A stretch of DNA of 64,000 nt, from assembly GCF_902829295.1 (NCBI RefSeq), contig NZ_CADEPL010000052.1, positions 1 to 64,000 on the forward strand. The letters are read 5' to 3'. Origin of the DNA: Vogesella oryzae. Lineage in GTDB: Bacteria; Pseudomonadota; Gammaproteobacteria; Burkholderiales; Chromobacteriaceae. Positions within the stretch are counted from its first letter, which is position 1. Every line of letters starts with the position of its first letter. Under the pieces are notes generated by a model. That model did not search any database. It worked only from the letters and a program-made list of their open reading frames with translations, and had not been told where the DNA came from. Below are positions 1 to 64,000 of this stretch, one piece after another. The position numbers were made by a program, and so were the translations under genes.

Positions 1-7
1 CAGTTTA

Positions 8-122
8 TGTCTGGTGGCCATAGCGAGGTGGTCCCACGCCTTCCCATTCCGAACAGGACCGTGAAACGCCTCAGCGCCGATGATAGTGCAGATACCTGTG
101 TGAAAGTAGGACACCGCCAGAC
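8..122 (+). rRNA. rrf: 5S ribosomal RNA
   Basis: The sequence has the typical bacterial 5S layout. The 5' end GTCTGGTGG (9-17) pairs with CCGCCAGAC (114-122) to form helix I. Between them lie the conserved CCCATTCCGAAC block and the GAAAGTAGG segment near the 3' end. It is about 115 nt long, as expected. It sits at the extreme left edge, so it is probably the last gene of an rRNA operon whose 16S and 23S genes lie outside the window. The exact mature ends are uncertain by a few bases. Confidence 0.95.
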
Positions 123-134
123 TCCCCCACAAGA

Positions 135-165
135 AGCCCAGCTTGAGAGATCAAGCTGGGCTTTG
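135..165 (+). terminator. rRNA operon terminator
   Basis: A 12-bp perfect stem (AGCCCAGCTTGA, 135-146, with its complement at 151-162) closes a GAGA loop and is followed by a short T-rich stretch. Its position 13 nt after the 5S gene makes it the likely end of the rRNA operon transcript. Confidence 0.85.
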
Positions 166-277
166 TGCTTTGGGCATGGGGAAAGCAGTAGCTCGTGCGA
201 CGCGGCACTGTCCTGTGCTGACGACGTCCACCAACGCACGCGGTGGCCAACCTTGCCCGCAAGCCGCCACCAAACAG

Positions 278-299
278 AAAGCCCGCATGCGCGGGCTTT
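278..299. terminator. bidirectional hairpin terminator between 5S and pssA
   Basis: AAAGCCCGC (278-286) pairs with GCGGGCTTT (291-299) around an ATGC loop. The stem begins with A's and ends with T's, so it can work in both directions. It lies between the plus-strand rRNA operon and the 3' end of the minus-strand pssA gene. Apart from the two hairpins, I see nothing else in 123-363. Confidence 0.7.
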
Positions 300-363
300 G
301 GCTTTCCTACTTAAAGCCCTGAGGCGACTTAACGTATATGCAAAATATGCGGTCAAATATTAG

Positions 364-1704
364 TCAGAGTAGACGGTAAAAGAGGCGGTCTATCCGAAGC
401 TTTCCAAGGCGCCCCAGAATTTTGCGTACTCTCTCCGGGTAATCATGCAGTTTCTGCAATTGCCGGTAATGGCTCAGCACGGTGCTATACCGGCGTATCG
501 ATGTCAGTTCTTCCGCTATCTGGCTTTGCAGCGCCTGCTGTGGATCGTGGATGAGCAGGCCGTTTTCAAGGTCGAGGGTGAACGCTCGCGGGTTCAGGTT
601 GTTGCCGGTAATCAGCATGTACTGCTGGTCTACCCATGCCCCTTTCAGGTGAAAACTGTTGCTGTCATGTTTCCACAGGCGCAGGGTAAGTTGGCCGCTT
701 TGTAGAAAGGATTGCCGCTTGCGCGCGAAACGGCGCAAGTTGATTTCATACAGATAAGGCAGGCAGCCGATGAACTTGAATGGCTGATCGGGGGGAATGT
801 AAAAGTCGTTTGCCTGCTTATCGCCGCTGATGATTTCTACGTGGACGTTGCGGGCAAGCAGGGCATCTATTTGCCGTAATACGCTGCGTGGCAAATTGAA
901 ATAGGGGGTGCAGATTACAAGTTGTTGCTGTGGTTGCTGGAGAAGTTGCAGTAGCAGACGATTGAAGCGGTTGCCGCGACCGAGTCCGATGATCGGATGG
1001 ATACTGGTGCCTGCAGGTCGCGCAGATGGGGCCGCGTATTGTTGCTGCGAGAGCTTGTTGCGCAGCTGGCTAACCTGTTGCCGTTGCTCGCGCTTGTCTA
1101 CATCGAGTGGTTGATCCAGTCGAAGTACCGCCGGGCTAGAAGCAAGCTGCGAAAGCAGGAAATGGGACAGGCTGTCGGCGAGTTCCGGATGGTGAAACAG
1201 ATGGTAGCGGTCGAAGCGGTAGCGCTCGCCCACATGCAGATATACGTTGTTGAGGCTGGCCCCGCTGTAGAGCACGTCGTTATCGATGACGAAGCCTTTA
1301 AGGTGCATCACGCCAAATAGTTCTTGGCGCTGTACCGGCACGCCGTGAATGGCAAGGTTGGGCAGAGGGTGTTGCTGTGCTCTTGACCGATACCAGGCGG
1401 CATTGCCTGCCTTCCGCCCTTGGCCGATCAGCCCCCGCTGCGCGCGATGGGCATCCACAAAGACACGCACATCCAATTGCGGGTTATTGCTCGCAGCCTG
1501 GAATAGCGCGTCAAGAATTTCTTCTCCGGCCTCATCTTGCTGCAAGTAAAGTGCGGCCAGATGGATGCGGGTTTGAGCGCCGCGGATGAGTGTCAGCAAT
1601 ACTTGGCGGAATTCACTGGCCGAATGCAGCGTTTGCATGCAGCCTGCAGGCATGAAGAAGCCTGGCAGGGTTCCCAGATCAGGTTTGCGGGAGAAGAACG
1701 GCAT
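364..1704 (-). CDS. pssA: CDP-diacylglycerol--serine O-phosphatidyltransferase (PLD-type PssA)
   Basis: The enzyme makes phosphatidylserine from CDP-diacylglycerol and L-serine, the committed step to phosphatidylethanolamine. The 446-residue product matches the length of the gammaproteobacterial enzyme (about 451). It carries two phospholipase-D HKD motifs: the first around H134, K136 and D141 (HLKGFVIDND, followed by LYSGASLNN) and the second around H352, K354 and D359 (HLKGAWVD, followed by LITGNNLNPRA). The ends ALYLQQDEAG and RKILGRLGKLRIDRL are also typical. This PLD-type enzyme is ribosome- or membrane-associated rather than an integral CDP-alcohol transferase. It is a single gene following the polyamine genes on the same strand. 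Confidence 0.96.
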   Translation of the reverse strand: MPFFSRKPDLGTLPGFFMPAGCMQTLHSASEFRQVLLTLIRGAQTRIHLAALYLQQDEAGEEILDALFQAASNNPQLDVRVFVDAHRAQRGLIGQGRKAGNAAWYRSRAQQHPLPNLAIHGVPVQRQELFGVMHLKGFVIDNDVLYSGASLNNVYLHVGERYRFDRYHLFHHPELADSLSHFLLSQLASSPAVLRLDQPLDVDKREQRQQVSQLRNKLSQQQYAAPSARPAGTSIHPIIGLGRGNRFNRLLLQLLQQPQQQLVICTPYFNLPRSVLRQIDALLARNVHVEIISGDKQANDFYIPPDQPFKFIGCLPYLYEINLRRFARKRQSFLQSGQLTLRLWKHDSNSFHLKGAWVDQQYMLITGNNLNPRAFTLDLENGLLIHDPQQALQSQIAEELTSIRRYSTVLSHYRQLQKLHDYPERVRKILGRLGKLRIDRLFYRLL

Positions 1705-1753
1705 GAGCAGATCAACAGTTGAAACAAGTGATCATGCTAACACTTGTACCAGT

Positions 1754-1778
1754 AAAAAGGGCCGGCTAAGCCGGCCCT
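1754..1778 (-). terminator. terminator of potF-like gene
   Basis: AGGGCCGGC (1758-1766) pairs with GCCGGCCCT (1770-1778) around a TAA loop. Read on the minus strand the stem is followed by a run of five T's. It lies 6 nt beyond the stop codon of the binding-protein gene and before pssA. Confidence 0.85.
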
Positions 1779-1784
1779 GTCTTC

Positions 1785-2885
1785 TTACTTGCCGGTCTTG
1801 AACGCTTGCCACATGCGAGTGGTCAGGCGCTGGGTCTTCGGATCCATGCTTGGCATCACGAAGCTGGCGTTCATGACTTCCTTGCTCGGGAAGATGGACG
1901 GGTTGCTCAGGCTGGCCTTGTCGATAAACTGGCGGGCCGGCAGGCTGCCCGGAGCATACGATACTGCATTGGCGTTGGCCGCAGCGACCTTCGGATCCAG
2001 CATGGTGTTGATCCAGGTGTAGGCATTGTCTACGTTCTGGGCGTCTTTCGGGATAACCATGCTGTCAACCCAGATCGCCACACCTTGCTTCGGTACCAGT
2101 GCCTCTACTTTCACGCCATTCTTGGCTTCTGCGGCACGTTTCTTGGCAATATTCAGGTCGCCACCGTAACCCAGCACCATGCACAGCGAACCACCCGCCA
2201 GTTCGTTGATGTAACCGGAAGAAGAGAAGCGGGTAATGCTGCTGCGCAGCGGCTTCAGGAGCTCCATCGCTGCCTTGTAGTCGGCTTCGTTGGTGCTGCC
2301 CGGATTTTTACCCATGTAATGAAGCACTACCGGGAAAACCTCGGCCGGCGAATCCAGCATGCTTACACCGCAGCTCTTGAGCTTGGACAGGTATTCGGGC
2401 TTGAACAGCAGGTCCCACTGGTTATCCGGCAGTTTGCCGCCCAGCGCCTTGCTTACCTTGTCGACGTTGATGCCGATGGTGTTGACGCCCCAGAAGTACG
2501 GTACCGCGAACTTGTTGCCCGGGTCGAAGGATGCCATCAGTTTCATCAGGTCCGGATCAAGGTTCTTGTAGTTCGGAATCTTGCTGCGGTCCAGCGGCTG
2601 ATAGAGACCGCCCTGAATCTGCTTGGCCAGGAAAGTATTGGAAGGATGCACCAGATCGTAACCGGATTTGCCGGTCAGCATCTTGGCCTGCAGGATTTCG
2701 TTACTGTCGTACACGTCATAACGAACCTTGATGCCGGTGGCCTTCTGGAAGTTCGGAATGGTGGATTCCGCGATGTAATCCGACCAGTTGTAAACGTTCA
2801 GTACTTTGGTCGCGGCAGCGGCAGCACTGCCGGTGATGCCAGCCAAGGCCAGTCCGAGCGACAAAGCCAGGATAGATTTCTTCAT
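1785..2885 (-). CDS. potF: polyamine (putrescine) ABC transporter periplasmic binding protein
   Basis: This 366-residue protein is the periplasmic substrate-binding subunit of a polyamine importer of the PotF/SpuD type. The start at 2885 gives a Sec signal peptide (MKKSILALSLGLALAGITG, cleavage near AAAA) and has an AAGGAG ribosome site; the open frame extends 30 codons further upstream but without signal-peptide character. After cleavage the mature start KVLNVYNWSDYI and the segments YDVYDSNEILQAKML and PYFWGVNTIGIN are characteristic of PotF/PotD proteins. No permease or ATPase gene is adjacent, so the rest of the transporter is elsewhere. The neighbouring glutamine-synthetase-like gene supports a role in polyamine uptake and catabolism. 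Confidence 0.9.
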   Translation of the reverse strand: MKKSILALSLGLALAGITGSAAAAATKVLNVYNWSDYIAESTIPNFQKATGIKVRYDVYDSNEILQAKMLTGKSGYDLVHPSNTFLAKQIQGGLYQPLDRSKIPNYKNLDPDLMKLMASFDPGNKFAVPYFWGVNTIGINVDKVSKALGGKLPDNQWDLLFKPEYLSKLKSCGVSMLDSPAEVFPVVLHYMGKNPGSTNEADYKAAMELLKPLRSSITRFSSSGYINELAGGSLCMVLGYGGDLNIAKKRAAEAKNGVKVEALVPKQGVAIWVDSMVIPKDAQNVDNAYTWINTMLDPKVAAANANAVSYAPGSLPARQFIDKASLSNPSIFPSKEVMNASFVMPSMDPKTQRLTTRMWQAFKTGK

Positions 2886-3017
2886 GGTTTCTCCTTGAAG
2901 TACTTCGTAGAAGCTTATTAGGGCATATACAACAAGCCCATTAATTAAACCTCCCCAAGGGGGAGATGACAACACTGATGGATCATTTAGTGCAATGGAC
3001 TAAACCATTGGCACGAT

Positions 3018-4307
3018 TCAGGCTTGTTCAAGCAAATAGTTGCGTTCCCAAGCGGTAATCTGCTGCTGGAAGTCAGCCAATTCCAGGCGTTTGATCGCAA
3101 TAAACTGGCCGACAAACTCGCTGCCCAATACTTGCTGTAGCGGCTGGTTGCTATCCAGCATATCCAGTGCAACGGCCAGATCCTGCGGCAAGGCCGCCTG
3201 TTTGTCGTAGGCACTGCCTTGCAGTGGCGGAGTTGCTGGCTGCTCTGCCTGCAGACCAAGCAAGCCGCAGGCCAAGGTGGTAGCCAGCGCCAGGTAAGGA
3301 TTGCAGTCTATGCCGGGCAAGCGGTTTTCCACGCGGCGTGCGCGCGGTGGTGACGCAGGCACACGCAGACCACAGCTACGGTTGTCATAACCCCACTCCA
3401 CATTGATCGGCGCCGCGGTGTTGGCCGCAAGCCGGCGATAGGAATTGGGATTCGGAGCCATCAATGCCATGGCAGAAGGCAAGTGCTGCTGCAGTCCGGC
3501 GATGTAATGGCGGAAGCGAGGATGCTCGTCGCCATCGTCACGACTGAAGACATTGCGGCCGGACTCATCAAGCAGGCTCTGGTGGATGTGCATGGCACTG
3601 CCGGCCTGGCCAGAAAATGGTTTGGCCATGAAGCAGGCCTTCATGCCATGTTCGCTGGCCAAGGTGCGCAGGGTGCGTTTCAACAGAAATACCTGATCTG
3701 CCAGCGCCAGTGCATCGCCATGTTGCAGATTGAGTTCGTATTGTCCATTGCCGACCTCGTGCAGCAGGGTATCCGTTGCGATGCCTTGCAAATGGCAGTG
3801 CTGTTCCAGTTGTGCAAAAAAACCTTCGTGACGCTGGGCATGATCCAGCGAGTAGGCGGGGCCTGTGGTTTCAGTTTGTAGGCCATCGCTGTTCAGCAGG
3901 TAGAACTCGATTTCCGGCGCGACTTGCGGGTGGAGTCCCGCCTGACGGTATTGTTGCAATACATGCTGAAGCACACTGCGTGGCGCAAATGGCACCATGC
4001 GGCCATCTTCGTAATGGCAATCGTGAATCAGCTGGGCGATGTTGCGGCCGTTGCCCGGTTTCAGGGCGAGGCTGCGGTCATCGGGCTGCAATACCATGTC
4101 AGGATCGCATTCCGGTACCAGTTGCTGCTGCGGGTCACCCATCAGCGTCTGCAGCAGGCTTACCTGCGGAAAACGTAGCAGGCCGTTGTTCGGATAGTGG
4201 CTGACCGGTACCAGCTTGCCGCGGGGCAGGCCGTTCAGGTCGGGGATAAGGCATTCGATATGGGTGATGGCGTGTTTTTGCAGCCAGTCCTGGCGTGTTT
4301 GGCTCAT
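3018..4307 (-). CDS. glutamine synthetase family protein (gamma-glutamylputrescine synthetase-like)
   Basis: The 429-residue protein has the glutamine synthetase fold: an N-terminal beta-grasp part (about 15-100) and a C-terminal catalytic domain with APEIEFYLL, the ATP-binding NPNSYRRL and ENRLPGIDCNPYLALA. It is shorter than housekeeping GlnA (about 470) and lacks the GlnA adenylylation-loop character, which places it in the PuuA/GlnA3-like group that glutamylates amines. It lies 132 bp upstream of a putrescine-type binding protein on the same strand, so I infer a role in polyamine use via gamma-glutamylputrescine. Other Puu genes are not present here. The substrate is inferred from context only. 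Confidence 0.85.
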   Translation of the reverse strand: MSQTRQDWLQKHAITHIECLIPDLNGLPRGKLVPVSHYPNNGLLRFPQVSLLQTLMGDPQQQLVPECDPDMVLQPDDRSLALKPGNGRNIAQLIHDCHYEDGRMVPFAPRSVLQHVLQQYRQAGLHPQVAPEIEFYLLNSDGLQTETTGPAYSLDHAQRHEGFFAQLEQHCHLQGIATDTLLHEVGNGQYELNLQHGDALALADQVFLLKRTLRTLASEHGMKACFMAKPFSGQAGSAMHIHQSLLDESGRNVFSRDDGDEHPRFRHYIAGLQQHLPSAMALMAPNPNSYRRLAANTAAPINVEWGYDNRSCGLRVPASPPRARRVENRLPGIDCNPYLALATTLACGLLGLQAEQPATPPLQGSAYDKQAALPQDLAVALDMLDSNQPLQQVLGSEFVGQFIAIKRLELADFQQQITAWERNYLLEQA

Positions 4308-4645
4308 AGAGACAGTTCCATTGCGTGGTCAGTGTGAAGGGATACAGTGCTAGGCAGCACGGTTTCCGGTGGCACTGAGCGGCTGCTCGAACACGCCAAG
4401 CGACAGCTGGCTACCGCTGCGGCATGACAAAAGTGCGGAACTGCAGTCCATGAGTGGCTCCAAGTGGAGTGGCGTTTATTTTTTTATTCGAAAATCAATT
4501 ATTTCGTCAATTTTATTTAACGTCAGGCGAGGCAAATCGCTTTACGGTGTGCCACTCGCGCCACTGAGGGGCAAAAAAGTGGTGCATGGCGCGGAAAAGC
4601 GAAATGTGCAAAAATCGAGCCAACTAACGAACTACAGGTTTTTCC
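4308..4645. promoter_or_regulatory. divergent intergenic region between the GS-like gene and rppH
   Basis: These 338 bp separate divergent genes and must hold both promoters. The stretch 4470-4525 is clearly more AT-rich than its surroundings (several T and A runs). The open frames crossing it show no recognisable protein and are read as chance frames. I could not pick a confident -35/-10 pair. Confidence 0.4.
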
Positions 4646-5170
4646 ATGCTGGACCGGGACGGATATCGCCCCAATGTCGGAATCATCCTCGTCAATGGCA
4701 AGAACGAGGTGTTCTGGGGCAAGCGGGTGCGCGAGCACTCGTGGCAATTTCCGCAAGGAGGCATCAAACCTGGCGAAAGCCCCGAAGCCGCCATGTACCG
4801 CGAGCTTCTGGAAGAAGTCGGCCTGCTGCCGCAACATGTCAAGATTCTGGGCCGCACCCGCGACTGGCTGCGCTACGACGTGCCTACCAACTGGGTGCGT
4901 CGCGAGTGGCGCGGTAGCTACCGCGGCCAGAAACAGATCTGGTTCCTGTTGCGCATGGTTGGCCGCGAGTGTGATGTCTGCCTGCGGGCGACAAACCACC
5001 CCGAGTTTGATGGCTGGCGCTGGAACGACTACTGGGCGCCGGTAGATGCGGTGATTGAATTCAAGAAAGATGTGTACGAGCGTGCGCTGACCGAGCTGAC
5101 CCGCTTCCTTAAAGGGGTGGAAAGCTACAGCGACTATCTGAAACGGACAGGCGGGGGCGACGCGCCCTAG
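4646..5170 (+). CDS. rppH: RNA pyrophosphohydrolase RppH
   Basis: The enzyme removes pyrophosphate from triphosphorylated mRNA 5' ends and so starts RNase E-dependent decay. The 174-residue product has a perfect Nudix box (G38-x5-E44-x7-R52-E53-L-x-E56-E57-x-G59-L60) and the family signature [13 protein letters not shown] at the start, plus WQFPQGG just before the box. Length matches E. coli RppH (176). The ATG follows an AGG at suitable spacing. The next gene begins 6 nt after the stop, suggesting co-transcription. Confidence 0.97.
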
Positions 5171-5176
5171 CCCGGA

Positions 5177-5812
5177 GTGGCCGGACTCGTGATGATCTCT
5201 TCTTTCCCACGGCCACGCGCTGCATTTGCAGCCGTGGCCGTTGTTGCTGCCTGGTCGGCATGGCAGCCGCACGATGTCGGCACCTGGTGGCTGGAGGCAC
5301 TGCCTGCCGTTGTCGGGCTGCCACTAGTCTGGCTGCTGTGGGGGCGATTCCCGTGGACCAGGTTGGCCGCATGGTCGATGGCACTGCACGCCATCATTTT
5401 GCTGATCGGAGCGCACTACACCTACGCACTGACGCCAGTGGGTTTCTGGCTGCAGGAGGTATTCGACTTCAGCCGCAACCATTACGACCGCATCGGCCAT
5501 CTGGCACAGGGTTTCTTTCCGGCATTACTGGCGCGCGAGGTGCTCAGCCGCCGGACACCGTTACGTGGCGGTTGGCTGGCGTTTTTGACCACCTGCTTCT
5601 GCCTGGCATTTTCCGCACTGTACGAGCTGATCGAATGGTGGACCGCGCTGGCGCTTGGCTCTGGTGCCGATGCCTTTCTTGCTACCCAGGGCGATCCGTG
5701 GGACACCCAGTGGGACATGTTTCTGGCGCTGTGTGGCGCCTTGCTGGCGCAGTTGACGCTGATTCCGGCACATAACCGGCAACTCGCGACGCTACAGGCG
5801 GCGCGTTACTGA
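5177..5812 (+). CDS. DUF2238 family inner-membrane protein (YjdF-like)
   Basis: A hydrophobic protein of about 211 residues with five or six predicted membrane segments. It resembles the DUF2238/YjdF family: HYTYALTPVGFWLQ, FDFSRNHYDRIGHLAQGFFPALLAREVL and ALYELIEWW are family hallmarks. Its function is unknown. The start is uncertain: GTG at 5177 and 5189 and ATG at 5192 are all possible, with a GGAG at 5174-5177 fitting the latter two better. It lies tightly between rppH and parE on the same strand. Confidence 0.85.
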   Translation: MAGLVMISSFPRPRAAFAAVAVVAAWSAWQPHDVGTWWLEALPAVVGLPLVWLLWGRFPWTRLAAWSMALHAIILLIGAHYTYALTPVGFWLQEVFDFSRNHYDRIGHLAQGFFPALLAREVLSRRTPLRGGWLAFLTTCFCLAFSALYELIEWWTALALGSGADAFLATQGDPWDTQWDMFLALCGALLAQLTLIPAHNRQLATLQAARY

Positions 5813-5818
5813 ATCTGA

Positions 5819-7795
<1,977 letters not shown>

Positions 7796-7831
7796 TGTCG
7801 TCACTTTCCGCCGGGGTGGCGGGATGACAAC

Positions 7832-7859
7832 AGGCCATGACAGATGTCATGGCCTTTTT
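7832..7859 (+). terminator. parE terminator
   Basis: An 11-bp perfect stem (AGGCCATGACA, 7832-7842, and its complement at 7845-7855) with a run of five T's directly after it. It begins 36 nt after the parE stop codon. Confidence 0.9.
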
Positions 7860-7867
7860 GCTGCCAG

Positions 7868-7891
7868 GTTGGCCGCATCGATGCGGCCAAC
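7868..7891. repeat. inverted pair of the GTTGGCCGC repeat (24-nt perfect palindrome)
   Basis: GTTGGCCGC (7868-7876) faces GCGGCCAAC (7883-7891) with ATCGAT between them, making the whole 24 nt a perfect palindrome. It lies between the convergent parE and FMN-reductase genes, just before the stop of the latter, where it could act as a terminator for the minus-strand gene. Confidence 0.9.
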
Positions 7892-7900
7892 GTGTAGCGC

Positions 7901-8536
7901 TCAGCGAAGGCGGGTCATGTCGTGGCGGCGCTCGCTGCAGCCGGTGGACAGGGTCAGGCCATGCAGTTTGGCCAGCAGCCGCGCCTGGCCGGCGCCCAGC
8001 TCTTCCACTGCGGTCTGCTGCTTGCTGCTGGCCATGCTGCCATCGGCGGCAAAGGCCTCGTGGGCACTGCCGACCGCCAGTTGCTCCGGCAGCACGATGA
8101 CACCGAGGTTGCCGAGGATGGCGCGCACATGCACCAGCCCGCGCAGGCCGCCAAAGCCGCCGGGCGAGGCGCTCAGCAGGGTGGCGACCTTGCCGGAATA
8201 CGGCGACGGCCCGTTGCTACCCGGTAGCGGGCGCGAGGTCCAGTCGATCAGGTTTTTCAGCAGCGGCGAGATCGAGCCGTTGTATTCCGGTGAGGCGATC
8301 AGCAGCCCCTGATGTTCCAGCAGCAGCTCGCGCAGGGTCATGGCATGCGCCGGCATGCCGTATTCGCTCTCGTCGTCACCGTCGTACAGCGGAATCGGAA
8401 AATCGCGCAGATCGATCTGTGTCACTTCGGCGCCGGCGATCGCTGCGCCTTCCGCCGCGATGGCGACCAGTTTCTTGTTCCAGGAGTCCTTTCGCGCGCT
8501 ACCGGCGAAAGCCAGAATCTTGGGGGCGTTGCTCAT
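7901..8536 (-). CDS. NAD(P)H-dependent FMN reductase family protein
   Basis: A 211-residue flavodoxin-fold oxidoreductase. The N-terminal ILAFAGSARKDSWNKKL is the phosphate-binding loop for FMN, and SPEYNGSISPLLKNLIDWTSR is the family signature of the FMN_red/chromate reductase-azoreductase group. The start at 8536 follows a good AAGGAG site; the open frame upstream shows no domain. The physiological substrate (quinone, chromate or azo dye) cannot be told. A chromate-transporter pair lies 5 kb away, but that link is speculative. Confidence 0.92.
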   Translation of the reverse strand: MSNAPKILAFAGSARKDSWNKKLVAIAAEGAAIAGAEVTQIDLRDFPIPLYDGDDESEYGMPAHAMTLRELLLEHQGLLIASPEYNGSISPLLKNLIDWTSRPLPGSNGPSPYSGKVATLLSASPGGFGGLRGLVHVRAILGNLGVIVLPEQLAVGSAHEAFAADGSMASSKQQTAVEELGAGQARLLAKLHGLTLSTGCSERRHDMTRLR

Positions 8537-8633
8537 GGTGCTCTCCTTGCATCGCGCCCCGGCGCGGAGGCGGGACGACGTGATTGCGAAGCGGTCAGTG
8601 TCAGTCCGCCGTTGCGGCCAACCTGGTAGCGAG

Positions 8634-9107
8634 CTACAGCCGGGCCAGCACGGCGGCCAGCTGGTCGGTAGCCTGTCCCCAGCCGGCATGGAAGCCCATC
8701 GCCTCGTGCGCCTCGCGGTCGGCCACGCTCCAGTGTCGTACCAGCGCGGTGTAGCGCGTGCCGCCGGCTTCCGCCTCGAAGGTGAGGATCAGGGTCATGA
8801 ACGGCTTGGCCGCCGGTTGCCACGCCGAGCTGTAGGCATCGGTGATGACCAGCTTGCGGCCGGGAATCACCTCCAGGTAGACGCCGGCATTGGGGTAGTC
8901 GTTGCCGTCCGGATCGCGCATTACCACCAGGTTGCTGCCGCCGGGGCGGACATCCAGCTCGGCATGCGGCGTGGTGTAGGGCAGCGGGGCAAACCACTGG
9001 CACAGCAGCACGGGGTCGGTCCAGGCGCGGTAGACCTGTTCCGGGGTGGCGGGCAGCAGCCGGGTGAGCTGCAGTTCTCGCGGGTCGCTGTTTGCCGGCG
9101 CGGACAT
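8634..9107 (-). CDS. SRPBCC (AHSA1/START-like) domain protein
   Basis: The 157-residue protein is a single START-like domain of the AHSA1 family. Features are RLLPATPEQVYRAWTDPVLLCQWF near the N terminus, YLEVIPGRKLVITD in the middle and the ending HEAMGFHAGWGQATDQLA, which matches the usual 'GF..GW...LD.L' close. Such proteins bind hydrophobic ligands; no specific role is known. It is encoded 97 bp upstream of the FMN reductase on the same strand. Confidence 0.9.
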   Translation of the reverse strand: MSAPANSDPRELQLTRLLPATPEQVYRAWTDPVLLCQWFAPLPYTTPHAELDVRPGGSNLVVMRDPDGNDYPNAGVYLEVIPGRKLVITDAYSSAWQPAAKPFMTLILTFEAEAGGTRYTALVRHWSVADREAHEAMGFHAGWGQATDQLAAVLARL

Positions 9108-9166
9108 GACGTCTCCTGTGGGCGGTGGGAACGATTAAGTGTAGACCGCGGCAGCGGATTGTCGAC

Positions 9167-10054
9167 TCAGCGCGCCGCCATGCCGGCAATGGCCCACTGG
9201 CTGAACGCGCTGGCCAGTGGCGAGTCGGTGGCCTGGACCAGCACCACCCGTTGCGGCGGCAGCGGCTCCCGCAGCGGGCGGCAGGCAATCGGCAGGCCGT
9301 CATAGCTGTGGTCTCCCTGCGGGCGGGTGCAGGCCAGCGCCACGCCGCAGCCATGTGCCACCAGCCCGCGTTGCATCTCGAAGCTCTGCACCGTCTGTAC
9401 CACCCGTGGCGTCAGCTGCTGTTGCCAGAACAGCGACAGCAGGTATTCGCGGCTGTGCGGGATGTCCTCCAGCACCAGCGGCTCTGCGGCCAACTGTTGC
9501 AGCGATACCGTGTCCTGCGCCGCCAGCGGATGATCGGCCGGCAGCAGCGCGTATGGTGGCAGCTCGGCCAGCACCTGGCGCGGCATCTGCGGATCGGTGG
9601 CCAGTTCGTAGGTCAGTGCCAGCTCGGCCTTGCCGCTGCGCAGCGCGCGTTGCACGCTGGCCAGATCGCCTTCCAGCAGGGTGATCTCTACCTGCGGGTG
9701 CTGGCGGCGGAAGCCGGCCAGCAGCCGCGGCGCGAAATACGGTGCCAGATCCTGAAAACACACCAGCGCCAGTTGGCCGCGCAGCGGGGCGGCGGCATCC
9801 TGCTGCCCAAGCGATGCAGCCAGGGCCAGCAGCTGGCGCGCCTGCTGCAGCACCTGCTGGCCGGCATCGGTCAGCTCCACCCGGCGGCTGGCTTGGCGGC
9901 GGAACAGCGCAGCGCCCAGCGTGCGCTCAAGCTCGGCGATGGCTTGCGAGACCGATGGCTGCGACACGTGGCGCGCGCGGGCGGCGGCATTTACCCCGCC
10001 GTGTTCGGCGGTGGCGACAAAGTATTCCAGCTGGCGCAGCGAGAAGGTGATCAT
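9167..10054 (-). CDS. LysR-family transcriptional regulator
   Basis: A 295-residue LysR-type regulator. The N-terminal winged helix (about 1-60) reads LRQLEYFVATAEHGGVNAAARARHVSQPSVSQAIAELE, and the substrate-binding domain follows from about residue 90. The start at 10054 (MITFSLRQLEYF) is the usual LysR start; the longer open frame adds unrelated residues. It is divergent from the PhyH dioxygenase gene at 10149, so it probably controls that gene and itself from the 94-bp spacer. Confidence 0.93.
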   Translation of the reverse strand: MITFSLRQLEYFVATAEHGGVNAAARARHVSQPSVSQAIAELERTLGAALFRRQASRRVELTDAGQQVLQQARQLLALAASLGQQDAAAPLRGQLALVCFQDLAPYFAPRLLAGFRRQHPQVEITLLEGDLASVQRALRSGKAELALTYELATDPQMPRQVLAELPPYALLPADHPLAAQDTVSLQQLAAEPLVLEDIPHSREYLLSLFWQQQLTPRVVQTVQSFEMQRGLVAHGCGVALACTRPQGDHSYDGLPIACRPLREPLPPQRVVLVQATDSPLASAFSQWAIAGMAAR

Positions 10055-10148
10055 GATTTCCGATATTGCAGAATAGAAAACGGATATTTTTATTATTACC
10101 CGAGCGGCAGGGATACTGGCCAGGCTTACCCACCCACCGGAGCGTGCC
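10055..10148. promoter_or_regulatory. LysR / PhyH divergent promoter region
   Basis: This AT-rich 94-bp spacer contains a short inverted repeat TATT-GCAG-AATA (10064-10075), close to the T-N11-A form of LysR operators, and an AT-rich tract at 10081-10100. Shared operator use is inferred from the divergent arrangement. Confidence 0.4.
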
Positions 10149-10961
10149 ATGTCCACAGTCAGCCTCAGTCAGCAACAACTTGAAGATTTCCAGCGCGATG
10201 GCGTCATCGTGCTGCGCGGCGTGTTCCGCGACTGGATCGATACCCTGCGCGACGGTTTCGAGCAGGTGTTGGCCGCGCCCAGCCCGTTTGCCATCGAGAA
10301 CACCGGCAGCGGCGAAGCCGGCCGTTTCTTCGAGGATTACTGCAACTGGCAACGTATCGCACCATTCAGCCGCTTCATTCACGATTCGCCGGCCGCCGGC
10401 ATTGCCGGGCGGCTGATGCAGTCGCAGCAGGTGCAGATTTTCCACGAGCACATCCTGGTGAAAGAACCGGGTACCACCAAGCCGACGCCGTGGCATCAGG
10501 ACATCCCGTACTACTGTGTCAGCGGCGAGCAGACCGCCAGCTACTGGATTCCGCTGGACCCGGTGCAGGCCGACAACACCCTGCGCGTGGTGCTGGGCTC
10601 GCACCGCTGGCCCAAGCTGGTGCGTCCCAAGCGCTGGGCCAGCAACGAGAACTTCTTTGCCGGCGAAGACGATTACATGGAAATGCCGGATGTCGAGAAT
10701 GGCAACTACACCATCCTGGCGCCGGAGCTGCAGCCGGGCGATGCGGTGGTGTTCGACTTCCGCACCGTGCATGGTGCCGCCGGCAATCAGGGCGGCAACC
10801 GCCGCCGCGCGTTCTCGGCGCGTTTCCTCGGCGACGATGTGCGCTTCGAGCAGCGCCCGGGGCGCACCTCGCCGCCGTTCCCCGGCATTGATCTGCACAG
10901 CGGCGAGCGCATGCGCGAGGACTGGTTTCCGGTCGTGTGGCGCGCGGCGGCGGCCAACTAG
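10149..10961 (+). CDS. phytanoyl-CoA dioxygenase (PhyH) family protein
   Basis: A 270-residue Fe(II)/2-oxoglutarate dioxygenase. The metal triad is visible as H116 and D118 (PWHQD) and H208 (TVHGAAGN). An Arg in the GNRRRAFSARF segment (about 218-225) is the likely 2-oxoglutarate ligand. The substrate is unknown; in this family it may be a lipid, an osmolyte or a secondary metabolite. It is transcribed away from a LysR gene and is probably its target. It ends in GCGGCCAAC followed by the stop, one of the dispersed nonamers. Confidence 0.9.
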   Translation: MSTVSLSQQQLEDFQRDGVIVLRGVFRDWIDTLRDGFEQVLAAPSPFAIENTGSGEAGRFFEDYCNWQRIAPFSRFIHDSPAAGIAGRLMQSQQVQIFHEHILVKEPGTTKPTPWHQDIPYYCVSGEQTASYWIPLDPVQADNTLRVVLGSHRWPKLVRPKRWASNENFFAGEDDYMEMPDVENGNYTILAPELQPGDAVVFDFRTVHGAAGNQGGNRRRAFSARFLGDDVRFEQRPGRTSPPFPGIDLHSGERMREDWFPVVWRAAAAN

Positions 10962-11018
10962 CGCCAGCGACGGCATGGCGCGGCTACAATCGGAGTATCT
11001 CCCTGCCGTAGCCGCATC

Positions 11019-12236
11019 ATGTCCCGTCTGCTGTATCTGCAATCCGGCGGCCCCACCGCCGTACTCAATATCTCGGCGCAAGGCGTCATCGAAACCGCCC
11101 GCGCACAGGGCATCGCCGTGTGCGCCGCTGCCGACGGCCTGGCCGGATTGATGGCCGGCCGGCTGCTGGACTGCACCGCGCCAGCCGCCGCCGACATTGC
11201 CCGGCTGGCGCACCTGCCGGGGGCGGCGTTCGGCAGCAGCCGCGACATCCTGCCGCCGCTGGCGGATGACCCGCAGCAGTGGCAGCAGTTGGCCGCGGTG
11301 CTGCAGCGTTTCGACATCCGCCAGATTCTGCTCAACGGCGGCAACGGTTCGATGGAAACCGCGCTGCTGCTGCAGCAACTGGGCACCCGCTTCGGCCTGC
11401 CGCTGACGGTGGTGGGCATTCCCAAGACCATCGACAACGATCTGGAAGCCACCGACTTCAGTCCGGGTTTTCCTTCTGCCGCCAAATACCTGGCCAGCAG
11501 CCTCCGCGAAGTGCTGTTCGACATGCGCAGCATGGCGCAGGGGCGGGTGTTCATCCTGGAAGCCATGGGCCGCCATGTCGGCTGGCTGACGGCAGCCGGC
11601 GCGCTGGCGGCGCTGCCGGACGAGGCGCCGCCGCTGCTGCTGCTGCCGGAGGTGGCCTACGACGAGGCGCGGCTGTTTGCCGCCGTGCGCCGGCAGGTCG
11701 ATGCGCAGGGCTATTGCGCCATCGTGGTGTCGGAAGGCTTGCGCAGTGCCGATGGCCGCTTTGTGGCGCAGATGCACGCCGACAAGGTGTATGGCCACGA
11801 GCAGCTGGGCGGGGCCGGCGTATGGCTGGCGCAGCGCATCCGCCAGGGCTTGCAGCTGCATGCGCATGTGGCGGTGGCCGATTGCCTGCAGCGTGCGGCG
11901 CGGCATCTGTTGTCGGCGGTGGACGCGCGGCTGGCGTACGAGGTTGGCCGTATGGCGGTGCAGTGGGCACTGGCCGGACAGGGCGGGGTGATGGCGGCGC
12001 TGCAACGGGTAAGCTCGGCGCAGGGTTGCGACTGGCAGGTCGTGCCGCAGCCGCTGGCGGCGGTGGCCAATCTGGAGCGCGCCTTGCCGGCGGCGTTCAT
12101 CGCTGCCGACGGGCTGGACGTGACGCCGGCCTGTCGTGCCTGGTTGCAACCGCTATTGCAGGGCGAGGTGGCGCTGCCGTTTGCCGGCGGGCTGCCGGAC
12201 ATGCGCCGGCTGCATTTCCATCCACTGGCGGGCTGA
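11019..12236 (+). CDS. 6-phosphofructokinase (PPi-PFK-like)
   Basis: A 405-residue phosphofructokinase resembling the roughly 400-residue pyrophosphate-dependent group. Motifs are QSGGPTAVLN at the start, LLNGGNGSMETA (donor site), PKTIDNDLEATDFSPGFPSAAKY (catalytic) and EAMGRHVGWLTAAG (fructose-6-phosphate binding). The donor-site residues are mixed. Lys in PKTIDND is typical of PPi enzymes, but the position that is normally Asp in PPi enzymes (GGDDS/GGGDS) is Gly here, as in ATP enzymes, and the preceding metal-binding Asp is Asn. Phosphate donor is therefore uncertain. Confidence 0.9.
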   Translation: MSRLLYLQSGGPTAVLNISAQGVIETARAQGIAVCAAADGLAGLMAGRLLDCTAPAAADIARLAHLPGAAFGSSRDILPPLADDPQQWQQLAAVLQRFDIRQILLNGGNGSMETALLLQQLGTRFGLPLTVVGIPKTIDNDLEATDFSPGFPSAAKYLASSLREVLFDMRSMAQGRVFILEAMGRHVGWLTAAGALAALPDEAPPLLLLPEVAYDEARLFAAVRRQVDAQGYCAIVVSEGLRSADGRFVAQMHADKVYGHEQLGGAGVWLAQRIRQGLQLHAHVAVADCLQRAARHLLSAVDARLAYEVGRMAVQWALAGQGGVMAALQRVSSAQGCDWQVVPQPLAAVANLERALPAAFIAADGLDVTPACRAWLQPLLQGEVALPFAGGLPDMRRLHFHPLAG

Positions 12237-12240
12237 GCGC

Positions 12241-12262
12241 ATGCGGCCAACGTTGGCCGCAT
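12241..12262. repeat. inverted pair of the GTTGGCCGC repeat (22-nt perfect palindrome)
   Basis: GCGGCCAAC (12243-12251) is immediately followed by GTTGGCCGC (12252-12260), flanked by AT on each side to make a 22-nt perfect palindrome. It starts 4 nt after the phosphofructokinase stop and ends 7 nt before the convergent LysR stop, so it may end both transcripts; a short T run follows on the plus strand. Confidence 0.9.
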
Positions 12263-12269
12263 CGTTTTG

Positions 12270-13151
12270 CTACTCTCCGCCTTCTTCTTCCAGCCAGGCG
12301 CAGAATGCCGCGCACAGCGGGTCTTCCGCCAACGCCAGCGGCAATACCCAGGAATACCCGCGTACCCGTACCCGCGGGCCATCCAGCGGCGTGACCAGCT
12401 TGCCGCTGGCCAGCAATTCTTCGATTACCGGTAGCGGCCCCAGCGTAACGCCCAGGCCGTCGATGGCGGCCTGCAGCGCCAGATAGTAATGGTCGAAATG
12501 CTGGTGGCCGGCCGCCTGCAATGCCGGTTCGCCGGCTGCCGCCAGCCAGCGCTCCCAGGCCACCGGCCGGGTTTCCGAGTGCAGCAGGGTGTGCTGCGCC
12601 AGATCCGCTGCGCTGTGCAGCGCTTGCCGCGCCAGCAGCGCCGGGCTGATGGCGGGCAACTCGTGCTCGGTGAGAAAGGCGTGCGACACAAAGCCGTGCC
12701 AGTGGTCATTGCCACGGCGGATGGCGATGTCGAAATCGGCATGCTGGTTGTTGATGGCGGCGTCCGAGGTAGCCAGCCGCAGTTCCACGCCCGGATGGCG
12801 GCGCTGGAAGCGGGTCAGCCGCGGCAGCAGCCAGTGCATCGCCAGGGTGGGGGTGACGTTGATGCGCAGCAGTCGCGGCCGGCTGCTTGTGAGTTTTTCG
12901 GTGGCGGTGGCGATGCTGTCGAACGCGCTTTGCAGCACCGGCAGATACTGGCGGCCGGCATCGCTCAATTGCACCCGGCGGCCGTGGCGCACAAACAGCG
13001 CTACCCCCAGCCACGCTTCCAGCTGGCTGATCTGGCGGCTGACAGCACCGTGGGTCACATTCAGCTGCTCGGCGGCGGCGGAAAAGCTTTCCTGGCGGGC
13101 GGCGGCTTCGAATACGCGCAAGGCGTTGAGCGGAGGCAGGCGTCGGTTCAT
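12270..13151 (-). CDS. LysR-family regulator, GcvA-like
   Basis: A 293-residue LysR regulator of the GcvA type: the start RLPPLNALRVFEAAARQESFSAAAEQLNVTHGAVSRQI is typical, as is HWLLPRLTRFQRRHPGVELRL at the start of the effector domain. It is divergent from the chromate-transporter pair starting at 13230, and probably controls it. What it senses is not visible. Confidence 0.93.
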   Translation of the reverse strand: MNRRLPPLNALRVFEAAARQESFSAAAEQLNVTHGAVSRQISQLEAWLGVALFVRHGRRVQLSDAGRQYLPVLQSAFDSIATATEKLTSSRPRLLRINVTPTLAMHWLLPRLTRFQRRHPGVELRLATSDAAINNQHADFDIAIRRGNDHWHGFVSHAFLTEHELPAISPALLARQALHSAADLAQHTLLHSETRPVAWERWLAAAGEPALQAAGHQHFDHYYLALQAAIDGLGVTLGPLPVIEELLASGKLVTPLDGPRVRVRGYSWVLPLALAEDPLCAAFCAWLEEEGGE

Positions 13152-13229
13152 CTATGTGAGTTTATTGCACAATGAGTGGCGAAAAAACTCGTTTGTGCTA
13201 CCGCCGCCAGCCAGACTAAGCTCAAGGCC

Positions 13230-13781
13230 ATGATGACGACTGTGGTGCCTGACCGGCGGGCCTTGTTTACCGGTTTCTTTATGGTGGGGCTGGCCGGCTT
13301 CGGCGGCGTGATGCCGCATGCGCAACACATGCTGGTGGAGCAGCGGCGCTGGCTTACCGAGCAGCAGTTTGCCGAGGTACTGGGGCTGGGGCAGGTGTTG
13401 CCCGGACCGAACATCGTCAATGTCGCGGTGGCGGTAGGGGCGCGCTTTCATGGCGCCAGTGGCGCGCTGGTGTCCTGTGCCGGGCTGCTATTGGCGCCGC
13501 TGGGCGTGGTGTTGCTGCTGGCGGCGCTGTATGCCAGTTACCAGCAGCAGCCGCTGGTGCAGGGGCTGTTGCGCGGTCTGGCGCCGACGGGGATCGGGCT
13601 GGTGCTCGGCATGGCGCTGAAGCTGGCGACGCGGCTGCCGCGGCGGCAGTTGCCGTGGGCGCTGGTGCTGCTGACTTTTCTGGCGGTGGCGGTGTGGAAG
13701 CTTTCTTTGCTGCTGGTGTTGCTGTTGCTGGTGCCGCTGGGCGTAGCGCTGGCCTGGCACTGGCCGGAGCGCGTGTCATGA
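13230..13781 (+). CDS. chromate transporter ChrA domain, first of a pair
   Basis: A 183-residue membrane protein with one CHR domain: FTGFFMVGLAGFGGVMPHAQHMLVEQRRWL, followed by FAEVLGLGQVLPGPNIVNVAVAVGARFHG, and four to five further hydrophobic segments. The ATG at 13230 places MTTVVPDRRALFTGF at the start; an upstream GTG in frame adds residues without family similarity. It overlaps the next gene by 4 nt (ATGA). The two half-size proteins together correspond to one full-length ChrA and likely form a heterodimeric anion exporter; chromate is the family substrate, but the natural one may differ. Confidence 0.9.
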   Translation: MMTTVVPDRRALFTGFFMVGLAGFGGVMPHAQHMLVEQRRWLTEQQFAEVLGLGQVLPGPNIVNVAVAVGARFHGASGALVSCAGLLLAPLGVVLLLAALYASYQQQPLVQGLLRGLAPTGIGLVLGMALKLATRLPRRQLPWALVLLTFLAVAVWKLSLLLVLLLLVPLGVALAWHWPERVS

Positions 13782-14296
13782 TGCTGTGGACCCTGTTTAC
13801 CCTGTTTGCCGAGTTTTCGCTGCTGGCGGTTGGCGGCGCCAACTCGGTGGTGCCGGAAATCCACCGCACCGTGGTGGGCGAGCTGGGCTGGCTGACCGGC
13901 TCGCAGTTTGCCGCCCTGTTTGCCATTGCCCAGGCCGCTCCCGGGCCGAACGTGCTGTTTGTCAGCCTGATCGGCTGGCAGATGGCCGGCGTGTCCGGCG
14001 CCGCCATCAGCCTGCTGGGTATCTGCCTGCCTTCGTCGTTGCTGAGCTTTGTGGTGGCGCGCTGGTGGCAGCGGGTGCAGGGTAGCCGGCTGGCGCTGGC
14101 GATCGAGCGCGGGCTGGCGCCGCTGACGGTGGGGCTGGTGCTGGCTGGCGCCAGCGCCATGTTGCACGCGATTACGCCGGGAACGCGCGGTTTGCTGCTG
14201 TGTGCCGCTACTGCCGTGCTGGCATGGCGGCTGCGCATCAACCCGCTGTGGCTGCTGGCGGTGGGTGGCCTGCTCGGCGCGCTGGGCTGGGTGTAG
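13778..14296 (+). CDS. chromate transporter ChrA domain, second of a pair
   Basis: A 172-residue membrane protein with a second CHR domain: LFTLFAEFSLLAVGGANSVVPEIHR, GSQFAALFAIAQAAPGPNVLFVSLIGW, then further membrane helices. The ATG overlaps the stop of the preceding half by 4 nt, showing translational coupling, as expected for paired short-chain CHR proteins. The longer frame upstream overlaps the first gene and is not used. Confidence 0.9.
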   Translation: MMLWTLFTLFAEFSLLAVGGANSVVPEIHRTVVGELGWLTGSQFAALFAIAQAAPGPNVLFVSLIGWQMAGVSGAAISLLGICLPSSLLSFVVARWWQRVQGSRLALAIERGLAPLTVGLVLAGASAMLHAITPGTRGLLLCAATAVLAWRLRINPLWLLAVGGLLGALGWV

Positions 14297-14369
14297 CCAG
14301 CCGCTGCCGCCGTTCGCCACCCGTCACGCACTGACAGGTGGGCAGGGGTTGGCCGCAGCCCACGGCGGC

Positions 14370-15086
14370 TCAGGCCGCGTCGGCGAGGGCGATGACCACC
14401 CGCTTGTTGCGCGCCCCCTTGCTCTCGATCTTTTTCACCACGACCGGGCCGATCTCGCCGGTACTGCGCACATGGGTGCCGCCACAGGGTTGCAGGTCGA
14501 TGCCGTCGATGGCCACCAGGCGGATTTCCGGCAGCTCCAGCGGCGGGGTGACCGACATGGTCTTGATCAGCTCCGGCTGCGCTTTCAGCGCTGCACCGCT
14601 GGTCATCTGCACGCTCACCGCATGATCCGCCGCAATCAGCGCGTTCAGCTCGCGCTCGATGTGATCCTTGTCCAGCTCCATGCCTTCCGGCAGGTCGAAA
14701 TCCAGACGGCCGGATTCGGCGCTGAGGTTGCCTCCGGTGACGCCGGCCTTGATCACACAGGACAGCAGATGCAGGCAGGTGTGGATGCGCATGTGGCGGT
14801 GGCGGCGCGCCCAGTCCAGCTGCAGGGTGACCGCGCAGCCGGCGGCCAACCTTGGCGTGTCTGCCGGCACCTGGTGCACGATGGCGCGGCTGAGCTTGTC
14901 GCGGCGGGTATCGCTGATGGTGATGCTGCTGCCATCGGCCAGCTGCAGGCTGGCACTGTCGCCAGGCTGGCCGCCACCCAGCGGGTAGCACAGTGTGTCG
15001 GCCAGCACGATGCCGGCATCGTCATGGCTGACGACGGTGGTCGCGAGGGAAGTCTGGTACGGGTCGAGATAGAAACGTTCCGGCAT
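14370..15086 (-). CDS. AlaX-type alanyl-tRNA editing protein
   Basis: A free-standing editing protein (238 residues) related to the C-terminal half of alanyl-tRNA synthetase. It hydrolyses Ser- or Gly-tRNA(Ala). The zinc/catalytic motifs are H102 and H106 (HTCLH) and C201 and H205 (CGGTH), with the LCYPLGGGQPGD glycine-rich motif at about 32-43. Its length fits AlaX-M, which includes the glycine-rich part. The start at 15086 is chosen because MPERFYLDPYQTS begins the domain. It is a single gene between the chromate pair and rluA. Confidence 0.92.
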   Translation of the reverse strand: MPERFYLDPYQTSLATTVVSHDDAGIVLADTLCYPLGGGQPGDSASLQLADGSSITISDTRRDKLSRAIVHQVPADTPRLAAGCAVTLQLDWARRHRHMRIHTCLHLLSCVIKAGVTGGNLSAESGRLDFDLPEGMELDKDHIERELNALIAADHAVSVQMTSGAALKAQPELIKTMSVTPPLELPEIRLVAIDGIDLQPCGGTHVRSTGEIGPVVVKKIESKGARNKRVVIALADAA

Positions 15087-15221
15087 GGTGTCCTCTGTTG
15101 TTATGCGGCGGCTGGCGCCAGTCATGACACAGTGCTGGCTGGCGGCGTACTTTTCAAGAGCCGCTGACGGCAAGGACAGGCTTGCGCGATAATTGCCGGC
15201 TGTCCGTCACCAACCACCGCC

Positions 15222-15890
15222 ATGTCTGCCCATACCCTGCAACACTACACCCCGCCGCCGGATAACGGCCTGACGCTGTTGTACGCGGACGATGCCTTGC
15301 TGGCGGTGGACAAACCATCCGGCCTGCTGAGCGTGCCCGGGCGGGGCGAGGGCTTTGATGACTGCCTGATCGCCCGTGCGCAGCGGCAGTTTCCGGAGGC
15401 GCTGATCGTGCACCGGCTGGACATGGCCACCTCCGGCATTCTGCTGCTGGCTCGCGGGGCCGAGATGCAGCGCACGCTGTCGCAACTGTTTGCCGGGCGG
15501 GCTGTACACAAGTGCTACACCGCGCTGGTGGAAGGCCGGCTGAGCGGCGAGGGCCGCAGCACGCTGCCGCTGATTGGCGATTGGCCCAACCGGCCACGGC
15601 AGAAGGTGGACCTGCTGCTGGGCAAGCCTGCCTGCACCGACTGGCAGGCGCTGGACTACGATGCGGCCAACGGCTGCAGCCGGGTGGCGCTGCTGCCGCA
15701 CACCGGCCGCACCCACCAGCTGCGGGTGCACATGCAGGCGCTGGGACATCCGATCCTGGGCGATGGCCTGTACGCCACGGCTGAGGGCTTGGCCGCCGCG
15801 CCGCGGCTGATGCTGCACGCCAGCCGTTTGCAACTACCGCACCCGCAGAGCGGGGCGCTGCTGGACATCTGCTGTCCGGCGCCGTTCTAG
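15222..15890 (+). CDS. rluA: dual-specificity pseudouridine synthase RluA
   Basis: The enzyme makes pseudouridine at 23S rRNA U746 and tRNA U32. The 222-residue product matches E. coli RluA (219) in length and in sequence along the whole chain. The catalytic Asp is D67 in VHRLDMATSG, followed by DWPNRPRQKVDLLLGKPA and TGRTHQLRVHMQALGHPILGD. Unlike RluC/D there is no S4 domain. Its 3' end overlaps the convergent DUF456 gene by 4 nt. Confidence 0.93.
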   Translation: MSAHTLQHYTPPPDNGLTLLYADDALLAVDKPSGLLSVPGRGEGFDDCLIARAQRQFPEALIVHRLDMATSGILLLARGAEMQRTLSQLFAGRAVHKCYTALVEGRLSGEGRSTLPLIGDWPNRPRQKVDLLLGKPACTDWQALDYDAANGCSRVALLPHTGRTHQLRVHMQALGHPILGDGLYATAEGLAAAPRLMLHASRLQLPHPQSGALLDICCPAPF

Positions 15891-16390
15891 CCGGCGGCAG
15901 GCCCGCCAAACAGCAGGGCGCCGGCAAACACCGCCAGCATGGCAAAGGCGCAGGCGATTTTCACCGCGGTGCCGGCGATAAAACCGGCTAGGGTGGCGAG
16001 GCCGACTTTACCGGCCTGTGGCAGCGAGCGCCGCGCCTGCAGTTCGCCGATCACCGCACCGACTATCGGCCCGATGATGGCGCCGAACAGGCCGAGGAAC
16101 ATGCCCACCACGCCGCCGATAAACGCGCCGATCAGGGCCTGACGGCTGGCGCCGCTTTTCCTGGCACCGAGCAAACCGGCCAGGTTCTCCACCACCATGC
16201 CCAGTACCACCAGCATGCCGATCACGATCAGCGGCCACATGCCGACATGGCTGAAGTCACCGAGCCAGGCGGCCAGCAGCATGCCGCCACCCAGCAGCAG
16301 CAAGCCCGGCAGCGCCGGGTAGAGCGTGCCGGCCAGGCCGGCCAGCATCAGTATCACGGCGAGGGCGTAACCCAGCCAGCTCCAGTCCAT
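15887..16390 (-). CDS. DUF456 family membrane protein
   Basis: A 167-residue protein with four or five hydrophobic segments and the DUF456 pattern: AGLAGTLYPALPGLLLLGGGMLLAAW, GMVVENLAGLLGARKSGASRQALIGAFIGGVVGMFLG and a glycine-rich hairpin region near FGAIIGPIVGAVIGEL. Function unknown. MDWSWLGYAL at 16390 is the likely start; the open frame upstream is polar and unrelated. Confidence 0.85.
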   Translation of the reverse strand: MDWSWLGYALAVILMLAGLAGTLYPALPGLLLLGGGMLLAAWLGDFSHVGMWPLIVIGMLVVLGMVVENLAGLLGARKSGASRQALIGAFIGGVVGMFLGLFGAIIGPIVGAVIGELQARRSLPQAGKVGLATLAGFIAGTAVKIACAFAMLAVFAGALLFGGPAAG

Positions 16391-16485
16391 CGTGTTGCTC
16401 CAGTCACGGGTAATACCGGAAAAGAATACGGCGCCGGCGGTAAAGTTCCGCCCGCGCCGTGTTGCGGCCAACCTTCAAGAGCGGA

Positions 16486-18543
16486 TCAGCTGGTGTATTC
16501 CTGCATCAGGATTTCCTGCGCGCAGCGGCCCTTGCCGCGTGCCACGCGGCGGCGGTAGCTGCCATCTGGCTGCATTTCCCAGGTATTGGCGTTGTCTTCC
16601 AGGTAGATCTTCAGGCCTTCCTTGATGATGCGGCGCTTGAGCTTGGCATCCAGGATCGGCACGCAAGTCTCGATGCGGCGGAACAGGTTGCGCCCCATCC
16701 AGTCGGCGCTGGCGATGAACAGGTTCTCCGCCTTGTCGTTGAGGAAGTAGAACACGCGGGTGTGTTCCAGGAAGCGGCCAACGATGGAGCGCACGGTGAT
16801 GTTCTCCGACAGCCCGTCCACGCCGGGGCGCAGCGCGCACACGCCGCGGATGATCAGCTGGATCTTCACCCCGGCCTGGCTGGCGCGGTACAGCGCGTTG
16901 ATCATCTGCGGCTCCAGCAGCGCGTTCATCTTGGCGATGATGTGTGCCGGTTTGCCTTCCTGCGCATGCTGGATCTCGCGGTCGATGGCGCTCATCAGCA
17001 TGTTGTTGAGGGTGAATGGCGACTGGTACAGGTGCTTGAGCTCGCCGGCATGGCCCAGGCCGGTGATCTGCACGAACAGGTCGTTCACATCGCTGGCGAT
17101 TTCCTCGTTGGCGGTGAGCAGGCCGAAGTCGGTATACAGCCGCGCGGTACGCGGGTGGTAGTTGCCGGTGCCCAGATGCACGTAGCGCTTGAGCTGGCTT
17201 TGTTCGCGGCGGACCACCATCAGCATCTTGGCATGCACCTTGTAGCCGAACACGCCGAATACCACGTGGGCGCCGGCGTCTTCCAGCCGGTTGGCCCAGC
17301 TGATGTTGGCCTCTTCGTCAAAGCGCGCCATCAGTTCCACCACCACGGTCACTTCCTTGCCGGCGCGGGCGGCGGCAATCAGCGATTCCATCAGCACCGA
17401 GTCGGTGCCGGTGCGGTACACCGTCATCTTGATCGCCAGTACGTCCGGATCGGTGGCGGCCTCGTTGAGCAGGTCGATCACCGGCTGGAAGCTCTGGAAC
17501 GGGTGATGCAGCAGGATGTCGTTCTGGCGGATGGCGTCGAACAGCGGCGTCTTGTTGGCCAGCGGCAGCGGCAGCGACGGCTGGAACGGGGCGAATTTCA
17601 GCTCCGGCCGTTCCACCTTGTCCGGCACCTGCATCAGCCGCACCAGGTTCACCGGGCCATCGACGCGGAACACGTGCTCCTTGCTGAGGTTCAGGGTGCC
17701 GGTGAGGAAGTCTTCGACGTGCTGTGGGCAGGTGTCGGCGATTTCCAGCCGCACCGCATCGCCAAACTGGCGCTGGCGCAATTCGCCCTGCAGCGCGGTA
17801 CGCAGGTTTTTCACGTCCTCGTCTTCCACGTTCAGCTCGCTGTCGCGGGTGACGCGGAACTGGTAGCAGCCTTTCACCGTCATGCCCGGGAACAGCTCCT
17901 GCACGTGCGAGTGCAGGATGGAAGACAGGAATACGAAGGTGTCCGGGTTGCCGCCGCAGATTTCGGCCGGCAGCTTGATCACGCGCGGCAGAATGCGCGG
18001 TGCCTGCACGATGGCGATGCCGGATTCGCGGCCGAAGGCATCGGTGCCCTCCAGCTCGACGATGAAGTTCAGGCTCTTGTTGAGCAGGCGCGGGAACGGG
18101 TGCGACGGGTCCAGTCCGATCGGCGTCAGGATCGGCATCAGCTCGCGGAAGAAGTAATTGCGCACCCACTCGCGGTGATGGCTGTCCCACTCGTTACGGC
18201 GCAGGAACACGATGTTCTGCTCACGGAGCGCCGGCAGGATTTCCTCGCGCAGCAGCCGGTACTGTTCGTGTACCAGGTCATGGGCGGCAGCCGACAGGCG
18301 CGACAAGACTTCGCCCGGGGTGCAGCCATCGGCCAGGATGCGCTTGGGGGTCAGCTCGGCGGCTTCTTTCAGCCACGCCACCCGTACTTCGTAGAACTCG
18401 TCCATATTGGACGAGACGATGCACAGAAACTTGAGCCGCTCGAGCAGTGGCAGGCGTTCTTCTTCGGCCTGCGCCATCACGCGGCGATTGAATTCGATCA
18501 GGCCCAGTTCACGGTTGAGCAGAGTGTCGTTTGGCGTGGACAT
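16486..18543 (-). CDS. ppk1: polyphosphate kinase 1
   Basis: Makes inorganic polyphosphate reversibly from ATP. The 685-residue protein has the full domain order: N-terminal helical domain (LNRELGLIEFNRRV, VSSNMDEFYEVRVAWLKE), the head domain, and two PLD-like catalytic domains. The region YVHLGTGNYHPRTARLYTDFGLLT holds the phospho-accepting His, and the second His region lies near LFRRIETCVPI. No exopolyphosphatase (ppx) gene is adjacent, which is often found beside ppk. The gene is transcribed alone, behind yggX. Confidence 0.96.
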   Translation of the reverse strand: MSTPNDTLLNRELGLIEFNRRVMAQAEEERLPLLERLKFLCIVSSNMDEFYEVRVAWLKEAAELTPKRILADGCTPGEVLSRLSAAAHDLVHEQYRLLREEILPALREQNIVFLRRNEWDSHHREWVRNYFFRELMPILTPIGLDPSHPFPRLLNKSLNFIVELEGTDAFGRESGIAIVQAPRILPRVIKLPAEICGGNPDTFVFLSSILHSHVQELFPGMTVKGCYQFRVTRDSELNVEDEDVKNLRTALQGELRQRQFGDAVRLEIADTCPQHVEDFLTGTLNLSKEHVFRVDGPVNLVRLMQVPDKVERPELKFAPFQPSLPLPLANKTPLFDAIRQNDILLHHPFQSFQPVIDLLNEAATDPDVLAIKMTVYRTGTDSVLMESLIAAARAGKEVTVVVELMARFDEEANISWANRLEDAGAHVVFGVFGYKVHAKMLMVVRREQSQLKRYVHLGTGNYHPRTARLYTDFGLLTANEEIASDVNDLFVQITGLGHAGELKHLYQSPFTLNNMLMSAIDREIQHAQEGKPAHIIAKMNALLEPQMINALYRASQAGVKIQLIIRGVCALRPGVDGLSENITVRSIVGRFLEHTRVFYFLNDKAENLFIASADWMGRNLFRRIETCVPILDAKLKRRIIKEGLKIYLEDNANTWEMQPDGSYRRRVARGKGRCAQEILMQEYTS

Positions 18544-18575
18544 TTTTTATGCAATTTAAATTAATCGGGCGGCAA

Positions 18576-18605
18576 AAAAAGCCCTCTTGCGAGGGCTGCG
18601 TTTTT
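18576..18605 (-). terminator. yggX terminator
   Basis: AGCCCTC (18580-18586) pairs with GAGGGCT (18591-18597) around TTGC. On the minus strand a run of seven T's follows the stem. It lies just after the yggX stop and before ppk1. Confidence 0.85.
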
Positions 18606-18873
18606 ATTGCTGCGGGGTGAAGCCGGCCACCTGGTCGGCTCCCTGGCCGAAGAAGTAGGCCTCCAGTTGCGCGGCCAGGTACTGGCGGGCGCGCTGGTCA
18701 GCCAGGCTCAGGCGGTTTTCGTTGATCAGCATGGTCTGGTAACGCAGCCAGCCTTGCCAGGCTTCCTTGGAAACATTCTCGAATACGCGCTGGCCCAGTG
18801 CGCCCGGCAGCGGCGGGAAGTCCATACCTTCAGCTTCGCGGCCGAGTTTCACACAGTTAACCATTCTTGCCAT
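18604..18873 (-). CDS. yggX: oxidative damage protection / Fe(II)-trafficking protein YggX
   Basis: An 89-residue protein of the YggX family, linked to protection of iron-sulfur clusters. The family pattern is clear: [19 protein letters not shown] with the conserved Cys, [30 protein letters not shown] and FTPQQ at the end. The start at 18873 has an AAGGAA ribosome site; the open frame upstream is not family-like. A terminator separates it from ppk1 downstream. Confidence 0.95.
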
Positions 18874-18969
18874 GGTGCATTCCTTGCTAAAAGTTTTGAC
18901 ACAGTAGAGGGCAATTGTGACACAGCGATGACGGGTAACCAACCTTGCTGCGCGAATGGTTGCCCGTGC

Positions 18970-20280
18970 TCAAGCCAGCGGCTTGATGAATACCTTGGAG
19001 CGGCGGTTGTGGTTGTAGAGTTCCTTGCGCGCCGCCGGCAGGTCAGCGATTTCTGCCGGCTTGAAGCCGCGTTCGCGAAACCAGTGCGCGGTCTGGGTGG
19101 TGAGGATGAACAGTTTCTTCAGCCCGCGCAGTTGCGCCTGCTTTTCCACATGGCTCAGCAGCAGGTCACCGAAGCCGCCCTTGCGCCGCTCCTGGCTGAC
19201 GGCCAGGCAGGCCAGCTCGGCCATGCCTTCATCCGGAAAGCTGAACATCGCCACGCAGCCGCAAATGCGCTCGTCGTGCTCCACCACGAAGTACTGGCGG
19301 ATGCTCATCTCGAAGTGCTCGCGGCTGCGCTTGATCAGGATGCCTTGTTCTTCCAGCGGACGGATCAGCGCCATGATGTCGCCGACGTCGTCGATGCTGG
19401 CTTCGCGCACTTTCACCAGCGAGTCGCGGGCGATCATGGTGCCGGTGCCGTAGTCGGTAAACAGTTCCACCAGCAGTGCACCATCCTCGGCATGGCTGAC
19501 CAGATGGCTGCGGCCAACCCCTTCGCGGGTGGCGCGGATGGCATACGGCAGGCTGACACTGACCTCGTCGCTGTCGATGCCGCGCTGCTGGATCGCCTCC
19601 GCCTGCTCGGCCGAGATGGCGCTGTGCAGCACGCCATCGGCATCGACCAGACCATTGCTTTGCACCATGAAGATCAGTTTCTCGGCCTTCAGCGCGATGG
19701 CGGCCTGGCAGGCGACTTCTTCCATGGTCATGTTGAAGGCCTCGCCGGTGGGCGAGTAGCCGATCAGCGACATCAGCACCAGTTCGCCCTGGTCCAGCCG
19801 CTTGTTGATGGCCTCGGTATCGATCTTGCGCACGCGGCCGCTGTACTGCATGTCGACGCCGTCGATCACTCCTAGCGGCTGGGCGGTAACGAAATTGCCG
19901 CCGGCCACGTGCAGGCAGGCGCCATGCATCGGCGAATTGGGCATGCCCATCGACATGACCGCTTCCAGATCGTGGCGCATGCCGCCCACTGCGGCTTTGA
20001 CGGCTTCCAGCGTGGCGGCATCGGTGACGCGGCGGCCGTGGTGGAACTGGCGCGGCAGGTTGCGGATTTGCAGCTGCTCGTCGATCTGCGGGCGGGCGCC
20101 ATGCACCAGCACGATGCGTACGCCAAAGCTCACCAGCAGGTTGATGTCCTGCGCCAGCCCGTACAGGTTGCCGCGGGCGATGCACTCGCCGTTGATGGCA
20201 ATGACGAAAGTCTTGCCGCGGAAGTTGTTGATGTAGGGGGCAGCCTCGCGGAAGGCCAGCACAAAATCGGGATGCAGCAT
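18970..20280 (-). CDS. argA: amino-acid N-acetyltransferase (N-acetylglutamate synthase)
   Basis: Catalyses the first step of arginine biosynthesis, acetyl-CoA plus glutamate to N-acetylglutamate. The 436-residue ArgA has the amino-acid-kinase-like N domain (about 1-290; FRGKTFVIAINGECIARGN, VLVHGARPQIDEQL) that binds arginine for feedback inhibition, and the GNAT acetyltransferase domain (about 295-436; LACLAVSQERRKGGFGDLLL as the acetyl-CoA loop). Length matches the E. coli enzyme (443). Confidence 0.95.
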   Translation of the reverse strand: MLHPDFVLAFREAAPYINNFRGKTFVIAINGECIARGNLYGLAQDINLLVSFGVRIVLVHGARPQIDEQLQIRNLPRQFHHGRRVTDAATLEAVKAAVGGMRHDLEAVMSMGMPNSPMHGACLHVAGGNFVTAQPLGVIDGVDMQYSGRVRKIDTEAINKRLDQGELVLMSLIGYSPTGEAFNMTMEEVACQAAIALKAEKLIFMVQSNGLVDADGVLHSAISAEQAEAIQQRGIDSDEVSVSLPYAIRATREGVGRSHLVSHAEDGALLVELFTDYGTGTMIARDSLVKVREASIDDVGDIMALIRPLEEQGILIKRSREHFEMSIRQYFVVEHDERICGCVAMFSFPDEGMAELACLAVSQERRKGGFGDLLLSHVEKQAQLRGLKKLFILTTQTAHWFRERGFKPAEIADLPAARKELYNHNRRSKVFIKPLA

Positions 20281-20344
20281 GCACAGCTCCAGGCAGAAGG
20301 GGCCGGAAAAAGCGCAAGGTTAGCAGGAATGGGCCGGGCATGGT

Positions 20345-20362
20345 GCGGCCAACGTTGGCCGC
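20345..20362. repeat. inverted pair of the GTTGGCCGC repeat
   Basis: GCGGCCAAC (20345-20353) is joined directly to GTTGGCCGC (20354-20362), an 18-nt perfect palindrome. It lies 6 nt after the stop of the minus-strand small gene and 64 nt before argA, on the path of a minus-strand transcript. Confidence 0.9.
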
Positions 20363-20368
20363 CGACGG

Positions 20369-20758
20369 TCAGCGCTCCAGCCGCAGCTCCTCGGGGGTGT
20401 CGTCGTGGTCGCCGTGCGGGTGTTGCTGGTAGATGTGGCAGAACACCTCGCGCGACTTGGTGTCGCAGACCTTGCAGCCCATATTGTCGAGCTGGACTTC
20501 CTCGCTGTAGCTGATCAGCCGGCAGTGCGCGCGTTGCCACCAGGAGGCGGCGAGGGTGATGCCGGCACTCTCCAGCGCCGGCAACAGCTGCGCCAGCGTC
20601 AGTTGTGGCAGGTCATACACCAGAATCAGCCGCGACAGGTGGGGCAGGGCCAGTACCTGGATGCCGAACTGCTGGCGCAAGAAAAGTGCCGCAGACTCCA
20701 CCTGTCCGGCATCGGCCAGGTGAAGTGTGCGGCACTTGCGGTGTTCCATTGGCGTCAT
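20369..20758 (-). CDS. conserved small protein of unknown function with a Cys/His-rich tail
   Basis: A 129-residue frame on the same strand as argA, with coding character (no better frame opposite). I do not recognise a family. The first part is alpha/beta-like (LFLRQQFGIQVLALPHLSRLILVYDL). The last 45 residues hold CKVCDTK, a third Cys and HPHGDHDD, which could bind a metal. ATG at 20749 (MEHRKCRTLH) is an alternative start. It sits between ctpA and argA, probably co-transcribed with neither for certain. Confidence 0.7.
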   Translation of the reverse strand: MTPMEHRKCRTLHLADAGQVESAALFLRQQFGIQVLALPHLSRLILVYDLPQLTLAQLLPALESAGITLAASWWQRAHCRLISYSEEVQLDNMGCKVCDTKSREVFCHIYQQHPHGDHDDTPEELRLER

Positions 20759-20798
20759 GGTTGCGCTCCACGCTGGCGCCCAACCATGGGTTGACGCG

Positions 20799-22178
20799 TC
20801 AGGACGGGTTTTTCTTCAGCAGGATCTGCTGCACCTTGAGCACATTCAAGGCCTGCTCCAGTTGGCTGTCAACCGCTTTGGCGTTGCTGTCGCCCTCGCC
20901 ATTCTTGGTTGCCGGCTTGGCTGCCGGGGCTGCTGCCGGCTTGCTGCTGGTCTTCGGTGCTTCGGCGTCGCCGTTCGGATTGCTCAGGTGCTTGTCCAGA
21001 TCGGCCTCGCGGATGCGGAAGCTGTTGTCGCTGTTGTCCTCGGCGTTGATATCGGGGGTGATGCCCTTGGCCTGGATGGAGCGGCCGCTCGGGGTGAAGT
21101 AGCGTGCGGTGGTGAGCTTGATACCGCCATCATTGGACAGCGGCAGTACCGACTGTACCGAGCCCTTGCCGAAGGTCTGGGTACCGACGATCAGCGCCCG
21201 CTTGTGATCCTGCAGTGCGCCGGCGACGATTTCGGAGGCCGAGGCGGAGCCGCCGTTGACCAGCACCACCAGCGGTACCGATTTCAGCTCGGCCGGGCTC
21301 TTGGCGTAGTAGTCGCTGCCGCCGCGCAGATAGTATTTCGGGTTGGCGTACAGGCGCATCTGGGCATCCTGCACGCGGCCTTCGGTGTACACCACCAGTG
21401 CATCCTTGGGCAGGAAGGCGGCGGAAACACCTACCGCGCCATTGAGCAGGCCGCCCGGGTCGTCACGCAGGTCGAGCACCAGGCCATTGAGCGGGGTCTT
21501 GTTGTCCTTGTAAAGCTTGCCAAGCTCGGTGGCGAAGTTCTCTACCGTGTGATCCTGGAACTGCGACACGCGGATGTAACCGTAGCCCGGTTCCAGCAGG
21601 CGCGATTTCACGCTCTTGGTCTGGATGGTGGCGCGGGTCAGCGTCAGCACGATGGGCTTGGTTTCCGTCTTGCGGGCGATGGTCAGCGTGACCTTGGTAT
21701 TGGGCAGGCCACGCATGCGCTTGACGGCGTCGTTGATGGACAGGCCGCGCACCGGGGTGTCGTCGATCTTGACGATGAAGTCGCCACTCTTGATGCCGGC
21801 TTTCTGCGCCGGGGTGTCTTCGATCGGCGACACCACTTTCACCAGCCCGTCTTCCATGCTGATCTCGATGCCGAGACCGACAAACTCGCCCTGGGTGCTT
21901 TCCTTGAAGTCCTTGAATTCCTTCGGATCGAAGTAGTCCGAGTGCGGATCGAGGCCGGACAGCATGCCGTGGATGGCATCGTTGATCAGTTTCTTGTCTT
22001 CAACCGGCTCGACGTAATCCTGTTTGATGCGCCCGAACACTTCGGCAAAGGTGCGCAGCTCGTTCAGCGGCAGCACGCTGTCGCCCTTGTCGGCGAAAGC
22101 CTGGATGCTGAGGGTGAGTGCGCCGCCGAGCAGGGCGCCGGTGGTCAGCAGAGTCAGCTTGCGGATGCGTGTATTCAT
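20799..22178 (-). CDS. S41 family carboxy-terminal processing protease
   Basis: A 459-residue periplasmic serine protease. It has an N-terminal signal/anchor (about 7-29), a PDZ domain (about 95-185; GLGIEISMEDGLVKVVSPIEDTPA) and the S41 catalytic core with NGGSASASEIVAGALQD (likely nucleophile S313) and FGKGSVQ (general base K338), the usual 25-residue spacing. The tail (about 405-459) is low-complexity, rich in Ala, Pro and Lys. It is encoded just downstream of envC and gpmI on the same strand; CtpA proteases in other proteobacteria trim or degrade peptidoglycan hydrolases, which fits this company. Confidence 0.93.
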   Translation of the reverse strand: MNTRIRKLTLLTTGALLGGALTLSIQAFADKGDSVLPLNELRTFAEVFGRIKQDYVEPVEDKKLINDAIHGMLSGLDPHSDYFDPKEFKDFKESTQGEFVGLGIEISMEDGLVKVVSPIEDTPAQKAGIKSGDFIVKIDDTPVRGLSINDAVKRMRGLPNTKVTLTIARKTETKPIVLTLTRATIQTKSVKSRLLEPGYGYIRVSQFQDHTVENFATELGKLYKDNKTPLNGLVLDLRDDPGGLLNGAVGVSAAFLPKDALVVYTEGRVQDAQMRLYANPKYYLRGGSDYYAKSPAELKSVPLVVLVNGGSASASEIVAGALQDHKRALIVGTQTFGKGSVQSVLPLSNDGGIKLTTARYFTPSGRSIQAKGITPDINAEDNSDNSFRIREADLDKHLSNPNGDAEAPKTSSKPAAAPAAKPATKNGEGDSNAKAVDSQLEQALNVLKVQQILLKKNPS

Positions 22179-22208
22179 ATCGGGTTCTCGTCAGTTGCCT
22201 GCAAGCCG

Positions 22209-23519
22209 TCAGCGCGCCCACGAAAGCGGGTTGATCGGTCTGCCCAGGTAGCGTAATTCAAAATAAAGGCCGGTTTCGCCGCTTTCCATGCTGCCGGAGG
22301 TGCCCAGCACGTCGCCGCCGCGGATCGGGGCGCCATTACCGCGCACCATGGTGCCAAAGCCGGTATAGACGGTGAGATAACCACCGCCGTGATCGACAAT
22401 CATCGCATTGCCGAAGCCGCGTAGCCAGTCTGCATAAACCACGGTGCCATCGGCCACCGCGCGTACCGGCGTGCCGGGGGCGGTGCGGATGTAAATGCCT
22501 TTCCAGCTGTTGCCTTCGCCGCGTCGGGCGCCGAAGCGGCCGGCAATTTCGCCGGACACCGGCAGCTTGAGCTTGCCCTGCAGGCTACGGAAAGCCTTGC
22601 CGGCAGCACTGCCGTCTACCACCTCATCCACGGTTTCGACTGGAGGCGGCGCTTTCGGTTCCGGCGGTGGCGCCTTGCCCTGTTTTTTCGCTTCCGCCAC
22701 TTGCTGGCGGTGTTTTTCTGCGGCCAACCTGTTGGCTTCTTCGCGTGCCTTCTTGCGCTCGGCGGCCTTGCGCATGGCTTCCTGGCGGCGGCGCTCAATG
22801 TCGGCGTTGATGCGGGCGATCAGGCTGGACAGTTGTTTCTCGTCTTCCTTCAGCTGCTGCAGCTTGTCCTGCTGGGCGCGGATCGAGGCCTCCAGCTGGG
22901 TGGCCTGGGCCAGGTGCTGGTTCTTGGTGGCCTGCAGCTGGCGCTTTTCGCGCACCTTGTCGGCAGACAGCCGTCCCAGGCGCACCAGTTCATCCTCCAG
23001 CCGCTCTGCGGTGGCGACCAGCTGGATTTCCTGCTCGTGCAGCTTCTCGATCAGCTGTTGCTGCGCACGGGAGATATGGGTGTAGTAGGTGAGGTCGCGG
23101 CCCGCCTGGTTGGGGTCGGCCTGATTGAACATCAGCGCCATGGCGTCATGCTGGCCGCGCTTGTAGCTGCTTTGCAGCAGCTTGCCCACCCGCTGGCGGG
23201 TTTCCGCCACCTTGAAGCGGATGGCCTGCAGCTGTTGCTGGTACTGCTCCAGCTGACTGCTGGAGGTGTCTTTTTTCTGCTCCAGCGCGCTGAGTGCCTG
23301 GTGCGTTTGCGCCAGCGCCTGTTCCGATTCGGCAATCGCGCTGGCGGCCTGCTGGCGCACCGCCTCTTTCTTGGCGATGTCCTGCTGCAGGGTGGTTATC
23401 TGCTTGCGCACAGCCTGCAGATCCCGTTGCGGGGCAACGGGATCCGGCTGGGACTTGCCGGCGGCGACGGCAACGTTGGCCGCACTTGCCAGCAAGGTGA
23501 TCAACAACAGCTTGTTCAC
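22209..23519 (-). CDS. envC: murein hydrolase activator EnvC-like (degenerate LytM) protein
   Basis: A 436-residue periplasmic protein that should activate amidases during cell separation. It has a signal peptide, a long coiled coil (about 30-260), a Pro-rich linker and a C-terminal LytM/M23 domain (about 345-436). Zinc ligands of active M23 enzymes are missing: the expected HxxxD is KGIYIRT, and the final HxH is LYFEL, as in true EnvC. The start is a GTG at 23519 that overlaps the gpmI stop by 4 nt (GTGA), so the genes are translationally coupled; the very long open frame through gpmI is not coding. Confidence 0.93.
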   Translation of the reverse strand: MNKLLLITLLASAANVAVAAGKSQPDPVAPQRDLQAVRKQITTLQQDIAKKEAVRQQAASAIAESEQALAQTHQALSALEQKKDTSSSQLEQYQQQLQAIRFKVAETRQRVGKLLQSSYKRGQHDAMALMFNQADPNQAGRDLTYYTHISRAQQQLIEKLHEQEIQLVATAERLEDELVRLGRLSADKVREKRQLQATKNQHLAQATQLEASIRAQQDKLQQLKEDEKQLSSLIARINADIERRRQEAMRKAAERKKAREEANRLAAEKHRQQVAEAKKQGKAPPPEPKAPPPVETVDEVVDGSAAGKAFRSLQGKLKLPVSGEIAGRFGARRGEGNSWKGIYIRTAPGTPVRAVADGTVVYADWLRGFGNAMIVDHGGGYLTVYTGFGTMVRGNGAPIRGGDVLGTSGSMESGETGLYFELRYLGRPINPLSWAR

Positions 23520-25042
23520 TGGAACTCGATCAGCGATTGGCCGGTCATTTCGGCCGGTTGGTCCAGACCCATCATCGCCAGCAGGCTGGGGGCGATGTCG
23601 CGCAGCGCGCCGCCATCCTTGATGGCAGCTTTGCGGCCAACGTACAGGAACGGCACTTTTTCCAGCGTGTGCTGGGTGTGTGCCTGGTGGTGCAGTGCAT
23701 CGTGCATCTGCTCGCAGTTGCCGTGGTCGGCGGTAATCAGCACTTCGCCACCGATGGACTGCATGGCGTCCACGCAGCGCTGCACGCAGCCGTCCAGCGT
23801 TTCCACTGCCTTGACCGCGGCGTCGAAGATGCCGGTGTGGCCGACCATGTCGCAGTTGGCGTAGTTGCAGATGATGGCGGCGTACTGGCGACTGTTGATC
23901 GCATCCACGATCTTGTCGGTGACTTCCGGCGCGCTCATTTCCGGCTGCAGATCGTAGGTGGCCACTTTCGGCGACGCCACCAGGATGCGGTCTTCGCCCG
24001 GATAGACCTGTTCTTCGCCACCGTTGAAGAAGTAGGTGACGTGCGGGTATTTCTCGGTCTCGGCAATGCGTAGCTGCTTGAGGCCCAGCTTGGACAGGTA
24101 CTCGCCCAGACCGTTGCTGATTTTCTGCGGCGCGTAGGCCACCGGGTTGCTGTAGGCCTCGCCGTAGCTGGTCAGCGTCACGTACTGCGCAAACTTGGGC
24201 TGACGGGCACTGAAGCCATCGAAAGCCGGATCGGTCAGCGCGGTGGTGAGCTGGCGCGCGCGGTCGGCACGGAAGTTCATGAACACCACCACGTCGCCAT
24301 CCTGCATCTTCAGCGGCTCGCCGATGACGGTGGCCTTGACGAATTCGTCGTTCTCGCCGCGTTCGTAGGCGGCGGCCAGCGCGGCTTCCGGCGTGGCGGC
24401 ACTGAACTCGCCCTGGCCTTCCACCAGCGCGTTGTAGGCAGTAATCACCCGTTCCCAGCGCTTGTCGCGGTCCATTGCCCAGTAGCGGCCGCAGACGGTG
24501 GCCACGCGGGCGTGCGGGCAGTCGGCCAGTACCGCGGCCAGGCGTGCCAGATAGGTTTCGGCGCTGCGCGGCGGGGTGTCGCGGCCATCGAGGAAGGCGT
24601 GGATGGCGATGCGGCCAACCCCGGCGTCTTCCGCGGCACGGATCATGGCGAAAATATGGTTTTCGTGGCTGTGTACGCCGCCATCGGACATCAGCCCCAT
24701 GATGTGCAGGGTGCTGCCCTGGGTCTTGGCGGTGGCGATGGCGCCGGCCAGTACCGGGTTCTGTGCGAAGCTGCCGTTTTCGATATCGCAATCGATGCGG
24801 CTGATGTCCTGCTGTACCACGCGGCCGGCACCGATATTCAGGTGGCCGACTTCGGAGTTGCCGAACTGGCCGGACGGCAGGCCGACGAAGCCTTCGGAGG
24901 CGTCGATCACACCATAGGCGTAGCGGGATTTCAGGGCATCGATATTGGGGGTGTTGGCGGCCAGGATGGCGTTGTCGTCGCCTTCCAGGCGATGGCCGAA
25001 ACCGTCAAGAATCAGCAGAAGAACCGGCTTTACCGTACTCAT
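23516..25042 (-). CDS. gpmI: 2,3-bisphosphoglycerate-independent phosphoglycerate mutase
   Basis: Interconverts 3- and 2-phosphoglycerate in glycolysis using two Mn ions. The protein is 508 residues from the ATG at 25042. It shows the alkaline-phosphatase-fold N motif (LLLILDGFGHR), the phospho-Ser segment GNSEVGHLNIGAGR, and the metal sites MNFRADRARQ, NYANCDMVGHTG and ITADHGNCEQM. An in-frame ATG five codons upstream is less likely. Downstream envC and ctpA follow, the gpmI-envC-ctpA order common in proteobacteria. Confidence 0.96.
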   Translation of the reverse strand: MSTVKPVLLLILDGFGHRLEGDDNAILAANTPNIDALKSRYAYGVIDASEGFVGLPSGQFGNSEVGHLNIGAGRVVQQDISRIDCDIENGSFAQNPVLAGAIATAKTQGSTLHIMGLMSDGGVHSHENHIFAMIRAAEDAGVGRIAIHAFLDGRDTPPRSAETYLARLAAVLADCPHARVATVCGRYWAMDRDKRWERVITAYNALVEGQGEFSAATPEAALAAAYERGENDEFVKATVIGEPLKMQDGDVVVFMNFRADRARQLTTALTDPAFDGFSARQPKFAQYVTLTSYGEAYSNPVAYAPQKISNGLGEYLSKLGLKQLRIAETEKYPHVTYFFNGGEEQVYPGEDRILVASPKVATYDLQPEMSAPEVTDKIVDAINSRQYAAIICNYANCDMVGHTGIFDAAVKAVETLDGCVQRCVDAMQSIGGEVLITADHGNCEQMHDALHHQAHTQHTLEKVPFLYVGRKAAIKDGGALRDIAPSLLAMMGLDQPAEMTGQSLIEFQ

Positions 25043-25250
25043 GTCTTTTCCGTGCATGCAATGTCGTGGGTGGGGCAGCGCAGGTGCTGGCGGGCCCCGC
25101 AGAAGCGCAAGAACGGAATAGTACAGGCTGCGCCGTCACGGGGCGAGTGCCATACCAGCACCCAAGGCTGTGCGCACGATGGTATTGGATCGTGGCGTGG
25201 CTGTCAGGTGCGGCGGGGCGGGGTGTTGGTAGCCCGCCCGTTACGCGCCG

Positions 25251-25733
25251 CTAGCGGCCTTTTTTACGGCGGATGTACAGCGTCTTGTGCACCCGCGCCA
25301 CCACTTCGCCATCGCGGTCGGTGATGTCCACGCAGAGTTCTGGCAGGTGCTTGCTGCCGTCGGCGGTGGCGGCGCGCGCCTGTTCCAGCCACTGCGGCTC
25401 CAGCTTGAAGTGTGCGGTCACGGTGCCGCGCCCCGGCTTGAGGTAATCGATGCTGCCGGCCTTGTCCCACACGATGTAATCCTTGCCCAGGTTTTTCAGT
25501 GTCATCAGCATGAAGAACGGGTCGGTCATCGAATACAGGCTGCCGCCGTAATGCACCCCGACGTAATTGCGGTTGGTCAGCCCCAGCCGCAGGCGGACTT
25601 CCACCTGCTGCCAGTCCGCACTGATGCGGCCAACCCGGATACCGGCGCCCAGAAACGGTGGCCACAGATTGAAAATGGTTTTGGCGAGGAGTGGGTGCAT
25701 GGTGGTGTGAAACGATTGTTTGAATCGTTGCAT
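25251..25733 (-). CDS. DUF4442 (thioesterase-like hotdog) family protein
   Basis: A protein of up to 160 residues with the DUF4442 hotdog fold: NLWPPFLGAGIRVGRISADWQQVEVRL, then NYVGVHYGGSLYSMTDPFFMLM, then DKAGSIDYLKPGRGTVTAHFKL. Members are thought to act on acyl thioesters, but no reaction is assigned. ATG at 25733 or at 25700 are both possible; neither has a strong ribosome site. It is a single gene between xseA and gpmI on the same strand. Confidence 0.85.
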   Translation of the reverse strand: MQRFKQSFHTTMHPLLAKTIFNLWPPFLGAGIRVGRISADWQQVEVRLRLGLTNRNYVGVHYGGSLYSMTDPFFMLMTLKNLGKDYIVWDKAGSIDYLKPGRGTVTAHFKLEPQWLEQARAATADGSKHLPELCVDITDRDGEVVARVHKTLYIRRKKGR

Positions 25734-25809
25734 CGTCGATAAAAGCGACGCCCCCGTCAAGCCTGGGCTGCCGGCAACATCCCCGACCCGCTGCACGCCG
25801 GGTGGAGAC

Positions 25810-25840
25810 AACGTTGGCCGCAAGGTCTGCGGCCAACGTT
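25810..25840. repeat. inverted pair of the GTTGGCCGC repeat, hairpin at xseA 3' end
   Basis: AACGTTGGCCGCA (25810-25822) and its exact complement (25828-25840) form a 13-bp stem with a 5-nt loop. The stem touches the xseA stop codon, the place where a terminator would be expected, but no T run follows on the minus strand. Confidence 0.9.
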
Positions 25841-27195
25841 CAGAACGGCAACTGGCTCTGGGTGCCGTGTTCCAGCTCCACCCGCGCGCGGGCGCTACCG
25901 TCGGCCAGTTGCAGGCGGATGGCTTCCCCTTCATGCAGTTCGGCGGGGGAGTGGATCACCTTGCCGGCCTCGTTCTGCACGATGGCGTAACCGCGGGCCA
26001 GTACCGCTTCCGGATTCATCGCCAGCAGTGTCGCCTCCAGTTTGCCCAGCGCCAGCTGCTGTTGCGCCAGCTGGCGATGGATCGTGGCTTGCAGCTGCTG
26101 CTGGCGCTGTTGTAACGCCTGCTGCAGCCGTGGCAACGCGGGTTTGCCTTGTGCCAGCCGGTAGCGCAGGCTATCCAGCCGCCATTGCCGTTGGCGCAGG
26201 ATCTCCTGCAGGCGCTGGCGCAGCTGCAGCTGGTATTGCCCCAGCTTTTGCTGCTGCTGTTGCAGCTTGTCGCCCGGATGCTGCAGGCGGCGGCCAAGGT
26301 AATCCAGCTGCTGGGTCTTGTCGGTCAGCAGCCGCGACAGCGCGCGTTCCAGCTGGCGGCGGGTGAGGTCCAGCCCTTGCTGCAACGCCTCGCGGCTGGG
26401 CGAGACCATTTCTGCCGCCGCAGTCGGGGTCGGCGCGCGGCGATCGGCCACGAAGTCGGCGATGGTGAAGTCGGTCTCATGGCCGATGCCGCTGACCACC
26501 GGCAATTGGCTGGCGGCAATGGCGCGTGCCACCGCTTCATCGTTGAACGCCCACAGGTCCTCGATGCTGCCGCCGCCGCGACACACGATCAGCACGTCGA
26601 CCTCGGCGCGGCGGTTGGCCGCATTGATCGCCGCCACGATCTGCGCCGGTGCGGTGCTGCCCTGTACCTGGCAGGGATAGAGAATCAGCTCGATGGCCGG
26701 CATGCGCCGGCGCAGGGTGGTGACCACATCGCGCAGCGCGGCGGCGGCCGGCGAGGTGACGATGCCGACCCGCTGCGGGCTGGGCGGTAGTGCTTGCTTG
26801 CGCTGATTGTCGAACAATCCTTCGGCTTCGAGTTTGGCTTTCAGGCGGGCAAAGGCTTCGTACAGCCGGCCCAGTCCGGCAGCGCGCAAGGTGTCGACAT
26901 TGATCTGGTAATCACCGCGCGCCTCGTACAGGGTGACCGTGCCGCGCAGCTCGACCTGCATGCCCTCGCTGAGGCGAAAATCCAGCTGCGACAGCTTGTT
27001 ACGGAACATCACGCAGCGGATCTGCGCATTGCTGTCTTTCAGCGAGAAGTAGCCGTGACCGGATGCCGCCAGGGTAAGGTTGGAAATCTCGCCGCCGATC
27101 CACATCGGCGGCAGGCCGGATTCCAGCAGGTCACGCGCCATGCGGTTAAGCGTGGCAACCGAGATGACATCGTTTTGGTTTGCGGAGAAAAACAT
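25840..27195 (-). CDS. xseA: exodeoxyribonuclease VII large subunit
   Basis: Large catalytic subunit of ExoVII, which degrades single-stranded DNA with XseB. The product is 451 residues. It has the N-terminal OB fold (VISVATLNRMARDLLESGLPPMWIGGEISNLT), the catalytic core (GRLYEAFARLKAKLEAEGLFD, VGIVTSPAAAALRDVV, CRGGGSIEDLWAFNDE, SGIGHETDFTIADFVADRRAPTPTAAAE) and a long Gln-rich coiled coil (about 280-400). An ATG six codons upstream (27213) is an alternative start. xseB is not adjacent. Confidence 0.95.
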   Translation of the reverse strand: MFFSANQNDVISVATLNRMARDLLESGLPPMWIGGEISNLTLAASGHGYFSLKDSNAQIRCVMFRNKLSQLDFRLSEGMQVELRGTVTLYEARGDYQINVDTLRAAGLGRLYEAFARLKAKLEAEGLFDNQRKQALPPSPQRVGIVTSPAAAALRDVVTTLRRRMPAIELILYPCQVQGSTAPAQIVAAINAANRRAEVDVLIVCRGGGSIEDLWAFNDEAVARAIAASQLPVVSGIGHETDFTIADFVADRRAPTPTAAAEMVSPSREALQQGLDLTRRQLERALSRLLTDKTQQLDYLGRRLQHPGDKLQQQQQKLGQYQLQLRQRLQEILRQRQWRLDSLRYRLAQGKPALPRLQQALQQRQQQLQATIHRQLAQQQLALGKLEATLLAMNPEAVLARGYAIVQNEAGKVIHSPAELHEGEAIRLQLADGSARARVELEHGTQSQLPF

Positions 27196-27563
27196 GCTTG
27201 TCAAGTCATCCACAGCGGGTTATGGGCGAAAGAGTACGGCGATTGCATATCATGCATGTCGTGCGATATATGCATAAATAAAATCAAAAACCTTTAAAAA
27301 CAACAGCTTGTGTTGATGGCGCAATTTGTGGGCATTCCAGCCGCAGGCTTGTTGCAGCAGGTTTTTTTGTCATTGCGGTGACTTCATCCACAGGGTTATC
27401 CACAGATTTTGTGGATGAACGGTAAAAGCGCTGAAAAAATCGATACTTAGGCGGGGAACTTAAATAGCATTCAAGAAGCATGATGCGCGGATCATGCGTG
27501 TTGCGCCAATGCAGCCTACCCGATAAAGTTTAGCGCTTGCCCAATAAAGGGAGAATCCCCATC
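27196..27563. promoter_or_regulatory. xseA / exbB divergent intergenic region with DnaA-box cluster
   Basis: This 368-bp spacer holds four DnaA-box-like 9-mers: a perfect TTATCCACA at 27396-27404, and one-mismatch TCATCCACA at 27206-27214, 27384-27392 and (reverse) 27410-27418. Three of them sit within 35 bp. A strongly AT-rich stretch lies at about 27270-27300. There is also a hairpin GCATGAT/ATCATGC (27478-27497) upstream of exbB. No gene is evident inside. Confidence 0.65.
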
Positions 27564-28175
27564 GTGTTGTCTATCATCGAAGCCGCCGGTTGGCCGATCT
27601 GGACCATCATCCTCGCCTCTGTCATCTCCCTCACCATTACCCTGGAGCGTTTTTACAGCCTGCGGGCGCCGCTGGTGGTACCAAAAGGCCTGCTGGCCCA
27701 GTCCCTGCAGGAGTATCGCCGTGCCGGCGCCGCGCGTGACGCCATTGTTGAGTTGCAGCGCCATTCGCCGTTGGGCCGCCTGTTTGCCGCCGGTCTGCGC
27801 CAGGTAGGCAGCTCGCGCGAGGTAATGAAAGAGGCCATCGAAGACGAAGGCCGTATCGTCGCGCACCAGCTGGGCCGCTACCTCACCACGCTGGGCACCA
27901 TTGCCGCCATGTCGCCGCTGCTCGGTCTGCTGGGCACCGTGATCGGCATGATCGAGATTTTCGGCTCGCAATCGCCGGCCGGTACCGACCCGCGGGTGCT
28001 GGCGCATGGTATCTCGGTGGCGCTGTACAACACGGCCTTCGGCCTGGTAGTGGCGATCCCGAGCATGATTTTCTACCGCCACTTCCGCGCCCGGGTGGAT
28101 GATTTCCTGGTGGAAATGGAAGCGCAGGCGGTACGGCTGGTGGAAGCCATTCACGGCGACCGCCGCGGAGACTGA
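27564..28175 (+). CDS. exbB: MotA/TolQ/ExbB proton channel family protein (ExbB)
   Basis: Membrane subunit of the proton-driven ExbB-ExbD complex that energises TonB-dependent transport. The 203-residue product has three membrane segments (about 5-27, 110-132 and 150-172) and the signature LGTIAAMSPLLGLLGTVIGMIEIF. I chose the GTG at 27564, preceded by GGGAG at a spacing of 10; the frame opens at an upstream TTG. exbD follows after 2 nt. No tonB gene is in the window; lpxK follows, an order common in betaproteobacteria. Confidence 0.92.
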   Translation: MLSIIEAAGWPIWTIILASVISLTITLERFYSLRAPLVVPKGLLAQSLQEYRRAGAARDAIVELQRHSPLGRLFAAGLRQVGSSREVMKEAIEDEGRIVAHQLGRYLTTLGTIAAMSPLLGLLGTVIGMIEIFGSQSPAGTDPRVLAHGISVALYNTAFGLVVAIPSMIFYRHFRARVDDFLVEMEAQAVRLVEAIHGDRRGD

Positions 28176-28177
28176 GC

Positions 28178-28597
28178 ATGAATTTTCGCCGTCACGGCCA
28201 TCGTGAAGAGCCGGAAATCAACTTCATCCCGCTGATCGACCTGCTGCTGGTGATCCTGATCTTCTTGATGGTCACCACCACTTACTCGCACTTCTCCGAA
28301 CTGCAGGTGAATCTGCCGCAAGCCGAGGGCAAGGCCGAGGAGCAGAAGAACAGCCCGCTGCGGGTAGAGGTCAGCCAGCAGGGTCAATACCGTGTCAACG
28401 GCGTTGCGCCGGCGGCGATGACCGTCAGCGCGCTTACCGATCTGCTGAAGGCGCAGGCCAGCGGCAAGACCCAGCCGGTCGTCATCATCAATGCCGACGC
28501 CCTGGCTACGCACCAGGCGGTGGTGACGGTGATGGAGGCAGCGCGTTATGCCGGCCTGGCACAGCTGACGTTTGCCACCCAGATGGGACCGAAGTGA
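28178..28597 (+). CDS. exbD: ExbD/TolR family biopolymer transport protein
   Basis: A 139-residue partner of ExbB. It has one N-terminal membrane helix containing the conserved protonatable Asp (INFIPLIDLLLVILIFLMVTT) and a periplasmic domain with QPVVIINADALATHQAVVTVMEAAR. It starts 2 nt after exbB and overlaps the lpxK start by 4 nt (GTGA), so it is part of the same operon. Confidence 0.94.
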   Translation: MNFRRHGHREEPEINFIPLIDLLLVILIFLMVTTTYSHFSELQVNLPQAEGKAEEQKNSPLRVEVSQQGQYRVNGVAPAAMTVSALTDLLKAQASGKTQPVVIINADALATHQAVVTVMEAARYAGLAQLTFATQMGPK

Positions 28598-29601
28598 ACC
28601 GGCTGGAGCAACACTGGTACCAGCCGCGCTGGTGGATGACAGCCCTTCTGGCCTTGCCCGAAGGGCTGTTTGCACTGTTGGCCGCAGTGCGCCGCAGGCT
28701 GTTCCGCTACGGCATCAAGCGCAGCCGGGCACTGCCGGTACCGGTGGTGGTGATCGGCAATATCAATGTCGGCGGCGTCGGCAAGACCCCGCTGACACTG
28801 GCATTGCTGCAGGCCTTTGCCGAGCGTGGCGTCAGGGTGGGGGTGATCAGCCGTGGCTATGGCGGCAGCCACCGCCAGCCGACCGAGGTTGGCCGCGATA
28901 CCCCGGCCAGCCTGGTAGGGGACGAACCGCTGCTGTTGGCCGCTAGCGGCGCACCGGTGGTGGTGGGGCGCGATCGGGTGGCTGCCGGTGAACTGTTACT
29001 GGCGCATCATCCGGAAGTCGAATTGCTGCTCAGTGACGATGGGCTGCAACATTACGCCCTGCGTCGCACGCTGGAGATCGTGGTGGTGGATGGCGAGCGC
29101 GGGTTGGGTAACGGCCACCTGCTGCCGGCCGGCCCACTGCGTGAAAAGGCGGCGCGGCTGACGACGGTGGATGCCATCGTGGTCAACGGCGAGCACCGTA
29201 CCGCTATCGACTGGCCGCCGCAGGTGCCGCTGTTTGCACAACGCCTGCAGCCTGGCCTGTTCCAGCACCTGGCGGGAGCCCAGCCACCGCGGCAGGCGGC
29301 CGATTTTTCCGGCTTGAAAGTGGTGGCGATGGCCGGTATCGGCAACCCGGAACGTTTCTTTGCCACCCTGCGCGGCATGGGGCTGGTGTTGCAGCGCACT
29401 ATCGCACTGCCGGACCACCACGACTTTGTGGTGGCGGACATTCCGGACGATGCGGATGCGGTGATTGTGACCAGTAAGGACGCGGTGAAGTTGCAGTGCG
29501 TCAATCATGCTAGACTATGGTTCCTGCCGGTAACGGCACAGCTGCAGCCAGATTTGGCCGGCTGGATTTTGTCCCGATTGAAAGAACTCCATGGACGCTA
29601 A
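28594..29601 (+). CDS. lpxK: tetraacyldisaccharide 4'-kinase
   Basis: LpxK phosphorylates the 4' position of the lipid A precursor at the inner membrane. The 335-residue protein has an N-terminal membrane-associated helix, the P-loop [16 protein letters not shown] (about 56-72), RGYGGS, and [13 protein letters not shown] with the catalytic Asp. The GTG start overlaps the exbD stop. It contains three copies of the dispersed GTTGGCCGC nonamer within 270 bp (28677, 28888, 28935). Confidence 0.95.
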
Positions 29602-29773
29602 ATTTCTCGAGATTCTGGTTTGCCCGTTGTGCAAGGGTCCACTACAGCTGGACAAGGCAAAGCAGGAACTGATCTGCAAGGGTGATCGTCTGGCCTACCC
29701 GATTCGCGATGGCATCCCGATGATGCTGGAGAGCGAGGCCCGCGAGCTGGCGCCCGAGGAAGAAGTGCAATGA
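29591..29773 (+). CDS. Trm112 family protein (YcaR-like)
   Basis: A 60-residue Trm112-like protein: [14 protein letters not shown] with a Cys pair, then [21 protein letters not shown]. Trm112 relatives act as small partners of methyltransferases; in bacteria the gene is routinely found between lpxK and kdsB. It overlaps the 3' end of lpxK by 11 nt and the kdsB start by 4 nt. The third Cys of the usual zinc site is present and the fourth is not, as in most bacterial members. Confidence 0.92.
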
Positions 29774-30537
29774 ACGGCTTCCTGGTGGTGATTCCGGCGC
29801 GGCTGTCGTCCAGCCGCCTGCCGGAAAAGCCGCTGGCCGACATCGGCGGCAAGCCGATGGTCGTACGCGTGGCAGAGCGAGCGCGCCTGTCTGCGGCCAA
29901 CCGTGTGGTGGTCGCTACCGACCACCCGCGTATCGTGGCCGCCTGTGAGCAGTATGGCGTGGAAGTGGTACTGACCCGCGCCGATCATCCCAGCGGTACC
30001 GACCGTCTGGCCGAGGTGGCCAGCCTGCTGGCCCTGGCGGATGACACCGTGGTGGTGAACGTGCAGGGTGACGAGCCGCTGATCGAGCCGGCGCTGATCG
30101 ATCGCCTGGCTGCGCTGCTGCAGGAAAGCCGCGCGCCGATGGCGACCCTGGCCCATGACATTCACAGTGCTGCCGACATGTTCAATCCGAACGTGGTCAA
30201 GGTGGCGCTGGACAAGCAGGGGCATGCGCTGTACTTCAGCCGTGCGCCCATTCCCTACGCACGCGATGCCTTTGCCACCAGCAAGGAATCGTTGCCGGCC
30301 GGTTTGCCGGTATATCGCCACATCGGCATGTACGCTTACCGCGCCAGCCTGCTGCACACCTATAGCCAGCTGGCACCCGCCCCCCTGGAGCAGTTCGAGG
30401 CGCTGGAGCAGTTACGCATGCTGTGGCATGGCCATGCCATTGCCGTGGAATGCGTCGCCGAAGCGCCTGCTGCCGGCGTGGATACCCCGGAAGATCTGGA
30501 ACGGGTACGCGCCGTGGTGGCCGGATACACCGCATAG
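29770..30537 (+). CDS. kdsB: 3-deoxy-manno-octulosonate cytidylyltransferase
   Basis: KdsB makes CMP-KDO for the inner core of LPS. The 255-residue protein begins [26 protein letters not shown], the CTP-binding segment, and has [11 protein letters not shown] and the C-terminal [13 protein letters not shown]. It overlaps the Trm112 gene by 4 nt, and adk follows 29 nt later with its own ribosome site. Confidence 0.96.
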
Positions 30538-30563
30538 CACAACAATTAACTGAATGGGAGTAA

Positions 30564-31223
<660 letters not shown>

Positions 31224-31246
31224 TACGCAGCCAGCAGGTAATAGAA

Positions 31247-31274
31247 AAGGGCGGGATTATCCCCGCCCTTTTTT
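31247..31274 (+). terminator. adk terminator
   Basis: AAGGGCGGG (31247-31255) pairs with CCCGCCCTT (31262-31270) around a 6-nt loop, followed by a run of T's. It ends the exbB-to-adk cluster. Confidence 0.92.
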
Positions 31275-31301
31275 CATGCTGCGGCCAACCCCGGCACGGG
31301 G

Positions 31302-32915
31302 TCAGTTGTTCTGTAACGGCCCCAGCAGTTGTGGTGGCAGCTTGTTGTGGTTGATCAATCGTTGCAAGGCTTGTACCACCTTGGGGTCGAACTGGGTATC
31401 GACGCGGCCGGCGATGTAGTCCATCACCTCCTGCAATGGCCATGGCTGTTTGTACGGCCGCTTGTGCAGCAGCGCATCGAACACATCCACTACCGCCACG
31501 ATGCGGGCGGACAAGGGGATAGCCTGCCCCTGTAGCTGGTTGGGATAACCGCTGCCGTCAAAGTACTCGTGGTGACCGCCGGCAATCTCGGCGCCCAGCG
31601 ACAGGTAGCTGGCGCCTTCCACCATCGCGCTGGCTTTGGACAGGATGCTGGCACCGATGCTGGCATGCTGTTCCATGATGATGCGTTCGTCCGGGTCCAG
31701 TTTGCCCGGTTTGAACAGGATGTGGTCAGGGGTGCCGACCTTGCCGACATCGTGCAGGATGCTGGCCATGCCGATCATGTCCATGAAGGCCGGCGTCAGC
31801 AATTCCGGATACGCGCCCATCTGCTGCAGTTCACCGGCAATGGCATCGCTCAGCTGCTGCACGCGCAGCACGTGATCGCCGGTATCGCTGTCGCGGAATT
31901 CCGCCAGATCCGCCAGGGCGACCACGGTGGCCTCCTGCGATTTGAGCAGCTGGGTGTAGAGATACAGGTTGTCGTAGGCGGATGAAATCCGCTGGCAGAA
32001 CACTTCCAGCAGATCGCGCTCGACATCCTCCAGCGGCCACGGTGGCGAGAAGTGCACGACGAACTCGCGGCCGTTCTGCGAGGCGATATACAGCACGTCC
32101 ACCGGATGACGATACAGGCTGTGCTTGGTCTGCAGGGTCTCGATAATGGCGGAGTGCAACTCTGGGTACAGCGGTGCCATTTCTTCGGCCGGGCGCCCCA
32201 GCAATGGCTCGAAGGCGCCGGTAGCCGCCAGGACCTCCAGGTTAGGCCGACTCTGGTTCTGCTGTTGCGTGTTTTCCATGCACAGCACGCCGTCGGAGCC
32301 GATGTCGAGGATGGCACTGATTTGCTTGAGTACGCCGGAAGCAAACTCTTTCAGCGACCGCAGCTGGTACAGGTCGGCGGCGCCTTCCAGAATCTTGGAC
32401 AGACCCTGGCGGTTTTTCTCGATGGCCACCAGATTTTCGTAGGCGCGCAAGGAGGCAATCACGGTGGTGAACAGCTTCTGCACCGTCAGTTCGGTCTTGG
32501 TTTTGTAGTCATTGATATCGTAGTTGAGGATGACTTCCTGCTCCGGCGCCTGTCCTGGCTGGCCGGTACGCAACACGATGCGCGCCAGATGGTTGTGCAA
32601 CTCCTCGCGGATGCGCTGCACCAGCAACAGGCCGGCATTGTCGGTTTCCATCACCACATCCAGCAGGATCAGTGCCACATCGTCATGCTGGCACAGCATG
32701 TCGAAGCCTTCCTGGGCGCTGTAGGCGCTCAGCAGCTGTAGCGGCCGCTCCTTGTATTGCATGTCCTTGATGGCCAGCCGGGTAGCGCTATGCACGTCCT
32801 TTTCATCGTCGATGATCAGGATTTTCCACGGCTTGCGTGCGGGGCAGGTCTCCTTCGCCGGCTCGTCATCATCGTCCAGCAGCCAGTCGTCGTTATTATT
32901 GTCAATGCTGCTCAT
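31302..32915 (-). CDS. response regulator with DUF3369 and HD-GYP phosphodiesterase domains
   Basis: A 537-residue protein with a receiver domain (about 30-150; phospho-acceptor D86 in ALILLDVVME), a DUF3369 domain (about 165-320) and an HD-GYP domain (about 330-525; H388-D389 in ILHDVGKVGTPD and HHEYFDGSGYP at 448-458). HD-GYP domains break down cyclic di-GMP; the key metal residues and the GYP are present, so it is probably active. It overlaps the upstream histidine kinase gene by 4 nt, so the two form a two-component pair. Confidence 0.95.
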   Translation of the reverse strand: MSSIDNNNDDWLLDDDDEPAKETCPARKPWKILIIDDEKDVHSATRLAIKDMQYKERPLQLLSAYSAQEGFDMLCQHDDVALILLDVVMETDNAGLLLVQRIREELHNHLARIVLRTGQPGQAPEQEVILNYDINDYKTKTELTVQKLFTTVIASLRAYENLVAIEKNRQGLSKILEGAADLYQLRSLKEFASGVLKQISAILDIGSDGVLCMENTQQQNQSRPNLEVLAATGAFEPLLGRPAEEMAPLYPELHSAIIETLQTKHSLYRHPVDVLYIASQNGREFVVHFSPPWPLEDVERDLLEVFCQRISSAYDNLYLYTQLLKSQEATVVALADLAEFRDSDTGDHVLRVQQLSDAIAGELQQMGAYPELLTPAFMDMIGMASILHDVGKVGTPDHILFKPGKLDPDERIIMEQHASIGASILSKASAMVEGASYLSLGAEIAGGHHEYFDGSGYPNQLQGQAIPLSARIVAVVDVFDALLHKRPYKQPWPLQEVMDYIAGRVDTQFDPKVVQALQRLINHNKLPPQLLGPLQNN

Positions 32916-34453
32916 GATTGCTCCTCATGCTTGGGTTCCGGGGCGCTGCAGGGCAGTACCATGCTAAACCGGGTCCCTTCTCCCGGAGTACTGGCCACAT
33001 CAATCTTTCCACCCAGACGTTTGAACACGATGTTGAACACGATATGCAGGCCCAGACCGCTGCCGCCGCTACCGCGTTTGGTGGTGAAAAAAGGTTCGAA
33101 GATATGCACCATGTTTTCCGGTGCGATGCCCTTGCCATCATCGCTGATCACGAGCTGGACCTGCTTGTCGTTCTGCAGGCTGGCGTGAAGGCTGATGGTA
33201 CCGGCCTGTTTATCATCATAGGCGTGCAATAGTGCATTCATCACCAGGTTGGTGACAACCTGCGAGAGCGCGCCAGGATAGCTGTCCATTTCCAGCTTGT
33301 CCGGGCAGTCGATGACGACCTGTACCTGGGTGCGACGCAACTTGGGACGCAGACTGGTGATGATTTCGTTGAGGTATTCGTTGAGCTCGAAAGTTCGCCG
33401 CGCCTCGCTGGTCTGATCGACCGCCACCTGCTTGAAGCTATGGATCAGGTTGGCCGCCCGTTCGGCGTTGGCAAGAATCAGGTCACTGGATTCCTGGGCA
33501 TTGAGCAGGTAGTCCTGCAGGTCGCTTTTCTTGATCTGGCCGGAGCTGAACTGATTATTGATCTGTCCGGTGGCCAGCGACAGGTGCGATGCCGCGGTCA
33601 GGGTAATCCCCACCGGGGTGTTGATCTCGTGGGCCACGCCGGCCACCAGCGAGCCCAGAGAGGCCAGTTTTTCGGTCTTGATCAGCGAATCCTGGGTTTC
33701 CAGCAGCTGGCGGTAGGCGGATTCGGCGCGTTCTTTCTCTGCCACCGCTATGGTTTCGGCCTGCCGGCGCAGTCCCAGCTCGCTGCTGATCTTGTGGATG
33801 ATGGCATTGACGCCGTGTACCAGTTCGGAAAACTCGCTGAAGCGAGCTTCCGGCAGTTGCAGGCTATCGCTGGTTTCCAGCGTGGCAGCCAGTTGCAACG
33901 CCCGCTGCAGCTGGTTGATCGGGGCAAACACATAGCTGCGCAACAGCAGGATCAGGATAAAGGAAATCATGACTGCGATCAGCAGCGCCTGAATGGCCTG
34001 GTGCATCACTTCCAGCGTGAGCTGTTCCTGGATTCTTGCCCGTGATAGATAGATTTTTACCGTGCCCAGGTTGTCATGCTGCTGGTAGATCACCGGCAGC
34101 TCCATGACCTCGTCGCTCACCGGATTGATATTGCGGTCCAGAAAGGCCGGATCACCATTGCTGTTGCGCTGGCGGCCAAGGTAGAGGCCGGCATCGCCTT
34201 CTACCCGTATCGCCACCACGGCAGGGGATTTCAGCTCGGCATCCAGGGTCAGACGGATGAATTCGTCATCCAGTTGCCACACCCCGTGGGGGAGGGACAG
34301 CGAAAGACGCTGCGCCAGACTCTCTTTCTGTTCAGCGTAATCATGCTCTTCGCTGGTTAGCGTGCCGCGATACGAGACATAGCCGGTGCCGCCCAGAACC
34401 AGCAGCAGAGCCAGCACAATCCAGATGATGAGTCGCGTCTTGATACTACGCAT
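32912..34453 (-). CDS. sensor histidine kinase
   Basis: A 513-residue membrane kinase. It has a membrane helix at about 7-27, a periplasmic sensor (about 28-150), a second helix (about 153-175), a HAMP-like linker and short coiled coil, then the H box with H275 (AGVAHEINTPVG) and a HATPase domain (NLVMNALLHAYDD, SDDGKGIAPENMVHIFEPFFTTKRGSGGSGLGL). The sensor ligand is unknown. The downstream HD-GYP regulator overlaps by 4 nt, so this kinase likely sets cyclic di-GMP breakdown. Confidence 0.95.
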   Translation of the reverse strand: MRSIKTRLIIWIVLALLLVLGGTGYVSYRGTLTSEEHDYAEQKESLAQRLSLSLPHGVWQLDDEFIRLTLDAELKSPAVVAIRVEGDAGLYLGRQRNSNGDPAFLDRNINPVSDEVMELPVIYQQHDNLGTVKIYLSRARIQEQLTLEVMHQAIQALLIAVMISFILILLLRSYVFAPINQLQRALQLAATLETSDSLQLPEARFSEFSELVHGVNAIIHKISSELGLRRQAETIAVAEKERAESAYRQLLETQDSLIKTEKLASLGSLVAGVAHEINTPVGITLTAASHLSLATGQINNQFSSGQIKKSDLQDYLLNAQESSDLILANAERAANLIHSFKQVAVDQTSEARRTFELNEYLNEIITSLRPKLRRTQVQVVIDCPDKLEMDSYPGALSQVVTNLVMNALLHAYDDKQAGTISLHASLQNDKQVQLVISDDGKGIAPENMVHIFEPFFTTKRGSGGSGLGLHIVFNIVFKRLGGKIDVASTPGEGTRFSMVLPCSAPEPKHEEQS

Positions 34454-34642
34454 CGGGTCGCTTCCTAGCAGCGCAGACGGCCTAATCTTAATCTATCTAC
34501 TTTGGAACTATGGGTAATTTCTGCCGCGGCTGTTACGCCCAGACGCGCATCTGCAACGCCGCGTTGCGGCAAGGGGTATTGAAATACACCGCGGCAGCCC
34601 TATTTTCAGCTCTGTCTTGTTTAACCTAAGCACATCCATACC

Positions 34643-36547
34643 ATGAGCGCACAGAAAGAAACCCTGGGTTTTCAGACCGAAGTCAAACAGCTGCTGAAAC
34701 TGATGATCCACTCCCTGTATTCCAACAAGGAGATCTTCCTGCGTGAGCTGGTGTCCAACGCCAGCGATGCCGCCGACAAGCTGCGTTTCGAGGGGCTGAA
34801 CAATGCCGCCCTGTTCGAGAACGATCCGGAACTGAAAATCCGCATCACCTTCGATGCTGAAGCCAAGACCATCACCATCGCCGACAACGGCATCGGCATG
34901 AGCCGTGACGAAGTGATTGCCAACATCGGCACCATCGCCAAATCCGGCACCAAGGCCTTCTTCGAGCAACTGTCCGGCGATGCCAAGAAGGACGCCAACC
35001 TGATCGGCCAGTTCGGTGTCGGTTTCTACTCCGCCTTCATTGTCGCCGACAAGGTCACGCTGACCACCCGCCGTGCCGGTGCCGCCAGCAGCGAGGGCGT
35101 GCGCTGGGAATCGCAGGGCGAGGGCGAATTCACCCTGGAGCAGGTGGAAAAGGTTGGCCGCGGCACCGAGATCGTGCTGCACCTGAAGGAAGGTCAGGAC
35201 GAGCTGCTGAACGACTGGGCGCTCAAGCGCATCGTGCGTACCTATTCCGACCACATCTCCATTCCGATCGAGATGAAGAAGGGCAACAGCTACGGCGAGA
35301 ACGGCGAAGTGATCGTCAGCGACGAGTTCGAAGCCGTCAACGAAGCCTCCGCGCTGTGGACCCGCAACAAGAACGACATCAGCGAAGAGCAGTACCAGGA
35401 GTTCTACAAGCACGTGGCGCACGACTTCACCGCGCCGCTGGCCTGGAGCCATGCCCGCGTCGAGGGCCGCCAGGAATACACCGAGCTGCTGTACATCCCG
35501 TCGCGCGCGCCGTTCGACATGTGGGATCGCGACCGCAAGCAGGGCGTGAAGCTGTATGTGCGTCGCGTGTTCATCATGGAAGACAGCAACAAGCTGATGC
35601 CGCAGTACCTGCGCTTCGTGCGTGGCGTGATCGACAGCAATGATCTGCCGCTGAACGTATCGCGCGAGATCCTGCAGGAATCCAAGGACATCGACGCCAT
35701 CCGCGCCGGTTGCGTGAAAAAGGTACTGGGCCTGCTGGAAGACCTGGCGGGCAACGATCAGGACAAGTACGCCACCTTCTGGAAAGAGTTCGGCCAGGTG
35801 CTGAAAGAAGGCGTCGGCGAGGACTTCGCCAACAAGGAGCGCATCGCCAAACTGCTGCGCTTCGTGTCTACCAGCTCGGAAGGCGATGTGCCCACCGTAT
35901 CGCTGGCCGACTACGTTGGCCGCATGAAGGAAGGCCAGGACAAGATCTACTTCATCACTGCCGATACGCTGTCCGCCGCGCGCAACAGCCCGCATCTGGA
36001 AGTGTTCAAGAAGAAGGGCGTGGAAGTGCTGCTGCTCACCGATCGCGTCGACGAGTGGGTAACCGGCTCGCTGACCGAGTTCGACGGCAAGAAGCTGCAG
36101 TCGGTGGCCAAGGGCGCGCTGGATCTGGGCGCGCTGGAAGACGAAGCCGACAAGGAAGCGCAGAAGCAGGTGGAAGAAGCCGCCAAGCCGCTGGTGGAAC
36201 TGGTGCAGAAGGCGCTGGGCGAGCGAGTGCAGGATGTGCGTGCCACTGCGCGCCTGACCGACAGCCCGGCCTGCCTGGTGGTGGGTGAGCACGACATGAG
36301 CGCCCATCTGGAGCGCATGCTGAAGGCCGCCGGCCAGCCGGTGCCGGAAGGCGCCAAGCCGACGCTGGAGATCAACCCGGAACATGTGCTGGTGAAACGT
36401 CTGGCAGCAGAAAGCGATGATGGTCGTCGCGAAGACCTGGCGCATGTGCTGTACGACCAGGCACTGCTGGCCGAAGGCGGCAAGCTGGAAGATCCGGCCG
36501 CCTTCGTGAAGCGCATCAACAAGCTGATGCTGGAACTGTCGGCCTGA
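34643..36547 (+). CDS. htpG: chaperone protein HtpG (Hsp90)
   Basis: Bacterial Hsp90, 634 residues, a cytoplasmic ATP-dependent chaperone. The GHKL ATP site reads [27 protein letters not shown] and [17 protein letters not shown]; the middle domain has [11 protein letters not shown] and [12 protein letters not shown]. The C-terminal dimerisation part is intact. Two GTTGGCCGC copies lie in it as V-G-R codons (35153, 35915). The 189-bp upstream region, which must hold the promoter, showed no sigma-32 site I could be sure of. Confidence 0.97.
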
Positions 36548-36570
36548 GCCACGCCAAGGTTGGCCGCAAA

Positions 36571-36598
36571 AACCGCCCCACGCATGGGGCGGTTTTTT
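36571..36598 (+). terminator. htpG terminator
   Basis: AACCGCCCCA (36571-36580) pairs with TGGGGCGGTT (36585-36594) around CGCA, followed by T's. One GTTGGCCGC copy (36559-36567) sits between the stop and the hairpin. Confidence 0.92.
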
Positions 36599-36641
36599 AT
36601 TGCAGGCGTGGTAACACGCGGTGTGAGCAGCGCTGGTGTGC

Positions 36642-37250
36642 CTACTCGAACGGGCAGGCGAGGAAGGCCGGATGCGTTTCGGCCTGCCGGCTCCAGGCTC
36701 GCAGCAGCGGATAGGCGCCGTCCGGCACCGGTTCCGGCACCCGCTCGGCGATGAAGCGCCATGCCACGGCCATGCTGAGGCTGGCCTGATCCAGCGCGGC
36801 GGGCTGGGGCGCATGGCGCTGCAGGTAGTCTTCCATCTGGCCGCAGGCGGCATTCAGTTGCTCCTCGACCCGCGCCAGCCACGGTGCATGCCGCGCTTCG
36901 GCCGGACGCAGCTGGCATTCGTAGAACGCCTGCACCGCTTTCTCCATCGCGGCCAGCGCCAGGCCAACGCCCCGCAACGCATGCTGGCGTGCCGGCAATG
37001 CCTCCGGCAGTAACCGGCGCTCCGCCGGTACCAGCCGCTCTAGGTAGTCGAGGATCAGGCTGGAATCCATCAGCACCTCGCCGTCGTCGCAGACCAGGGT
37101 GGGCACCTTGATCACCGGGTTGATCTGGCGGAATTCCGGCATGTTGCGGAATACCGATAGCGACAGATGCTGGTATTCGATGCCCAGCAAGTGCAGTGAA
37201 ATCGCCACCCGTCTGACGTAGGGTGAGTCCAGCATGCCGATCAGTTGCAT
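36642..37250 (-). CDS. glutathione S-transferase family protein
   Basis: A 202-residue GST. The thioredoxin-fold N domain reads MLDSPYVRRVAISLHLLGI and NPVIKVPTLVCDDGEVLMDSSLILDYLE (the cis-Pro and Glu/Asp-Ser glutathione site), followed by an all-helical C domain. Substrate unknown. It overlaps the preceding DUF2917 gene by 10 nt and is probably co-transcribed with it, opposite a LysR regulator. Confidence 0.92.
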   Translation of the reverse strand: MQLIGMLDSPYVRRVAISLHLLGIEYQHLSLSVFRNMPEFRQINPVIKVPTLVCDDGEVLMDSSLILDYLERLVPAERRLLPEALPARQHALRGVGLALAAMEKAVQAFYECQLRPAEARHAPWLARVEEQLNAACGQMEDYLQRHAPQPAALDQASLSMAVAWRFIAERVPEPVPDGAYPLLRAWSRQAETHPAFLACPFE

Positions 37251-37531
37251 GACACCTCCTGTTGTTCGTTGCGTACCGAAATTAAGCCCAGCTGCAAGGC
37301 GCCGCCTTGCGGTGCCAGAGCGGCCAGGTCTTGCAGGTCGAGGCGGCCGTTGCCTTCCAGCAGCAGTTTACCGGCCGGCAGCTGCGCCTGCTCGCCGGCA
37401 CGCAGGCAGATGTCCTCGCCGTTGATGGTTAGCCAGTGCGCACCGCTGATGGCGCGTACCTGTCCGGGGCGCAGCAGTTGCAGCACCAGCAGCTCGTGTT
37501 GTTGCAGGGTCAGATGCAGTACGTGTTCCAT
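37241..37531 (-). CDS. DUF2917 family protein
   Basis: A 96-residue protein with the DUF2917 pattern (LQLLRPGQVRAISGAHWLTINGEDICLRAGEQAQLPAGKLLLEG), a likely small beta-sandwich. Function unknown. The ATG at 37531 has a GGA at good spacing; the ATG five codons upstream overlaps that site. It overlaps the GST gene and is divergent from the LysR gene at 37624, an arrangement seen repeatedly in betaproteobacteria. Confidence 0.85.
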   Translation of the reverse strand: MEHVLHLTLQQHELLVLQLLRPGQVRAISGAHWLTINGEDICLRAGEQAQLPAGKLLLEGNGRLDLQDLAALAPQGGALQLGLISVRNEQQEVSCN

Positions 37532-37623
37532 TGCGTTTCCATCCAAGTAGTGTTGCTACTATAAGCAAATGAAACACAAAGAAAAATTGATAATTTCTGT
37601 TGCTACGTGTTAGTTTTTCTTAC

Positions 37624-38529
37624 ATGAAAGCCTTGCCGCCCCTCGCCGCGCTGCGCAGTTTCGAAGCCGTTGCCCGCCTGGGTGGCATTACCCGTGCCGC
37701 CGGCGAACTGCACGTTACCCACTCCGCTATCAGTCAGCAGATCCGCCTGCTGGAAGAGCTGCTGGGAGTGACCTTGTTCATGCGCGAAGGCCGCGGGCTG
37801 CGGCTTACCGAAGAAGGCCGCTTCTACGCGCTGCAGATCCGCTCCGGCCTGGCGGAACTGAGCGAAGCCACCCGGCTGGTGCAGGCGCGCCCGCGCGAGG
37901 GCGATCTGGCGGTGGCGGTGCTGCCGTCGTTCGGTTCGCAGTGGCTGCTGCCGCGGCTGCACCGCTTCCAGGCGCTGTACCCGCGCTACCGGGTGAGCAT
38001 CCGCGCCAGCCTGGACATTCTCGATCTGCGTCAGGGGCTGGTGGATGTCGGCATCCGCATCGGTCAGGGAGACTGGGAGGGGCTGCAGCAGCAGAAGCTG
38101 TTCGACGACGAATTGCTGATGGTGGCGGCGCCGACTTTCAACGGCGGCAATTTGCCGCAGACGCCGCAGCAAGTGATGGCCGGGCCACTGATCCGCTCGG
38201 TGGAAAGCTGGCAGCCATGGTGCCAGCTGGCCGGCATCGAGGAGCCGGGCGAGGCCTGGCTGTGGATCAACGATTCCAACCTGATCCTGGAGATGGTGCG
38301 CCAGGGGCAGGGCATTACCCTGGAGCGGCGCAGCCTGGTGCAGCGCGACCTGGAAGCCGGCCGGCTGGTGCAGCTGACCGGCATCGTGGCGCCGTATCCC
38401 TATCCGTGCTGGCTGGTGTGGCCGCCGCGCGAAAGCTCGCGCTACAAGCAGGAAATCTTCGCCGCCTGGCTGCAGCAGGAGGTGGCCGACTACCTGGCCA
38501 CGCTGCCGACAGCGGCCAGCAAGCGCTAG
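37624..38529 (+). CDS. LysR-family regulator, GcvA-like
   Basis: A 301-residue LysR regulator with the GcvA-type start LPPLAALRSFEAVARLGGITRAAGELHVTHSAISQQIR and effector domain FGSQWLLPRLHRFQALYPRYRV. The ATG at 37624 is used; the open frame begins upstream at a TTG. The 92-bp spacer to the DUF2917-GST pair is AT-rich and contains GTAGTGTTGCTACTA, a possible operator. It probably regulates that pair. Confidence 0.92.
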   Translation: MKALPPLAALRSFEAVARLGGITRAAGELHVTHSAISQQIRLLEELLGVTLFMREGRGLRLTEEGRFYALQIRSGLAELSEATRLVQARPREGDLAVAVLPSFGSQWLLPRLHRFQALYPRYRVSIRASLDILDLRQGLVDVGIRIGQGDWEGLQQQKLFDDELLMVAAPTFNGGNLPQTPQQVMAGPLIRSVESWQPWCQLAGIEEPGEAWLWINDSNLILEMVRQGQGITLERRSLVQRDLEAGRLVQLTGIVAPYPYPCWLVWPPRESSRYKQEIFAAWLQQEVADYLATLPTAASKR

Positions 38530-38610
38530 CCATTGCGTCAAGCGGTGTTGGCCGCATTTTCAGCAAATATCTATCGCAACGGCGCCTGTTCTGCGCTACC
38601 GTGTCGCCCC

Positions 38611-39207
38611 ATGAAGATCACCCGCCATATTCCCCGCGACGAAATCAAGACCCTGCCGCTGTTTGCCGGCTTGTCACTGTCGCAAATCACCCTGGTGCAG
38701 GACGAAGCGATGTTGGCCGCGGCCGCCGAGCGGCTGGCCGGCGAGCCGGTACTGGGTTTCGATACCGAGTCGCGGCCAACCTTTCACAAGGGGCAGAAGC
38801 CTACCGGTCCGCATCTGGTGCAGCTGGCTACTGCCGATCATGCCTGGCTGTTTCCCTTGGGCGAGGGGGCGATGCCGCCAGCTTTGGCCGCCTTGCTGGC
38901 CCGCCCCGGCTTGACGCTGGCGGGTTTCGACTTGAGCTCGGACCGCGCGCACCTGAAGAACCGTTTCGGCGTGACCGACCTGCGCCTGCTGGACATCGGC
39001 AACCTGTTCCAGTGTGAAGACAAGCGGCTGACCATCGGCGCGGTGCAGGCGGTGGCGCAGCTGTTCGGCCAGTACTTCCGCAAGTCGAAGAAGGTGTCCA
39101 CCTCCAACTGGTCGCTGCGTACCCTGAGCGAGGCGCAGCAACTGTATGCGGCCAACGATGCCTGGGTCGCCTTCCGGGTGTGGCAGGCGTTGCAGCCGGC
39201 AGGCTGA
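38611..39207 (+). CDS. 3'-5' exonuclease (DEDD superfamily)
   Basis: A 198-residue ribonuclease-D-like single-domain exonuclease. The metal motifs are GFDTES (Exo I), LAGFDLSSDRAHLKN (Exo II) and YAANDAWVAFRVW (Exo III, Tyr four before Asp, so the DEDDy type). It lacks the HRDC domains of RNase D. DNA or RNA substrate unknown. The start at 38611 gives MKITRHIPRDEI; the frame upstream is not conserved-looking. It contains three dispersed nonamers. Confidence 0.9.
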   Translation: MKITRHIPRDEIKTLPLFAGLSLSQITLVQDEAMLAAAAERLAGEPVLGFDTESRPTFHKGQKPTGPHLVQLATADHAWLFPLGEGAMPPALAALLARPGLTLAGFDLSSDRAHLKNRFGVTDLRLLDIGNLFQCEDKRLTIGAVQAVAQLFGQYFRKSKKVSTSNWSLRTLSEAQQLYAANDAWVAFRVWQALQPAG

Positions 39208-39305
39208 GCCCCGGCACTGGCGGCAGGTGAAGCGGCGGGCGAATCGTGGTAGTCTCTGCGCCCTGCCGCGTGGCGGAATCCCTTTTGTAATCACCGAGTT
39301 CCCGC

Positions 39306-40709
39306 ATGCTGTTTGACCGTCCCATCGCCATTGTCGACCTGGAAACCACCGGCGGCCACATCACCCGCGACCGTATCACCGAGGTTGGCCTCATCCTGAT
39401 CGACGGCGGGCAGGTGGAACGCTTCGACATGCTGGTCAACCCGCAGCAGCACATTCCGCCGTTCATCGAGGAGATGACCGGCATCAGCAACGACATGGTG
39501 GCGACGGCGCCGCCGTTTGCCGAAGTGGCGGAGCAGCTGTTGGCCAGGCTGCAGGGGCGGTTGTTCATCGCCCACAATGTGCGTTTCGACTACGGCTTCC
39601 TGAAAAACGAATTCAAGCGTGCCGGCATCAAGTTCCGCAGCGAGGTGCTGTGCACCGTCAAGCTGTCGCGCAAGCTCTATCCGCAGCACTACAAGCACAA
39701 TCTGGACAGCATCATCCAGCGCCATGAAATCCAGTTGCCGTCCCGCCACCGCGCGATGGCCGATGCCGAGGCGCTGTACCAGTTTCTGGGGCAGTCGCTG
39801 GCCAATCTCGGGCGCGAGGCGGTGGAGGCGGCGGCCAGCGAGCTGATGGCGCAGTCGACGGTGCCGCCGGGTATGGACCCTGAGCTGCTGGAGCAGCTAC
39901 CGGATGTCGCCGGCGTTTACGCTCTGTACGGCGAACATGACCTGCCGCTGTACGTGGGCAAGAGCAGCAACCTGCGCAACCGCATTCTGGCGCACTATGG
40001 CAGCGGCCAACCGTCGCACAAGGAAGTCCGCCTCAGCCAGCAGATCAAGCGGGTGGCGTGGCATGAGACCATCGGCGAGTTCGGCGCCCAGCTGCTGGAG
40101 CTGGAGCTGGTCAAATCGCTGCAGCCTATCCACAACCCGCGCGGCCGGCTGGAGCAGGAGCTGTGCTCGATCCAGTTGCAGCAGGGCGGCAGCGGATTCC
40201 TGCTGCCGAAGCTGGTGAATGCCGCCGATGTCGATTTCTCGCAGCTATCCGGCTTGTACGGCTTGTTCCGCAGCCAGAAAGAAGCCAAGAAGGCGCTGAC
40301 CGAGGTGTGCGAGTTCAATGGCCTGTGCCAGACCTGCCTGCAACTGGAAAAGCGCGGTGCGCGCAAGGGGGCCTGTTTTGCGCACCAGCGCGGCCGCTGC
40401 AAGGGCGCCTGCATCGGCAAGGAGGATGCGGGCGAGCACAATATCCGCCTGCTGCATGCCCTGTCGCGGTTGCAGCTGAAAGCATGGCCGTATGCCGGCA
40501 AGGTAGCGGTGCGCGAGACCGATCCGGTCAGCGGCGAGTGGGAGGAGTTCCTGTTCGATCGCTGGTGTTATCTGGGGTCGCGCCGCGCCGACAGCGAGCG
40601 GCTGGAGGCCAAGCCGCGCTTCGATCACGATGTCTACAAGCTGCTGGCGGCATTCCTCAAGAAACCGCAGGACAATGCGCAGCTGCTGGAACTGCCCACC
40701 GCGGTCTGA
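39306..40709 (+). CDS. DnaQ-like exonuclease fused to GIY-YIG (Cho/UvrC-like) nuclease
   Basis: A 467-residue two-nuclease protein. Residues 1-170 are a DnaQ-like DEDDh exonuclease (D11 and E13 in IVDLETTG, AHNVRFDYGFLKNEF, and H148/D153 in RHRAMADAEALY). Residues 200-285 are a GIY-YIG endonuclease like UvrC-N or Cho (GVYALYGEHDLPLYVGKSSNLRNRILAHY). Residues 335-369 hold six Cys (335, 341, 344, 357, 365, 369) and resemble the Cys-rich part of UvrC. The fusion suggests repair incision coupled to resection; this architecture is known in betaproteobacteria, with little direct biochemistry that I know of. Confidence 0.92.
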   Translation: MLFDRPIAIVDLETTGGHITRDRITEVGLILIDGGQVERFDMLVNPQQHIPPFIEEMTGISNDMVATAPPFAEVAEQLLARLQGRLFIAHNVRFDYGFLKNEFKRAGIKFRSEVLCTVKLSRKLYPQHYKHNLDSIIQRHEIQLPSRHRAMADAEALYQFLGQSLANLGREAVEAAASELMAQSTVPPGMDPELLEQLPDVAGVYALYGEHDLPLYVGKSSNLRNRILAHYGSGQPSHKEVRLSQQIKRVAWHETIGEFGAQLLELELVKSLQPIHNPRGRLEQELCSIQLQQGGSGFLLPKLVNAADVDFSQLSGLYGLFRSQKEAKKALTEVCEFNGLCQTCLQLEKRGARKGACFAHQRGRCKGACIGKEDAGEHNIRLLHALSRLQLKAWPYAGKVAVRETDPVSGEWEEFLFDRWCYLGSRRADSERLEAKPRFDHDVYKLLAAFLKKPQDNAQLLELPTAV

Positions 40710-40734
40710 TTGGCAGAACGAGTGTTGCAAGCAA

Positions 40735-40757
40735 AACGCCCGCGTAAAGCGGGCGTT
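40735..40757. terminator. bidirectional terminator between the nuclease and motor genes
   Basis: AACGCCCGC (40735-40743) pairs with GCGGGCGTT (40749-40757) around GTAAA. A short T run follows on the minus strand. It lies between convergent genes. Confidence 0.8.
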
Positions 40758-40780
40758 GTCATTTGGCTGGCTGGCGCGGT

Positions 40781-41530
40781 TCAGTCGGTAATGGCCTGGA
40801 AGCCGCGCAGGCGCGCTTCGATCTGGCGCGGGTTCTCGCCACTGGCAATGGCGACGATGCCCTCGATGACCAGCTCGCGCGCGGTGCTTTCCAGCGTGAT
40901 CAGATGCTTGAGCTTCTGCGCCATCGGCAGGAACAGCAGGTTGGCCGCACCGACGCCGTAGACGGTGGCGACAAAGGCCACGGCAATGCCGCCGCCGAGC
41001 TTGGAAGGGTCGGACAGGTTTTCCATCACGTGGATCAGCCCCAGAACCGCGCCCAGAATGCCCATGGTCGGCGAGTAGCCGCCGGCGGATTCCCAGATCT
41101 TGGCGGCCAGCTTGCGGGAGTGCTCGTGGGCTTCCAGTTCCACTTCCAGCACATCGCGGATCATCTGCGGCTCGCCGCCGTCCACCAGCAACTGCAAGGC
41201 TTTCTTGGTAAACGGGTCGTGCTGCGCGTTGAGGTAGCCTTCCAGCGCCAAGAGGCCGCTACGGCGCGAGGTGTTGCTCCAGCCGACGATGTCGCGAATC
41301 TGCTTTTCGAACTCGAAGTTGGGCGGCATGAACACCCACTTGCTCATCAGCAAGCCGGTCATGAACTGGCGCGGGGTGGATTGCAGCATCACCGCACTGG
41401 CGGTGCCGCCGATGACGATAAGAAAGGCCGTGACCTGAATCAGCGAGGCGATGTGACCGCCTTCCAGTGCCTGACCGGCCAGAATGGCGGTCAGCCCGCC
41501 CAGAATGGCGACAAAACTGATCTTGTCCAA
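40781..41530 (-). CDS. flagellar motor stator protein, MotA/PomA (MotC) family
   Basis: A 249-residue stator subunit of the short MotC/PomA type (E. coli MotA is 295). Four membrane segments are visible (about 4-22, 30-50, 150-175, 185-205), with ESAGGYSPTMGILGAVLGLIHVM and VAFVATVYGVGAANLLFLP around the conserved Pro and channel residues. It is the last gene of the flhB-fliA cluster, 44 nt after fliA. Its expected partner MotB/MotD is not downstream: a terminator and a convergent nuclease gene are there instead. Confidence 0.92.
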   Translation of the reverse strand: MDKISFVAILGGLTAILAGQALEGGHIASLIQVTAFLIVIGGTASAVMLQSTPRQFMTGLLMSKWVFMPPNFEFEKQIRDIVGWSNTSRRSGLLALEGYLNAQHDPFTKKALQLLVDGGEPQMIRDVLEVELEAHEHSRKLAAKIWESAGGYSPTMGILGAVLGLIHVMENLSDPSKLGGGIAVAFVATVYGVGAANLLFLPMAQKLKHLITLESTARELVIEGIVAIASGENPRQIEARLRGFQAITD

Positions 41531-41574
41531 GATGTAGGGTTCCGTTTACTGGCGGCGCAAAAAGGTTGGCCGCA

Positions 41575-42321
41575 TCAAGTCCAGTCGCGCAGGCGGCTGC
41601 GCAGGCGGGTAACCGCCTGGCTGTGCAGCTGGCAGACGCGCGATTCGGAGACGCCAAGTACGGCGCCAATTTCTTTCAGGTTCAACTCTTGTTCGTAATA
41701 CAGGCTCATCACCAGCTGGTCCCGCTCCGGCAATAGCTTGATGGCTTCCACCAGCGCATTGCGGAACGCCGCGCTGGCCAGGATGTCGGCCGGCTCGTGG
41801 CTATTCTCGTCCACCACGTTTTCTACGTGCTGGCCGCTGCTGTTGCCTTCGTCATCCTCGAAATCGGAAAAATGCACCAGGCTGATGCCGCGGCAGTCAC
41901 CCAGCATTTCCTGGTACTGCTCCAGGGGCAACGCCATGAACTCGGCAATTTCGCTTTCCAGCGGCGGACGTCCCAGCTGCTGTTCCAGCGTGTTGATCGC
42001 GGCCTCGATCTGGCGCGAGTTGCGCCGGGTCTGGCGCGGCATCCAGTCTTCGCGGCGCAGCTCGTCCAGCATGGCGCCACGGATGCGCTGGCTGGCGAAG
42101 GTCTCGAATTGCACGCCCTGGCTGGCATCGAACTGTTTGGCGGCTTCCATCAGGCCGATGATGCCGACCTGGATCAGGTCATTGATATCGACACTGGCCG
42201 GCAGACGCGCGACCAGCATGCTGGCCAGCTTTTTCACCAGCGGGGTGTGCTGTTCGATGTCGATCTGTTCGCGCGTGGCGGCAACCTGGGCGTAGGCGCG
42301 TATTTTATGGGGGGCTGCCAT
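41575..42321 (-). CDS. fliA: flagellar RNA polymerase sigma factor 28
   Basis: FliA directs late flagellar promoters. The 248-residue protein has sigma region 2 (HTPLVKKLASMLVARLPASVDINDLIQVGIIGLMEAAKQFD, RIRGAMLDELRREDW), region 3 and region 4 (LPERDQLVMSLYYEQELNLKEIGAVLGVSESRVCQLHSQA). It starts 1 nt after the flhG stop, and no flgM gene is in the window. A nonamer copy sits directly behind its stop. Confidence 0.96.
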   Translation of the reverse strand: MAAPHKIRAYAQVAATREQIDIEQHTPLVKKLASMLVARLPASVDINDLIQVGIIGLMEAAKQFDASQGVQFETFASQRIRGAMLDELRREDWMPRQTRRNSRQIEAAINTLEQQLGRPPLESEIAEFMALPLEQYQEMLGDCRGISLVHFSDFEDDEGNSSGQHVENVVDENSHEPADILASAAFRNALVEAIKLLPERDQLVMSLYYEQELNLKEIGAVLGVSESRVCQLHSQAVTRLRSRLRDWT

Positions 42322-42322
42322 G

Positions 42323-43183
42323 TCAGCTTCCTGTCAGATCTGCGAGCGATTTGGTGGTCATCAGCAAGTGTTCCAGATAGCTGGCCCGCTGCGTGGTGCT
42401 GTCTGGCGCATGCCAGCGCGGCAGCATTTGCGCCAGCTGGCGGCAGGCCTGTGCCGCCTCGCTGTCGGCAAAAGCCTCTACCGTGGGGCGGCGCAGGGTC
42501 TGGCTTTTACGCACGGTGCTGTCCTGCGGGACGAAGCCTACCCAGCGCAGCGCCACCGACAGGTAGTCGCCGGCCACGCCGCTAAGACGGTTGAACACGG
42601 CCTGCGCTTCGTCGAAATCGCTGGCACGGTTGACCAGTACATTGAAGCGCCGGCGGGCGTAATCGCCAGCCAGCCGCTTAAGGGCAGCATAGCCCTGGGT
42701 GAGGCTGTCGGCATCCGGGCTGAGCACCAGCACCAGATTGTCGGCAATACACAGCGGCGCCGGGTCATCGGTCAGGGCGGGGGCATCGATCAACAGCACG
42801 CTGTTGTCGGCTTCCAGCGCCGCGAATTCGCTGGCCAGCCGTCGCCATAACCGCGGCGACATGCGGGTGCGTTCCTCGCTGCTGGCGACCAGATTGACCA
42901 GGTTCAGGCCATAGCGGTTGTTAACCAGCAGGTCGCTGACACCGCCCAGACTGATGGCAAGGCTGGCAAAACTGGCACTGGTGGGCAAACCCAGCCGGCG
43001 GGCCTGATGGTTGCCCGGCTGGTGCTCTACCAGCAGCGGACGTTGGCCGCTCATGGCCAGCGCGGCGGTCAGTTCGCCCACCACGGTGCTGACGCCACTG
43101 CCTTCGCCACCGAAAAAGGCAAACGAAGGCGGGTAGTGGGATTGCGCGCGAGCCTGGCGCAGGCTGGAGGCTTGATCGCTCAT
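42323..43183 (-). CDS. flhG: FlhG (MinD/ParA-like) protein with degenerate ATP-binding site
   Basis: A 286-residue MinD-fold protein in the position of FlhG/FleN, which limits flagellar number with FlhF. The overall fold is visible (LTAALAMSGQRPLLVEHQPG, SVLLIDAPALTDDPAPLCIADNLVLVLSPDADSLTQGYAALKRL, FNVLVNRASDFDEA). The deviant Walker A, normally GKGGVGKT, is GEGSGVST (26-33), so both conserved lysines are gone, and the usual DAD at the end of the next strand is EHQ. It therefore probably does not bind ATP in the usual way. It lies between flhF (4 nt gap) and fliA. Confidence 0.9.
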   Translation of the reverse strand: MSDQASSLRQARAQSHYPPSFAFFGGEGSGVSTVVGELTAALAMSGQRPLLVEHQPGNHQARRLGLPTSASFASLAISLGGVSDLLVNNRYGLNLVNLVASSEERTRMSPRLWRRLASEFAALEADNSVLLIDAPALTDDPAPLCIADNLVLVLSPDADSLTQGYAALKRLAGDYARRRFNVLVNRASDFDEAQAVFNRLSGVAGDYLSVALRWVGFVPQDSTVRKSQTLRRPTVEAFADSEAAQACRQLAQMLPRWHAPDSTTQRASYLEHLLMTTKSLADLTGS

Positions 43184-43187
43184 GTTG

Positions 43188-44627
43188 TCAGCCCAGCCAG
43201 CCGGATTGTGCGGCGTTGACGAGATTCAGCTCGTCACCGGACGGGCTGAACGGCGAGTGTTGCTGGGCGGCGCGCAAGGCGCGGTCGATCAGCAGCTCGG
43301 CATGCGCAGCGTGGATATCTTCCGGCACGCGCTGGCCGTTGGTGACATAGAACAGGCGCAGCCGGTTGCGGATCACTACATCCAGGCTGGGGCCCAATGC
43401 CAGGGCTTCGTCAATTTTGGAGACGATGGCGCCGGTCAGACCCTCGCCCTTGTAGTGGCGTACCACGTCTTCCAGGGTATGGCCGTCGGCGTTGGCGGCC
43501 AGCAGCAGCAACCGTTGTACCGGCCGGCCGGCTTGCTTGAACATTTCCAGCTGGCTTTGTACCCGCGCATCGCGCTGGCTCATGCCCACGGTGTCGATCA
43601 GTACGATCTTGCGCGGGGTGAGGTCGGCCAGCGTCAGTTGCAGGTCACCTTCGTTCTGTACCGAGAACACCGGTACCCCGAGAATCTTGCCGTAAATGCG
43701 CAGTTGGTCCTGTGCGCCGATACGGTAGGTATCGGTAGTGATCAGTGCCACGTTCTGTGCGCCATGGCGCATGGTGGCACGTGCGGCCAACTTGGCCACG
43801 GTAGTGGTCTTGCCGACACCGGTGGGGCCGACCAGGGCATAGATGCCGCCGGCTTCGATCGGGTCGTGCTGCGGGTCCATGCACTTCAGGTTGTGGATCA
43901 ACGCCGAGCGCGCCCACTTCTGCGCGATTTCGCCATCGTATTGTGGCGGCAGTTTCTGGGTGAGCTGGCGGATCAGCGTCGAGCTGAAGCCGGCGGTCAG
44001 CAGGTGGCGGAACAGTTCGGCGCGATTGGGGGTGCGCTGCTCCATGTCCGACCAGGCAAAACCGGCCAGCTGGCTTTGCAGCAGGCTGCGCAGCTGCTTG
44101 ATCTCGTCGCTGATCTGCTTGAGTTCCTGCTGCATCTGCTCGCGTTCGGCATCCGTTTCCGCCGCATTGCTGCTGCGCGGCGGCGAGGAGGGGGCGGCTG
44201 CCGGTCGCCGGTTGCTTTGCTGTACATGCTCCAGAAACGGCTGCGGCTGGTTGCGTGCCGGTTCTGGTTGCGGCGGAGGCGTGGGCGGCGGCGGTGGTGC
44301 CGGCGGCTCTTCCAGCGGCTCCACCGGCATGGCGTAGGTGCGCGCCAGCGCGCGGTTCACGGCCGGCGCGTTGCTGCTGCCACTACCGCTGGGCGGGGCA
44401 GGGTTGGCCGCAGGCTGCTGCGCAGTGTTGCGCGGCGGCTTGGGCTGGGATTGTGGCGTGAGCGTGGTGGCAATCGCGGATACGTCAGCATCGGCAACCG
44501 CCATGATCTCTACCCCACCGCCCAACGTCGGGCGATTGGACAGGATCAACGCATCGGCGCCAAGTTCTTCCCGAACCTGGCGCAGTGCGTCGCGTGTAGT
44601 TTTGCCGTAGAACTTTCTGACGACCAT
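43188..44627 (-). CDS. flhF: flagellar biosynthesis protein FlhF (SRP-type GTPase)
   Basis: FlhF sets the cellular site of polar flagella. The 479-residue protein has the basic N domain (FYGKTTRDALRQVREELGADALILSNR), a long Pro-rich linker (about 60-160), and the NG GTPase domain with P-loop GPTGVGKT (267-274), TTDTYRIGAQDQL, DTVGMSQRDARV and SKIDEALALG. It is 6 nt from flhA and 4 nt from flhG in a tight operon. Confidence 0.95.
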   Translation of the reverse strand: MVVRKFYGKTTRDALRQVREELGADALILSNRPTLGGGVEIMAVADADVSAIATTLTPQSQPKPPRNTAQQPAANPAPPSGSGSSNAPAVNRALARTYAMPVEPLEEPPAPPPPPTPPPQPEPARNQPQPFLEHVQQSNRRPAAAPSSPPRSSNAAETDAEREQMQQELKQISDEIKQLRSLLQSQLAGFAWSDMEQRTPNRAELFRHLLTAGFSSTLIRQLTQKLPPQYDGEIAQKWARSALIHNLKCMDPQHDPIEAGGIYALVGPTGVGKTTTVAKLAARATMRHGAQNVALITTDTYRIGAQDQLRIYGKILGVPVFSVQNEGDLQLTLADLTPRKIVLIDTVGMSQRDARVQSQLEMFKQAGRPVQRLLLLAANADGHTLEDVVRHYKGEGLTGAIVSKIDEALALGPSLDVVIRNRLRLFYVTNGQRVPEDIHAAHAELLIDRALRAAQQHSPFSPSGDELNLVNAAQSGWLG

Positions 44628-44633
44628 TATGCG

Positions 44634-46727
44634 TTAGCCTTTGCTCCCCCCAATCACCGCAATTATACGAATGGATTTGCTGTCGGGTATCTCATTATGA
44701 GAAATGACCCGTAGTTGCGGCAGTGCCCGGCGCAAGAAGCGTGCCAAAAGCGGGCGCAATCCAGGCGGTGTGAGCAGAACCGGATTGTAACCCTGATTTT
44801 CAACATTCTCTGTCTGATGGGCAGCATTGGACAACAGATTCTCTGCAAGACCCGGTTCCAGCCCGCCGCCGGCCTTGCTGTTTACCGCCTGCATCAGGAT
44901 ATTTTCCAGTTGCGGCTCCAGCGTCATCAGTGGCAGTTCCTGTTCCCCAGGGAACAGCTGCTGCACGATGGCCCGCGATAGCGCGGTGCGTACGGCACTG
45001 GTCAGATCGTCGATATCCTGGGTGATGGCCACATGGTCGGCCAGGGTTTCGATGATGGTACGGAAGTCGCGCAGGTGGATGCCATCCAGCAGCAACTGCT
45101 GCAGCACTTTCTGCAGAATGCCGATCGGTACCACTTTGGGTACCAGGTCTTCGATCAGTTTCGGCGCTTCCTTGGCGACGTGCTCGATCAGGGCCTGTAC
45201 CTCTTCGCGGCCCAGCAGCTCGGCAGCATGGGTCTGCAGCAGGTTGGAGATATGGGTGGCGACCACGGTGCTGGTATCCACCACGGTGTAGCCAAGGTTC
45301 TGCGCTTCGTCGCGTTTGCTGGCATCGATCCAGATGGCCGGCAGGCCAAAGGCCGGATCGGTGGTCGGTGTACCTTGCAAGTCGCCGCTGACCTGGCCCG
45401 GATTGATGGCAAGGAACTGGCCGATATATGCCTCGCCATTGCCGATCTCCACCCCTTTTAGCAGGATGCGGTAGGCATTGGGACGGATCTCCAGGTTGTC
45501 GCGGATGTGGACCGGCGGCACCAGGAAGCCCAGCTCCTGCGCCATCTTCTTGCGGATACCGCGAATGCGGCGCAACAGTTCGCCATCCTGGTCGCGATCG
45601 ACCAGCGGAATCAGCCGGTAGCCAACTTCCAGCCCCAGCGCATCCACCGGCTGCACATCTTTCCAGCCCACCTCGGCCAGCGGCTGCTCCAGCACCGACG
45701 GTGGCGGTTGTTCGCCGGCTGGCGCCGCGGCAGCTGCCGTTTCCCGGCGCTGGCTGCTTTTTTCCAGCCAGCGGGCAGTACCGGCCAGCGCACCGGCAAT
45801 CATCAGGAACGCCAGGTGCGGCATGTTGGGAATCAGGCCCAGCAGGCCGATGACGCCGGCAGTGAGATACAGCACGGTCGGGCTGGCGAACAGTTGGCCG
45901 ACCAGTTGTTCCGAGATGCCTTTTTCGGTGCCGACGCGTGCCACCACCATACCGGCGGCAGTGGAGATGATCAGCGCCGGAATCTGGGCGACCAGACCGT
46001 CACCGATGGTCAGCAGGGTATAGGTTTCCGCGGCGGTGGCGACATCCAGATCATGCTGTACCACGCCGATGATCAGGCCGCCGACGATGTTGATCACCAT
46101 GATCAGGATGCCGGCCACGGCATCGCCACGTACGAACTTGGAGGCACCATCCATCGAGCCGAAGAAGTTGGCCTCTTCGGTGATCTTGGCACGGCGACGG
46201 CGGGCGTCGTCTTCGCCGATCAGGCCGGCATTCAGGTCGGCATCGATGGCCATCTGCTTGCCGGGCATCGCATCCAGGGTAAAGCGCGCCGACACTTCGG
46301 CGATACGGCCGGCACCCTTGGTGATGACCACGAAGTTGATGATGGTCAGGATCACGAACACCACGATACCGATGGTGATGTTGTCGCCGATCAGGAAGTG
46401 GGCGAACGACTCGATCACCGCACCGGCGGCACTGGTACCGGTATGACCTTGCAGCAGGATGATGCGGCTACTGGCGACGTTCAGCGACAGCCGCAGCAGG
46501 GTGGTAATCAGCAGCAGGGTCGGAAAGGACGAGAACTCCAGCGGTTCGCGCGTGTTCACCCCGACCATCAGCACGATGATGGAAATGGCAATGTTGAAGG
46601 TGAAGAAGATGTCGAGCAGCAGCGGTGGCAGCGGCAACACCATCATCGACAACACCAGCATGATCAGGATCGGACCTGCCAGGGTGTTGACGTCGATTTT
46701 CTTGAGCAGTTCGAGCAGCTTGTTCAT
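44634..46727 (-). CDS. flhA: flagellar biosynthesis protein FlhA
   Basis: Export-gate protein of the flagellar type III system, 697 residues. The N-terminal half has about eight membrane helices (LVLSMMVLPLPPLLLDIFFTFNIAISIIVLM and others) and the FHIPEP segment (FVVITKGAGRIAEVSARFTLDAMPGKQMAIDADLNAG). The C-terminal cytoplasmic domain reads GYRLIPLVDRDQDGELLRRIRGIRKKMAQELGF. It follows flhB by 6 nt on the same strand. Confidence 0.97.
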   Translation of the reverse strand: MNKLLELLKKIDVNTLAGPILIMLVLSMMVLPLPPLLLDIFFTFNIAISIIVLMVGVNTREPLEFSSFPTLLLITTLLRLSLNVASSRIILLQGHTGTSAAGAVIESFAHFLIGDNITIGIVVFVILTIINFVVITKGAGRIAEVSARFTLDAMPGKQMAIDADLNAGLIGEDDARRRRAKITEEANFFGSMDGASKFVRGDAVAGILIMVINIVGGLIIGVVQHDLDVATAAETYTLLTIGDGLVAQIPALIISTAAGMVVARVGTEKGISEQLVGQLFASPTVLYLTAGVIGLLGLIPNMPHLAFLMIAGALAGTARWLEKSSQRRETAAAAAPAGEQPPPSVLEQPLAEVGWKDVQPVDALGLEVGYRLIPLVDRDQDGELLRRIRGIRKKMAQELGFLVPPVHIRDNLEIRPNAYRILLKGVEIGNGEAYIGQFLAINPGQVSGDLQGTPTTDPAFGLPAIWIDASKRDEAQNLGYTVVDTSTVVATHISNLLQTHAAELLGREEVQALIEHVAKEAPKLIEDLVPKVVPIGILQKVLQQLLLDGIHLRDFRTIIETLADHVAITQDIDDLTSAVRTALSRAIVQQLFPGEQELPLMTLEPQLENILMQAVNSKAGGGLEPGLAENLLSNAAHQTENVENQGYNPVLLTPPGLRPLLARFLRRALPQLRVISHNEIPDSKSIRIIAVIGGSKG

Positions 46728-46733
46728 GCCTCG

Positions 46734-47903
46734 TTACGGGGTGCCGGTGGGCGCAGTATGTTGATTGCGTTTGGATTCGGGGTCAAGTTCGGGCGGGACC
46801 TGCAGTTTTTCCGGGAATACCGGTGAAATGCCACCGACCTGTTCATACTGCTGCAGCTGGTAGACATAGGCCAGCACCTGCGCTGCGGCAGTATACAGCT
46901 TGGCCGGGATGGCCTCGTTCAGCTCGACGTTGAAATACAGCGCGCGGGCAAAACTCGGTGCGCGCAGCACCGCGATGCGGTGTTCCTTGCCCTTGCCGAT
47001 GATGCGTTCGGCCAGTTTCAGTGAGCCCTTGGCGATCAGCTTGGGGGCACCCATGCCTTCCTCGTACTGCAGCGCCACCGCATAGTGGGTCGGGTTGGTG
47101 ACGATCACGTTAGCCTTGGGCACTTCTTGCATCATGCGTTTGCGCGCGGCTTCACGTTGCAGCTGGCGGATACGGCCTTTGACTTCCGGCGAACCTTCCT
47201 GCTCCTTGTATTCCTGTTTCAGCTCTTCTTTGGTCATGCGCAGGTTCTTCTGGTACTGCCACAACTGGAACGGCACATCGATCAGCACCAGCAGCAGCAT
47301 GGCGCCAACCACCATCTGGAAGGTGTGCTCCATCAGGCCGATCAGTTGGGTCTGGGCGCGATCCAGCGGCATGCTGACCAGCCCGACCAGTGCGCCGCGC
47401 TCGCTCCAGATCACCCAGGTGGCCACCCCGCCGATCAAGGCACTTTTCAGGATGGCTTTCAGGCCTTCGGTGGCGGCCTGGACCGAGAACATGCGCTTGA
47501 TGCCGGCGGCCGGATTGAGCTTGCCGAAATTGGGCATGAAGCCTTTGCTGGTGATGTTCCAGCCGCCGATGCTCAGCGGGGTGAGGGCCGCAGCCAGAAA
47601 CAGCGCGCCGAGGATCGGCGCCAGCACCATCAGCGCATCCAGCAGGCTGCTGCGGAATTGTTCGAGGATCTGCGCACCGTCGATGGCTTTGCGCTGGTCG
47701 AAGGTGAACCAGTCGATCATCAGTTTGTTCAGGAACTGATAGATGCTGCTGCCGGTTGCCATCAGCAGGGCCAGACCGGTAGCGGTAATGACGAAGGTGG
47801 ATAGCTCGCGCGAGCGCGGCACATTGCCCTCGGCGCGGGCTTGTTCCAGCCGCCGGGGCGAGGGCGCTTCGGTGCGGTCTTCCTTGTCGCTTTCTTCTGC
47901 CAT
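46734..47903 (-). CDS. flhB: flagellar biosynthesis protein FlhB
   Basis: Substrate-specificity switch of flagellar export, 389 residues. It begins KEDRTEAPSPRRLEQARAEGNVPRSRELSTFV, has four membrane helices, and the autocleavage site NPTH at 270-273 (VIVTNPTHYAVAL). The C-terminal tail after about 350 is Pro-rich. It is the first gene of the cluster flhB-flhA-flhF-flhG-fliA-motC, so its promoter should be in 47904-48083. Confidence 0.97.
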   Translation of the reverse strand: MAEESDKEDRTEAPSPRRLEQARAEGNVPRSRELSTFVITATGLALLMATGSSIYQFLNKLMIDWFTFDQRKAIDGAQILEQFRSSLLDALMVLAPILGALFLAAALTPLSIGGWNITSKGFMPNFGKLNPAAGIKRMFSVQAATEGLKAILKSALIGGVATWVIWSERGALVGLVSMPLDRAQTQLIGLMEHTFQMVVGAMLLLVLIDVPFQLWQYQKNLRMTKEELKQEYKEQEGSPEVKGRIRQLQREAARKRMMQEVPKANVIVTNPTHYAVALQYEEGMGAPKLIAKGSLKLAERIIGKGKEHRIAVLRAPSFARALYFNVELNEAIPAKLYTAAAQVLAYVYQLQQYEQVGGISPVFPEKLQVPPELDPESKRNQHTAPTGTP

Positions 47904-48083
47904 TGCTCGCGGGTATTCAATAAGTCGCTATCAAGCGGCGATGTTAGCCGATTGCGGCCATCCTGCGCTGGTGTTTGATCAATCGGACAGGCGGTAGCCG
48001 GATCAAGGCGGGCATGGTTGGCCGCAAAGCAGCAGGAATAAAGGTACAATCGCGCGATTCGAAAAATGCATGCCGAGGTACCG
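47904..48083. promoter_or_regulatory. flhB / thyA divergent promoter region
   Basis: This 180-bp spacer separates divergent operons. A TACAAT about 40 nt before the thyA ATG is a plausible -10. One nonamer copy is at 48017-48025. I saw no convincing flagellar (sigma-28 or sigma-54) promoter for flhB. Confidence 0.4.
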
Positions 48084-48878
48084 ATGAAGCAATATCTAGA
48101 TCTGATGCGCCATGTGCTGGAGCACGGCGTCGACAAGTCCGATCGCACCGGTACCGGTACGCGCTCGGTATTCGGTTACCAGATGCGCTTTGACCTGGCG
48201 CAGGGCTTTCCACTGGTTACCACCAAGAAATGCCATCTGCGCTCCATCATCCACGAACTGCTGTGGTTCCTCAGCGGCGACACCAATATCCGTTATCTGA
48301 AAGAGAATGGCGTGTCGATCTGGGACGAATGGGCCGACGACAACGGCGAGCTGGGGCCGGTGTATGGCTACCAGTGGCGCAGCTGGCCGGCACCGGACGG
48401 CCGCCACATCGACCAGATTGCCAACGTGCTGGAGATGATCCGCCGCAATCCGGACTCGCGCCGATTGATCGTATCGGCATGGAACCCGGCGCTGGTCGAC
48501 GAGATGGCGCTGCCACCGTGCCACAGCCTGTTCCAGTTCTACGTGGCCGACGGCCGCCTGTCCTGCCAGCTGTACCAGCGCTCGGCAGATATTTTCCTCG
48601 GTGTGCCGTTCAATATTGCCAGTTATGCCTTGCTCACCATGATGGTGGCGCAGGTCTGCGGCCTGCAGCCGGGGGACTTCGTCCATACCCTGGGCGATGC
48701 GCACCTGTACAGCAACCACCTGGAGCAGACCCGTCTGCAGCTGTCGCGCACACCGCGGCCGCTGCCGACCATGCGCATCAATCCGGAGGTACGCGATTTG
48801 TTCGCGTTCAAGTTCGAGGACTTCACGCTGGAAGGCTACGACCCGCACCCGCACATCAAGGCGGAGGTGGCGGTATGA
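48084..48878 (+). CDS. thyA: thymidylate synthase
   Basis: Methylates dUMP to dTMP with methylene-tetrahydrofolate. The 264-residue protein has exactly the E. coli length from the ATG at 48084 (GAGG ribosome site), with the nucleophile C146 in [34 protein letters not shown] and GDAHLYSNH. An ATG six codons upstream is less likely. It overlaps folA by 4 nt. Confidence 0.97.
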
Positions 48879-49369
48879 GCCTGCGGCCAACCCTTACCCT
48901 GGTGGCGGCGATGGCGCGCGATAACGTGATCGGTATCGACAACACCCTGCCGTGGCACCTGCCGGAAGACCTGAAACACTTCAAGGCGGTGACGCTGGGC
49001 AAGCCGGTGATCATGGGGCGCAAGACTTTCGATTCCATCGGCCGGCCGCTGCCTGGCCGCTTGAACATCGTCATTACCCGCCAGCGTGATTGGCAGCATG
49101 GAGGTGTCACCGTGGCGCACTCGCTCGAGCAGGCACTGCAGCAGGCGGGGACGGTGGAAGAGGTATGCGTGATCGGCGGCGCCAATCTTTACGCGCAGGC
49201 GTTGCCGCTGGCCGACAAGCTGTGCCTGACGCACATCGAACTGGATGTGGCCGGTGATGCCCGTTTTCCGGCCTTGGCCGCCGACGAATGGCAGTGCACA
49301 CCACAGCCCGCCCTCGTTGCGGCCAACGGTTTGCAGTACTACTTTGCCGATTATCTGCGGCGGGTATAG
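48875..49369 (+). CDS. folA: dihydrofolate reductase
   Basis: Regenerates tetrahydrofolate from the dihydrofolate made by ThyA. The 164-residue protein has [54 protein letters not shown] (substrate and NADPH site) and [14 protein letters not shown]. Its ATG overlaps the thyA stop, so the two are translationally coupled. The frame continuing upstream inside thyA is not coding. Nonamer copies lie at both ends of the gene. Confidence 0.97.
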
Positions 49370-49380
49370 CACCTTGCCTG

Positions 49381-49416
49381 CAATAAAAAAGCGGCCAATT
49401 GGCCGCTTTTTTATTG
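49381..49416. terminator. 36-nt perfect palindromic bidirectional terminator
   Basis: The stretch from 49381 to 49416 is fully self-complementary: six A's, GCGGCCAA joined to TTGGCCGC, then six T's, with ATT/AAT outside. It follows folA by 11 nt and precedes the convergent GntR stop by 10 nt, so it can end both transcripts. Its centre is a near copy of the dispersed nonamer pair. Confidence 0.92.
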
Positions 49417-49426
49417 TGCTGTGGCG

Positions 49427-50116
49427 CTAGCCGAGCAATACCGTGGCCGCTGCCTGCGCGGTCTGGCTGTACTGCACGGCAAACTCGCGCAACATCTGCT
49501 GCAGTAGCTGTGCATCGCGTGCCACGATGGCCTTGAGCAGGCGGTCGAGGAAATCGTAGGTGCGGTCGATCTGGTTCTTGCCGGCGCGCAGGATGGCGAA
49601 CAGGCAGCGCTGCGTTTGCGGCAGCAGGTCGAACAGGGTCTGCTGCAGATAACGGTTGCCGCAGTGGCGGTACAACTGCTCCAGATACTTCACGCCGGAA
49701 TGGTAGAACGCCTCGCTGTCGCTCTTGCGCTGCTGCTCGCCCAGTTCGGTCATCAGCTCGATGAAGCCGGCGAGGTCATCGTTCTGCCAGTTGGCCGCCA
49801 GATTGGCCACGGCCTGTTCCAGCAACAGGAACCACAGTGCAAACAGCTCGCGCACGTCTTCCGGGCTGATGCTGGAGACAATGGCGCCGCGACGCGGGTA
49901 GATATCTACCAGATGGCGTCGCTGCAGGATCAATAGCGCCTCGCGCACCGAGCCGCGGCTGACATCCAGTTCGGCGGCAATTCGCAATTCCTGGATGCGG
50001 GTACCCGGCGGCATGTCGCCGGTAACGATCTTGTGGCCGAGGAACTGGGAGATTTGTTCGGTAAGCGAGTCGTTGGCCTTGAAGCTCACGCGCGTCTGCT
50101 GCTGGCTGCTGTTCAT
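49427..50116 (-). CDS. GntR-family (FadR/FCD-type) transcriptional regulator
   Basis: A 229-residue regulator. The GntR winged helix is at about 15-80 (LTEQISQFLGHKIVTGDMPPGTRIQELRIAAELDVSRGSVREALLILQRRHLVDIYPRRGAIV), followed by an all-helical FCD effector domain. The ATG at 50116 (MNSSQQQ) is preferred over the upstream frame. The ligand is unknown, and no metabolic target lies next to it. Confidence 0.92.
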   Translation of the reverse strand: MNSSQQQTRVSFKANDSLTEQISQFLGHKIVTGDMPPGTRIQELRIAAELDVSRGSVREALLILQRRHLVDIYPRRGAIVSSISPEDVRELFALWFLLLEQAVANLAANWQNDDLAGFIELMTELGEQQRKSDSEAFYHSGVKYLEQLYRHCGNRYLQQTLFDLLPQTQRCLFAILRAGKNQIDRTYDFLDRLLKAIVARDAQLLQQMLREFAVQYSQTAQAAATVLLG

Positions 50117-50275
50117 GGTGCGGATACGGATTGAAGTCTGTTGATTGTCGGGCAATCGGACCGCGGATTCTAGCACTGTCGGTCTCTACGGCGGGCAATC
50201 CCGTGCTATCGGACAGGGGAAGGCAACGGTTTGTGGTGCAAATAAAACGATTGTTTGATTTGTGGTGGAAATTGC

Positions 50276-50304
50276 TTGCCTGCGGCCAACGGCAAAAGTA
50301 CTAT
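50276..50304 (+). promoter_or_regulatory. candidate promoter of the sRNA
   Basis: TTGCCT (50276-50281) and TACTAT (50299-50304) are separated by 17 nt, the optimal sigma-70 spacing; each matches the consensus at four of six positions. It points at the structured segment that ends in a terminator at 50484. One nonamer copy (50282-50290) lies inside the spacer. Confidence 0.4.
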
Positions 50305-50310
50305 TCAAAC

Positions 50311-50484
50311 GCTTGTTTAAACGAGGCCAGGCGAGGAATCAGGGGCTAACACGATAAGTGGCTCGCAAGGTTGGTTTGAACGGCTGCTTCAAGAGCAATA
50401 ACTCGGTTATTGCGTGTTCCATCAGGAACCTTGCAGGTACGACACGGGTGTTGACCTCTCCCATCACGGGGGAGGTTTTTTTTG
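50311..50484 (+). ncRNA. candidate structured small RNA
   Basis: A roughly 175-nt gene-free segment on the plus strand with a candidate promoter, three consecutive hairpins and a terminator. The hairpins are TTGAA/TTCAA (376-380 and 388-392 of 50300s), GCAATAAC/GTTATTGC (50395-50402 and 50406-50413, three-base loop) and GTTCC/GGAAC (50416-50420 and 50425-50429). The frames across it carry no recognisable protein. I know no Rfam family it matches. The start is set by the promoter guess; the end by the terminator. Confidence 0.45.
50454..50484 (+). terminator. rho-independent terminator of the candidate sRNA
   Basis: ACCTCTCCC pairs with GGGGGAGGT (one G-T wobble) around ATCAC, followed by a run of eight T's. 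No protein gene on the plus strand precedes it; the nearest one upstream, folA, has its own terminator 1 kb away. Confidence 0.85.
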
Positions 50485-50490
50485 CCCGTA

Positions 50491-50901
50491 TCAGCGACGG
50501 CCGCGTTTGTGCTCGGCGGCAATCAGATCGGAAAGCAGGATATTCAGCGCATCGGTGGACATGCGTAGCTCCAGCAGCGACATGCCCAGCGACATGATCA
50601 TCAGCAGCAGGCTGGCGCCAAAGGTGACCTGCGCTACCTGCGGCCAACCGGTGTAAATCTGCAGCATCGCCAGCACGCACATGAACAGGCTGCCCACGCC
50701 CAGACTCTGCATCCACTTGATCAGTGCAATCCGGCGGCGCAGGTTGCCGATCTGCTGCACCAGCTTTTCATCCGGAGATTGCTGGTAGTCGTCGTACAGG
50801 TTACGGATGATGCTGGCCAGTGCCAGGTAGCGGTTGGTATAGGCCAGCAACAACAGGGAGATCGCCGGGAACAGCAGCGCGGGGGTGGTGAGATTCAGCA
50901 T
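50491..50901 (-). CDS. DUF2721 family membrane protein
   Basis: A 136-residue protein with three hydrophobic segments: an N-terminal helix (LTTPALLFPAISLLLLAYTNRYLALASIIRNLYDDY, the DUF2721 start), and two helices around 68-85 and 92-112, with a positively charged hinge NLRRRIALIKWMQS. Function unknown. It starts 3 nt after the L,D-transpeptidase stop, so they are probably co-transcribed. Confidence 0.85.
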   Translation of the reverse strand: MLNLTTPALLFPAISLLLLAYTNRYLALASIIRNLYDDYQQSPDEKLVQQIGNLRRRIALIKWMQSLGVGSLFMCVLAMLQIYTGWPQVAQVTFGASLLLMIMSLGMSLLELRMSTDALNILLSDLIAAEHKRGRR

Positions 50902-50904
50902 GGG

Positions 50905-51546
50905 TCAGAGGTTTTCGTTGATCAGGACGTCCAGGCCATTGCCGGTTTGGGCAAACAGCTCGACGATATCTTCATTGCGCATCCGGATGCAGCCACGTGA
51001 AGTCGGAGTGCCAAAGGCGACATGTTCGCCGGCGCCATGGATGTAGATGGCGCGGTCGTAGCTATCTACCGTGCCGCCCAGGTTCTTGCCGGGTTCCATG
51101 CCGCACAGCCAGAGGATGCGGGTCAGGATCCAGTCCTTGTCCGGGTATTCCTGGTGCAACTGTGCGGTGTACATCCACGGGGTGACCTGGCGGCGGTAGA
51201 TAATGGTACCCGGCGTTACGCCGTCACCGATACGCTCGCAAACCCTGTGCCAGCCGCGGGGTGTCTGGTAGCTGTTGGCTTGTTCGCCGACACCGTTTTT
51301 GGCGGTGGAGATCGTGTAATGGGCACGCGCAACGCCGCGCGCATCATAGAACACCAGCGACTGGCTATGCACACCGATTTCCAGCCACGGGCTTCCCGGA
51401 GTATAGGGGTTGGACTTGATGACGGCTGCCTGCATCGGCTGCAACTGGCTGGCCAGCAGATAGTCCGCTTCCGGCGGGTTGGCCGCAGCGGCGGGAATGA
51501 CCAGTATTGCCAGCAGGGCAGGCAGACAGCGCGGTCGCATGGGCAT
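50905..51546 (-). CDS. L,D-transpeptidase (YkuD domain) family protein
   Basis: A 213-residue exported protein with a signal peptide (about 1-22) and a YkuD domain. Catalytic residues are H170 (IYIHGAG) and C186 (TSRGCIRM). It should form 3-3 peptidoglycan crosslinks or attach proteins to the wall. There is no LysM domain, which groups it with the short ErfK/YcfS-like forms. GAGGAG precedes the ATG. tadA is 14 nt upstream. Confidence 0.92.
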   Translation of the reverse strand: MPMRPRCLPALLAILVIPAAAANPPEADYLLASQLQPMQAAVIKSNPYTPGSPWLEIGVHSQSLVFYDARGVARAHYTISTAKNGVGEQANSYQTPRGWHRVCERIGDGVTPGTIIYRRQVTPWMYTAQLHQEYPDKDWILTRILWLCGMEPGKNLGGTVDSYDRAIYIHGAGEHVAFGTPTSRGCIRMRNEDIVELFAQTGNGLDVLINENL

Positions 51547-51560
51547 GCTGCTCTCCTCGG

Positions 51561-53044
<1,484 letters not shown>

Positions 53045-53056
53045 CTTGTGTCCTGC

Positions 53057-54376
53057 TTATTTGGCCAGAATGCGTACGCGCCAGTCTTCGGCCTTGGCTT
53101 TCAGTTCGGCTTCGTCCAGGGTGGTCAGGCGGCGCTCGCGCAGAACCTGGCGACCATTCACCCACACATGGCTGACCTGTTCGCGGCCGGCGGCATACAC
53201 AATGTGCGAGATCGGGTCGAATTGCGGACTGGTTTCCACCGCCGACAGGTCGACGGCGATCAGGTCGGCCTGTTTGCCCACGCTGACGCTGCCGACCTTG
53301 TCGGCGATGCCGAGTGCCTGGGCGCCGTGCAGCGTAGACATGCGGATAGCGGTGGCAGCCGGTACGGCAGTCGGATCCAGGGTGCCGACCTTGGCCAGCA
53401 GCGCGCCCATGCGGGTCTCGCTCAGCATGTCCAGCTTGTTGTTGGAAGCGGCACCATCGGTGCCGATACCCACGTTGACGCCGGCGGCCAACAGCTTCTG
53501 CACCGGGGCAATGCCGGAAGCCAGTTTCATGTTGGAGGTCGGATTGTGGGCGATGGACACGCCATGCTTGGCGACCAGCGCGATTTCCTCATCGGTGAGG
53601 TGCACCATGTGGGCGGCGATCAGCCGCGGCGACAGCAGACCCAGGTTGGCCAGTCGTGCCAGCGGGCGCTGTTTGTATTGCTCGATGCTGCCATTCACTT
53701 CGTCCTGCGTTTCGTGGATATGGCAGTGAATCAGCATGTCTTCCTGCTCGGCCAGGGTAATGACCTTGCGGAAGGTGTCATCGGCCACGGTGTACGGTGC
53801 GTGTGGCGCCAGGGTGAAGGTGATCAGTTCTTCGCCAAGGAATTGCTGGCGCTCGGCCATGCCCTTGCTAATGTAGTCATCGGCGTTCTGGCCGTAGACG
53901 GTGGGGAATTCCAGGATCGAGCAGCCGACGAAGGTACGCATCCCGGCGGCGAGGCCGGCGCGTGCCATCGCGGCATGGAAGAAGTACATGTCGTTGATGG
54001 TGGTGGTACCGCTGCGGAACATCTCGCCCATTGCCAGCAACGCGCCATCAAACACGAAGGCATCGCTGACATGTTTGCCTTCGGCCGGCCAGATATGGTT
54101 CTGCAGCCAGTCCATCAGCGCCTTGTCGTCAGCCATGCCGCGCAGCAGGGTCATGGCGGAGTGACCGTGCAGATTGATCAGGCCTGGCATCAGCACATGC
54201 TGCGGCAGGTTGATGTGCTCGGCGGCAGTGGCTGCCGCGATCTCGTCCGGTCGCAGGATTGCCACAATGCGGCCATTGCGCACGCCGACTGCGTGGTTTT
54301 CCAGCACCTGGCCATCTTGCTCTACGGGAATAATCCAGCGGGCGCAAATCAACTGATCAAAAGCGGTATTTTGCAT
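53057..54376 (-). CDS. mtaD: 5-methylthioadenosine/S-adenosylhomocysteine deaminase
   Basis: A 439-residue TRZ/ATZ-family amidohydrolase that deaminates MTA and SAH. The metal motif HxH is in PGLINLHGHSAMTLLRG, with further ligands in CHIHETQDE, AHMVHLTDEEI and GTDGAASNNKLDM. The start at 54376 gives MQNTAFDQLICARWIIP; the longer frame is not family-like. ubiG follows after 12 nt, as expected for SAH clearance coupled to quinone methylation. Confidence 0.94.
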   Translation of the reverse strand: MQNTAFDQLICARWIIPVEQDGQVLENHAVGVRNGRIVAILRPDEIAAATAAEHINLPQHVLMPGLINLHGHSAMTLLRGMADDKALMDWLQNHIWPAEGKHVSDAFVFDGALLAMGEMFRSGTTTINDMYFFHAAMARAGLAAGMRTFVGCSILEFPTVYGQNADDYISKGMAERQQFLGEELITFTLAPHAPYTVADDTFRKVITLAEQEDMLIHCHIHETQDEVNGSIEQYKQRPLARLANLGLLSPRLIAAHMVHLTDEEIALVAKHGVSIAHNPTSNMKLASGIAPVQKLLAAGVNVGIGTDGAASNNKLDMLSETRMGALLAKVGTLDPTAVPAATAIRMSTLHGAQALGIADKVGSVSVGKQADLIAVDLSAVETSPQFDPISHIVYAAGREQVSHVWVNGRQVLRERRLTTLDEAELKAKAEDWRVRILAK

Positions 54377-54548
54377 GAAATGTTGCCTATAAAAGTATGC
54401 GGGCGATTGTAGGCGCTGGCTTCCCCCTTCGGCAACCTGCCTTATACTATGCAAAAAGAGAAATCCCGCGCACAGACAGGCAGTTCCGTATAATCTGTTT
54501 CAATAAATTGAATATCCATGGCGACTAGCCTTTGGGGAAAACGAGTCC

Positions 54549-57365
54549 ATGACCCAGAAGCCTGACAATTTCGATAGCTACACCATTGGTTCACGCCTGT
54601 CCTTGCGCCAGGTGTTCCTGATGGCGCTGGTTCTCGGGCTGCTTATTCCGGCGGTGTTCATCAGTGTCCTGAGCTTCAACCTGCAGCGCGAGCAGGCCGA
54701 GAACCAGCTGGCGGTTGACCAGAAGCGTCTCTTGGATATCGTGGCGCTGGGCATGCAGGAGCCGCTGTGGAACCTTAGCCGGCAGGCCGGCGCACCGCTG
54801 GTGTCGTCGGTGATGGATGACCCGCGGGTGATCTCGATTCGCGTGTCCGATACCCAGTCCAATACCGTATTCCTGTCCACCCTGCGCAGCGAGCGCCGTA
54901 TCGGCAGCGTCGCCTTTGTACAGAAGCCGGTGGTTTACCGCGGCGAAGAGATTGGCCAGGTCAGCATCGAATTCGACACCGAGCATCTGGCCATTTACCA
55001 GCGCAATCAGCTGAAGAATCTCCTGCTGATCGTGGTCGCGCAGCTATTGCTGTCGGTGGTGCTGGTCATGACCATCCTGCATTCGCGGTTTTTGCGGCCG
55101 ATTGCGCAATTGTCGCAGCAGGCTACCAAGTTGGCCGCACTCAAACTGGACGAACCGTTCCATTGGGGGCGGCATGACGAGATCGGCACCGTCGGCAAGC
55201 ATCTGGAATGGACACGTTCCGAACTCAAGCGGCTGATCGACGAATTGAAGGCCAAGACCCTGGCACTGGAGGCGGACATCGAGCGTCGTCGCGAAGTAGA
55301 GGATGCGCTGCGCCGCTCCGAGAACAAGTACCGCGAGCTGTTCTGGTCCAATCTGGATGGCATTGTAATCAGCTCGCTGGAAGGGCAGATCATCGATGCC
55401 AACCCGGCCTTCCTGAGCCTGCTGGGATTCAGTCTCGACCAGCTCAAGTTGCAGAACTTCTGGGGCTTGCTGGATCGCGACAGTGAAACCCAGGAGCGCT
55501 ATAACCTTGACAACAAGGTAATGCGCTTCGGTTTCTGCGATGAGTTCGAGGTGCAGTACATCAACCGTATCGGTAACCCGATCCCGGTCAGCGTGAAGAC
55601 GGTGGCGATGCGTGATGCCAGCGGCCGTATTACCGCCGTGTGGCGCATGGTGCGCGACATTTCCGAGCGCCGTGCCGCCGAGGAGCGCATGCAGCTGGCG
55701 GCCAAGGTGTTCGAGAACACCGCCGAAGGCATCATGATTACCGACGGCGATGTGCGCATTCGCAGCGTGAACCGCGCCTTTAGCGAGATTACCGGTTTTG
55801 CCCAGGAAGAAGTGCTCGGCCAGCGACCGATGGTGTTGAGTTCCGGCCGTCACAACAAAGAGTTCTACGACAATCTGTGGCAGGTGCTGAACGAACATGG
55901 CTCCTGGCAGGGGGAGGTCTGGAATCGTCGCAAGAACGGCGAGGTTTATCCGGAGTGGCTGGCGATCAACGCGGTGAAGAGCCCGTCCGGCGACGTGACC
56001 CATTACGTAGCGATCTTCAGCGACCAGTCCGAACGCAAGGCCGCCGATGAGCGCATTCAGTTCCTGGCCCATTTCGACGTGCTCACCGGGCTGCCTAACC
56101 GCAGCCATCTGCAGGATCGCGCCTTGCTGGCGATCCAGAACGCCACCCACGACAATGGCAAGCTCGCCATCCTGCTGCTGGATCTGGATCGCTTCAAGAC
56201 CATTAACGAATCACTGGGCCATGCAGCCGGCGATATTCTGCTGAAGATGGCTTCTGAGCGCATCCGCACGGTGCTGGGTAGTGGTGAAGTGGTGGCGCGC
56301 CAGGGCGGCGACGAATTCATTATCCTGCTGCCGCTGGTCAGTGATGCCGCCGCTGCCGCGCATGCTGCCGAGCGTATCCTTGCCGAGTTCTCCACACCGC
56401 TGGAGGTGTATAACCACTCGCTGATGGTGACCGGCAGTATCGGTATCAGCGTGTTCCCGGATGACGGTCGCGATTTCGATACCCTGGTGCGCAATGCCGA
56501 TGCGGCGATGTATCACGCCAAGTCCAGCGGCCGTAACAACTACAAGTTCTACACCGCAGACCTCAATGCCCGTGCCCGCGAGATTCTGGCGATCGAAAGC
56601 CAGTTGCGCTACGCAGTGGAGCGTGGCGAGTTCGTGCTGCATTACCAGCCGCAGGTCGAGATCAAGAGTGGCCGCATTGTCGGGGCCGAGGCGCTGATCC
56701 GCTGGAATCATCCGTCGCTGGGCTTGCTGGGGCCGTTGCACTTCATCGATGTGGCCGAAGAACGCGGCTTTATCGTGCAGATCGGCAACTGGGTGATTCG
56801 CGAGGCCTGCCGCCAGATTGCGGCCTGGCATGCCGCTGGCCTGCCGCTGATCACCATCGGCGTCAACCTGTCGGCACTGCAATTCCGCCATCAGGATCTG
56901 ACCCAGGTGCTGGGCAATGCGCTGGCTGCTTATGATCTGCCGGGTAGCTGCCTGGATGTGGAAGTAACCGAGAGCGTGATCATGGATGATATGGAATCCA
57001 CCGTTCAATCCATCCGCGCCATCCAGGAGATGGGGATCCGCCTGTCAATCGACGACTTCGGTACCGGTTATTCCAGTCTGGCCTACCTGAAGCGCTTCAA
57101 GGCCGACAAACTGAAGATCGACCGCTCTTTCGTGCGCGATATTCCGGAAGACCAGGACGATACCGCCATTACCCGCGCCATCATCAATATGGCGAGAAAC
57201 CTGAACATGCAGGTTGTCGCCGAAGGGGTGGAGACCATCGAGCAATGGCAGTTCCTGGAGCAGCATGGCTGCGATCAGGTGCAGGGTTACCTGCTGGCCA
57301 AGCCGATGGCGGCAGAGCAGGTGGAGCCCCTGCTGCGCAACGCTACGCTGTTGCCAGCAGGCTGA
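54549..57365 (+). CDS. membrane PAS-PAS-GGDEF-EAL cyclic di-GMP protein
   Basis: A 938-residue protein with two membrane helices (about 20-43 and 156-178) enclosing a periplasmic sensor, a HAMP-like linker, two PAS domains (about 255-375 and 380-495), a GGDEF domain (about 500-665; GGDEF at 586-590) and an EAL domain (about 685-930; EAL at 714-716, DDFGTG at 835-840, EGVET). All catalytic motifs are intact, so it may both make and break cyclic di-GMP. There is no RxxD inhibitory site before GGDEF, so no product feedback is expected. It is transcribed alone. Confidence 0.95.
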   Translation: MTQKPDNFDSYTIGSRLSLRQVFLMALVLGLLIPAVFISVLSFNLQREQAENQLAVDQKRLLDIVALGMQEPLWNLSRQAGAPLVSSVMDDPRVISIRVSDTQSNTVFLSTLRSERRIGSVAFVQKPVVYRGEEIGQVSIEFDTEHLAIYQRNQLKNLLLIVVAQLLLSVVLVMTILHSRFLRPIAQLSQQATKLAALKLDEPFHWGRHDEIGTVGKHLEWTRSELKRLIDELKAKTLALEADIERRREVEDALRRSENKYRELFWSNLDGIVISSLEGQIIDANPAFLSLLGFSLDQLKLQNFWGLLDRDSETQERYNLDNKVMRFGFCDEFEVQYINRIGNPIPVSVKTVAMRDASGRITAVWRMVRDISERRAAEERMQLAAKVFENTAEGIMITDGDVRIRSVNRAFSEITGFAQEEVLGQRPMVLSSGRHNKEFYDNLWQVLNEHGSWQGEVWNRRKNGEVYPEWLAINAVKSPSGDVTHYVAIFSDQSERKAADERIQFLAHFDVLTGLPNRSHLQDRALLAIQNATHDNGKLAILLLDLDRFKTINESLGHAAGDILLKMASERIRTVLGSGEVVARQGGDEFIILLPLVSDAAAAAHAAERILAEFSTPLEVYNHSLMVTGSIGISVFPDDGRDFDTLVRNADAAMYHAKSSGRNNYKFYTADLNARAREILAIESQLRYAVERGEFVLHYQPQVEIKSGRIVGAEALIRWNHPSLGLLGPLHFIDVAEERGFIVQIGNWVIREACRQIAAWHAAGLPLITIGVNLSALQFRHQDLTQVLGNALAAYDLPGSCLDVEVTESVIMDDMESTVQSIRAIQEMGIRLSIDDFGTGYSSLAYLKRFKADKLKIDRSFVRDIPEDQDDTAITRAIINMARNLNMQVVAEGVETIEQWQFLEQHGCDQVQGYLLAKPMAAEQVEPLLRNATLLPAG

Positions 57366-57376
57366 TCAGCGCAGCT

Positions 57377-57396
57377 TGCGGCCAACGTTGGCCGCA
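57377..57396. repeat. inverted pair of the GTTGGCCGC repeat
   Basis: GCGGCCAAC (57378-57386) is joined to GTTGGCCGC (57387-57395), with T and A outside, a 20-nt perfect palindrome 11 nt after the GGDEF-EAL stop. Confidence 0.9.
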
Positions 57397-57403
57397 TGCA
57401 AGG

Positions 57404-57428
57404 AAACCCGCCGCGATGGCGGGTTTTT
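57404..57428 (+). terminator. GGDEF-EAL gene terminator
   Basis: AAACCCGCC (57404-57412) pairs with GGCGGGTTT (57418-57426) around GCGAT, with a run of five T's. Confidence 0.92.
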
Positions 57429-57518
57429 ATTTGCTGCAGACCGATTTGTGTGGCCGATGCTGACTGCAAGTAAGCGCGGGCAATGCCGGCCATGCGTGGC
57501 ACTTCCGGAATGCAGGCA

Positions 57519-57552
57519 AGAAAAAACCCGCCAACTTGCGCTGGCGGGTTTT
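57519..57552 (-). terminator. sucD terminator
   Basis: AAAACCCGCCA (57523-57533) pairs with TGGCGGGTTTT (57542-57552) around 8 nt. The minus-strand side is followed by T's, so it ends the suc cluster. Confidence 0.92.
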
Positions 57553-57573
57553 AATCAATCCGTTACGACCGGA

Positions 57574-58458
57574 TTAGATCATGCCTTTGGATTTCAGCAG
57601 TTCGAACATGGTCTTGCCGATTTCTGCCGGGCTGCGGGTGTAGGCGATGCCTGCACGCTCGAAGGCCTTGAACTTCTCTTCGGCAGTACCTTTGCCGCCG
57701 GAGATGATGGCGCCAGCGTGACCCATGCGCTTGCCTTTCGGAGCGGTAACACCGGCGATGTAGCCTACTACCGGCTTGGTCACATACTGCTTGGCGAACT
57801 CGGCCGCTTCTTCTTCGGCGGTACCACCGATTTCACCGATCATGATGATGGCGTCGGTATCCGGATCGTCCTGGAACAGCTTCAGGGAATCGATGTGGGA
57901 GGTACCCGGGATCGGGTCGCCACCGATACCGATACAAGTGGACTGACCCAGGCCCAGAGCGGTGGTTTGAGCCACGGCTTCGTAGGTCAGGGTGCCGGAG
58001 CGGGACACGATACCGATACGGCCCGGGTTGTGGATGTGCCACGGCATGATGCCGATCTTGCACTCACCCGGGGTGATGATACCCGGGCAGTTCGGGCCGA
58101 TCAGGCGGATGCCGGCTTCGTCCACGGCTTTCTTCACGTACAGCATGTCCAGGGTCGGTACGCCTTCGGTGATGCACACGATCAGCTTCACGCCGCTGTC
58201 GATAGCTTCCAGGATGGAGTCCTTGGCGAAAGCTGCCGGTACGTAGATAACGGAGGCATCAGCCTGGGTTTCACGAACGGCGTCCTTCATGGTGTTGAAC
58301 ACCGGCAGGCCCAGGTGCTCGGCACCGCCTTTACCCGGAGTCACGCCACCCACAACCTTGGTGCCGCACTTCAACGCCTGTTCGGCGTGGAAAGTACCGT
58401 TCTTGCCGGTGAAGCCTTGCACCAGCACTTTGGTGTCTTTGTTTACCAATACGCTCAT
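57574..58458 (-). CDS. sucD: succinyl-CoA synthetase subunit alpha
   Basis: Alpha subunit of the TCA-cycle enzyme that makes ATP or GTP from succinyl-CoA. The 294-residue protein has the CoA-binding start [46 protein letters not shown], and the phospho-His loop [16 protein letters not shown]. It follows sucC by 27 nt on the same strand and is the last gene of the cluster. Confidence 0.97.
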
Positions 58459-58485
58459 TTTGAGATCCTTATGCGGTGCAGGTGA

Positions 58486-59655
58486 TTAGAGGGCGGCAAC
58501 AGCAGCAACGATCTTCTCGGCTGCGTCGTTCAGGCCCTGGGCGGAGGTCAGTTTCAGACCGGAGTCGTCCAGGATCTTGGCGCCCAGCTCGGCGTTGTTG
58601 CCTTCCAGGCGCACAACGACCGGCACGGTCACATTCACTTCTTTCACCGCGGCAATGATCGCTTCGGCGATCATGTCGCAACGTACGATACCGCCGAAGA
58701 TGTTGATCAGCACGCCCTGAACCGAGGTATCGGCCAGGATCAGCTTGAACGCTTCGATCACGCGCTCTTTGGTGGCGCCACCGCCCACGTCCAGGAAGTT
58801 GGCCGGCTGGCCACCCTTCAGCTTGATGATGTCCATGGTGGCCATGGCCAGACCGGCGCCGTTCACCATGCAGCCGATGTTGCCTTCCAGTGCCACGTAG
58901 TTCAGGTCGAACTCGGAGGCTTTCACTTCACGCTCGTTCTCCTGCGACTTGTCGCGCTGGGCCAGCAGTTCCGGATGACGGTACAGGGCGTTGGAGTCCA
59001 GGTTGATCTTGCCGTCCACGCAGGCCAGTTCGCCGTTTTCGCGCAGCGCCAGCGGGTTTACTTCGAACAGGGCGAAGTCGTTGTCGATGAAGGCCTTGGC
59101 GGCGCCCAGGAACAGTTTGGTGAAGGCGGCAACCTGTGCGCCTTCCAGACCCAGCGCGAATGCCAGGTCACGGCCCTGAAACGGCTGCGGACCAACCAGC
59201 GGATTGATCTCGACCTTGATGATCTTTTCCGGGGTCTCTTCGGCAACCTTCTCGATCTCGACACCGCCTTCGGTGGAGGCCATGAACACCACGCGCTGGG
59301 TGCCACGGTCTACCACGGCGCCCAGGTACAGTTCGCGCTGTACCGGGTACATGTCTTCGCATACCAGCACGCTGTTTACCGGCTGGCCGGCGGCGTCGGT
59401 CTGATAAGTCACCAGATTGGTGCCGATCAGGGTCTTGGCAACTTCAGCGGCTTCTTCGCGGCTCTTCACCACTTTTACACCACCGGCCTTACCACGGCCA
59501 CCGGCGTGGACCTGGGCCTTCACAACGGCAAATTTGCCGCCCAGCTTGTCGTAAGCAGCAGCAGCTTCTTCCGGCGAGTTGGCCAGAATGCCCTGTTGCA
59601 CCGGCAGGCCGTATTTGGCCAGCAGCTCTTTCGCTTGGTATTCGTGCAGGTTCAT
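58486..59655 (-). CDS. sucC: succinyl-CoA synthetase subunit beta
   Basis: Beta subunit with the nucleotide (ATP-grasp) site, 389 residues. [62 protein letters not shown] and [17 protein letters not shown] are typical. A CTTTCC-containing leader just before the ATG gives GGAAA as ribosome site. sucD follows. The 155-bp gap to lpd contains two hairpins. Confidence 0.97.
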
Positions 59656-59715
59656 TGATTTTCCTTTCGGGTGGAAATGATGGCGGGGCCTGTCTGGCCT
59701 ACGTCTCTATTCCTT

Positions 59716-59767
59716 GACTGCTCGCGCAGTCTTTTTTTCGCAGGCGGCAACCGCAAGCGGTTGCCGC
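59716..59767. other. two hairpins between lpd and sucC
   Basis: GCGGCAACCGC/GCGGTTGCCGC (59744-59754 and 59757-59767) is an 11-bp stem with a two-base gap. GACTGC/GCAGTC (59716-59721 and 59726-59731) is followed on the plus strand by seven T's, so in sequence it is a terminator pointing antisense to the suc genes. On the minus strand neither stem is followed by T's, so read-through from lpd to sucC is possible. A role as a processing site or as an antisense terminator is open. Confidence 0.6.
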
Positions 59768-59810
59768 ACCGTTTACGTGGGCCGCGACATTGTACACGGC
59801 CCGGATCGCT

Positions 59811-61244
59811 TTAGCCGTGCAGTGCGCGCTTGTCGGCGGCCAGCGCAGCTTCGTGTACCACTTCGGACAGCGACGGGTGGGCATGGACAATGCGTGCCAG
59901 ATCTTCGCTGGCGGCCTTGAACTCCATGGATACCACACCTTCGGTCACCAGCTCGGACACCATCGGGCCGATCATGTGCAGGCCGAGGATGCGGTCGGTC
60001 TTGGCGCAAGCCAGCAGCTTGACGGTACCCTGGGCATGGCCCAGACCCAGCGCGCGACCGTTGGCCGCAAAGCCCGAAGTGCCTTTCTTGTACTCGATGC
60101 CTTCGGCCTTGAGCTGTTCTTCGGTCTTGCCGACCCAGGCGATTTCCGGCGAGGTGTAGATCACCCACGGAATCACGCCGAAGTCCACATGCGGCTTCTG
60201 GCCGGCGATGCGTTCGGCAACCGCCACGCCTTCTTCAGACGCCTTGTGCGCCAGCATCGGGCCGCGCACGACATCACCAATCGCCCATACGTTCGGCAGG
60301 TTGGTGTGGCAGTGGTCGTCCACCACCACGAAACCACGCTCGTCCAGCTGCAGGTTCACGTTGTCGGCACCCAGGCCGGCGGTGTTCGGTACGCGGCCGA
60401 TGGCCACGATCAGCTTGTCGAACTCGGCCTTCACGGCTTCGCCGTTCAGCTCGTAGTTCACGGTGACGCTGTTGGCGCCCTTGCTGATTTCACCGATCTT
60501 CACGCCCAGCTTGATGTCGAGGCCGGTGTCCTTGGTCAGCGTCTTGAACGCTTCCTTGGCGATCTGCTGGTCAGCAGCGGCCAGGAAGGTCGGCATTGCT
60601 TCCAGGATGGTCACGTCGGCGCCCAGGCGCTTCCATACCGAACCCATTTCCAGGCCGATCACGCCGGCGCCGATCACGCCCAGGCGCGCCGGTACGTCGG
60701 TCAGCGCCAGCGCGCCGGCGTTGTCCAGCACGATCTGGTTGTCGGTCGGCAGGCCCGGCAGCTGGCGCGGGTTGGAGCCGGTGGCGATGATCACGTGGCT
60801 GGCTTCCAGGGTATCCACCACGGCGCCGTTGTCGGTCACTTCGATGACCCACTTCTCGCCCTGACGGGTTTTCAGCGTGCCCAGACCGTGGATGTTGGCT
60901 ACCTTGTTCTTCTTGAACAGGAAGGCAATACCGCCGGCGTTCTTGGTGATGATGCCGTTCTTGCGTTCCAGCATGGTGGCCACGTCCATCTTGGCACCGT
61001 CAACCGAGATGCCGTGCTTGGCGAAGTCATGCTGGATGGCGTGGAAGTTTTCCGAGGACTGCAGCAGTGCCTTGGACGGGATGCAACCCACGTTCAGGCA
61101 GGTGCCGCCGAGGGATGCTTTGCCTTCCGGGTTCTTGAAGGCGTCCACGCAGGCGGTGTTGAAGCCCAGCTGTGCTGCACGGATGGCAGCCACGTAACCG
61201 CCGGGACCGCCGCCGATCACTACTACGTCGAATTGTTGGCTCAT
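59811..61244 (-). CDS. lpd: dihydrolipoyl dehydrogenase (E3)
   Basis: E3 component of the 2-oxoglutarate dehydrogenase complex; reoxidises dihydrolipoyl groups with NAD. The 477-residue protein has the FAD motif [13 protein letters not shown], the redox pair C49/C54 ([13 protein letters not shown]), the NAD motif [13 protein letters not shown], and the C-terminal [13 protein letters not shown]. The start at 61244 has an AAGGAAA site. It follows sucB, which suggests it belongs to the OGDH cluster; a pyruvate dehydrogenase E3 would be elsewhere. Confidence 0.96.
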
Positions 61245-61264
61245 TGAATCTTTCCTTTGCACGT

Positions 61265-61291
61265 TGCGGCCAACCTTGTGGGTTGGCCGCA
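61265..61291. repeat. inverted pair of the GTTGGCCGC repeat between sucB and lpd
   Basis: TGCGGCCAACC (61265-61275) and its complement (61281-61291) form an 11-bp stem with a 5-nt loop, 20 nt before the lpd start codon on the minus strand. No T run follows, so it is not a classic terminator; it may be an mRNA-processing or partial attenuation element. Confidence 0.9.
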
Positions 61292-61340
61292 CGCTGTGGA
61301 GTCAGGACGGGCAGGGCATGCGCCCGGCCCGCGGCTGCGC

Positions 61341-62585
61341 TTACAGGTCCAGGATCAGGCGGGCCGGATCTTCGATGGCATCCTTGATTGCCACCAGGCT
61401 CAGTACCGCTTCGCGACCGTCGATGATGCGGTGGTCGTAGGACTGGGCCAGGTACATCATCGGACGGACTACCACCTGGCCGTTTTCAACCACGGCGCGT
61501 TCCTTGGTGGCGTGCATGCCCAGGATCGCGGATTGCGGTGGGTTGATGATCGGGGTGGACATCATGGAACCGAAGGTGCCGCCGTTGGAGATGGTGTAGG
61601 TACCGCCGGTCAGTTCTTCCACGGTCAGCTTGCCTTCCTGGGCGCGCTTACCGAAGTCGGCGATCTGCTTCTCGATCTCGGCCAGCGACAGCTGGTCGGC
61701 ATTGCGGATCACCGGTACCACCAGGCCGCGCGGGCTGCCAACGGCTACGCCGATGTCGAAGTAGCCGTGGTAGATGATGTCGTTGCCATCAACCGAGGCG
61801 TTCACTACCGGGTATTTCTTCAGTGCGGCAACCACGGCCTTCACGAAGAAGCCCATGAAGCCCAGCTTCACGCCGTGCTCTTTCTCGAACTTGTCCTTGT
61901 ACTTGGCACGCAGGTCCATCACCGGCTTCATGTTGATTTCATTGAAGGTGGTGAGGATGGCGTTGGTCTGTTGCGACATCACCAGACGCTCGGCCACGCG
62001 CTGGCGCAGGCGGGACATCGGTACGCGCTGTTCCGGACGGCCGGACAGGACGGAAGTATTGATGGCCGGGGTGGAGGCCAGCGCCTTGCCCACGTTGGCC
62101 GCAGCCGCGGCGATCACCGGGCCGGATTGCGCCGGTGCGGCCGGCTTGGCGGCAGCAACGTCTTCTTTCAGGATACGGCCGTCACGGCCGGAACCGGCTA
62201 CGTCAGCCAGGTTCACGCCGGTTTCGGCAGCCAGCTTGGCGGCGGACGGCATGGCGGCGCCACCGGTAGCGGCTTGAACCGGCGCCGCGGCAGGGGCGGC
62301 GGCCGGTGCGGCGGCTGCGGCCGGAGCGGTCGCGCCAGCAGTGGCTTCGGTATCGATGTGGGCGATCAGCTGGCCGGAGGTAACGGTAGCACCGTCCTGC
62401 TCAACGATCTTTACCAGTACGCCTGCTTGCGGTGCCGGCAGCTCCAGTACCACCTTGTCGGTTTCCAGATCGATCAGGTTTTCGTCACGGGCTACCGCCT
62501 GGCCGACCTGCTTGTGCCAGGTCATCAGGGTAGCTTCGGACACGGATTCCGGCAGCTGGGGGACTTTGACTTCAATGATGGCCAT
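61341..62585 (-). CDS. sucB: dihydrolipoyllysine-residue succinyltransferase (E2 of OGDH)
   Basis: E2 core of the complex, 414 residues. It has one lipoyl domain (1-75; lipoyl-Lys K44 in [16 protein letters not shown]), an Ala/Pro-rich linker (about 80-105), a peripheral-subunit-binding domain (about 110-150; [31 protein letters not shown]) and the catalytic domain with the C-terminal His-Asp motif [13 protein letters not shown]. It lies 54 nt after sucA and before lpd. Confidence 0.96.
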
Positions 62586-62639
62586 TGTTCTTCTCCGTTG
62601 GGGGGCGGCGCCTTGCCGCCCCGTTCTTATGTGCAGGTG

Positions 62640-64000
62640 TTATTTGTTGAACGACAGGGCTTCTTCGACGAAGGCTTTGAGCTGGGCAACGTGCTTGCTC
62701 ATATAGCCTACGGCCGGGGAGGCGGAAGACGGACGGCCGGCAAATTCCAGCGTCTGTTTGCCGGTGAGCAGGCTTTCCAGACGGTGGCGGATCTGGTACC
62801 AGGCACCCTGGTTACGCGGCTCTTCCTGCACCCATACCAGTTCCTTGGCGTGGGCAAACTGGGCCAGTTCGGCCTGCAGCTGCTCGGTCGGGAACGGATA
62901 CAGCTGCTCGATGCGCACGATGGCCACTTCTTCTTCCAGCTCGCGTTCCTTGCGACCGTTTACCAGGTCGTAGTACACCTGGCCGGCACACAGCAGTACG
63001 CGCTTCACTTTCTTGGCGTCCTGGATGGAAGCGTCGCCGATGACCGGGCGGAAGCTGCCGGCGGTCAGGTCGGTGATCGGGCTCATGGAGTCCTTGTAGC
63101 GCAGCAGGCGCTTGGACAGGAAGATCACCAGCGGCTTGCGGTACGGACGCAGTACCTGGCGGCGCAGCACGTGGAACATCTGGCTGGCTTCGGACGGCAT
63201 CACGATCTGCATATTGTGCTCGGCACACAGTTGCAGCCAGCGTTCCAGACGGGCGGAGGAGTGCTCCGGGCCCTGACCATCGTAGCCGTGCGGCAGGATG
63301 GTGGTCAGGCCGCACAGACGGCCCCACTTGGTTTCGCCGGAGGAAATGAACTGGTCGATGGCGACCTGGGCACCGTTGGCGAAGTCGCCGAACTGGGCTT
63401 CCCAGATTACCAGCTGGTCCGGCGCGGAGCAGGCGTAACCGTACTCGTAGGCCAGAACGGCTTCTTCGTTCAGGATCGAGTCGATCACCAGGAACTCGCC
63501 CTGGTTGTCGCTCATATTGCGCAGTGGCACATAGGAACCCTGGTCCCAACGCTCGCGGTTCTGGTCGTGAACCACGGAGTGGCGGTGGGAGAAGGTGCCG
63601 CGGCCGGAGTCTTCACCGGAGATGCGCACGCCATAGCCGTTGGTAACCAGGCTGGCGTAAGCAGTGATTTCCGCCATACCCCAGTCCAGCGGCTGCTCGC
63701 CACGGGCCATGGCCATGCGGGCTTCCTGCACTTTTTTCACGGTCGGGTGCAGTTTGAACTCGGCCGGTACGCTGGTGAACTTCTCGGCCAGACGCACGAT
63801 GTCGGCTTGCGACAGCGAGGTGTCGGTCGGGTGCGCCCAGTGGGTGCCCTGGTACTGGCTCCAGTCCAGCGCGTGTTCGCGGCGGTAGTTGGACAGTACG
63901 GTCTGCTCGACGTGTTCACCTTTGTCCAGTGCATCGCGGTAGGCACGGATCAGGTCTTCGGCTTCTTCGGCCTTCAGCACGCCTTCGGCGACCAGACGCT
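62640..64000 (-). CDS. sucA: 2-oxoglutarate dehydrogenase E1 component, C-terminal part (cut by window edge)
   Basis: The C-terminal roughly 453 residues of a protein usually about 940 long; the N-terminal half is beyond position 64000. It is the thiamine-dependent E1 that decarboxylates 2-oxoglutarate. The visible part includes HRHSVVHDQNRE, the transketolase-like SILNEEAVLAYEYGYACSAPDQLVIWEAQFGDFANGAQV, LLPHGYDGQGPEHSSARLERWLQL and the C-terminal QEEPRNQGAWYQIRHRLE. The frame continues upstream without a stop, confirming truncation by the edge, not by mutation. Confidence 0.96.
   Translation of the reverse strand, partial: RLVAEGVLKAEEAEDLIRAYRDALDKGEHVEQTVLSNYRREHALDWSQYQGTHWAHPTDTSLSQADIVRLAEKFTSVPAEFKLHPTVKKVQEARMAMARGEQPLDWGMAEITAYASLVTNGYGVRISGEDSGRGTFSHRHSVVHDQNRERWDQGSYVPLRNMSDNQGEFLVIDSILNEEAVLAYEYGYACSAPDQLVIWEAQFGDFANGAQVAIDQFISSGETKWGRLCGLTTILPHGYDGQGPEHSSARLERWLQLCAEHNMQIVMPSEASQMFHVLRRQVLRPYRKPLVIFLSKRLLRYKDSMSPITDLTAGSFRPVIGDASIQDAKKVKRVLLCAGQVYYDLVNGRKERELEEEVAIVRIEQLYPFPTEQLQAELAQFAHAKELVWVQEEPRNQGAWYQIRHRLESLLTGKQTLEFAGRPSSASPAVGYMSKHVAQLKAFVEEALSFNK

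Follow-up and report, generated by a model that had tools for sequence, protein, structure and literature searches.

The window analysed here, a 64,000-nucleotide stretch of the Vogesella oryzae genome, contains a small RNA gene in the gap between a divergent GntR/FCD regulator gene and a convergent DUF2721 gene. The product of this gene is probably a non-coding sponge RNA that is repressed by PsrA, induced by fatty acids and titrates a second, C-rich sRNA. The conservation of the gene, the PsrA-type box at its promoter, a PsrA-like protein, the gene of the partner RNA and the conserved complementarity between the two RNAs were computed here, and the features of the locus are collected in Table 1. 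Sponge RNAs have mostly been recognised by chimera sequencing in model species; in the present case, the two partners, their sites and the signal are all proposed from sequence alone.

Genomic context and extent of the sRNA gene

The initial annotation proposed a free-standing sRNA of about 175 nt that has a promoter and a terminator of its own. This reading is strongly supported by conservation, compensatory changes and a stable position beside the GntR gene. The gene-free gap between the GntR regulator and the DUF2721 gene, previously given as about 370 bp, measures 374 bp (50117-50490, from the GntR start codon at 50116 to the DUF2721 stop at 50491). It does contain the three hairpins described there and the terminator with its run of eight T's. 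The terminator scan returned three overlapping versions of one terminator, with 0.7 sites expected from shuffles, and a long U tail was observed at the 3' end of the sRNA. It had also been stated that no upstream plus-strand gene would need this terminator. The upstream plus-strand gene, which we take to encode DHFR, stops at 49369 and is followed by a terminator-like hairpin of its own (AAAAAAGCGGCCAATTGGCCGCTTTTTT, 49385-49414), so that its transcript needs no terminator from the sRNA. Near the start of the window, a 5S rRNA gene was identified at positions 10-122.

A genome search found the sRNA gene in a single copy in the source genome. Across genera, the sRNA stays divergent from the GntR gene while the convergent neighbour differs, being either DUF2721 or a gene that we presume to be UbiG-like or porin-like. 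The reading of the RNA as a leader of the downstream gene was rejected, because that gene lies on the opposite strand and differs between genera. On the other side of the gap, a palindrome (GATTGTCGGGCAATC, 50143-50157) is located before the GntR gene and is perhaps an autoregulatory operator; its loose form, TTGTNNGRCA, occurs in 48 of 60 upstream regions at a distance of no more than 140 nt from GntR, a count made without a control.

Table 1. Features of the sRNA locus, in window coordinates
Feature	Position	Strand	Remarks
GntR/FCD regulator, divergent neighbour	49427-50116	-	Ortholog-grade match in 60/61 family genomes
Second PsrA-like box, between GntR and the sRNA promoter	50242-50259	.	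Among 13 Vogesella, matched by the search pattern only in G000 and G059
Promoter TTGCCT (50276-50281), 17 nt, TACTAT (50299-50304)	50276-50304	+	
PsrA-type (TetR) box TTCAAACGCTTGTTTAAA	50304-50321	.	Overlaps the -10 and the presumed start point
Sponge-like sRNA	50311-50483	+	About 173 nt; start inferred from the -10, end from the terminator
Antisense arm A (GGCCAGGCGAGGA; GGCC..GCGAGGA)	50325-50337	+	Predicted to pair with UCCUCGUGUUGGCC of the C-rich sRNA
Antisense arm B (AGGGGCUAACAC)	50341-50352	+	Perfect 12-bp complement of GUGUUAGCCCCU in the C-rich sRNA
Hairpin 1 (TTGAA/TTCAA)	50376-50392	+	Partly kept in relatives; 84.6% of cells paired
Hairpin 2 (GCAATAAC/GTTATTGC)	50395-50413	+	Compensatory exchange
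Hairpin 3 (GTTCC/GGAAC)	50416-50429	+	Invariant in 13 Vogesella
3' element CTTGCAGGTACGACACGGGTGTT	50430-50452	+	Near-invariant in Vogesella and g4
Intrinsic terminator, eight T's (50476-50483)	50453-50483	+	
DUF2721 gene, convergent neighbour	50491-50901	-	Not kept as neighbour

Conservation and secondary structure

In a DNA search of 61 family genomes, the gene was found with 83-86% identity in all 12 other Vogesella genomes and in pieces in the four genomes of group g4 (Craterilacuibacter and two Crenobacter species), while the remaining matches were short. The degree of conservation greatly exceeds what chance would give. The sRNA gene is conserved in 13/13 Vogesella and 4/4 g4 genomes, and covariance model R1 was built from these 17 sequences. 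Among the 61 family genomes, R1 matched its 17 source genomes with E 5e-25 or better; further weak matches in the family (G043, and second matches in G032 and G054) are taken as chance. Against 399 genomes of the order, the model matched only Vogesella, apart from five weak matches (E 1e-4 to 0.008) that are likewise taken as chance.

Covariation was analysed on the four helices of the initial annotation in the 13 Vogesella sequences, whose rows represent few related clades. The helices are supported as a whole, with hairpin 1 partly broken and hairpin 3 uninformative. In total, 92.0% of cells were paired versus 88.4% in shuffles (0/500 as high), and slid versions of the helices paired in at most 57.7% of cells. 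Changes on both sides of a pair were observed in 19 cells versus 6.9 in shuffles (0/500) and in 5 pairs versus 2.8 (13/500); one of the five covariation measures, further pair types, did not exceed the shuffles (14 versus 14.1). Hairpin 2 is paired in 100% of cells, one A-U pair being replaced by G-C in 6 of the 13 rows, while hairpin 3 shows no variation and thus says nothing on covariation. The predicted fold of 50306-50486 is moderately better than that of shuffles (z -2.3; 7/200 fold as well), and segments of the 5' part are predicted to be able to pair internally as well, which weighs against the sponge reading.

These results also bear on whether the locus could be conserved DNA without a stable transcript, such as an operator region with a remnant terminator. 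The weak promoter hexamers described below would suit such a locus, but the terminator, the 5' arms and the compensatory helix changes are conserved and the flanks are not, and we consider this explanation very improbable. No reading frame is kept across the relatives. A coding or dual-function RNA was rejected, as the longest open frame overruns the RNA end in 11 of 13 Vogesella and the GTG frame that exists is not retained.

The family had not been recognised previously, and Rfam 15 likewise gave no match over the gathering score for the sRNA. Two sub-threshold matches (E <= 1) lie over the 3' end, namely anti-hemB (E 0.019, 19.8 bits versus a cut-off of 49.5) and, on the minus strand, Hrs1 (E 0.04, 21.9 versus 56.4 bits). 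Such sub-threshold Rfam matches, in the window as well as at the partner loci, are taken as chance. The anti-hemB (Burkholderia RNA 7) match spans 50418-50483 and the full 81-position model; it may only reflect the terminator or, alternatively, may hint at a role of the 3' element.

Promoter and PsrA-type box

The sigma-70-like pair with 17-nt spacing that had been annotated is present, but it is weak: each hexamer has only four of six consensus bases, and for this reason a 9-of-12 scanner rule finds no promoter. The CTTG at the -35 region is invariant in 13/13 Vogesella. Two further features had gone unmentioned, the PsrA-type box and a 5' end antisense to another sRNA.

The box was present in 17/17 aligned sRNA homologs. 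The PsrA palindrome, C/GAAAC-N2-4-GTTTG/C, is found at the sRNA promoter as CAAAC-N4-GTTTA (50306-50319), its last base being A in Vogesella, not G/C, and G in Craterilacuibacter and Crenobacter. In Aquitalea, the first half of the box is AAAAC, CGAAC or GAAAC and the second half GTTTG. The Vogesella box resembles the PsrA footprint reported at rpoS of P. putida, TTCAAACN4GTTTGAA, and the same source describes P. putida PsrA as repressing its own promoter through a site between -18 and +20 (PMC13104628). The position of the box at the sRNA promoter suggests repression by PsrA.

Genome-wide, the box pattern (<=2 mismatches) gave 79 sites, which is fewer than the 114 of the reversed control pattern and makes the total uninformative. 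Fifteen near-palindromic sites were inspected. Six of them precede genes in keeping with the oxidation of fatty acids or the redox demands of that process, namely etfB (beside a divergent MaoC gene), pntA, the genes for ETF-QO and an acyl-CoA dehydrogenase, an old-yellow-enzyme/FadH-like gene and a psrA-like TetR gene. The other nine lie before or in other genes, including perfect boxes before a pseudouridine-synthase-like and a FabK-like gene. A weight matrix was built from the six sites, leaving out the nine and the sRNA site. It placed the sRNA box at the top of the 64-kb window with 24.7 bits, followed by 50242 (20.5), 25707 (19.7) and a next site at 10.2, a ranking that is not independent because the sRNA box supplied the pattern used to find the sites; the gene neighbours are independent. 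A minus-strand gene, thioesterase-like and presumably DUF4442-like, has a possible ATG at 25700, and the third-best box (25707-25724) is situated 7 nt ahead of it.

A gene for a PsrA-like protein, with a PsrA-type box before it, is present in the source genome. This TetR-type protein (locus L041) matches PDB 2fbq_A, which we take to be P. aeruginosa PsrA, with E 2.5e-34, and its best NCBIfam model is PsrA, with 162 bits, under the 300-bit cut-off of that model. In Ralstonia and Burkholderia, PsrA has been predicted to act on fatty-acid synthesis and FadP on degradation (PMC5343134); by analogy, this would count against a fatty-acid-degradation reading of the box.

The proposed C-rich partner sRNA

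The partner was identified by searching three Vogesella genomes (G000, G059 and G058) for the reverse complement of TCAGGGGCTAACAC, which comprises arm B and its flanks, with <=2 mismatches. The totals were at control level (9, 8 and 10, respectively, versus 12, 8 and 12), and 9 of the 27 loci were inspected. Besides the gene itself, words common to all three genomes occurred only in one C-rich sRNA-like gene, which was matched twice, at sites 55-56 nt apart. The C-rich sRNA is about 120 nt long (L260, 1501-1621), and its predicted fold consists of SL1 and SL2, each followed by an exposed stretch (GUGGUGUUAGCCCCUC and UUCUUCCUCGUGUUGG, respectively), and a terminator. Where its surroundings were viewed, in three genomes, it is a single gene downstream of a response-regulator gene that we assume to be RegA-like.

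A covariance model of the partner, R2, detected the C-rich sRNA in 57 of 61 family genomes with E 4.4e-12 or better; G044 gave only a weak match, and G009, G024 and G047 none. The words TGTTAGCCCCTCGAA and TTCTTCCTCGTGTTG are invariant in the 29 of 57 partner sequences that were aligned, and TGTTAGCCCCTCGAA and TTCTTCCTCGTGTTG[AG]CCCC were found in 57/57. Searching the C-rich sRNA loci against Rfam at E <= 1 returned four matches to eukaryotic families, none of them over the sRNA. The C-rich sRNA is presumably a translational repressor of many mRNAs, since its exposed C/U-rich stretches could mask Shine-Dalgarno sequences.

The leader of an SBP_bac_5 transporter gene (loci L222 and L221, minus strand, about position 1501) carries TCCGGGGCTAACAA in G000 and G059, two of the three genomes searched. 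This word lies about 95 nt before the ATG and shares GGGGCUAACA with arm B. As a lead only, the leader could be a target of the C-rich sRNA that the sponge imitates.

Predicted base pairing between the two RNAs

Both arms are predicted to pair with the C-rich sRNA simultaneously, with SL2 of the partner protruding between the duplexes. The predicted arm B duplex reaches 17 bp without a mismatch in G058, and in Aquitalea arm A would form a 15-bp duplex including two G-U pairs, as judged by eye. Because the partner was found with the window sequence, arm B pairing in G000, G058 and G059 does not count as independent evidence; arm A and the other genera do count as such for the predicted pairing. 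The target stretches of the partner hardly vary, so that covariation between the two RNAs cannot be shown.

A shuffle test was applied to the 60 upstream regions, of which the box pattern kept 42; it missed G039 and several Chromobacterium with variant boxes, and without G009, which has no partner match, 41 were scored. For scoring, the 45 nt that follow the box were paired with the two partner sites, and the duplex energies were summed and compared with those of 500 dinucleotide shuffles. Between 0 and 12 of the 500 shuffles were as good in all 33 RNA-bearing genomes, and between 15 and 417 in the eight box-only genomes that served as controls; the two sets were split by sequence motif, some genomes being placed after the counts were seen, and related genomes are not independent in these statistics.

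At the level of whole RNAs, the predicted dimer was favoured over the monomers by a ddG of -18.6 to -32.6 kcal/mol in 10 of 11 chosen genomes, and shuffles as good were observed 0/60 times in eight of the 11 and 1/60 in two. The exception was a Pseudogulbenkiania genome (G041), with a dimer value of -9.9 and 13/60 shuffles as good. When 25,584 stretches of 40 nt from both strands of the window were ranked, each allowed to pair with both sites through the same 40 nt, the 5' segment of the sRNA came first (summed -53.5 versus -50.4 for the next unrelated stretch), with a small lead in the sum and with other stretches ahead for either site singly. A conserved base-pairing potential with another sRNA, as expected of a sponge, was thus observed, weakly in G041.

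The 5' words and the 3' element may also be considered as direct regulators. The RNA would then act in trans under PsrA control, reaching mRNAs by way of its G-rich 5' words or its 3' element, and the match to the C-rich sRNA would be incidental or secondary, the two RNAs resembling ribosome-binding sequences or their complement. The G-rich words do look like Shine-Dalgarno sequences, and the near-invariant 3' element is not needed for sponging and falls outside the sponge model. However, both 5' words are kept across genera in an order and form that fit the partner, and a search for complements of the 3' element (<=3 mismatches, three genomes, loci counted without inspection) gave no matched word common to all except the gene itself. 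We regard direct regulation of mRNAs as unlikely, with a small but real chance of being correct.

Distribution in other genera

Aquitalea, the C. haemolyticum group, Gulbenkiania and one Pseudogulbenkiania MAG carry diverged versions of the sRNA, again placed before the GntR gene. These versions retain the box, and related words come after it (GGCTGACACGAGGAATGGGGCT, GGCTGACACGAGAGGGGCT, GGGCTGACCGAGGATCGAGGGGC, GGGGCCGATAACGAGGCGACACG), while the remainder of the RNA has changed; across genera, the conserved part of the predicted RNA is its 5' end, not the hairpins. In many Chromobacterium, among them C. piscinae, C. vaccinii and C. amazonense (genomes G012, G013, G017-G020, G022 and G026-G029), the upstream region has the box TTAAAACGCATGTTTT in place with no RNA motif after it, and these genomes do carry the C-rich sRNA. 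In a Laribacter MAG (L123), the GntR ortholog is divergent from a gene that is presumably SCP2-like, with the box ATCAAACACTCGTTTGAT between them.

This distribution is relevant to the roles of the two RNAs. Base pairing is symmetric, and for CrfA and SisA each RNA is described as lowering the other (PMC12559287), so the window RNA might instead be the target, with the C-rich sRNA acting as regulator or sponge, or each might simply destroy the other. Against this reversal, the C-rich sRNA is found in 57/61 genomes and recognised versions of the window RNA in 33/41 of those scored, from which the partner seems to have a job without the window RNA. Such a reversal or mutual destruction is considered improbable.

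Proposed mechanism

In the sponge model that we favour, PsrA, a repressor of the TetR type that responds to acyl-CoA or long-chain fatty acids, would occupy the box and keep the sRNA off. During growth on fatty acids, PsrA would be lifted from the -10 and start point, and the sRNA would be made. Its first 40 nt or so would present the two antisense arms in the order that clamping a single C-rich sRNA molecule requires, with arm A on UUCCUCGUGUUGGCC and arm B on GUGUUAGCCCC, targets that both flank the partner's central hairpin. This pairing would titrate or destroy the C-rich sRNA and release its mRNAs during fatty-acid catabolism. For this scheme we infer the expression of both RNAs, binding by PsrA, help from Hfq, the direction of the effect and the target mRNAs. 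Neisseria sibling sRNAs are reported to repress TCA-cycle genes (PMC5362039) and Shewanella PsrA regulons include aceBA, sdh and gltA (PMC5343134); by analogy, a sponge that relieves a TCA-type repressor during fatty-acid growth would make sense.

We further lean towards a switch common to the Chromobacteriaceae, in which PsrA, by means of a two-arm sponge, would turn off a near-invariant anti-Shine-Dalgarno hub sRNA. If so, the breakdown of fatty acids governs a conserved hub sRNA in Vogesella, Aquitalea and their relatives. In the open-licence literature searched, neither a base-pairing sponge under PsrA nor either of the two RNAs was found. The control of an sRNA by PsrA is not new in itself, having been reported earlier for RsmZ of P. 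fluorescens CHA0.

Comparison with known systems

RsmZ of P. fluorescens CHA0, reported to be a direct target of PsrA, has a reported PsrA site at its promoter and sequesters a regulator (PMC13104628, PMC3510223). It sequesters a protein, RsmA, and is reported to be activated by PsrA, whereas the window RNA has a predicted sRNA target and suggested repression; in P. fluorescens 2P24, no PsrA effect on RsmZ was reported (PMC13104628, PMC3510223). FarS of Vibrio cholerae is similarly an sRNA tied to a fatty-acid transcription factor (PMC9438474), but it derives from the 3' end of fabB under FadR, represses fadE mRNA and is not described as a sponge.

On the partner side, NmsRA/B and NgncR_162/163 of Neisseria resemble the C-rich sRNA in having three stem-loops with a UC-rich single strand between SL1 and SL2 that is able to cover the Shine-Dalgarno sequence (PMC5362039, PMC9973317, PMC13104608). 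The predicted fold of the C-rich sRNA has the same succession of SL1, UC-rich single strand, SL2 and terminator. The Neisseria RNAs are encoded by two genes between dsbB and lrp, in contrast to the single C-rich sRNA gene beside a response-regulator-like gene. Kinship beyond this layout was rejected, as the family model gave only insignificant matches, in 3/40 genomes of group g53 with E 0.24-0.68; this group is taken as Neisseria because the NrrF RNA family matches its genomes, and NmsR and Bns1 were compared by their descriptions and by genome searches. The likeness raises the question of whether these Neisseria sRNAs, too, have a sponge.

Bns1 is an sRNA divergent from a GntR-family gene (PMC4423775), the same layout as in the window, and differs in that another regulator is predicted for the window RNA. 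It is hardly to be expected that the window RNA is a Bns1-like sRNA repressed by the neighbouring GntR, as in Neisseria meningitidis. The 40 g53 genomes contain no ortholog-grade GntR, and orthology was rejected on a best E of 1.9e-14 versus 2.1e-84 or better for the 60 family matches. Among the 399 order genomes, the 11 with an R1 match include none of Neisseria's family, a search made with the model of the window RNA. It is the PsrA-type box that lies at the sRNA promoter, while the palindrome perhaps bound by GntR sits at the GntR gene instead.

For sponging itself, SroC and GcvB offer a similar case of a small RNA neutralising another that represses transport and amino-acid genes (PMC9438474, PMC9973317), with the difference that SroC is cut from an mRNA and the window RNA has its own promoter. 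The nearest proven analogue of the proposed sponge is CrfA of Caulobacter crescentus, a free-standing, nutrient-induced sRNA that inactivates the conserved SisA-D (alphaR8) sRNA family (PMC12559287). CrfA pairs with an exposed C/U-rich core of its target sRNAs, as the window RNA would with the exposed stretches of its partner. CrfA recognises a 10-nt core, UUUCCUCCCU, via one stem-loop and is under carbon-starvation control, whereas the window RNA would use two arms, with UUUCUUCCUCGUGUUG and GUGUUAGCCCCUCG of the partner, and carries a PsrA-type box.
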